Assembly (NCBI GenBank): GCA_013425325.1
Contig: JACCLL010000091.1
Location: forward strand, 1-35,451
DNA: 35,451 nt
From: Microcaldota archaeon
GTDB lineage: Archaea; Micrarchaeota; Micrarchaeia; Norongarragalinales; UBA8480
Direction: 5' to 3'
Under the pieces are notes generated by a model, which saw only the letters and a program-made list of their open reading frames with translations, had not been told where the DNA came from and ran no database searches. The translations under genes were made by a program, and so were the position numbers. Positions 1 through 35,451 of this stretch are shown piece by piece; within the stretch, counting starts at the first letter, position 1; the number at the start of each line of letters is the position of its first letter.

Positions 1-4
1 AGCA

Positions 5-1540
5 GTGGACGTAGTTACCGGCGAACCGTCAGTAAAACTATTGGCTTACTTGGAAAAGCCGTTTGACTTGGCAGTCGCAAGCGCGCGGTCCTGCTACAAC
101 CCCAAACTCATTTTCACGCAAGAAGTTACCGACAAGCACCGCGATTTGATAGGCAAAAGCATTTACGAAGCCGGCCACCACACTCCCTTCCAGCACCCTG
201 CCTTCGTGTTCGGGTTCGAAAACATTTCCCGCCAGTTCACCTGGACTTTCCTCCACAGCCACCCTTACTACAACTCCGAGCAGTCTTCCCAGCGCTACAA
301 CGTCTTGGACGAAGCACGGGTTTACGTCCCTCCTTTGAGCGCCGAAGACCGCAAGGTTTACGAAAACGCGGTTGTCAAAGCCTGGGAAGCGTACAACGAG
401 TTGTCGAGAATTCTTTTGGACGACACGCGCAAGACGATGTCGGGAATTGCGAGAATAAAGGGCTTGAACGAAAAACAGTTGGCCACCGAGGCGGAGAAAA
501 AGGCGATTGAAACCGCGCGCTACGTCGTTCCCGTCGCGGCGTTCACGTCGATGTACCACACTATTTCCGGAATCGAGTTGCACCGGTATTTACGAATGGC
601 AAACTCGGGGGACGCTCCGACTGAAACCAATCAAGTTGTTCGCGCGATGGTTGACGAAGTAAAGAAAGTTGACCCCAGTTTTTTCGAAAAAATAGGCCAG
701 GAACCGATTCCTTTGCAGGAACTTCCGGAGCACAAGAACGGCGTGCAGTCAAGCGACGAATTCAACGCAGAGTTCGACGCGCAACTCGGCGGCTTGCACT
801 CAAAGCTCGTGAGCTTCGACCCGAACGCGGAAACACTCGTTGCTGACGCCGTGCGCGAAGTCCACGGCGCGACACGCGCTTTGCTGTCGGACGAAGCTGC
901 TTTGGATTTAGTGTTGAACCCGGCCAAGAACCCGCATTTGCTTGACACTCTCAACTCTTGGACGCACTCGCCCATTACGCGCGCGTTGAACCACGCGACT
1001 TACGTTTTCAAGAAGAAAATCAGCCACACGGGCGACTCGCAGAACCAGAGGCACAGGACGACTCCTGCGTCGAGGCCGTTGCTGACTAAAACCCACTCGA
1101 AAGAACCGGATTTCATTACGCCTGAACCGATTGCGCAAAACCCCGCTGCCACTGCAGTCTACCAAACGGCCATGGCGGACTTGTGGAACGCGAAAAACGA
1201 GTTGATCGAACGCGGCGTTCCAGCTGAATTCGCGTGCTATCTTCTCCCCAACGCAGTCGCATTGCGGTTCACCGAGTCCGCGCCGTTGATTCACTGGCTG
1301 CACAAGGCCCGCTTGCGCACCTGCTTCAACGCCCAACGCGAAATCTTTGACTTGACGATGCAGGAACTAAAGCAAATCCGGGCGGTGCATCCCCGGCTCG
1401 CGAAGCACATCGGGCCCGCGTGCTACGCTAGAAACGGCCTCGTCGAGGAAAAGCCGTTGGAAGGCCCTTGCCCCGAAGGCGTGCGCTGGTGCGGCATTAC
1501 GGTGTGGAAAAACTTTCCGAACGTCAAAAGACCGTTTTAG
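5..1540 (+). CDS. thyX: FAD-dependent thymidylate synthase ThyX-like, tandem two-domain protein (start uncertain, near window edge)
   Basis: 511-aa ORF; N-terminal half has NSEQSSQRYN (second half of the ThyX motif), C-terminal half has QRHRTTPASR (RHRxxxxxS-like); ThyX-like helical context in both halves. GTG at position 5 may not be the true start. Confidence 0.85.
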   Translation: MDVVTGEPSVKLLAYLEKPFDLAVASARSCYNPKLIFTQEVTDKHRDLIGKSIYEAGHHTPFQHPAFVFGFENISRQFTWTFLHSHPYYNSEQSSQRYNVLDEARVYVPPLSAEDRKVYENAVVKAWEAYNELSRILLDDTRKTMSGIARIKGLNEKQLATEAEKKAIETARYVVPVAAFTSMYHTISGIELHRYLRMANSGDAPTETNQVVRAMVDEVKKVDPSFFEKIGQEPIPLQELPEHKNGVQSSDEFNAEFDAQLGGLHSKLVSFDPNAETLVADAVREVHGATRALLSDEAALDLVLNPAKNPHLLDTLNSWTHSPITRALNHATYVFKKKISHTGDSQNQRHRTTPASRPLLTKTHSKEPDFITPEPIAQNPAATAVYQTAMADLWNAKNELIERGVPAEFACYLLPNAVALRFTESAPLIHWLHKARLRTCFNAQREIFDLTMQELKQIRAVHPRLAKHIGPACYARNGLVEEKPLEGPCPEGVRWCGITVWKNFPNVKRPF

Positions 1541-1550
1541 GTGATTTCAG

Positions 1551-2792
1551 TTGAACCGATTCAGAGACTCCCTAGACAAAGTAGACCCGATCGTATTTGG
1601 CTTGATCGAGAAAGAAAGAAAACGCCAGCAAGACGGACTGGAAATGATTCCCAGCGAGTCGTTTGCTTCACTTGCTGTGCTCCAGGCACTTGGTTCCGTG
1701 CTTAACAACAAGTATTCGGAAGGCTATCCCGGCAAAAGGTATTACGGCGGAAACCAGGTGGTCGATGAAGTCGAGTCCCTCGCAATAGAACGCGTAAAGA
1801 AGGTATTCGGCTGCGAGCACGTCAACGTCCAGCCCTACTCCGGCTCTCCCGCTAACGTGGAAGTCTACTCCGCTTTAATGGAACTCGGGGACACCGCGCT
1901 TGCAATGAGCTTGTCGGAAGGCGGGCACTTGACGCACGGCCACAAAGTCAGCTTCACGGGAAAAGCTTGGAAGTTCGTGCACTATGGAGTAAGCAGGAAA
2001 GACGAGCGCATTGACTTAGAGCAAGTGCGCGCGCTGGCGCGCGAGCACAAGCCGAAAATAATCGTTTGCGGAGCAACCGCTTACTCAAGAATCATTCCGT
2101 TCAAGGAATTCGCTGAAATCGCTCACGAAGTCGGCGCTTACGCAATGGCCGACATGTCACACCTTGCAGGACTGGTTGCCGCAGGAGCGCATCCTTCTCC
2201 GTTTCCGCACATGGACGTCGTTACTACGACGACGCACAAGACTTTCAACGGACCCCGCGGCGCAGTAATAATGTGTCGAGAAGAGCTTGCGCAGAAGGTC
2301 GACAAAGCCGTTTTTCCGGGAATGCAGGGCGGGCCACACAACCACGTCACCGCGGGGATAGCCGTCGCAGCCGGGCTGATGCTAAAGCCCGAGTTCAAGG
2401 CGTACGGAAAGCAGGTAGTGAAAAACGCGGCTGCGCTCGCGAAAACGCTTTCGGAAAGCGTTCGCATTATTTCAGGAGGAACCGACAATCACTTGGTTCT
2501 AGCCGACGTTTCAAAAGCAGGCGTGTCCGGCAAGGAAGCGGAAACCGCGCTCGACCAAGCACTTATTACCGTGAACAAGAACATGATTCCCTTTGACCCA
2601 AGACAGCCGTTCGACCCTTCAGGAATAAGAATGGGCACCCCCGCGATTACGAGCAGGGGATTCAACGAAAGCGAGTGCAGTGAAATAGGCGGCTTGATTG
2701 CCAGAGTCGTGAAAAACCACTCCGATTCTCAAGCGCTTTCTTCAGTCAAGCAAAGAGTCCTGGAACTGACTGCGGCGCATCCGATGTACTAG
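1551..2792 (+). CDS. glyA: Serine hydroxymethyltransferase
   Basis: 413-aa ORF with SHMT hallmarks: EMIPSESFAS, NKYSEGYPGKRYYGGN, VTTTTHKTFNGPRGA (PLP lysine), PFDPSGIRMGTPAITSRG; TTG start. Confidence 0.97.
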   Translation: MNRFRDSLDKVDPIVFGLIEKERKRQQDGLEMIPSESFASLAVLQALGSVLNNKYSEGYPGKRYYGGNQVVDEVESLAIERVKKVFGCEHVNVQPYSGSPANVEVYSALMELGDTALAMSLSEGGHLTHGHKVSFTGKAWKFVHYGVSRKDERIDLEQVRALAREHKPKIIVCGATAYSRIIPFKEFAEIAHEVGAYAMADMSHLAGLVAAGAHPSPFPHMDVVTTTTHKTFNGPRGAVIMCREELAQKVDKAVFPGMQGGPHNHVTAGIAVAAGLMLKPEFKAYGKQVVKNAAALAKTLSESVRIISGGTDNHLVLADVSKAGVSGKEAETALDQALITVNKNMIPFDPRQPFDPSGIRMGTPAITSRGFNESECSEIGGLIARVVKNHSDSQALSSVKQRVLELTAAHPMY

Positions 2793-2796
2793 AAAA

Positions 2797-2907
2797 TGCG
2801 GCCACCGGGATTTTCGCGCAAGCGAAAAGCCGCAAAACTTTTTGCTTGAAATCGAACCCGGGTCTCGAGCTTGGGAAGCTCACGTGCTACCACTGTACCA
2901 TGGCCGC
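2797..2907 (-). tRNA. tRNA-Gly (anticodon CCC) interrupted by a T-loop intron; CCA not encoded
   Basis: Minus strand: GCGGCCA acceptor / TGGCCGC, anticodon arm TGAGC-TTCCCAA-GCTCG, variable AGAC, T-stem CCGGG/CCCGG. The T-loop becomes TTCGATT after removal of 40 nt. Confidence 0.9.
2811..2850 (-). other. Predicted 40-nt non-canonical tRNA intron in the T-loop (between tRNA positions 59 and 60)
   Basis: Exon TTCG pairs with intron CGAA (4-bp helix), 3' bulge AAT, 5' bulge ATT(T), intron stem CAAGC/GCTTG; cutting AT^T and AA^T restores TTCGATT. Confidence 0.8.
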
Positions 2908-2957
2908 ATCCAACTCTTTTTATTTGGTTGAAACCAATTTTTAACGAAGTGGTTTAA

Positions 2958-3833
2958 TTGAAAGTCAGGAAAGCAGTTGTTCTCGCAGCCGGCTTCGGCA
3001 CCCGCTTCCTTCCCGCGACGAAGGCGCAGCCGAAGGAAATGCTGCCAATAATCGACAAGCCAATCATCCAGTACGTGGTGGAAGAAGTCCTAGAAGCGGG
3101 CATTCGCGACATAATTATAGTGACCGGGAGAGGAAAGCACAATATCGAAAACCACTTCGACCGCAGCCCCGACTTGGAACTGCACCTGCTGAAAAAAGAC
3201 GACAAGGAAAAACTCGCGCAAGTCGAGAAAATATCGAAAATGGCCGACGTTTTCTACGTGAGGCAAAAAGAGCAGAAGGGGTTGCCTGACGCAATTTACT
3301 GCGCCCGTGACCACATCAACGGAGAACCTTTCGCGGTATTGTACGGCGACGACTTTTTCACTGGAAAAAATCCACTGAAAGAACTGCTCGACGTTTTCAA
3401 CAAATACCAGTCATCAGTTGTCGGCGTAACCGAAGTCCCGCGGAAAGAAGTTCACCGCTACGGAGTAATTAAAGGCAGGGAAATCGAGCCAAGCGTCTAC
3501 GAAATGGATGACGTCGTCGAAAAACCGCGCGTGGAAGACGCGCCTTCCAATCTAGTGAATAATGGGCGCTTGGTTTTAACGCCGGAATACTTTGAAGCAA
3601 TCGAGCAAACGCCTTTAGTCAAGGGAGAGAAATGGTGGCCCGATGCAGCGCGAATTCTCATGAAGAAACAAAAGTTTTACGCCAAGCGAATGGACGCCAA
3701 GTGGCATGCCGTCGGCGACAAAACCAACTACGTAAAAACAACCATCGAGTTTGCGTTAAAGCGCGACGACATGAAAAACGAAATCAAAGCCTATTTGCAG
3801 GAGCTGGAGAAAAAGAATTTCGTCCTGGATTAG
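2958..3833 (+). CDS. galU: UTP--glucose-1-phosphate uridylyltransferase (GalU-like nucleotidyltransferase)
   Basis: KAVVLAAGFGTRFLPATKAQPKEMLPIIDKPIIQYVVEE, LYGDDFF, VGVTEVPRKEVHRYGVI; 291 aa; TTG start. Confidence 0.93.
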   Translation: MKVRKAVVLAAGFGTRFLPATKAQPKEMLPIIDKPIIQYVVEEVLEAGIRDIIIVTGRGKHNIENHFDRSPDLELHLLKKDDKEKLAQVEKISKMADVFYVRQKEQKGLPDAIYCARDHINGEPFAVLYGDDFFTGKNPLKELLDVFNKYQSSVVGVTEVPRKEVHRYGVIKGREIEPSVYEMDDVVEKPRVEDAPSNLVNNGRLVLTPEYFEAIEQTPLVKGEKWWPDAARILMKKQKFYAKRMDAKWHAVGDKTNYVKTTIEFALKRDDMKNEIKAYLQELEKKNFVLD

Positions 3834-4975
3834 CTCAGCAGGCTTTCGTACAACCGCGCGTGTGCTTCAGCCATTTTCTCGGAAGAGAATTTCCTCGAGT
3901 TTTTTAACGCGTTTTGGGAAATGCGCGAGCGAAGCTTCACGCTGCCGCAAAGTTGTTTCAGTGCTTCGGCAAGCGATTCGGCGTCTCTGGGTTTTACGAC
4001 CAGCGAGTCAACGCCTTTTTCAACCGGTAACCCAATGTCAGTTACTATTGGCGCGCAGCCGCTCGCCATTGCCTCAAGCAATGAAACGGGAACTCCTTCG
4101 GAGAGGCTGGGCAGCACGAAAACGTCTGACGCCGCTAGTATTGCCGGCGTGTCGGTCCGGTGGCCCAAGAAAAATACGTTGTTTAAACCCAGTTTTTTGG
4201 CAAGCGCTTCCAACCGGCTTCGCTCGGGCCCGTCGCCTGCAATCAATAAAACCGAGTTTTTGCCGCTTTTCTTGAACGCCTGCAGCAGGTAGTCGACTCC
4301 TTTGACTTTGCTGAGGCGGCCCACGAAAGTAACAACTGTTTCGCCGTTTATTCCGAGTTCTTTCTTCAGCCGCGCGGCTTTCGCGGAATGCGTTTTCCTG
4401 TCGAACGCTTCTAATTGAATGCCGCTCGGAATCACGACCGCGTTTTTGGCGAAAACCCTTTTTTCGGCAAAGCGCTTTTTCTCGCCTTCGCTGAGGAAAA
4501 CGGTTGCGTCGGCGCTGCCGTAAACGAGTTTCTCAAATCCAAGCAACGCCGCGTTTAACGCCGCGGAGTACTGGCCGCTCGCGATTCCATGCGGCGTGAC
4601 TACGACTTTCTTGCCGCGCAGCCGGCCGGCAACGAGGCCGAAAAAGCCGGCTACTAGGCCGTGGGCGTGAACCAAGTCGTATTCCAGTTCAAGTGCTTTA
4701 GCGAATGAAAACAGGTTGAACGAGGGGTTGCGCAGGAAAAAGCCGGGAATCCAGGGCACGCGCTCGACGCGCACGCCGCCAACGACCTCCTTTACTGGAC
4801 TGCCGCGGAACTCGCGGGTAACGAGGGTAATCCTAGCTTTTTTCGAGAGTGCTTTGGCTAGCGTTTCGGCGTAAGTTTCTATTCCGCCTGACTTTATCGG
4901 GTCTTGTCCTTTGTTCGAGCCGAAAGGAAACTCCTTTGACCCCAGGAAAAGCACTGCCGGCGCGTCAGTTTTCAT
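3830..4975 (-). CDS. Glycosyltransferase family 4 (GT-B fold)
   Basis: HAHGLVAGFFG, VTPHG, VTFVGRLSKVKGVDYLLQAF, LLIAGDGPERSRLEALAKKLG, VFVLPSLSEGVPVSLLEAMASG. Confidence 0.93.
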   Translation of the reverse strand: MKTDAPAVLFLGSKEFPFGSNKGQDPIKSGGIETYAETLAKALSKKARITLVTREFRGSPVKEVVGGVRVERVPWIPGFFLRNPSFNLFSFAKALELEYDLVHAHGLVAGFFGLVAGRLRGKKVVVTPHGIASGQYSAALNAALLGFEKLVYGSADATVFLSEGEKKRFAEKRVFAKNAVVIPSGIQLEAFDRKTHSAKAARLKKELGINGETVVTFVGRLSKVKGVDYLLQAFKKSGKNSVLLIAGDGPERSRLEALAKKLGLNNVFFLGHRTDTPAILAASDVFVLPSLSEGVPVSLLEAMASGCAPIVTDIGLPVEKGVDSLVVKPRDAESLAEALKQLCGSVKLRSRISQNALKNSRKFSSEKMAEAHARLYESLLS

Positions 4976-5031
4976 TTATTAAATCCCTTTTGAGATAAGA
5001 TAATCTAGCGTTTTTTATTAAAGTGAGGGGT

Positions 5032-5952
5032 ATGAAAGCACTCGTAACCGGAGGAGCGGGCTTCATCGGCTCGCACGTAGTCGGCCTGCTTCTCGAAAAC
5101 GGTTTTGAAACAGCGGTAGTCGACAACCTCTCTACTGGAAAGAAGGGCAACGTAAACCCCGTCGCATCCTTGCAAGCCGTCGACATAACGAATGAAGGTG
5201 CGTTGGAACAGGTTTTCGTTAAGGAAAAGCCGGAAATAGTTTTCCACTTGGCCGCTCAGGCGAATGCCCGCGTTTCCGCAGAAAACCCGTTGTTCGACGC
5301 CAAGACGAATCTTCTCGGTTCAATAAACGTTTTGGAATGCTGCAGAAAACACGGAGTAAAGAAAATAGTTTATTCCTCTTCCTGCGCGGTTTACGGCAAA
5401 CCGCAGGCCGTTCCCGTGAACGAAGCGCACGAGATTGCGCCCGTACTGCCGTACGGCGCGTCAAAGCACGCGGTCGAACACTACCTCGAAATATACCGCG
5501 GTCTTTACGGAATTGACTTCGTTGCGCTGCGTTACGCCAACGTCTACGGTCCCCGCCAGGACGGAAAAGGAGAGGGGGGTGTGATAGCAGTTTTCACTGA
5601 AAAACTGCTTTCCGGCGCTGCGTTGACTGTAAACGGCGACGGCGAGCAGATGCGTGAATTCGTTTTCGTGAAAGACGTCGCCAAGGCCAACTTGGCTGCG
5701 GCAACGCGCTCAGCGTCAAAGCGTTTCCTCAACATCGGCAGCGGAAACGAAACTTCAGTAAACCAATTGGTTTCGCTATTGCAACAGGCAACGAAGTTGA
5801 AGCCGAAAGTAGTTCATGCCGCCCCGGTTGCGGGCGAAGTGCGCCGAATGCTCTTGGACTCCTCGCTGGCCGCAGCGGAACTCGGTTGGAAACCGACTGT
5901 TTCAATAAGCGAAGGACTTCGCGAGACAATTGATTGGGCGAAGGGGCGTTGA
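5032..5952 (+). CDS. NAD-dependent epimerase/dehydratase, UDP-glucose 4-epimerase-like
   Basis: MKALVTGGAGFIGSHVV Rossmann motif, SSSCAVYG, YGASKHAVEHY catalytic YxxxK, RYANVYGPRQ. ATG at 5032 preferred over GTG at 5023. Confidence 0.93.
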   Translation: MKALVTGGAGFIGSHVVGLLLENGFETAVVDNLSTGKKGNVNPVASLQAVDITNEGALEQVFVKEKPEIVFHLAAQANARVSAENPLFDAKTNLLGSINVLECCRKHGVKKIVYSSSCAVYGKPQAVPVNEAHEIAPVLPYGASKHAVEHYLEIYRGLYGIDFVALRYANVYGPRQDGKGEGGVIAVFTEKLLSGAALTVNGDGEQMREFVFVKDVAKANLAAATRSASKRFLNIGSGNETSVNQLVSLLQQATKLKPKVVHAAPVAGEVRRMLLDSSLAAAELGWKPTVSISEGLRETIDWAKGR

Positions 5953-5954
5953 AC

Positions 5955-6899
5955 ATGACAAGCTTGAACATTGCCGTAATCGGCGAAGACCCGTCCCTCA
6001 GAGAAAAAGTCTGCCACGCGCTGGCCAAGAAAGGCACAGCGGACGAAATCGCTTTCTACAACTCTAGCTTCCAAGGAAAGCTGGTTACGTGCGTCGACGC
6101 CGTCCAGTTTCCGCAGAAAATACCTTCCCTTGTGTTCGCGTTGAACTTGTCGAACTACTGCGTTCTGATTGCCAATTCGTTGACTCCCGCGGTCGGCGAG
6201 TGCATTGTCGCCGCCGACTTCCTGGCAAAAAACGGCTGCATAATCTCGGAAAACCCGGATCAGTTCGCGCCATTCGTCAAAAACACTGCACTCGAGCAAT
6301 GGAAGCGCTTTTCCTCAATCGACGAAGCGAGGACGGAAATCCTTTCATTCGAACCAAATGCAGTCGAAGGCCCCGCAAAAGGAGTAGTCGACCACTCGTT
6401 TGAAGTCAAGGGCGTCGGAAGCGTTGCGTTGGGCGTAATGCTGCGCGGAACCCTGAAAGTCCACGACAAGCTTACGGCGTTTCCTTCTGGAAAGGCGGTT
6501 GAAGTACGCAGCATACAAAAGCAAGACCATGACGTTGAACGCGCGGAGTGCTGGGACCGCTTCGGCATTTCAATGAAAGGCGCGACCAGCGCAGACGTCG
6601 GCAAAGGAGACTTTTTGAGTGTAGCTCAGTTTAAAACCGTTTCACAACTCGACGTGGAAGTCGAGGCGTCGAAGTTCTTGAAAGAGCCAATCGGCAAAAC
6701 AGAGTCAAAAGAAACGCTTCACGCCTCCGTCGGACTGCAAGTGGTTCCCTGCGAGTTAACCGGCCAAGCCAATGCAGGATCGAAGACGCGAGTAAAACTG
6801 GCGTTTCAAAAACCGATTGCTTTTGACGCGGGCGACGTGCTCTTGCTGCTGCGCCTGGACGCAAAGGGCCTGCGCGTCGCTGGAAAAGCAGTTTTATAG
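5955..6899 (+). CDS. Translation factor-like protein with EF-Tu domain-2 module and degenerate GTPase domain (SelB-like paralog?)
   Basis: Central region FEVKGVGSVALGVMLRGTLKVHDKLTAFPSGKAVEVRSIQ...AECWDRFGISMKGATSADVGKGDFLS matches EF-Tu/SelB domain 2; N-terminus MTSLNIAVIGEDPSLREKV lacks GxxxxGK[ST]. Confidence 0.75.
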   Translation: MTSLNIAVIGEDPSLREKVCHALAKKGTADEIAFYNSSFQGKLVTCVDAVQFPQKIPSLVFALNLSNYCVLIANSLTPAVGECIVAADFLAKNGCIISENPDQFAPFVKNTALEQWKRFSSIDEARTEILSFEPNAVEGPAKGVVDHSFEVKGVGSVALGVMLRGTLKVHDKLTAFPSGKAVEVRSIQKQDHDVERAECWDRFGISMKGATSADVGKGDFLSVAQFKTVSQLDVEVEASKFLKEPIGKTESKETLHASVGLQVVPCELTGQANAGSKTRVKLAFQKPIAFDAGDVLLLLRLDAKGLRVAGKAVL

Positions 6900-6934
6900 C
6901 CTGTTTTGGAGTTATTGCTACTGCGTGTCTCATT

Positions 6935-7615
6935 ATGAACGAAAAACGTTTTGCATCCTATGGACCGGCGCCGGTTCCAAATGAAAATCAACTGATTTCA
7001 GAGCTTGATAGACTGCCTCCAAAGTTTGCTGCGGCTAAAAAACAGGCGTTTATAACCAGGGACGTCAGTGTTCTGATTGCCGAAGAACTCAGGAGGCAAG
7101 GCACCGAAGTTAACCTCGAGTTAGTAAAGGCCGCTCATTTGGCGCGTCCAATTTCTCGTCACAAGGGAGTCGGTTCCGTGGAGGGAGTCGGCGCGGTGAA
7201 GGGCGTCGTTCACACGCAGATAACCAAAGAGCTTTTGAAACGCCATTTCAAGTCAGATGCATTGGCTTCAATGATTTCAAAATACTATTCTCTGAGAAAC
7301 CCCCGGGTAATAGAACACCTGAAAACCGAAGACGTGCCGTTCCTGATCGGAGGGTATATGGTTTGGGGAGAGCACAGCGTTGAAAAAGGTTGGAATCACA
7401 GCGTTCACCACCCTGACGAAATTTTAGCCAAGTACTTGGAGGGCGCTGAAAAAGATGCTCGAACGCGGGAAGCGAGATTCAATTATCTTACGGAAGAGTA
7501 TGATAACGGCGTAAAGCCCTTGGCGGAGTGGTTGGCATCAAAGGGAGTGGACTTGAACGGCATCGCAAGGGAAGTTAATCGTAGGGTACGCGAAGGCGCT
7601 TATAACCACCTTTGA
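6935..7615 (+). CDS. Conserved hypothetical protein, copy A of paralog pair (possible HD-derived fold)
   Basis: 226-aa ORF strongly similar to 11481..12146: AAHLARP, RHxGxGS, HLxTExxPFLIGGYMxWG, WxHSV. Helical pattern resembles HD domains but the HD dyad is replaced by AR. Confidence 0.8.
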   Translation: MNEKRFASYGPAPVPNENQLISELDRLPPKFAAAKKQAFITRDVSVLIAEELRRQGTEVNLELVKAAHLARPISRHKGVGSVEGVGAVKGVVHTQITKELLKRHFKSDALASMISKYYSLRNPRVIEHLKTEDVPFLIGGYMVWGEHSVEKGWNHSVHHPDEILAKYLEGAEKDARTREARFNYLTEEYDNGVKPLAEWLASKGVDLNGIAREVNRRVREGAYNHL

Positions 7616-7664
7616 ACTCTGTTTTATAATCCTGTTTTTCTTTTTGTTACCAACGGTGATTTAA

Positions 7665-8660
7665 ATGAACGTAATGGTCGTCGGCGCGGGAATGATGGGT
7701 TTCAACCACGTACGCAACTTCAGCAGCTTCAACAACGTAAAGCACGTAATAGTCGTTGATTCGTCCGAGGAGGCGCTGAAGAAAGTCAGTTCATTGGGCC
7801 ACTGTGGCACGGTTTCCGCCTACAAGACCATAGAGGAAGCGCTGAAAAACGAAAACGTCGACGCGGCGACCATAATAGTTCCGACTAATTCTCACTACAA
7901 AGTAGCTTCAAGCATTATTGCCAAAGGAATTCCGACCCTGGTTGAAAAACCGATTACTGAAACCATTGAAGACGGAAAGAAACTGATTACTGAAGCCAAA
8001 GACTGCGGCGTCATGCTCATGGTAGGACACATAGAGCGATTCAACCCGGCAGTGCAAGCGCTGAAGAAAAACATTCACCATTTGGGCGTTCCTTTCTATG
8101 CGTCGGTGCACCGCTTCGGCGTTCCGACAGAACGCGATGTCGGTCCCGCTTTCATAGACCAAGCGGTTCACGATATTGACATATTAACTTTTTTAGTTGG
8201 TAAGTACCCCTCAGAAGTTAGCGCCGTTGAGGCGAGAATCGCCGACAAGAAGAGCAACGACTTGTGTTCCGCAATATTCGAGTTCGGTTCATTCACGGCA
8301 ACCGTTGAAGCAAACCGCGTCACTCCGATAAAAAGCCGCGAGTTAGTCATCTTAGGCACGGCTGGTGCCGCCAAGCTCGACTATATTTCGCAGGACTTGA
8401 CGATAATGCGTGCAGACCACGTAACTACAAAGTACAGCACTTTCGACGAAATAGTGCTACGAGTAGGCAGGGGCACGGAAATAAAGCCTTACTTCGTTAA
8501 AGACGAGCCGCTGAAACTCGAGTTAATGCATTTCTTGGACTGCGTGAAAAACAAGAAAGAACCCCTAACAACCGGAATGGACGGTTTGCACGCGCTCGCC
8601 GCGGCAGTAGCAGGAATGAAGGCGGCCAAGAGCGGAAAGCGCGAGTCTATCTGTATTTAA
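7665..8660 (+). CDS. Gfo/Idh/MocA-family oxidoreductase (WbpB-like candidate)
   Basis: MNVMVVGAGMMGFNHVRNF, IIVPTNSHYKVA, GIPTLVEKPIT, MVGHIERFNPA, DQAVHDIDI. Confidence 0.95.
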   Translation: MNVMVVGAGMMGFNHVRNFSSFNNVKHVIVVDSSEEALKKVSSLGHCGTVSAYKTIEEALKNENVDAATIIVPTNSHYKVASSIIAKGIPTLVEKPITETIEDGKKLITEAKDCGVMLMVGHIERFNPAVQALKKNIHHLGVPFYASVHRFGVPTERDVGPAFIDQAVHDIDILTFLVGKYPSEVSAVEARIADKKSNDLCSAIFEFGSFTATVEANRVTPIKSRELVILGTAGAAKLDYISQDLTIMRADHVTTKYSTFDEIVLRVGRGTEIKPYFVKDEPLKLELMHFLDCVKNKKEPLTTGMDGLHALAAAVAGMKAAKSGKRESICI

Positions 8661-8661
8661 A
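8656..8661 (+). promoter_or_regulatory. Putative TATA box for the metallophosphoesterase-like gene
   Basis: TTTAAA about 27 nt upstream of ATG 8685; spacing fits an archaeal leaderless promoter. Confidence 0.4.
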
Positions 8662-8684
8662 CCGCGAAAGGGCATGCTTTTGTT

Positions 8685-9605
8685 ATGAGGAATGCAATCT
8701 ATATTTTTAGTGACATGGAATCGCTCGAGCCAGACGAGGAAGCCGCTTTGCTAAAAAAACTTCCTCGTACGGGTCACGTGATTTACTTGGGTGACTTGGT
8801 TGGAAAGGCCAAGCTCGACAAGTGGGTGCGCGAACAAAAACTGGCGTTCATAAAAGAACATGCTGGAAAAATGGGTTTGTCGGAAGAACTACTGCGAAGA
8901 CTTGACTTGGTAAAACGAGGGTATTTTATTGAAACTTTGCCGCAGGCCGCGCAGAAAAGTATGCTTGAGGAGAGGGTGGCTGAAGGAATTAGGCGCTTTC
9001 GCGCCCTGCGGACGCTTTCTTCCGCGGACATATTAGCCGGAAACAAGGAAGTGCACGCTACTCAATTGGGGTATCCTGTAGATCGGCAATACAAAAAACT
9101 TGAAACTGATTCAGTGAGGTTCCATTGGCGGCCCACCAGCAGGGAAACTGAAAATTTGTTTGTGTTGGCGGTACCGTCTGGAAATTATGGCAAAATGCGG
9201 GTGGTTCTAAACAGACTGAAGAAAGAAGCGAGACGAGCGCAGGCAGAAGGCAAGGCAGTCGTTCTGTTAACCCACCACAATCCTTTTTTCGGTCCGTTTG
9301 GAATGGCTTTGAAGCCGCGACAAATAAAAGGAGTCGCCGTGCGTTTGATAAGCGAAGACGACCTCGGCCGCGCGAAGTTTTTGCGGCAATTGGCGCGCGA
9401 GATGCGCGCGGATTATATATTCTGCGGCCACCGCCACGAGCCCCTGTTCGGAAAGATGATTGGCGTCCTTCCTCAAGAACAGCATTCCTTCAAGTGGTTT
9501 ACCAAAATGGGGGGCGAGCGCAAGGAAGTGCCCGTGATTTACTTGCAAGAGGGCTTGGTGGCCCGCGTTTCTGACGAGCGTAGGCCTCGGATCGAGTTAT
9601 TCTAG
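8685..9605 (+). CDS. Calcineurin-like metallophosphoesterase-fold protein, partly degenerate motifs
   Basis: IFSDMES (vs DxH), IYLGDLVGK (GDxV), ILAGNKE (vs GNHD/E), LLTHHNP, FCGHRHEP (GHxH). Confidence 0.8.
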   Translation: MRNAIYIFSDMESLEPDEEAALLKKLPRTGHVIYLGDLVGKAKLDKWVREQKLAFIKEHAGKMGLSEELLRRLDLVKRGYFIETLPQAAQKSMLEERVAEGIRRFRALRTLSSADILAGNKEVHATQLGYPVDRQYKKLETDSVRFHWRPTSRETENLFVLAVPSGNYGKMRVVLNRLKKEARRAQAEGKAVVLLTHHNPFFGPFGMALKPRQIKGVAVRLISEDDLGRAKFLRQLAREMRADYIFCGHRHEPLFGKMIGVLPQEQHSFKWFTKMGGERKEVPVIYLQEGLVARVSDERRPRIELF

Positions 9606-10376
9606 TCTGCGAACCAAGCGGCGCAGCTCATGTAAGTTCGAGACCGTGTGACGGGCGCCTGCTGCGCGAAGCTTTTCTTCGCTGCACGTTCCGCGCCTTC
9701 CCACGGTGATCGCGCCGAATTCTTTTCCGACGCGCATGTCCTCAGGCGCATCGCCTACGAAAACAATTTTGCTTGCGGGAACGCCGAATTTCTGCTGTAA
9801 GTGAGATAAGTGTGGCTTTCCCTTAGTGAACGCGCGTTTTTTTGTAGTCGTTCCGAGGACTTCGTTAAAATGGTATCGGATGCCATTTGCCGCAAGCAGC
9901 GAAGCAATACTTTCAGGATTGGCTGAACTAGAGATTGCAAGAGTATGGCCGTCTTCTGCTAGGCCGGCTAAGGCGGTTTTTACTTCCTTGAACAAGCCTG
10001 CTTTTTCTATTCGTCCTTTTAGAAGTTCAGAGTACCTGGCCTGCATCTGTTTCGCGAGGTTCTCGGGCGGCTGTCGGCCGAAGTACTCGCGGTACTCTCT
10101 TTCGAATACTTCGAAGTTGTTTCTCCCGCCTTCCCAATATCGTTCAACAGCATATCTTGATGGAAGGCTGGCTTTTTCTCTGCAGGCTTGGCCGAAAGCG
10201 CGGAGCTTTACTTTAACGCCTCTGTACAAAACGCCGTCCCAGTCGAATACGATTAATGCCACGCTAATAAGTTCAAGCCCGTGTTTTTTAAACGCTTTTG
10301 AAAGAAGAGGCGATCTTCTCGGCACAAGCCTTACGCTCGTAGGAATAGTACTCGTGGTCGCCGGCGCGTTGCTCAT
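9597..10376 (-). CDS. HAD-superfamily hydrolase (phosphoglycolate phosphatase-like)
   Basis: VFDWDGVLY motif I, ISSSAN motif II, KGKPH lysine, VGDAPEDMRVG motif IV. The ORF extends to 10484, but ATG at 10376 avoids overlap with the DegT gene. Confidence 0.88.
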   Translation of the reverse strand: MSNAPATTSTIPTSVRLVPRRSPLLSKAFKKHGLELISVALIVFDWDGVLYRGVKVKLRAFGQACREKASLPSRYAVERYWEGGRNNFEVFEREYREYFGRQPPENLAKQMQARYSELLKGRIEKAGLFKEVKTALAGLAEDGHTLAISSSANPESIASLLAANGIRYHFNEVLGTTTKKRAFTKGKPHLSHLQQKFGVPASKIVFVGDAPEDMRVGKEFGAITVGRRGTCSEEKLRAAGARHTVSNLHELRRLVRRLE

Positions 10377-10384
10377 CTTAGTAG

Positions 10385-11467
10385 CTAGGCCTCTGCGTAA
10401 AATGCCGTTACCGATTCCGCGACTTTGTGCACGTCTTCTTCCGAAAGCGACGGGTGCACTGGAAGGGATAAGACTTCTTTGCAAATCTTTTCAGTAGTTG
10501 GACAGCTTCCCTTGGCTTCAAGCACGGGGATCGAATGCAGCGGCGTTGGGTAGAATACCGCGTTTCCGATTCCTGCGGCGTCCAAATGCGCCTTCAATCC
10601 GTCTCGGTTTTCGGCTTTTAGGGTGTACTGGTGGTATACGTGGAACGCGCGTTCGTCGCAGAACGGCGTCTTGACTTGCTTGACTTTCTTCAGCAAGTCG
10701 TTCAGCATTTCCGCGTTTTTTCGGCGTTTTTCGGTCCAGCCATCGAGTTTTTTCAGCTGCTCCAAGCCGATTGCCGCGCCGACGCCGGTCATGCGGTAGT
10801 TGTAGCCCACGAATAGGTATTCGTAGCGGGCGCGCATTCCGACATTGCGGATTATTCGCGCGTTTGCAGCCAGTTCGTCGTTGTCGGTTAGAATGGCTCC
10901 GCCTTCCATGGTAGTCATGTTCTTGGTTGGATAGAATGACAGGCACGCGGCGTCGTCGTTGAAGTTGCGGCTTCCTTTCCATTTCGCGCCTATTGCCTGG
11001 CAGTTGTCGCTAATGACTTTGGCGCCAGCCGCGTGCGCGGCGTCGACTATTGCGTCGACGTCGTATGCCTGGCCGTACAATGAAACTGGTATTACTGCCT
11101 TGGCCTTGCCTTTTTTCAGTTCTTTGACTGTCTTGTCGGGGTTCATGTTGAACGTCTTCTTGTCAACGTCAATGTACTTCGTTTTAGCACGGACGTACTT
11201 CGTGACGTTTGCTGTTGCAATGAACGAAAAGTCGGGAATCAGGACTTCGTCCTTCTCCTTTATTCCTGCCGCTAGAAGCGCGACGTGTAAGGCAGCAGTG
11301 CCGCTGTTTAATGCAATGGCGTGCTTGTACTGACAGTATTGCGCCAGTGCTTTCTCGAATTCCTCGACTTTCGGGCCGTGAGTCAGTTGTCCCGAGCGCA
11401 GGACTTGCATTGCGTGATTGACTTCCTCGTCGCCGATGATTGGTTTTGCTATTGGAATTCCACTCAT
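10385..11467 (-). CDS. DegT/DnrJ/EryC1/StrS-family PLP aminotransferase (WbpE-like candidate)
   Basis: IPIAKPIIGDEEV, GTAALHVALLAAGI, SFYPTKNMTTMEGGAIL (PLP lysine), GYNYRMTGVGAAIGLEQL. Confidence 0.96.
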   Translation of the reverse strand: MSGIPIAKPIIGDEEVNHAMQVLRSGQLTHGPKVEEFEKALAQYCQYKHAIALNSGTAALHVALLAAGIKEKDEVLIPDFSFIATANVTKYVRAKTKYIDVDKKTFNMNPDKTVKELKKGKAKAVIPVSLYGQAYDVDAIVDAAHAAGAKVISDNCQAIGAKWKGSRNFNDDAACLSFYPTKNMTTMEGGAILTDNDELAANARIIRNVGMRARYEYLFVGYNYRMTGVGAAIGLEQLKKLDGWTEKRRKNAEMLNDLLKKVKQVKTPFCDERAFHVYHQYTLKAENRDGLKAHLDAAGIGNAVFYPTPLHSIPVLEAKGSCPTTEKICKEVLSLPVHPSLSEEDVHKVAESVTAFYAEA

Positions 11468-11480
11468 TTTCTCACTTCCT

Positions 11481-12146
11481 TCACTTGTTTCGTGACTGGT
11501 TAATTTTTTCTGCTATTTTAGAAAGGTTAATTCCTCTTTCCGCAAGCCAGCGTGCTAGGGGTAACACTCCGTTAGAGTATTCTTCTTGCAGGAACTTGCG
11601 TCGCGATTCCGCGGTTTCTTGCGGAAGCCGTTTTTCTTCGATTTGACGCAGGTTTAGTCCAAGTATTTGTTCCGGAGTTTGGACAGAGTGCTTCCATTCG
11701 CCGTTTTTTTCATCGCCCCAAGTCATGTACCCGCCTATCAGGAAGGGAATTTCTTCAGTTCTAAGATGTGGTAATACTCCCGGTTTGCCTAGAGAGTAGT
11801 ATTTCGTGACCATTGTACTTAGTTCTTTTGCGTCAAGAACCCGTCGCAGATACTCTTTTGTCACCAGCGTGTGCCGGAGTTCTTTTGTTGCGCCGACGTT
11901 TTGTGTACTTCCTATTCCAAGGTGGCGGAACATCGGCCGCGCCAAGTGCGCTGCATCAACCAGTTCGCGGTTTAGCGGAATCCCCTGCTTTTCCATCTCT
12001 TCGGCAATTGCGTTGCTTACTTCTCTTGCCAATAAAGCCTGAGCTTTTACGGAAGCGTAGCGGGCGGGCATTTTTTCCAAACTTGCGGTAAGAACCCGTC
12101 TTTCTGGAATTCTTGTCTTGCCGTATGATTTGAAGGATAGCCCCAT
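11481..12146 (-). CDS. Conserved hypothetical protein, copy B of paralog pair (possible HD-derived fold)
   Basis: 221 aa; collinear similarity over the whole length to 6935..7615. Confidence 0.8.
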   Translation of the reverse strand: MGLSFKSYGKTRIPERRVLTASLEKMPARYASVKAQALLAREVSNAIAEEMEKQGIPLNRELVDAAHLARPMFRHLGIGSTQNVGATKELRHTLVTKEYLRRVLDAKELSTMVTKYYSLGKPGVLPHLRTEEIPFLIGGYMTWGDEKNGEWKHSVQTPEQILGLNLRQIEEKRLPQETAESRRKFLQEEYSNGVLPLARWLAERGINLSKIAEKINQSRNK

Positions 12147-12148
12147 TT

Positions 12149-12784
12149 TTACCGCGTTGACTTAATTTTAGAGTAGTCGCTTGCTTTGACAGTAAATTCT
12201 TCGCCGCACTTCGGGCACTTCAGTAGAACTTCGCTGCCTTTCTCGCTTTTTTTCTCGGCTTTTTGGCCGCACTTGCACACGAAGCCCTTCAGTCGTGCGG
12301 GGTTTCCCATTACGAGGCCGTGCGCGGGGACATCGTGCGTCACGACTGAACCCATTCCCACGAGCGCCCATTCACCAATGGTCCGGCCGGGGCCTATTGT
12401 GGCGTTGGCGCCTATTGCCGCTCCCTTCTTGACCGTGGTCGTGTCTATTGTCCATCCCGCGCCGCTTGCCGCGCCTCCTTTTAGGGTTTCGTCGGGGTTG
12501 ATTGCGCGGGGATAGCGGTCGTTGGTCAGGCACGCGTGGGGGCCGATGAACACTCCGTCTTCAACCACTGTTTTAGTAAAGAGAGAAACGTTGTTCTGGA
12601 TTTTTACTTTGTTGCCGATGCGGCACTGCGAGTCAATTGAAACGCCTTTGGCTATGACGCAGTTCTTTCCTATTTCCACGTCGTCGCGTATCTGCGCCCA
12701 GTTCCAAACGCTCGTGCCCGCACCGAGTTTCGCTTTGGGCGAGACTTCGGCGGTTGCGTGAATATGAACTTTTTCTAAAGTCAA
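12149..12784 (-). CDS. Left-handed beta-helix (hexapeptide) acyltransferase with C-terminal zinc-ribbon tail, WbpD-like
   Basis: Repeated hexapeptides (IGKNCVIAKGVSID, IGNKVKIQNNVSL), FIGPHACLTNDRYPRA, tail CKCG...CPKCG. Confidence 0.92.
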   Translation of the reverse strand: MTLEKVHIHATAEVSPKAKLGAGTSVWNWAQIRDDVEIGKNCVIAKGVSIDSQCRIGNKVKIQNNVSLFTKTVVEDGVFIGPHACLTNDRYPRAINPDETLKGGAASGAGWTIDTTTVKKGAAIGANATIGPGRTIGEWALVGMGSVVTHDVPAHGLVMGNPARLKGFVCKCGQKAEKKSEKGSEVLLKCPKCGEEFTVKASDYSKIKSTR

Positions 12785-12817
12785 TCAAAATCACCTTTTC
12801 CTTTTAGAACAAATAAT

Positions 12818-13942
12818 TTACAATAATCCCTTAATTACTTCATCAACTATCTGACGTGCCGCAAAACCGTTGCCGTACGGGTTAGGCCAACTTTTCGCTG
12901 ACTGAATTGTTCCGAATGCTTTTTTTATTTCGTTTTTTTCCACTCCTCCGAGAATCGCGCCTCCGGCACTGATTGATTCTGGGCGGTCACTTGATTTTCT
13001 TAGGACGACGCAAGGAATTCCTAGAGTGCAAGCTTCTTCTTGAACGCCGCCCGAATCTGTTAGTATGCATGCTGCTGATTTTTGAAGCAAGAGAAATTCG
13101 AGATAACCTGGAGGATCAATTATTTTTATTCCTTTTGTAGTCAATCCGAATTCTTCCACCCGCTTTCTTGTTCGGGGGTGAATTGGATAAATTACTTTCT
13201 TGTTAGTTTCCGTGCTTATTTCTCTGAACGCTTCTAAAAATTCCTTCAAAACTTCTGGACGATCCACGTTTTCGGCTCGGTGGGCGGTTACTAGTAGGTA
13301 TTCTTTTGGTTTTAGACCTAATGATTCAACATAGTTTGGAAAAGTTTCTTCGGCAAGGTCAAGATTTTGCTTTGTTGCATCTACGCTAGTATTTCCAGTA
13401 ACGAATATTTTTGGGGTAAAAGGGCCTCGCCAAGTTATCATTTCTTTAAGTCCAATGCCTTCTCTCCTCAGATTAAGTTTTGCTTCGTTTGTTGGGGGAA
13501 AAAGGTAGTCGCTTATGTGGTCGACTATTATGCGATTAGCTTCTTCAGGCATGCGCCTATCAAAGGAGCGTAAGCCTGCTTCTATGTGCGCTATAAGTAT
13601 TCCTATTTTGTGTGCCGCAATAGCGGACGCAAGAACGGTATTGGTATCGCCTTGAACAAAAAGGACATCTGGTTTTTCTTTTAGGAGAATTTCTTCCATC
13701 TCCTGCATCATTTGGGCGATTTGTTTAGCGTTAGAAGCAGATCTGACTCCTAAGTTGTATTTTGGTTTGGGTAGTTCTAGTTCTTCAAAAAAAATTCGAT
13801 CCATTTCGTAGGAATAGTGCTGATTGGAATGAATTATGAAGTAGTCTGCTGCTCTAGCTTCGAGTTCTCGAATCACTGGAGAAAGTTTTATTATCTCTGG
13901 CCGAGTGCCAAGCGCAATAGCTATCTTCAATGAATCCCCCAT
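12818..13942 (-). CDS. wecB: UDP-N-acetylglucosamine 2-epimerase (non-hydrolysing; WecB/WbpI-like)
   Basis: GTRPEIIKLSPVIREL, VQGDTNTVLASA, IEAGLRS, PEEANRIIVDHISDYLF, TAHRAENVD, LTDSGGVQEEA. Confidence 0.95.
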   Translation of the reverse strand: MGDSLKIAIALGTRPEIIKLSPVIRELEARAADYFIIHSNQHYSYEMDRIFFEELELPKPKYNLGVRSASNAKQIAQMMQEMEEILLKEKPDVLFVQGDTNTVLASAIAAHKIGILIAHIEAGLRSFDRRMPEEANRIIVDHISDYLFPPTNEAKLNLRREGIGLKEMITWRGPFTPKIFVTGNTSVDATKQNLDLAEETFPNYVESLGLKPKEYLLVTAHRAENVDRPEVLKEFLEAFREISTETNKKVIYPIHPRTRKRVEEFGLTTKGIKIIDPPGYLEFLLLQKSAACILTDSGGVQEEACTLGIPCVVLRKSSDRPESISAGGAILGGVEKNEIKKAFGTIQSAKSWPNPYGNGFAARQIVDEVIKGLL

Positions 13943-13957
13943 GTAAATTCCAATAGA

Positions 13958-13963
13958 TTTAAA
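13958..13963 (+). promoter_or_regulatory. Putative TATA box for the degenerate deacetylase gene
   Basis: TTTAAA about 30 nt upstream of ATG 13990. Confidence 0.4.
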
Positions 13964-13972
13964 GCCCGTAAC

Positions 13973-13989
13973 AACAATTAAACATTGTT
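13973..13989. repeat. Short inverted repeat AACAAT-TAAAC-ATTGTT abutting the ATG at 13990
   Basis: Perfect 6-bp arms with 5-nt spacer between divergent genes 12818..13942(-) and 13990..14820(+). Confidence 0.5.
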
Positions 13990-14820
13990 ATGTTTAAAAA
14001 AACAATAAGAACAGGGGCTTCTCTGGTAGCGCCGTTCATGTGGAAGCATTTTCTAAAACCAGTCGGGCATAAGTGGAAAGGCAAAAACGTTGCGGTAACC
14101 CTTTCTTTTAACTACGAGTGTCCTGATGATGTCGAACAAATTCCTAAAATTTGTGAGCTTTTTTCGTCTTATGGTTTTGAGGCCACTCACGCTTGTACGG
14201 GTAGGCTTGTACAGGATTTTCCAAAAAATCACTTGTTGATTGTTGAAAAAAAACACGAAATAATAAACCATGCATTTAGCAGCCCTTCGCAGTATCTAAG
14301 TAGGCTAAGCACTGATGAAATAGCGAAGGAAATAACGGGTTTCGAAAAGGTCTCTGAAAACGTGCTGGGATTGAGGCCGAAAGGATTTCGTTGTCCAAAT
14401 TTCGGTATGGGCAATGATGTGCGTGTTTATGAAATACTAGAAGAGAGGCGCTATGTTTACTCGTCTTCTACAAACCTTACTGCCACGCCAAACAGTGGTC
14501 TTCCCTATAACCCATCGCGAAAAGACTTTCTTAAAAAAGGAGACATGCCGTTGTTAGAATTGCCGGTCATGGCTTGTCCTTCTCACTTTTATCCTCTGTT
14601 TGACGACTGGCACTGTTTCAGGGGCAAAATACATGAAAAGGATTTCATTGCAACGTTCAATAAAGCATTAGACTTGGGGGAGAAATACAACCTTTACCTG
14701 AATTTCAGTTTTCATGCTCGCTTTATCACTACTAATCTTGAAAGTTTACTTCGTTCGCTTGCCGAAAGGGACGCTTTAGTTGTTACTTGTCTTGATGCCG
14801 TGAATCTGGTGCAGCATTAA
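13990..14820 (+). CDS. Polysaccharide deacetylase (NodB)-fold protein, degenerate active site
   Basis: Aligns with 18292..19143: VTLSFNYECPDD vs VTISFDYDFKED; EIINHAFSSP vs EIINHTQNHP; GFRCPNFG vs GFRTPHFG; SSSTNLT conserved. Confidence 0.82.
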   Translation: MFKKTIRTGASLVAPFMWKHFLKPVGHKWKGKNVAVTLSFNYECPDDVEQIPKICELFSSYGFEATHACTGRLVQDFPKNHLLIVEKKHEIINHAFSSPSQYLSRLSTDEIAKEITGFEKVSENVLGLRPKGFRCPNFGMGNDVRVYEILEERRYVYSSSTNLTATPNSGLPYNPSRKDFLKKGDMPLLELPVMACPSHFYPLFDDWHCFRGKIHEKDFIATFNKALDLGEKYNLYLNFSFHARFITTNLESLLRSLAERDALVVTCLDAVNLVQH

Positions 14821-15749
14821 ATTGACTTTGGGTTTGTTTTGTCAAACCACTGCCAACTTATTTCAAGTCCTTTTTCAAGAGTGACCGAAGGCGTGAAGCC
14901 CAACAATTTTTTACATTTTTCGGTTGATGTAATACGGTGGCGTATGCGGTCCCAAGAACGGCGCGGTATTGTTTTAGTTCCTGCGTCAGAATGACTAACT
15001 TCTAAAATTGTTTCCGCTAATTTTTTTACTGATACGGCATTACCGCTTCCGACGTTTATCGATTCTCCCTGTGCCTCCTTCTTTTCGGCTGCGCGGACGA
15101 ATGCTTCCGCGACATCGTCTATAAAAGTATAGTCGCGGGTGTCTGAGCCGTCTCCCATTATGGGTAATGGAACTCCTTCCTTTGCCATACGCATAAAATT
15201 TGGGATAACGCTTCGGTACTGGCCGGGCCTGTCCCTAGGGCCATAAACATTAAACAGTCTAAGCGATACGGTTTCCAAATTTTCATTGTCATTAAAGAAC
15301 TTGCAGTAGTATTCGCCGAGCAACTTCGTGATTGCATAGGGAGTTTCGGGTTTTTTTAATAAATCTTCCGCCATTTTTCCTTCGTATGGGCCGTAAACAC
15401 AAGATGAGGAAGCGTAGACCACTCGTTTAATTCCGTTGCGTTTGCTTGCCTGAAGCACGTTTAAAGTGCCTTTACCGTTGATGTCTAAGTCTTCTTGTGG
15501 GTCATCAACCGATCGCTGGTTAGCAAAATTTGCTGCGATATGAAATACTATTTCACAGTCATGCATAGTCTTTTCAAGCAGGGGTAAGTTTCGTATGTCC
15601 CCTTCTACAAATTCTATATTTTTTGGAAGATTTTCTCTTGAACCTTGCACTAGGTTGTCAAAGGCAATTACTTCCCATCCTTTTTCCAGCAAGCGACTGC
15701 AAAGATTAGCGCCAATAAAGCCCGCCCCGCCGGTAACTAGTGTCTTCAT
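14817..15749 (-). CDS. NAD-dependent epimerase/dehydratase (UDP-glucose 4-epimerase-like)
   Basis: MKTLVTGGAGFIGANLC, SSSCVYG, YAITKLLGEYY, RLFNVYGPRDRPGQYRS. Confidence 0.94.
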   Translation of the reverse strand: MKTLVTGGAGFIGANLCSRLLEKGWEVIAFDNLVQGSRENLPKNIEFVEGDIRNLPLLEKTMHDCEIVFHIAANFANQRSVDDPQEDLDINGKGTLNVLQASKRNGIKRVVYASSSCVYGPYEGKMAEDLLKKPETPYAITKLLGEYYCKFFNDNENLETVSLRLFNVYGPRDRPGQYRSVIPNFMRMAKEGVPLPIMGDGSDTRDYTFIDDVAEAFVRAAEKKEAQGESINVGSGNAVSVKKLAETILEVSHSDAGTKTIPRRSWDRIRHRITSTEKCKKLLGFTPSVTLEKGLEISWQWFDKTNPKSI

Positions 15750-16966
15750 TGTCCATCCCCTATTGTCTTTAGTTTAAAACCCGCAGAACGCCATTTTGTT
15801 GCATCAAGAAAGTTTTTAGCGTCAAAAACGTTTTTGTTTTTCATCAGTTCTCCTATTTTTGCTGGATCGATTTTCTTAAATTCTTCGTGGGCTACTAGGA
15901 AACAGGCGCAGTCAGCACCGTTTAAAGCTTCTTCAAGAGAAACTGCCTTTCTATTTTTGACGTGCGGGTCGTGTAAACGAACGTTATAGCCTGCCTTCGA
16001 GCATTCTTCCGCAAAAACGTAAGAAGGCGATTCACGGTCATCGTCAATGTCTGCTTTGTAAGCCAATCCAAGAACTGCTATTGTAGGCTTGCTCACGTCG
16101 CAAACCATTTTTTTTACCAACGCTAAGGAAAAAGACGGCATTTTTTCGTTTGATTCTCTTGCGGCTTTCATAAATGACGCGTCTTTAACTTCCTCTATGA
16201 GGTACCACGGGTCAACTGCTATGCAGTGTCCTCCGACGCCAGGCCCGGGTTCAAGTATATTAACGCGGGGATGCCGATTTGCAAGTTTTATGACGTTCCA
16301 GACGTTTAGCCCAAGTTCTTCGCAGACGCGGGCAAGCTCGTTAGCAAAGGCTATCTGAGAATCACGCGATGCGTTTTCTATAACCTTGGCCATTTCAGCT
16401 TCTTTTACTGTTGCCTTCAATAGTTCTCCTTTTACAAATCCCGCGTAAAGTTTAGAAGCGCTGTTAAACGAGTTCTCATCCGGTGCTCCTATTACTCGTA
16501 CGTTATTTACCATTTCGTTTAGAGTGTTTCCGGGAATCGCTCTTTCGGAGCAAAAAGCGTAAAGAATTTTTTTTCCGTTTAAGATGGGCAGCACTATTTT
16601 TTCGCTCGCGCCGGGACCTACCGTGGATTCAAGAATGACGAGATTGCCCTCGCGTACTTTTTTTGCGACGCTTTTTGCGGCTGTTTCAACGAAAGAGTAG
16701 TCGGGTTCGTGTCCCACGACGGGGGTAGGGACCGCCATTATAAACGCATCAGCATCGTCTGGACTTGTTGTAAACCTAATTTTTTTCTTTGCTGCCTCAA
16801 ACAATTCAGGTAGGCCGGGTTCTTCAAAGGGGAGTATTCCTTTGGATAATTTTTCTACTTTTTTGACGTCCAGGTCTACGCCGATTACTTCATTTCCTGC
16901 TTTTGCTAGGAATAGCGCGGTAGGCAAGCCTATGTATCCCAGACCTAATACACAAACTTTTGTCAT
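15746..16966 (-). CDS. wecC: Nucleotide-sugar 6-dehydrogenase (UDP-N-acetyl-D-mannosamine/GlcNAc dehydrogenase; WecC/WbpA-like)
   Basis: VLGLGYIGLPTALFLAKAGNEVIGVD, VPTPV, ESTVGPG, EPGPGVGGHCIAVDPWYL, VLGLAYKADIDDDRESPS. Confidence 0.95.
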   Translation of the reverse strand: MTKVCVLGLGYIGLPTALFLAKAGNEVIGVDLDVKKVEKLSKGILPFEEPGLPELFEAAKKKIRFTTSPDDADAFIMAVPTPVVGHEPDYSFVETAAKSVAKKVREGNLVILESTVGPGASEKIVLPILNGKKILYAFCSERAIPGNTLNEMVNNVRVIGAPDENSFNSASKLYAGFVKGELLKATVKEAEMAKVIENASRDSQIAFANELARVCEELGLNVWNVIKLANRHPRVNILEPGPGVGGHCIAVDPWYLIEEVKDASFMKAARESNEKMPSFSLALVKKMVCDVSKPTIAVLGLAYKADIDDDRESPSYVFAEECSKAGYNVRLHDPHVKNRKAVSLEEALNGADCACFLVAHEEFKKIDPAKIGELMKNKNVFDAKNFLDATKWRSAGFKLKTIGDGQ

Positions 16967-16992
16967 CCCCCAAACCTCTCAAGTTGGTATTT

Positions 16993-17002
16993 TTTAATAT
17001 AT
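16993..17002 (+). promoter_or_regulatory. Putative TATA box for the GT4 gene at 17024
   Basis: TTTAATATAT about 27 nt upstream of ATG 17024. Confidence 0.45.
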
Positions 17003-17023
17003 GGCTATTGTCTTAATAACATT

Positions 17024-18109
17024 ATGAGAATTTTGGTTTTTAATGCAGGGCGTTATCTTAGTCCCGAAGGAGGCGCGGTGCGTTTCAAAAATCTAGTAGT
17101 TCAAAACAATCCTGAACACGAGATTTTTTGGGTAGACCCGGTTTACTCGAGGAGCACTTATTCTTCAGAAGCAGTCGAACGAGAAATACCCCACAACGTT
17201 CACCTGATTAAGGGATTCAAATCATCTTCTAATCCTCTGATCGAACTATGGCAGCGCGAAAAACATTTTTTAAAAGCAGTAAAAACTGCGTCTTGCGATG
17301 TTGCGGTTTTTTATAATTCTTGGGGAACTTATCTTGCGAGACGTTGGCTTAAGAAAAATAAGATTCCGCTTGTTTTTGACTACATAGACTTAATGCACGC
17401 TTTTCGCAAGGGACTCCAAAGCAAGGTTGCTCGTTGGTCGGTAGTACAGGCGTTAAAACAGGCCGATTTGGTAATAACTACCGCGCAAGCATTGTTTGAG
17501 GATGCAAAACAGTTCAACAAAAATGTTTGTTTGATCACCAACGGAGTTAACATCGACTACTTTGCTGAAACGCGGCCCAAGCCTCTTAAACACCCTAGTG
17601 TTGGCTTTGTAGGGTCGCTTGGCGAGTGGGTGGATCTTGCAAGTCTGCTTGAAACTGCCAGAAGGGAACCGAAAATAACGTTTTATTTAGTGGGTGACGG
17701 GCCCGGGCACAGGCTCGTGGAAGAAGCAGCTTTACCAAACGTGGTCTTGACTGGATTCGTGCCTTACGCCGAAGCAAAAAATTACGCTGCTTCTTTTGAC
17801 GTGTGTGTTGTTCCCTTTAAGAAAAGCGAGCTAACAGACGCGGTTTCGCCAATAAAAATGTTTGAGTACTGGGCTTTAGGTAAGCCAGTTATTGCGGCGC
17901 CCACCCGTGAGATTAAGCGGTTGGCCGGCAAAGCTGTTATTTATGCTTCAACCCCTGACGAGTTACAGGGCGGCATAAAAAGAATACTTGAGGATAAAGA
18001 ACTGGCACAACTCCTTAGTAACGAGGCAAGAAAAATAGTGTTAAACTACGATTGGCGCGCATTGGGCAAAGAGTACCTGCAAGCCATAGAAACAGTGATA
18101 AGCAAGTGA
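17024..18109 (+). CDS. Glycosyltransferase family 4-like
   Basis: FVGSLGEWVDLASLLETARREPKITFYLVGDGPG, VLTGFVPYAEAKNYAASFDVCVVPFKKSELTDAVSPIKMFEYWALGKPVIA. Confidence 0.9.
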   Translation: MRILVFNAGRYLSPEGGAVRFKNLVVQNNPEHEIFWVDPVYSRSTYSSEAVEREIPHNVHLIKGFKSSSNPLIELWQREKHFLKAVKTASCDVAVFYNSWGTYLARRWLKKNKIPLVFDYIDLMHAFRKGLQSKVARWSVVQALKQADLVITTAQALFEDAKQFNKNVCLITNGVNIDYFAETRPKPLKHPSVGFVGSLGEWVDLASLLETARREPKITFYLVGDGPGHRLVEEAALPNVVLTGFVPYAEAKNYAASFDVCVVPFKKSELTDAVSPIKMFEYWALGKPVIAAPTREIKRLAGKAVIYASTPDELQGGIKRILEDKELAQLLSNEARKIVLNYDWRALGKEYLQAIETVISK

Positions 18110-18262
18110 TCAAGACTTTTACTTAGTTTGAGGCGGCTTTTTGCTAGAGAAACAGGAATTCAGGGCAGTTCACGATACTCTTGGCTGGAAGGGGTTGTGT
18201 TCTCCGAGGACGCACACGAAAAACATTGCTGCCGCCTTCCGTAAATGATTATAAAACGCGGC

Positions 18263-18270
18263 CTTTTAAA
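18263..18270 (+). promoter_or_regulatory. Putative TATA box for the deacetylase gene at 18292
   Basis: TTTTAAAA about 26 nt upstream of ATG 18292. Confidence 0.4.
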
Positions 18271-18291
18271 ACTAAAAAAGGTTTTTTCAGG

Positions 18292-19143
18292 ATGGCTTTA
18301 GTCAAGGATTTAACGCGCGGCATTGCCTCAGCCGCTTCTCCCCTGCTTTTCGCTCTATACTTCAAGGGCGCTCCAAAGCACTCGTGGAAGGAAGGTAAGG
18401 TTCCGGTCACTATCTCGTTCGACTACGACTTCAAGGAAGACGAGCAAGCAATTCCCGCTCTCCTGGAGCTCTTCGGTTCGTACGGTTTTCCCGCTTCCCA
18501 CGCCTGCCGAGGCGACCTGGTACAGAAAAACCCTTCCGCTTACGCGAAACTCGTTGACGCCAACCACGAAATAATCAACCACACTCAAAACCACCCTGAA
18601 AACTTCAACGAGCTCTCCAAAGAAGAGAAAAAGAGGGAAATAGCAGCCTGCCACGATACTATTAAGTCGACGCTTGGCGTAGAGCCGAACGGCTTTCGGA
18701 CGCCGCACTTCGGCAAACTGCACTCGCCAGACGTCTACGAAGCATTGGAGGAACTAGGCTACCTCTACTCTTCGTCTACAAACCTTACTCGCACGAAATC
18801 TTTCGGCGTGCCTTACTATCCATCGAAAAAAGATTTCCTGCGGCCAGGTGAGCCCTCGTACAAAGTGCTCGAACTGTCGGTAATGTCATGCCCTGAACAT
18901 TATTTCCCAGTATTCGACTCGTGGCATTGTTTTGAAAATCCTGGCGCTCACTCGAAGCCAGGTCGATTCAGGAAAGTCTTCGAATTAGCAGTTCAGCTTG
19001 CGTTAAAGCATAGCCTTTACCTTAACACTTACTTCGACCCGCGTCACGTCGCTGGCAACAAGGATTTCGCTGCTTCTCTCGACTTGCTGCGTAATTCGCG
19101 CTTGCGGGTAGTCAGAAGCTGCGATATTTGCCCCGAATTTTGA
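18292..19143 (+). CDS. Polysaccharide deacetylase-family protein with intact NodB-like motifs
   Basis: VTISFDYD, IINHTQNHPENF (HTxxHP), GFRTPHFG. ATG at 18292 aligns with the paralog N-terminus; the ORF-track extension to 18181 is probably not translated. Confidence 0.85.
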   Translation: MALVKDLTRGIASAASPLLFALYFKGAPKHSWKEGKVPVTISFDYDFKEDEQAIPALLELFGSYGFPASHACRGDLVQKNPSAYAKLVDANHEIINHTQNHPENFNELSKEEKKREIAACHDTIKSTLGVEPNGFRTPHFGKLHSPDVYEALEELGYLYSSSTNLTRTKSFGVPYYPSKKDFLRPGEPSYKVLELSVMSCPEHYFPVFDSWHCFENPGAHSKPGRFRKVFELAVQLALKHSLYLNTYFDPRHVAGNKDFAASLDLLRNSRLRVVRSCDICPEF

Positions 19144-19148
19144 ACTCT

Positions 19149-19883
19149 TCAAAGGCGAGGGCGCGTTTTTCTGGCCTTGATTATTACATCATCGCAGAGG
19201 GGTTTTGCGACTGATTCCATGAATCCAAGATTTATCCACTTGCTCCGGCTTAGGGGGACGGAAAACCTGGCATAGTTGTGTTTCTCGTACTTGAAGCCGT
19301 TTCGGTCAAGGAGTCGCGTTAGGACGAAGACATCGTAAGCGGCGACATGTTCAAGATGCGTGCCAGTGTGCCGTGGCTCGTTTTTAATGGCGGCTAGGCG
19401 GCGGTTTATGCTTTGTCCAAAGTGCCTGACAATGTTTTGGAATGAAACGGCATTCGGCGTCGATAATACTAGGCAGCCGTTTGGTTTAAGCAGGCCGTGA
19501 AACTCCTTTAGAAAAACGCCCGGTTCGTCGACGTGCTCTATTGTTTCTAGGAAAAGGATACAATCGAAAGAGTTCGGCTTGAACCTCTTTTTCAGGAGGT
19601 TTCGGGTTTCATAGTGCGTGTTAGGCAGGCACAGTTTTTCTTTTGCTATATTGATGGAGTCTTCGAGGAGGTCTATTCCCGTAATTTTCCACGAAGGATG
19701 TTTTTTTGCTATAAGGTAGGAGAAGAAGCCCGCTCCGCATCCGACGTCCAGTACAGTTGGTCCTTCTATCAGAGGCAGCGTATTTGCGATGCGTGATTCG
19801 CGAACGCCCTCGCCGGTTTTTATGGGGCGGATTACGTTGTCAAGTTCCTCTTCCGAAAACTCGCGTCCGTCGTAAAAGTACAT
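19149..19883 (-). CDS. Class I SAM-dependent methyltransferase (UbiG-like)
   Basis: VLDVGCGAGFFSYLIAKK, ITGIDLLEDSI, DCILFLETIEHVDEPGVFLKEFHGLLKPNGCLVLSTPN. Confidence 0.93.
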   Translation of the reverse strand: MYFYDGREFSEEELDNVIRPIKTGEGVRESRIANTLPLIEGPTVLDVGCGAGFFSYLIAKKHPSWKITGIDLLEDSINIAKEKLCLPNTHYETRNLLKKRFKPNSFDCILFLETIEHVDEPGVFLKEFHGLLKPNGCLVLSTPNAVSFQNIVRHFGQSINRRLAAIKNEPRHTGTHLEHVAAYDVFVLTRLLDRNGFKYEKHNYARFSVPLSRSKWINLGFMESVAKPLCDDVIIKARKTRPRL

Positions 19884-20030
19884 ATTGGCTTTCCTCCGCT
19901 GCGTACGGTTTCATGTAAACTGTTTTTAATTGGTCTTTGATAAATAAACCTGTTCGTTTATTAACGTGACATCTGGGTTTAAGTGGCGCCTAAGTAGGTC
20001 TGCTGTCCTTTTTGCAACGCGGTGGTCGAA

Positions 20031-20957
20031 ATGAAAAAATCTTTTACTGCTTCCCTGAAATGCCCGGTCTGCGGCGGTGGCATTGTGGTTTCGAAAATAG
20101 TGGAGGAAGACCAGCGGGAAATCAGGAACGGAGTTCTTTCCTGCGTTTCGTGCAAAAATACGTTCGAAATTCGTAAGGGTATTGCTGACTTCCTTCCGTC
20201 CGAACTTCACCCCCTGCTGACTTCAGAGCAAAAAGGCTGGGTCGCGCGAGCCAAGAAAGATGGATGGTATGATGTTTCCGACGAATACCTTCTTTCCCTT
20301 CCGTACCCTGAACACAGCAATGAAGATATGGACTGGAAGAACGCGCGAGAACAGTTTTTCTACATGGTTGACAAGGCGGTTCCCTTTGAATGGAAGGACA
20401 AGCTAGTGCTCGATGTTGGTGTCGGAAAGCCTTGGAGCAGTCGTTACCTTGCTAACAAGGGAGCCCAACTAGTGGCAATAGACATTCTCGAGGACGATCG
20501 CGTTGGTTTGGGCGTAGCGGATTTGTACATGCAGCGCGACCTGATTTTTTTCGAGCGCGCACTGGCCGACATGAACGGCCTTCCTTTTCAAGATTCCTCT
20601 TTTGACGTCGTTTTATATCAGGGCGCCTTGCATCATTCCATTGACCTGCAAAAGTCGCTGACTGAGGCCGATCGTGTTCTGAAGAAAGGAGGTTTTATAG
20701 TATTGAGCAACGAGGCAGGCGGGGGGGTGTTCAGCAGGGAGTCCTTGAACAAACCTACGGCAGACGGCGTAAACGAACATAATTACAAGACCGTACGCTA
20801 CCTTTATCTCCTCAAGAAGCTCAGGTATGACGTAACTACTTTGCAAAGCCCTTCGTTTTACGAAAAGCACGGCAAGAGCCGCTCTTTGTTCTGGGCTTAC
20901 GAGTTTTGGCGCGTTGCTAGAGGGGGCGCGTTAATGTTATTCGCCCGTAAAAGGTAA
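20031..20957 (+). CDS. Methyltransferase with N-terminal Trm112-like zinc-binding segment
   Basis: LKCPVCGGGI...LSCVSCKNTFEIRKGIADFLP, then LVLDVGVGKPWSSRYLANKGAQLVAID and FQDSSFDVVLYQGALHHS. Confidence 0.88.
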   Translation: MKKSFTASLKCPVCGGGIVVSKIVEEDQREIRNGVLSCVSCKNTFEIRKGIADFLPSELHPLLTSEQKGWVARAKKDGWYDVSDEYLLSLPYPEHSNEDMDWKNAREQFFYMVDKAVPFEWKDKLVLDVGVGKPWSSRYLANKGAQLVAIDILEDDRVGLGVADLYMQRDLIFFERALADMNGLPFQDSSFDVVLYQGALHHSIDLQKSLTEADRVLKKGGFIVLSNEAGGGVFSRESLNKPTADGVNEHNYKTVRYLYLLKKLRYDVTTLQSPSFYEKHGKSRSLFWAYEFWRVARGGALMLFARKR

Positions 20958-20962
20958 TCAAA

Positions 20963-21541
20963 GTGAATTGGGCAGAAAGGTGGGCAAGAAGCACCGGCGG
21001 GCAGACGGGACAGGTAACGCGCGTAGTCCGCGGCGTTACAAAAAAACTGAAGCTAGACCGCGGCGTTTCACTATTGGACGTGGGTTGCGGCTCCGGCAGT
21101 CTATTGAAAAAACTGCCTGCGAAAAAAAAAGTGGGCCTTGACTATTCTGAGCGCTTGCTGATTCAAGCGCGTAGACGCGGATTGAGAGTCATTAAGGGAA
21201 CGGCGTGGAAACTGCCTTTTGCGGACAATTCTTTCAACCGCGTTTTATGTTATTCGGTTACTCACTATCTGACGCACTCCCAGGCTGAAGAAGCTCTGAA
21301 GGAACTGAAACGCGTATGCAAGCCGCGGGGTTTCGTCCTTGTCGGCGATGTCGCTGACGTAGACTACTACCGCTTCGGACGCCTCATGCACGACCTCGTC
21401 CGCGAACCTCTGCTTAGCTTTTTCGGCGTTACCCGCACGGCGTATTTTTCGCGCGACTGGTTCCTGAAGAAAGGTTTTGCAATCTCATCCTCTGCTTACT
21501 CGAAAAAAAGGTTCGATGCCTTATTTACGAAGGAATTTTAA
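20963..21541 (+). CDS. Class I SAM-dependent methyltransferase (short)
   Basis: SLLDVGCGSGSLLKKLPAKKKVGLDYSERLL, LPFADNSFNRVLCYSVTHYL; GTG start. Confidence 0.9.
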   Translation: MNWAERWARSTGGQTGQVTRVVRGVTKKLKLDRGVSLLDVGCGSGSLLKKLPAKKKVGLDYSERLLIQARRRGLRVIKGTAWKLPFADNSFNRVLCYSVTHYLTHSQAEEALKELKRVCKPRGFVLVGDVADVDYYRFGRLMHDLVREPLLSFFGVTRTAYFSRDWFLKKGFAISSSAYSKKRFDALFTKEF

Positions 21542-22615
21542 ATGCAAGTAGATTTAGCAGACCATATTGACGAAAAAGAGTGGGATGCCTGTGTTGCGGC
21601 TACACTTGGCGCAAATTTCTATCAAACGTCTATTTTTGCGCACGCACTAAAAGAACTGCATTCGGCAAGGCCGTTGTTTGTCACTGTAAAAGAAGGAGAG
21701 AAGGTCATCGCGTGCTTGCTGGCTTGCCGTGACGGCTTCGGCCAGCAGTTTTTCGAAGAGAGGCCAGCGGTCGGCTTTCTCTCGCCTCTCGTTAGGAAAG
21801 CCATGCCTCACTTGCACTGGGCGTATGGCCCCCTGTTTTTGGAAAGGGCTCTGCGAAAAGAAGCACTCGAGGAAATAGTAGCTGCGCTTTCGGCATACTG
21901 CCTTTCCAAAAAGGTTTTTCTCGCCGAAGGATTGCCCGCTTTACATGGCGACGCGTTTGACGCAGCCGATTCGAGCGTTTTTACGGCGGAAGGTTTTTCG
22001 ATAAAAAAGCATGCCACTTTCTTGATCGACTTGACGCAGGGAAAGGAGATTTTGTGGAGCAATCTCGACAAGGCCGCGCGCAAGGCGGTTACAGACTGCA
22101 ACGCCAGCGGAGTTGTGGTGTCAAAGGCTTCATCCGAAGAGGACGTCAAGGATTATCTTGCTCTTCTCAAGTCTTTTCGTAAAAAAATGGGTTTTTTGAT
22201 GCCTCCGTTCTATCCCGCCGTTTCCTTTTGGGCTGAATACGGAGGAAAAAATGTTGACGTGTACCTTGCTAAACAGGATGGAAAACTTATTTCGGGCATG
22301 GGCGTAGTCTACTTCGGGGGGGTTGTCAGTGAAGTTGCTGTAGCCCGCGATCTCGACTGCAAGGCTTACGCCCAGGACGCCATAAAGTGGGCGATTATAA
22401 GGTGGGGCGCGGAGAATGGGCAAACTTGCTACGACTTAGGAGGCGTCTCACCCGCGCCAGTAACTCCTAAAGAAAAAGGGCTCTATCAATTCAAGGCCAA
22501 ATGGGGGGGTAAACTGGTTCCTTACGAAGAGTACTCTAAATTCTTTTCTCGTGGAAGAAAGTTTTTCGTCGCCGCGTTGAAAAAAATGGCTTTAAAGGTA
22601 GGCACCAATGCATAA
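21542..22615 (+). CDS. FemAB-like / GNAT-fold aminoacyl- or acyltransferase
   Basis: Overall FemAB architecture: NLDKAARKAVTDCNASGVVV, AKQDGKLISGMGVVYFGGVVSEVAVA, YDLGGVSPA, LYQFKAKWGGKLVPY. Confidence 0.82.
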   Translation: MQVDLADHIDEKEWDACVAATLGANFYQTSIFAHALKELHSARPLFVTVKEGEKVIACLLACRDGFGQQFFEERPAVGFLSPLVRKAMPHLHWAYGPLFLERALRKEALEEIVAALSAYCLSKKVFLAEGLPALHGDAFDAADSSVFTAEGFSIKKHATFLIDLTQGKEILWSNLDKAARKAVTDCNASGVVVSKASSEEDVKDYLALLKSFRKKMGFLMPPFYPAVSFWAEYGGKNVDVYLAKQDGKLISGMGVVYFGGVVSEVAVARDLDCKAYAQDAIKWAIIRWGAENGQTCYDLGGVSPAPVTPKEKGLYQFKAKWGGKLVPYEEYSKFFSRGRKFFVAALKKMALKVGTNA

Positions 22616-23819
22616 GTTAGGCATTCTAGCAAGAAAGTTTTACAAGATTCCTTTCTTGCACCTTTACTGGGATTCGCAGGAATACTCTGAGTTTTTCAAC
22701 TGCTTTTCGGCAAATCAAGTCGTTGATGGTCCGTTGCCAGCAAAGTTGGAAAAAGCCGCTATTCGCAAACTTGGCTTTGAAGGTGCCCGGGCGTTGAACT
22801 ACGCTCGTTCGGCCATACAATTCGCGCTTGAGAACATGCCTGAAGACGGGCGGAATGAAGTGGTAGTTCCTTCTTTCGGGTGCACGGGGATCCTCCAACC
22901 GATTCTGCAGGCAGGACTCAAACCTGTTTTTTGCGATGTTGAAAAGGATTTCAACCCCTCTGAAAAAACGATTGAAAAGGCGCTTTCGCCTAGAACGCGT
23001 GCGGTAATAGTGCCTGGGTTGTTTGGCAAGCAGGTTGAGTGGAAGCCAATACGTTCGTTATGCAAAGAAAACAATTTGTTCGTAGTCGACGACGCCTCCC
23101 AGACTTTAGGCTGCAACGGCGCTGGCCGGTTCGGCGATGTAGCTGTCTTCAGTTTCAGCCTCGGTAAAATGATTTCTTCTACCGGCGGCGGTCTGCTTTG
23201 CTACACGCGGCCGTTCCCATTGCCTCCGTTGCAGCCCGAAAAATACGCGAAAGTCGCGGCGCGTGCGGCCGACGTCATTCTTCGCGCTGGATGGAGAAAG
23301 TACACTCTTCCTTTCCTGACGATTGACTACTGGCTGAAAAGTAAGTTGAGTCCCCGTCGTTTTCAATTCCAGAAAAAGAGGATAGCAAACCTTGACGCTG
23401 CCATCGCTTTAAAGCAGTTTGCGAAGATTGAGGCCGCCGTTGCGTTAAGGAAGAGGAACGCGCGAATTCTTTTTGATGCGCTCGGGGGGTTTGACCGCGT
23501 TTCGCTTCCTCAATCCGAGGTTTTCACTAAATTCATCCTGGTTTTCGATGAAGGGCACGCCGCCGAACCGAAACCTCCTCTTCACGGTAAGCTTACAACC
23601 CGGTTTGTCCGTTTTATGGCCGCGAAGGGAGTGGAATGCGAATGGTCTTACGTGCCATTACACTACCGGACGCCTTTCGACGCGTGCAAGCACTCTTCTC
23701 TTTCGAACACGCGCAGTCTTTGGTGGCGTTGCGTCGCACTCCCGGTTGCTCCATCCATATCTGAAGAGGACATGAAGTATGTAGCAGACGAGGCGCGGCA
23801 GTTCCTTGCAAGTGTTTAA
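22608..23819 (+). CDS. DegT/DnrJ/EryC1/StrS-family PLP aminotransferase (second copy, divergent)
   Basis: VVVPSFGCTGILQPILQAGLKPVFCDVEKDF, VVDDASQTLG, FSFSLGKMISSTGGGLL (PLP lysine). Confidence 0.88.
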   Translation: MHKLGILARKFYKIPFLHLYWDSQEYSEFFNCFSANQVVDGPLPAKLEKAAIRKLGFEGARALNYARSAIQFALENMPEDGRNEVVVPSFGCTGILQPILQAGLKPVFCDVEKDFNPSEKTIEKALSPRTRAVIVPGLFGKQVEWKPIRSLCKENNLFVVDDASQTLGCNGAGRFGDVAVFSFSLGKMISSTGGGLLCYTRPFPLPPLQPEKYAKVAARAADVILRAGWRKYTLPFLTIDYWLKSKLSPRRFQFQKKRIANLDAAIALKQFAKIEAAVALRKRNARILFDALGGFDRVSLPQSEVFTKFILVFDEGHAAEPKPPLHGKLTTRFVRFMAAKGVECEWSYVPLHYRTPFDACKHSSLSNTRSLWWRCVALPVAPSISEEDMKYVADEARQFLASV

Positions 23820-23875
23820 GAAAATAAGCGTCCTTTGTTAGCCGTGTAGTTGGTGTAACTCAATTGGTGGAATAA

Positions 23876-24967
23876 ATGAGGAGACCCCGCGTCCTTGTCT
23901 TGCCGAACGACAGACTAAGCATCTACGTCAGGCAGGGTAACCTAAGTCAATTTATCGAGCGCTTCGAGTACTACGCGGACAATTTCTGCGACGTCTATAT
24001 ACTGAATGTGGATAACGCTCCTGTGAATTACGAGCACGAAGGCATCAAAATCATCCATGTCGAGGCAACAGGCGTAAAGCCCTTTGACTTGTTGAAGCAA
24101 GTTTACTACTCTTTCAAATACGCGCGGGCACTCGACGTGAGTTTCACGCGCGCGCTAGAGGGGTCTACTTTCATAAAAGCAGGCCTCCTCGGCTTGGCGT
24201 CAAAACTTGCGGGCAAGAAATTCGTGTGCTCAATCCACGGAACTTACCGAGGTCTCACGAAAACTCTCGGTTACAAGTGGTACCACAAACTATTGTTCCG
24301 TCCCTTCGAGTGGCTGGCAGAGCACACTGCTGACGTGACTTTCGTAATAGACCCGATGTATATAGATGAATTGAAGTGGAACAACATGCATTTGGTGCCA
24401 AACTTCGTTGATGCCAAGTTGTTTGCACCTAAAACGGCGAAGAAAAAGTGGGCCGGCGTTTACGTAGGGCAACTAATAGAACGCAAGGGCATTTCATACT
24501 TGGTGGCTGCGGCGGAAAAAATTTTTAGTAAAACCGGCGAGAAAATAGCCGTAATCGGCCACGGTCCGCTGTCGTCTAGTGTCAGGTCGCCGGCAATCGA
24601 CTACCTTGGGTCAGTTGCCCACGGCAAGCTGCCTTTTTACTATAATGCGAGCAAGTTGTTTGTTACTGCTACGTTGCACGAGGGCTTTGCCATTCCTATA
24701 GTGGAGTCGCAGGCGTGTGGCATTCCGGTTGTCGCGACCGACTTGCCGCCTTTTCACAATAACACTCTGCCCGGCAGGACGTCTATTCTAGTGCCTGCTA
24801 AGGACGCGAATGCCCTCGCCGACGCAGTTTTTTCACTGGTGAAGAACGAGCCGAAGAGACGGAAGATGGGAGCGAGCGCGCGTGAGTTCGTGCTGAAAAA
24901 GTTTTCCAAGGAAAGTGTTTTAACTAAAGAAATTTCCTTAATACGCCAGACTGTTGGAGTAGAGTGA
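23876..24967 (+). CDS. Glycosyltransferase family 4
   Basis: GVYVGQLIERKGISYLVAAAEKIF, IAVIGHGPL, KLFVTATLHEGFAIPIVESQACGIPVVATDLP. Confidence 0.93.
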   Translation: MRRPRVLVLPNDRLSIYVRQGNLSQFIERFEYYADNFCDVYILNVDNAPVNYEHEGIKIIHVEATGVKPFDLLKQVYYSFKYARALDVSFTRALEGSTFIKAGLLGLASKLAGKKFVCSIHGTYRGLTKTLGYKWYHKLLFRPFEWLAEHTADVTFVIDPMYIDELKWNNMHLVPNFVDAKLFAPKTAKKKWAGVYVGQLIERKGISYLVAAAEKIFSKTGEKIAVIGHGPLSSSVRSPAIDYLGSVAHGKLPFYYNASKLFVTATLHEGFAIPIVESQACGIPVVATDLPPFHNNTLPGRTSILVPAKDANALADAVFSLVKNEPKRRKMGASAREFVLKKFSKESVLTKEISLIRQTVGVE

Positions 24968-24971
24968 GCAA

Positions 24972-25700
24972 TTGGGCGAAATAAATTATTCTAGTCAGTG
25001 GTATACTGGCAAGCAATTCAATTACTGCGAGCAAGGCCCCGCCAGGCACCACCACCGAAAACGCATTGAGTACGTGTTGAAAACTATCCGGAGCTTCGAC
25101 GTTACAAACCCTAAGATATTGGACGCTGGTTGCGGCGACGGGGTAATGACCCGTTACCTAACTAGTATAAGGGGCGCGAAAATCACGGGTTTGGACTACA
25201 ACGAACTGCGCCTAAAGCGCGCCCGTAAGCTATTGCCGGCAGTCAGGTTCGTGAAAGGCGATTTGTTGAAAATGCCTTTCAAAACAAATTCTTTCGACGT
25301 CGTTTTCTTGCACCACGTTCTCGAACACATCAAGGAGGACGAAAAAGTGCTGAGGGAAATTCGGCGTATTCTAAGGTCAGGGGGCTACCTTCTGCTGGGA
25401 GTGCCTCACGAAGGAGGCGTGATAGGGCGTTTGCGCAACAATTACGTGCAGCCGCAGATAATGAAAAGTACGGATCATGTTCAATTCTATACTCCTGAGA
25501 GTCTTGCGGCAAAGATTCGTTCAATAAAGGGATTTGAACTGGAGCGCATTGAGTGGATTGGAGGCGTACTAATTCCTCACTACAAACTGCACATGTTGTT
25601 CGTGCAATTCAAGTTCTTCGAAGACCTGTTTCACGACTTTGCGCAAAAAGTTCCTGCCTTCGCGGGCTCGCTTTACTTTATTGTGCGCAAAAAACAGTGA
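24972..25700 (+). CDS. Class I SAM-dependent methyltransferase
   Basis: ILDAGCGDGVMTRYLTSIRGAKITGLDYNELRL, SFDVVFLHHVLEHIKEDEKVLREIRRILRSGGYLLLGVPHEG. Confidence 0.93.
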   Translation: MGEINYSSQWYTGKQFNYCEQGPARHHHRKRIEYVLKTIRSFDVTNPKILDAGCGDGVMTRYLTSIRGAKITGLDYNELRLKRARKLLPAVRFVKGDLLKMPFKTNSFDVVFLHHVLEHIKEDEKVLREIRRILRSGGYLLLGVPHEGGVIGRLRNNYVQPQIMKSTDHVQFYTPESLAAKIRSIKGFELERIEWIGGVLIPHYKLHMLFVQFKFFEDLFHDFAQKVPAFAGSLYFIVRKKQ

Positions 25701-25706
25701 TTTACC

Positions 25707-27068
25707 TTGGCTGGAAAAAAGGAAACCGTTTACTTTTTTATTCTTCAATTGTTTTCGAAAGCACTAACGTATGTGCTCCTAATAGTTTTTGCAAACTTAT
25801 TCATACTTACCGACTATGGCGAAGCATCTTTCGTACTCGCTGGTTTTACTCTGCTTGGTGTCTTAGCGCAGATAGGCGTTCCGCACGCGTTAGTTCCGTA
25901 CCTAGTAAAAAAAAGCAAAGACCTGAATTCCGTCGCGTGGTTCTTGCTTTTAGATTCGTTTTTTTTCACCGTGCTTGGCTTGTTAATTTCGTTTAACTAC
26001 CCTTGGGTATTGCCTCTTGTTCTTACGCTTCCCTTGTTGCTTTTCTACGGCCTCGGGAGGGCCGTTTTCCGTTCTGAACACAAACACCACCTTGTTCAAA
26101 TCACTGACACCTTGTTTATCTTCCTAACATTCGCCTTCGTGCTTCTATTGCACTCCAAAGGAAGAGACGGCATAATTCTGGCCTACGCCGCGAGCAATGC
26201 TCTAGTATCTATTATTACCATCTGGCTTGCGCGCCGCCGCTTGGCAGAACTGTATTCAAAACCAGCTTTTGACCTGCCAGTAATAAAGTATTACTTCATC
26301 AAGGCAAGCCTCATATTCGCGATATTCCTGTCAATAGACGTTTTAGGACGCATAGACTCAGTATTGTTAGGTTTTCTTTCTTCTTATGACAATGTTGCCA
26401 GATACAATGTCGCATCGTCAATCGCTAGCATAATCTCGGTCATTCCATTGTCGTTGTCAATGTTTTTACTGACTAGAAGCGCGGAAGTTGAACAAAAAGA
26501 AGCGTCAGAATCGATTTTCAACCGCTGTCTTAGAATATCGTTCACGCTTTCCTTCCTGTTAGCGATTCTTTTATCTGCCTTCATTTTCCTGTTGGACGGG
26601 TTTCTGTTCCGTCAGTATGTTGGCATAGAGCTCTTTGTGGTGATTCTTTCCGCAGGAGTGCTTTTCAATTCAGTATATTTTCTGTTCTACACCTATCTTG
26701 CCGGCAAGCTCAGGCCGGAAAAAGCGGTTTTGCCCATGGTTGGCGCGGCCATAATAAATATAGTTCTGGATGTTGCTTTGATTCCTTCGCTGGGGGTTTA
26801 TGGAATATGTATTGCTACTTTGGCGGCGCAGGTGTTCGCTTTCACTATATTCGCCCGCAAACACTTTAAGCTGACCCGACTTGTTGTTCCTTACGTCGCG
26901 CCTTTGTTTTTAGGAGTTGTTTTTGTTTTTCGCGAATTCGGAGCGCTCCTTTTAATTCCTGCCATCTTTTTGATAATAAAGAGCGGTTGGTTCGATAGGG
27001 GAGACTGGAACGTAATAAAGGAAACGGTTTCCAAAATTATTGGCAGTAAAACTAGGGTTGTTGCATGA
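25707..27068 (+). CDS. Polysaccharide/lipid-linked oligosaccharide flippase (Wzx/MATE-like, multi-TM)
   Basis: 453 aa, about 12-14 hydrophobic segments; N-terminal FILQLFSKALTYVLLIVFANLF...LTDYGEASFVLAGFTLLGVLAQIGVPHALVPYLVK typical of Wzx-like proteins. Confidence 0.88.
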   Translation: MAGKKETVYFFILQLFSKALTYVLLIVFANLFILTDYGEASFVLAGFTLLGVLAQIGVPHALVPYLVKKSKDLNSVAWFLLLDSFFFTVLGLLISFNYPWVLPLVLTLPLLLFYGLGRAVFRSEHKHHLVQITDTLFIFLTFAFVLLLHSKGRDGIILAYAASNALVSIITIWLARRRLAELYSKPAFDLPVIKYYFIKASLIFAIFLSIDVLGRIDSVLLGFLSSYDNVARYNVASSIASIISVIPLSLSMFLLTRSAEVEQKEASESIFNRCLRISFTLSFLLAILLSAFIFLLDGFLFRQYVGIELFVVILSAGVLFNSVYFLFYTYLAGKLRPEKAVLPMVGAAIINIVLDVALIPSLGVYGICIATLAAQVFAFTIFARKHFKLTRLVVPYVAPLFLGVVFVFREFGALLLIPAIFLIIKSGWFDRGDWNVIKETVSKIIGSKTRVVA

Positions 27069-28060
27069 GTTGGGAAGTGATTTTGGCTTCGTTCATCTTC
27101 GCTTTTCTAGCCGCAGTAATAGCCGCGCCAATCCTAATAGCCAGCGCTCGCAAGAAGGGTCTAATGGGTCATGACGTGAACAAGCCGAACCGTCCGCTGG
27201 TTGCTGAAATGGGGGGCTTCGCCATATTCGGCGGCTTGGCGGCCGGAATTTTAGTAGGCCTTCTTGCCATAAGCTTCTACGACAACCAGTTTCAACTCGC
27301 CGTGTTTCTTTTGGCCGCTTTGGCCTCGATAGCATTCATTGCCTTAATAGGAGTTTTCGACGACTTGTTCAAGCTGTCTGCCCGAACGAAATTGTTTCTT
27401 CCCGTAATTGCTTCCCTTCCGTTGGTTGCTGTTCTGGCTGGCGACACTACCATGTCTCTGCCTTTTTTTGGCGACGTAAACCTGGGCTTGTTTTACACTT
27501 TCATACTGATTCCGTTGGGCATTACCGGCGCAGCTAACGCGGTAAACATGAGCGCGGGCTACAACGGCTTGGAAGCCGGCATTGGCGCAGTTGCCTCGTT
27601 TTTCTTGCTGGTAATCGCTCTTTCAGTTGGTTCGCTTCCGGCGGCCGTGATTTTAGCGGCCTGCCTTGGCGCGTGCCTTGCATTTCTCTACTTTAACTGG
27701 TTTCCCGCCAAAGTGTTTCCGGGAGACATCGGAACCTACACCATCGGCTGTGCCTTGGCGGCGGCAGTGATTCTAGGCAACATGGAGAAATTCGGTGTAA
27801 TCGTCTTGATTCCGGCGTTCTACGAATTGGCTGCGACGCTTTACTACTCTCTGCGCAAGGTCGAGCGCAGGAAAGTCTGCCACAATCCAGTGCTTAAGGA
27901 TGGAAAAATTATTCCCCCCAAGGGCACCGAGTGTTTTACCCTGGCTTTCTTCATTCTCGGCCGCAAGCCCATGACCGAACGCAACCTTGTTTTGTCAATG
28001 CTGGCGCTTTACGCTTTGTTTGGAGTCATTGCCCTGGCCGTGTTTTTCCTGCACTTCTAG
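27065..28060 (+). CDS. MraY/WecA-family polyprenyl-phosphate GlcNAc-1-phosphotransferase (AglH-like)
   Basis: DVNKPNRPLVAEMGGFAIFGG, GVFDDLFKLSARTKL, NAVNMSAGYNGLEAG, FPGDIGTYTIG. Confidence 0.93.
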   Translation: MSWEVILASFIFAFLAAVIAAPILIASARKKGLMGHDVNKPNRPLVAEMGGFAIFGGLAAGILVGLLAISFYDNQFQLAVFLLAALASIAFIALIGVFDDLFKLSARTKLFLPVIASLPLVAVLAGDTTMSLPFFGDVNLGLFYTFILIPLGITGAANAVNMSAGYNGLEAGIGAVASFFLLVIALSVGSLPAAVILAACLGACLAFLYFNWFPAKVFPGDIGTYTIGCALAAAVILGNMEKFGVIVLIPAFYELAATLYYSLRKVERRKVCHNPVLKDGKIIPPKGTECFTLAFFILGRKPMTERNLVLSMLALYALFGVIALAVFFLHF

Positions 28061-28134
28061 AAGCGTTCCGCCTCCTTTTTTAAAGCATTTTGGCGTAATA
28101 CTCTGAACAACTTAGTTTTAGTGGTGGGTTTGAC

Positions 28135-30936
28135 ATGGCTTTAGAGTTTCTGGCGTTCCTAGTAGTACTTGCCCTGACGGCTATTCCGGGAATAGTGCTT
28201 TCTTTCGCTTTATTGAGCAAAACGGCGTTGAACAAATTCGAGAAAACCGTAATCGGATTCGTGATCGGAGTTCTCGCCGCGCCGACTCTTGCTTTCCTTG
28301 AATTCGTCTTACTGGGTTTGAAGCTCAGCACGCCGCTTGTGTTCGTCAATTACTTCATCGTGCTCGCGTTGGCGCTTGGACTGGCTTTCAGGCAAAAGCA
28401 GTTGCAGAAAGTCGCTGGCCTTCCAAAGCAGTTGGCTGAAAAAAGGGATTGGCTTGCGTGGACGCGCGCAAACTGGGCTCAAATACTCTTACTGATCTTT
28501 ATAGTCGCCGGTTTTTACGTTCGGGTAGGTTCTTGGTCAACTAACTTCTTCGAGTTCGACCCATACTACTATACTTTCATGAGCGAGCAGATAATCCGGT
28601 TCGGCGCTGCTCCGCAAGTCGGAGAATTTGCGTACTACCCTGCTTTCGAGCACATAATACGAATTCATCCTATTGTTTCTTACATGGCTGCTTCTTGGTA
28701 CTCGGTTTACGCGTCTATTGCGTTGCCGGCTTTCTCGAAAGACGCGTTGCTCATGGCGCAACAGCTTTACCCCGCCATTGTCGGCGCGTTGCTCGCTTTC
28801 TTCGGATACCTGCTCGTAAAACCTTACTACGGCAAACCTGCGGGTCTTGTAACCGCGGCGTTTCTCGCTTTTTCGCCGCAGTTGATCAAAAAGTTTGCCG
28901 CTGGCGTTGCCGAACTGCAGCCAATGACCGTATTCCTTGCGTTGGCGTTATTCGCGGTTTTCGCAATTGCTTCCGAGAACAAGAGCAAGCGGTTTACTGC
29001 TTTGGTGGCAGCAATTAGTTTCTGGCTCGTGTTGTCGGGACAGCAGTACATTTGGCCCGCAATGGTAATGGGCGCATTCATCTTGATTCAGTCGGTCGTC
29101 GACTACTGGAAAGACTCGCTGGATTTTGATAAGGTCCTCTTGAATCTTGCGGTTGCAGTGCCTGCTTTCATCGCGTTTGCATTGCTTTTATTGTATAAGG
29201 GAGACTCGCTTGCGGCAATGACTTTCGGTTTGTGGTTCTTGCTTGGCGCCGCCCTGCTTTCCGCCGTCCTGCACTTTTCTTCAAAAATACGGTTGCCGAT
29301 TGACGAAAAACTTCGCAAGCCGTTAGTAATAGGCGGTATCGTACTAGTCGCCGTTTTGTTCTTGGCGTTTTCGACGTTCGGCGGCCAGTTTACGAGCTTG
29401 GTCAGTTCGTTGACCGGCTTGGCCGGCCGCGGCTCGCCGTTGGGCAACACCATTGCGGAAGAAAACCCTGCAACCGAAGCGATTTTCGTAGGTTCTTACG
29501 GAATTCTCAGCAATCCGCCGTTAATGCTCTTGGCAACGGCGTTGATAATCAGTTTCTACGCCGCCCTGCGCTTATTCGAAGCGGGAAAAATAAAGTACGC
29601 GGCGGCGGTAGTAGTCGTCGCAGTGCTGTTTACCGTTTTCAACTCGGTTTTTGACGGCTTGATTGCGGCCGTCGTGGGGTCGCAGCCGGCTTTGCAGCCA
29701 TTGATTGACTTCGTTACAACCGGAGACGTGTTCTGGTACTTGCTGGTTACCCTGTTTTCAGTGCTGTTGCTGCAGTTGCACGACCAGAAACAAACGAGGT
29801 TACTGCTGCTGTACGCATTAATTATTTTCCCTGTTGCTTACATTGGTTTGAGCAAGGTCAAGTACGGCCTGCACGTCGGCCTCGTGCTCGCAATAGTTGT
29901 TGCAATACTATTGGGCGAGTTCAACCGTATTCTGGCGGCATTGAACGAGCGCTTAAAGTTCATGTCTGCTTCGTCGGTCAAGTGGACTTCGTTGGCAATA
30001 ATTATTCTGATCGGAGGCGGCTTGGCTGCGGCTCAAATAACGGGCATTCCGGGCAAGTCGCCTGGTGTCGCGGACTCTATCAATGAATTGAATTCCTCCA
30101 AGATTTCGAGCGATTGGTTGCTTGCAATGAGTTGGTTGCGGAACAACACCAACATGTACGACTCGTCTATTCAGGCGCAGTGCAACGCCAAGTTCGGTTG
30201 GGACTGCGGCGTCATCAGTTGGTGGGACTACGGCCATTGGACCAACTTCCTCGGCGAAACCAAATCCGTTCTAACGCCTAACAACGAGTACTCCAATTAC
30301 GACCAGGAAGTGGCCCATGGTTTCGTCGACGGCAACACGCAGGACTTTATTGCTTCAATGAAGGCGCACCACGCGACACACGTGCTTGTCGACGCGCAGT
30401 TGATTCAAAAGTGGGGTGCGTTGGTTTACTTGAGCGGAACTTGCACGCCTGAAATGTCGTCGTTGTGTCCGCCTGCTTACATTACTGACTGGAAGGAAGG
30501 CGCTGGAAAAAGCAGGTACGAGGCAGAGCATTACTTCGAGTACCTGCAGTTGAACGGCCAGTGCCCGACTGCTGTTCCAATGCCTGCTTTGCAAAGCAGT
30601 TTCGGAATGACCTACTGCGCCGGCCAAAACGAGTTGACGCTTCTCGGCAGGGGCGGGGAACTGGTTTCGGGCTACCGCCGGCCTTTCGTAGTAGTGCAGG
30701 ACTTGTCGGCGACTCAGGAAATAGACGAAAACACGTCTTACTTATTCCCGTACTCGCAAAACACTTTCGTCAACCCCAATCCTGACTTGTCGCAGGCGGG
30801 CTTGAACAACACTTTAATCAAATCGGTTTTCGTGCGCTTGTACTTGTTCGAAAACCTGCCTGGATTCAAGCTCGCTTACCGCTCGCCGCACGGTGAAGTC
30901 AAGATTTTCGAGATAGACCCCGCGTTGCTGAAGTGA
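28135..30936 (+). CDS. aglB: Dolichyl-phosphooligosaccharide--protein glycotransferase (STT3/AglB)
   Basis: 933 aa, multi-TM; FFEFDPYYYTF, NTIAEENPAT, VISWWDYGHWTNFLGETKSVLTPNNE (WWDYG). Confidence 0.95.
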   Translation: MALEFLAFLVVLALTAIPGIVLSFALLSKTALNKFEKTVIGFVIGVLAAPTLAFLEFVLLGLKLSTPLVFVNYFIVLALALGLAFRQKQLQKVAGLPKQLAEKRDWLAWTRANWAQILLLIFIVAGFYVRVGSWSTNFFEFDPYYYTFMSEQIIRFGAAPQVGEFAYYPAFEHIIRIHPIVSYMAASWYSVYASIALPAFSKDALLMAQQLYPAIVGALLAFFGYLLVKPYYGKPAGLVTAAFLAFSPQLIKKFAAGVAELQPMTVFLALALFAVFAIASENKSKRFTALVAAISFWLVLSGQQYIWPAMVMGAFILIQSVVDYWKDSLDFDKVLLNLAVAVPAFIAFALLLLYKGDSLAAMTFGLWFLLGAALLSAVLHFSSKIRLPIDEKLRKPLVIGGIVLVAVLFLAFSTFGGQFTSLVSSLTGLAGRGSPLGNTIAEENPATEAIFVGSYGILSNPPLMLLATALIISFYAALRLFEAGKIKYAAAVVVVAVLFTVFNSVFDGLIAAVVGSQPALQPLIDFVTTGDVFWYLLVTLFSVLLLQLHDQKQTRLLLLYALIIFPVAYIGLSKVKYGLHVGLVLAIVVAILLGEFNRILAALNERLKFMSASSVKWTSLAIIILIGGGLAAAQITGIPGKSPGVADSINELNSSKISSDWLLAMSWLRNNTNMYDSSIQAQCNAKFGWDCGVISWWDYGHWTNFLGETKSVLTPNNEYSNYDQEVAHGFVDGNTQDFIASMKAHHATHVLVDAQLIQKWGALVYLSGTCTPEMSSLCPPAYITDWKEGAGKSRYEAEHYFEYLQLNGQCPTAVPMPALQSSFGMTYCAGQNELTLLGRGGELVSGYRRPFVVVQDLSATQEIDENTSYLFPYSQNTFVNPNPDLSQAGLNNTLIKSVFVRLYLFENLPGFKLAYRSPHGEVKIFEIDPALLK

Positions 30937-30940
30937 TGCT

Positions 30941-31306
30941 TTGGCGGACAAGGAACTGCTTAGGAGGGCAAGAAACTTTTTCTTCGCCCAAAAGTATCGG
31001 TTTGACTTGGGGCTTCAGTTCCTGGTTTTCCTGAACTTTGCCTTGCTTATTCTTACGGCGAGCGACAAGCTCAAAGCCATTCTGGGCTTGGAGCACATTA
31101 CGGAAGTAATTCTGGTAATGATTCCCGTGGGTTTCGTGGGCGCATGGGCGTTCGGCTGGTTCTTGGATAAAGTGGTTCACTCGCCGCAGACGACCGAACG
31201 CGAGACGGTAAAGCGCAGCTTGGTTTGGAAAGAGAACTTCCAGAAGCTCGATGAGATAGACGCCGAACTCAAGGCCGTGCGCAAGGCGCTTGAGAAAAAG
31301 AAGTAA
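30941..31306 (+). CDS. Small membrane protein, about two TM segments plus charged C-terminal helix; function unknown
   Basis: 121 aa; LGLQFLVFLNFALLILTA and VILVMIPVGFVGAWAFGWFL; TTG start 4 nt after the aglB stop. Confidence 0.7.
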   Translation: MADKELLRRARNFFFAQKYRFDLGLQFLVFLNFALLILTASDKLKAILGLEHITEVILVMIPVGFVGAWAFGWFLDKVVHSPQTTERETVKRSLVWKENFQKLDEIDAELKAVRKALEKKK

Positions 31307-31309
31307 AGA

Positions 31310-32191
31310 CTATTTTTTGCCTGCCGCGGCATACGATGCGAGGCTTACTCCCGTCATTCCAATTCTGTAAAGCAGTGCTTGCGCAATGACCGCGGGAGCT
31401 GAAACGCCTGCCGCCGCGTATAACAGAACGAGGGTTGCCTCGCGTGAGCCAATGCCGCCTGGAATTGCGGTTGCGAAACCCACGATGAGGCCGGCTGAAG
31501 TTATTCCCAGCACCGTCAGAATTGGAAGCTGGATTCCCAAGGCGGAGAAAATGAGTTGGTTTCCGAGTCCTTCGAACAACCACGCCGCAGCTGAGAAAGC
31601 TAGGGCGTAAGCCAGCGTTTTGGGTTGCAGGCTCTTTATTCCCTGCCGAAACTTTGACGCCGACTCGTAAACCTTTTTCCATCGTTTTAAGAAAGAAAAC
31701 CAGTTGCCCGGAGCGAACGCGGCCGCGGCGACGCCGAAGAAAACAATTGCGAGCGCTGCGCCGAGGAAGGGCAGCGAGTCCGGCCGCAGTGCCGCTAATG
31801 CAATGGCGGCAAAAAAGACGGTGAACAGGAAATCGTATCCTCTTTCGACTAGGATTACCCCCATAGACTTGGAGAAGGAAAAGCCGTGTACTTTCTTGAG
31901 CAGAGCGCCTTTGGCGACTTCGCCTAACGCGGTGGTAATTCCTTGGTTGGCTAACTGGCCGAATGAAAACACTGCCAGCGCTTCCCGTCGTGCAATGCTT
32001 CCGCTGTGTTTGAGGAGGGCGTGGAGCCTGAGTCCTTTCAAGAGGGTAATGAGCGCGAGGCACGCTAGCGCGGCAAGGAGAAGAAAGGGGTTTGCTTGGG
32101 TTGCGGCGTTCCAGATGGCTTGCGGCCCCGAGTACCAAATCAGGAGAATGAAGACCAGCGCGCCTGCTATTGCGAGAATTGTTTTCAGCAT
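31310..32191 (-). CDS. Lysylphosphatidylglycerol synthase TM-region / UPF0104-like flippase-family membrane protein
   Basis: 293 aa multi-TM; GEVAKGALLKKVHGFSFSKSMGVILVERGYDFLF and FATAIPGGIGSREATLVLLYAAAGV. Confidence 0.88.
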   Translation of the reverse strand: MLKTILAIAGALVFILLIWYSGPQAIWNAATQANPFLLLAALACLALITLLKGLRLHALLKHSGSIARREALAVFSFGQLANQGITTALGEVAKGALLKKVHGFSFSKSMGVILVERGYDFLFTVFFAAIALAALRPDSLPFLGAALAIVFFGVAAAAFAPGNWFSFLKRWKKVYESASKFRQGIKSLQPKTLAYALAFSAAAWLFEGLGNQLIFSALGIQLPILTVLGITSAGLIVGFATAIPGGIGSREATLVLLYAAAGVSAPAVIAQALLYRIGMTGVSLASYAAAGKK

Positions 32192-32226
32192 CTGCTGGAA
32201 AGTAGTGCGGGCAAGGATTTTATTGT

Positions 32227-33003
32227 ATGCCTGGCAAAAGGTTGGAGGGAGGAAACGGCGCTTTGAAACTCAGGTTCGGCAGCATCGTCAGCTTCAGTAA
32301 AACCGAGTACCCCGGCAAGGCAGCTGCAGTCGTGCTGACTGCGGGCTGTCCGTGGAAGTGCGGCTACTGCGACGCAGGCCCGTTGGTCAACGCAAGCGGC
32401 TACGCCGAGGAAGAAACCAGTTTTTTCGTCGAGTTCTTGCGCAAGAACAAGGAGCACATTGGGTCGGTTGTTTTCACTGGCGGCGAGCCGTGCATGCAAG
32501 GCAACGCGCTCGTCGAGTTGTGCAAGCAGCTTTCGCAAGAAGGCTTCAAGATAAAGATCGACACGTGCGGCTACTACCCTGATTCGCTGCGTGACTTGCT
32601 GCCGTACGTGAACTACGTTGCAATGGATTTGAAGACCAGGTTCAACGCGGAGGAGTACGCGAAAATAGCTGGGTTCAAGAGCGCTCCGAGAACGTTGTTG
32701 AGCCAAGTGCTGCGCAGCCTCGCCTTCCTTGAAAAAGCAAGGGTTCTCAAGGAATTTCGGACAACCGTGATTCCGGGCGTAAACGACTTTCCGGACGTCA
32801 TTCTTGACATTACTGAGCAAGTGAAGTTCGCCGACGTTTACGCGCTGCAGCAGTTCAAGCCCAAGGAAGGATTGCTGGACAAGGCTTTCGAATCAATTGA
32901 AATGCCTTCAAAAGACAAGTTGTTGAAACTCGCGGCAGTTGCGAAGCACAACGTGTCGAAGGTAGTAGTGCGCGCGGACGGAACCGAGGTTGAAGTGCGT
33001 TGA
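32227..33003 (+). CDS. Radical SAM protein, anaerobic ribonucleotide reductase-activating-like (NrdG family)
   Basis: VVLTAGCPWKCGYCDAGP (CxxxCxxC), VFTGGEPCMQ, KIDTCGYYPDSL, YVAMDLKTR. Confidence 0.88.
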   Translation: MPGKRLEGGNGALKLRFGSIVSFSKTEYPGKAAAVVLTAGCPWKCGYCDAGPLVNASGYAEEETSFFVEFLRKNKEHIGSVVFTGGEPCMQGNALVELCKQLSQEGFKIKIDTCGYYPDSLRDLLPYVNYVAMDLKTRFNAEEYAKIAGFKSAPRTLLSQVLRSLAFLEKARVLKEFRTTVIPGVNDFPDVILDITEQVKFADVYALQQFKPKEGLLDKAFESIEMPSKDKLLKLAAVAKHNVSKVVVRADGTEVEVR

Positions 33004-33773
33004 TTTCTTTCTCGGAAGCAAAGCAGGTGGTCGACCACGCGCTTTCGGCTGGAAAAACAGCTTTACTGGTAGGCAACTGCGCAGTCAAGTACGAGGGAAG
33101 GGCGGCAAGCAAGTTAAGCGAAGGAGACCGGTTGTTGGTAGTAAAGAGCGACGGAACTTTCCTGGTTCACCAGAGCAAGAAAATGGCTGCAATCAACTAC
33201 CAGGGTCCTGGCGCAGTCGTTTCAGCTGCAGTTGAACAACGCGACGGAGCGGAGGAACTGGTGGTGACTGCGCGGAGAAAGCTGCCTACCGGCGCGCTCG
33301 AGCGGATCGAAGTGCACTTTCATTCGCTGCAGTTTGCGCAAGCGTTTTTGCTGAAGGACGACGCGGAACTCAAGGTCTTCGGGTCGGAGCGGCAGTTGAG
33401 CGACTTGCTGATGGACGACTTGAATTTGATCGAACCCGGGTTGAGGCCGTTGCAGAAGGAAAGCGACGTGCGCAAGGGAACGATCGACATTCTGGCCGAA
33501 GACTTCCGGAAACGGTTGGTGGTAATCGAGGTAAAGCGCCGCACGGCCGGGTTGGACGCGGTTACTCAGCTCGCGAGGTACGTGGACGAGTTGAGCAAGC
33601 GCAAAGACCGGCAGACGCGCGGAATCCTGGTTGCTCCAGAGGTTACGCCGAACGCGTTGAAAATGCTTGAGCGAGGGGGACTGGAGTTCTTCAAGCTCGA
33701 CTATGAAGTAAGCAATCCGTCGGCGAAAATCAAGGGCCTTGAGAAAAAACAGAGGGAATTAAGCGAGTTCTAG
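33000..33773 (+). CDS. nucS: Endonuclease NucS / EndoMS
   Basis: LVVKSDGTFLVHQSKKMAAINYQGPGA, NLIEPGLRPLQKE, KGTIDILAEDFRKRLVVIEVKRRTAGLDAVTQLARYVDEL. Confidence 0.95.
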   Translation: MISFSEAKQVVDHALSAGKTALLVGNCAVKYEGRAASKLSEGDRLLVVKSDGTFLVHQSKKMAAINYQGPGAVVSAAVEQRDGAEELVVTARRKLPTGALERIEVHFHSLQFAQAFLLKDDAELKVFGSERQLSDLLMDDLNLIEPGLRPLQKESDVRKGTIDILAEDFRKRLVVIEVKRRTAGLDAVTQLARYVDELSKRKDRQTRGILVAPEVTPNALKMLERGGLEFFKLDYEVSNPSAKIKGLEKKQRELSEF

Positions 33774-33820
33774 GCAAGTTTCTTAAACAAGGCCGCGGTC
33801 AATTTGTTGAGGAGAAAAAA

Positions 33821-34198
33821 ATGTCTTTGGAGGAAAGTCAATTCGTTTTACGCAAAATAAACGATTACCGGCAGAGCAGGAGACTCGCTCCTTTGGCGTT
33901 GCACGAAGAGCAGAGCGAGGGCTGCAAGGCTCACGCCGAGCACTTGCTGGAACGCAGCCGCAAGGAAGGGCACTTGGTAATAGAAAATTCGCCCGAACAC
34001 CTGAGGCCCGGCTGGAAGGAAAACACGACCGGCGTGGAAGGCGAGGGTAACGTCGAACTGGCGTTGCACAACCTAATGTGGCAGACTTTTTTCAGTTCCC
34101 AGTTGAAGAACATCAAGGAAGCAAAGACGCACGTGGCAGTGCACGTCGCAGTCGACCCGGAGACTAAACGAGTTTTTCTAGTCACGCGCTTCAAGTAA
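33821..34198 (+). CDS. Small CAP/SCP-superfamily-like protein without signal peptide
   Basis: INDYRQSRRLAPLALHEEQSEGCKAHAEHLLERSRKEGHL and CAP-like end THVAVHVAVDPETKRVFLVTRF. Confidence 0.55.
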   Translation: MSLEESQFVLRKINDYRQSRRLAPLALHEEQSEGCKAHAEHLLERSRKEGHLVIENSPEHLRPGWKENTTGVEGEGNVELALHNLMWQTFFSSQLKNIKEAKTHVAVHVAVDPETKRVFLVTRFK

Positions 34199-34247
34199 GC
34201 TTTTCAGGCATCTCGGTCGAAGTAATGGCCGTGCTTTAGAGTTCCAG

Positions 34248-34751
34248 TCACTGGTTTTCGTACTTCTCGACTTCTTCCGTGAGGCAGACCAGCTCTATTC
34301 CCGCCTGCTTGAAGAGTTCGCGGGTTTCCTTGGCGGCATGGTATCGCTTCTGGCAGACGACGCGTTTTATTCCCGCGTTTATCAGCATCTTTGCGCAGGT
34401 GTAGCAGGGTTCCAGCTTGCAGTATAGCGTTGCTCCGTCTATTGCCACGCCTTTCTTTGCCGCGAGGGCTACTGCATTGACTTCCGCGTGGTTGGTGCGC
34501 ATGCAGTGCTGGGACACGCTTCCGTCCTCGTGCGTTACTTTTTTCATTTGATGCCCTACTTCGTCACAGTGCGGCAGGCCCATCGGGCTTCCCACGTATC
34601 CCGTCATGAGTATGATCTTGTCCTTGGCTATTACGACCGCCGTCCTTCCCCTGTCGCACGTCGCTCTTTTCGCCGCCGCGTCGACTATTCCCATGAAGTA
34701 CTCGTCCCAAGAGGGGCGCGTTAGTTTTTCTTCCGGCTGTTCGAGCGACAT
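34248..34751 (-). CDS. dCMP deaminase (ComEB-like)
   Basis: TNHAEVNAVALAAKKG (HAE), LYCKLEPCYTCAKMLINAGI (PCxxC), MTGYVGSPMGLPHCDEVGH. An alternative GTG start lies at 34760. Confidence 0.95.
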   Translation of the reverse strand: MSLEQPEEKLTRPSWDEYFMGIVDAAAKRATCDRGRTAVVIAKDKIILMTGYVGSPMGLPHCDEVGHQMKKVTHEDGSVSQHCMRTNHAEVNAVALAAKKGVAIDGATLYCKLEPCYTCAKMLINAGIKRVVCQKRYHAAKETRELFKQAGIELVCLTEEVEKYENQ

Positions 34752-34802
34752 GAAATCCACCTTCCTTCTTTTAGTCGTCGGACGGGAATAAAACCGCTTC
34801 GG

Positions 34803-35345
34803 CTAGCGCCTGTTTTTCAAAAGCAAGCCGATGCAAACGCCGGCGGCAAGCAGTCCGACGAGGAAGAACGTTGTTTCAAGCGGCGGCAGCGAAGACAACA
34901 CGCCGGGCGGAGCAGCTGCTTGCGCGGCGTCGGCCATCATCGGCCCCGTGGCGGCAGCCATGACTTTTGCTTCCTCCTGCTGAACGCTTGCGAAGCCCGG
35001 TTGAGCCGGGAACATTGAGTAGATGGAGGTGAACGAAGCGGCGACTGCAACCAGGCTTATTGCGAGCATGAACCAAATCCTTGTCTCGGTCGGCTGGACT
35101 AACGCGGCTCCTTTTTCGGTGAGTTCGTAGTACTTCCACTTGTGTTGTGACTCTATTCGTTTGACTAACCCGGCTTGCGCGAGGCGTTGTACGTGTTCTT
35201 TCACTGAAGGCGGCGCCAAATCAAGTTCTGCCGCGAGCTCGGCCTGCGTTTTTCGCCGGTCCGACAGTTTTTTGAGGATGTTGACCCGCGTGTCCGCTCC
35301 AAGCGCGCGCAGCGTTTCGCGGTCTATCACGAGTTTTTCCTGCAT
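34803..35345 (-). CDS. ArsR-type winged-helix regulator with C-terminal membrane anchor
   Basis: LGADTRVNILKKLSDRRKTQAELAAELDLAPPSVKEHVQRLAQAGLVKRIES, then two TM segments (IWFMLAISLVAVAASFTSIY; TTFFLVGLLAAGVCIGLLL). An alternative TTG start lies at 35354. Confidence 0.88.
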   Translation of the reverse strand: MQEKLVIDRETLRALGADTRVNILKKLSDRRKTQAELAAELDLAPPSVKEHVQRLAQAGLVKRIESQHKWKYYELTEKGAALVQPTETRIWFMLAISLVAVAASFTSIYSMFPAQPGFASVQQEEAKVMAAATGPMMADAAQAAAPPGVLSSLPPLETTFFLVGLLAAGVCIGLLLKNRR

Positions 35346-35355
35346 TGAGCGCAAC

Positions 35356-35451
35356 TCACTCTGCTGCGCACGTGTTGTTCACGCACGCGGCCGTCTTGTT
35401 GTAGCACAAGTCTGCCCATTGTTCCGTGTCGGTTTCGTTCGAGCCGCAGTC
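35356..35451 (-). CDS. C-terminal end of a Cys-rich, sequon-rich (probably exported) protein; truncated by the window edge
   Basis: Minus-strand reading from the edge: DCGSNETDTEQWADLCYNKTAACVNNTCAAE*, TGA 1 nt before the TTG of the next gene. Confidence 0.6.
   Translation of the reverse strand, partial: DCGSNETDTEQWADLCYNKTAACVNNTCAAE

Follow-up and report, generated by a model that had tools for sequence, protein, structure and literature searches.

The minus strand of a 35,451-nt stretch of micrarchaeal DNA (the window) very probably carries a functional tRNA-Gly(CCC) gene interrupted in the T-loop by a spliceable intron, one copy of a small family found across tRNAs of the genus. Gene anatomy, fold, covariation, endonuclease, homologous copies and orthologues with filled or empty sites are all read directly from the sequence; cleavage and ligation, direction of gain and route of spread are what we infer from it.

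Table 1. Features of the tRNA-Gly(CCC) locus, its neighbour gene, and loci of a second intron family
Feature	Position	Strand	Evidence or remark
tRNA-Gly(CCC) gene, unspliced, 111 nt	2797..2907	-	5' end at 2907, A73 at 2797
5' exon, nt 1-59 (57 nt), ending CCGGG TTCGAT	2851..2907	-	BHB rule; empty orthologous loops TTCGATT
Intron, 40 nt, position 59/60	2811..2850	-	homologous to T-loop introns of tRNA-Lys(TTT) and tRNA-Arg(CCG), same genome
3' exon, nt 60-73 (T CCCGG TGGCCGC A)	2797..2810	-	sequence; ARAGORN on spliced form
Anticodon CCC	2873..2875	-	sequence; ARAGORN on spliced form
Central BHB helix, exon strand TTCG (nt 54-57)	2853..2856	-	MFE fold; covariation of nt 57 and intron base
Central BHB helix, intron strand CGAA	2813..2816	-	MFE fold; C56 faced by G in all 35 introns found in the class
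Inner intron helix, 5' strand CAAGC	2844..2848	-	MFE fold
Inner intron helix, 3' strand GCTTG	2819..2823	-	MFE fold
Nucleotidyltransferase (galU-like), neighbour gene	2958..3833	+	also beside tRNA-Gly(CCC) in congener G001 (L178)
Second intron family	L257-L272, L239, L243, L252, L121, L133, L140		genomes G001, G005, G057, G144 and others

All parts of the cloverleaf are present on the minus strand from 2907 to 2797. The acceptor stem is GCGGCCA/TGGCCGC, followed by A73, and the strands of the T-stem, CCGGG (2861-2857) and CCCGG (2809-2805), are separated by 47 nt, 7 being the normal spacing; the tRNA-Gly(CCC) cloverleaf of the original prediction, including the distance between the T-stem strands, is thus borne out. 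ARAGORN analysis of the spliced form finds the acceptor, anticodon and T-stems intact, and one mismatch in the D-stem. The MFE fold consists of the T-stem, a 4-bp TTCG/CGAA helix, the CAAGC/GCTTG helix and a terminal hairpin. The bulges are AAT on the 3' side and ATTT opposite CG (4 nt vs 2) on the 5' side, a geometry identical to that proposed earlier by eye. The 5' bulge of the modelled structure is relaxed, and the tRNA thus lacks a strict bulge-helix-bulge (BHB) motif. The unspliced tRNA folds at -47.1 kcal/mol (z = -3.2), none of 200 shuffled sequences being equally stable; the T-arm and intron folded alone give a z of -2.6.

The expectation that standard finders would miss the gene proved correct for ARAGORN and Rfam. 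ARAGORN calls zero tRNAs, and Rfam at gathering score returns zero matches, in the whole window; in permissive mode the locus reaches 19.4 bits, the cut-off being 29. Intron boundaries were set by the rule that a BHB is cut between the second and the third base of each bulge. Removal of the resulting 40 nt at 59/60 leaves TTCGATT as the T-loop of the predicted spliced product, and ARAGORN, which does not call the unspliced form, calls this one as tRNA-Gly(ccc); fold and product agree with the BHB intron predicted at this position. Four features by which BHB introns are recognized are found here, namely a 4-bp exon-intron helix between bulges of about 3 nt (relaxed on the 5' side), a canonical tRNA upon removal, covariation, and an endonuclease in the genome.

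The splice motif was monitored throughout the class with a pattern describing Gly/Glu-type T-arms holding 22-52 extra bases. In 25 of 301 genomes, belonging to 21 of 126 genera, the pattern identified a total of 35 T-loop introns, and it had no match when reversed as a control; as it requires a CCGGG T-stem, these figures are undercounts, and families with no matches may still have introns. On the intron side, the base facing C56 is a G in all 35. Opposite R57 it is C in 9 of the 13 introns facing G57, and U in 21 of the 22 facing A57, a covariation for which the Fisher test (p = 4e-5) is too optimistic, since the sequences of the class are related. The same contrast is visible inside single genomes too, such as G001 and G012.

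The distribution of the intron within the genus was analyzed in two congeneric genomes, the one containing the window (G000) and G001, by a covariance model of the T-arm plus intron, here called R1. R1 matches 3 sequences in G000 and 8 in G001 (E from 5e-19 to 8e-10), all located in T-loops, in 11 different tRNA genes; elsewhere in the order only weaker matches were obtained. Hosts are Gly(CCC), Lys(TTT) (T-loop of 49 nt) and Arg(CCG) (48 nt) in G000, and Gly-TCC, Gly-CCC, Glu-TTC, Glu-CTC, Asn, Asp, Arg-TCT and Lys-TTT in G001. The sequence of the T-stem tracks the host tRNA, and the exons are intact in the other tRNAs holding R1 too. Introns are 59-93% identical to each other, the mean for shuffled sequences being 48%. 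No copy of the R1 intron tail was found outside tRNA T-loops in either genome at 0-1 mismatch. In A57 tRNAs, CGAA is kept in 3 of 4 copies and makes an A-C mismatch; the copy in G001 Gly-TCC, also an A57 host, has a compensated U-A pair. Judging from the sequences, C is mostly kept in A57 hosts, as if the introns had been copied from G57 hosts. The presence of one intron family at the same site of different tRNAs had not been foreseen by the original prediction.

T-loop introns reside in at least 17 tRNA genes in G001, versus 3 in G000. Orthologous pairs filled in G001 number 16, and in 13 of these the G000 partner has a plain 7-nt loop; in 11 of the 13 pairs the loop predicted for G001 upon splicing at 59/60 is the same as the plain G000 loop. 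Sequence comparisons indicate that intron relationships do not track host genes in the two genomes. The Lys intron of G000 shares 91% identity with the introns of G001 Glu-TTC and Asn, and about 76% with that of its G001 orthologue; for the tRNA-Gly(CCC) intron in the window the values are 86% against the Lys and Arg introns of G000, and 67% against that of the G001 orthologue. In an outgroup comparison covering Gly(CCC) only, several relatives in the family and the order are intronless, and their loops, TTCGATT, correspond to the predicted spliced product, which suggests a gain of the Gly(CCC) intron in the genus.

The gene may be spliced as proposed and the two species still differ because G000 has lost introns, not because they have spread in G001, the window copy being an old survivor. 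Presence and absence alone give no direction, and introns could plausibly be lost when a gene recombines with a DNA copy of its spliced tRNA. We consider this unlikely: one intron copied in different tRNAs implies copying at some time, the Lys and Gly(CCC) introns of G000 are closer to non-orthologous introns than to their orthologues, introns in A57 hosts feature a C suiting G57 donors, and Gly(CCC) is intronless in the relatives mentioned.

A second tRNA-intron family features a conserved core, UCCCUUUUCUUU..AAAGAAAAGGUC, after which comes CCCCAAAAGAAA. The five bases preceding the core pair with the five following it, with 4-5 of 5 pairs formed in 19/19 sequences, and the flanks covary (AUCCA/UGGAU, AUACA/UGUAU, CACCA/UGGUG, GUCCA/UGGAC, UGAAA/UUUCA). 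Exact copies number 11 in G057 and 6 in G144, mostly in tRNA T-loops; relatives reside in anticodon-loop introns of G001 as well. Rfam at gathering score, as uninformative for tRNA-intron loci as it is for the window, gave no match to this family in the eight loci scanned, and neither R1 nor the second family was found in viral contigs. In tRNA-Arg(CCG), both congeners have T-loop introns belonging to different families (L210, L252), which suggests independent insertion, or replacement, at one site.

The assembly containing the window spans 863 kb in 105 contigs and is 88.6% complete. A second intact Gly(CCC) gene, the finding that would have spoken for a decayed copy, was sought in it with a permissive tRNA model and with an anticodon-arm pattern allowing 3 mismatches, and none was found. 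The tRNA-Gly(CCC) genes of G000 and G001 are orthologous by context, since both adjoin the galU-like gene; the relative orientation of the two genes is opposite in the two genomes. In G001 a further intron, about 100 nt long, interrupts the anticodon loop of tRNA-Gly(CCC). A search for SHMT neighbours in named genomes recovered no tRNA-Gly(CCC) locus from named relatives. Many surface polysaccharide and N-glycosylation genes map in the window at 2958-30936, among them genes for a nucleotidyltransferase, a UDP-GlcNAc 2-epimerase and a flippase-like protein, with an STT3-like oligosaccharyltransferase at 28135-30936. A single ORF of 511 aa at 5-1540 encodes a ThyX-type protein containing two stretches of Thy1, and a gene for NucS endonuclease lies at 33000-33773.

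One splicing endonuclease is encoded in G000, by a single ORF of 385 aa with two recognizable PF01974 units. Residues 11-385 align to residues 13-387 of ARMAN-2 EndA (4fz2; 422.6 bits). The catalytic residues Y236, H251 and K282 and the ASL lysine K161, named for ARMAN-2 EndA in PMC6379350, are identical in the two proteins (ARMAN-2 numbering). By sequence, the enzyme is of the epsilon-2 type, with one chain (~390 aa expected) spanning all three units, and the Tyr/His/Lys triad and the ASL lysine conserved. Epsilon-2 EndA is described as having broad substrate specificity (PMC6379350, PMC12397907), in line with the broad-specificity endonuclease anticipated from the relaxed bulge. Relatives of this type are found in 280 of the 301 genomes of the class, mostly at full length, Candidatus Micrarchaeota archaeon CG1_02_47_40 being among the carriers; in nine other named archaea the match to G000 EndA extends only across the catalytic region. 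The endonuclease match in CG1_02_47_40 (L033) has the coordinates and score of that in class member G118, which ties the class to Micrarchaeota. No match to PF01139, the RNA ligase RtcB, was obtained in the 88.6%-complete G000 assembly; this may reflect an assembly gap, or the use of another ligase.

In the mechanism we propose, the T-stem of the precursor would extend into a 4-bp helix formed by exon nt 54-57 (TTCG) and the intron 3' end (CGAA), with two flanking bulges. The epsilon-2 endonuclease would cleave on either side of the intron, after nt 59 and before nt 60, and ligation of the exons would then give a normal 7-nt T-loop. The T-loop would be a permissive site, likely because TTCR, which the exon contributes to the BHB helix, hardly differs from one tRNA to another, and an intron ending in YGAAAA would form a splice motif in any of them. 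Copying may have occurred by recombination between tRNA genes, by reverse splicing, or through delivery by integrating elements (PMC3293823). More broadly, the T-loop could serve mobile BHB introns of Micrarchaeota as a universal landing site, through which several unrelated families, one with a conserved structured core and no Rfam match, would have spread; in the window's genus this would have happened in the time since two species diverged. Introns would need no adaptation to a new host because TTCR is common to nearly all tRNAs. We hold this wider reading tentatively, doubting it slightly more than we favor it.

Introns may alternatively be kept since they destroy virus or plasmid attachment sites in the 3' part of tRNA genes, a hypothesis of Randau and Soll discussed in the cited portion of PMC3293823. 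Integrases commonly target tRNA gene ends (PMC3293823), a T-loop intron splits the 3' part, and introns recur at one T-loop site. This would account for the retention of introns and not for the origin of the copies, and as an explanation of the data we regard it as decidedly unlikely.

Two further readings are highly improbable. The insert prolongs the T-stem into a stable folded structure, and may be retained after maturation, giving a tRNA with a giant T-arm. Contact between T-loop and D-loop makes the tRNA elbow, and would disappear in such a molecule; moreover, the 3' end of the intron can pair with the invariant T-loop and shows covariation at nt 57, which is the signature of a splice motif, and in the sister genome 13 orthologues carry plain loops of 7 nt, 11 of which equal the predicted product. 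Equally improbable is a pseudogene broken by chance insertion: ARAGORN and Rfam miss the gene and one D-stem pair is mismatched, but no other Gly(CCC) gene was found in the 88.6%-complete assembly, acceptor, anticodon and T-stems are undamaged, the G001 orthologue beside the galU-like gene retains both gene and intron, and the same intron resides in other tRNAs with intact exons. Pseudogene, retained T-arm and chance insertion were set aside on these grounds.

Neither the 59/60 site nor the transposition of tRNA introns is new, both being on record for other archaea. Position 59/60 is listed among the non-canonical sites of archaeal tRNA introns (Sugahara et al. 2008, in the portion of the review PMC4090602 cited here). 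The introns reported there share with the present one the insertion point, the relaxed BHB, and often the presence of more introns per gene; the cases in the same portion are mainly from Crenarchaeota and Nanoarchaeota, whereas the host here belongs to a class of Micrarchaeota, and its congener has many T-loop introns. Transposition was described in Thermoproteales, where very similar introns reside in different isotypes (Fujishima 2010, as related in the cited parts of PMC4090602 and PMC4033280). As in those accounts, R1 is homologous across isotypes, and sites are filled or empty at orthologous tRNAs of close species; unlike there, phylum and endonuclease type are others, and R1 was found in T-loops only. 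The EndA of G000 resembles ARMAN-2 epsilon-2 EndA (Fujishima 2011, Hirata 2012; PMC6379350, PMC12397907) in its end-to-end alignment and catalytic and ASL residues, but differs in having a diverged sequence and in that its action on tRNA-Gly(CCC) is predicted. Many non-canonical introns, several per gene, are also a trait of tRNA genes in Atabeyarchaeia and Freyarchaeia (PMC11291895); those are Asgard archaea, in contrast, and the cited section describes no homologous families at one site.

The present gene is a further case of this known type; of added interest are the spread at one site in a lineage of Micrarchaeota endowed with an epsilon-2 enzyme, along with a second, structured family at the same site in relatives. 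As the gene goes unseen by ARAGORN, and by Rfam at cut-off, essential tRNAs can be recorded as missing from genomes of the class. The congener pair, with its 13 filled/empty sites, makes the way in which archaeal tRNA introns spread directly testable, and provides a natural set of candidate T-loop substrates for the epsilon-2 endonuclease.
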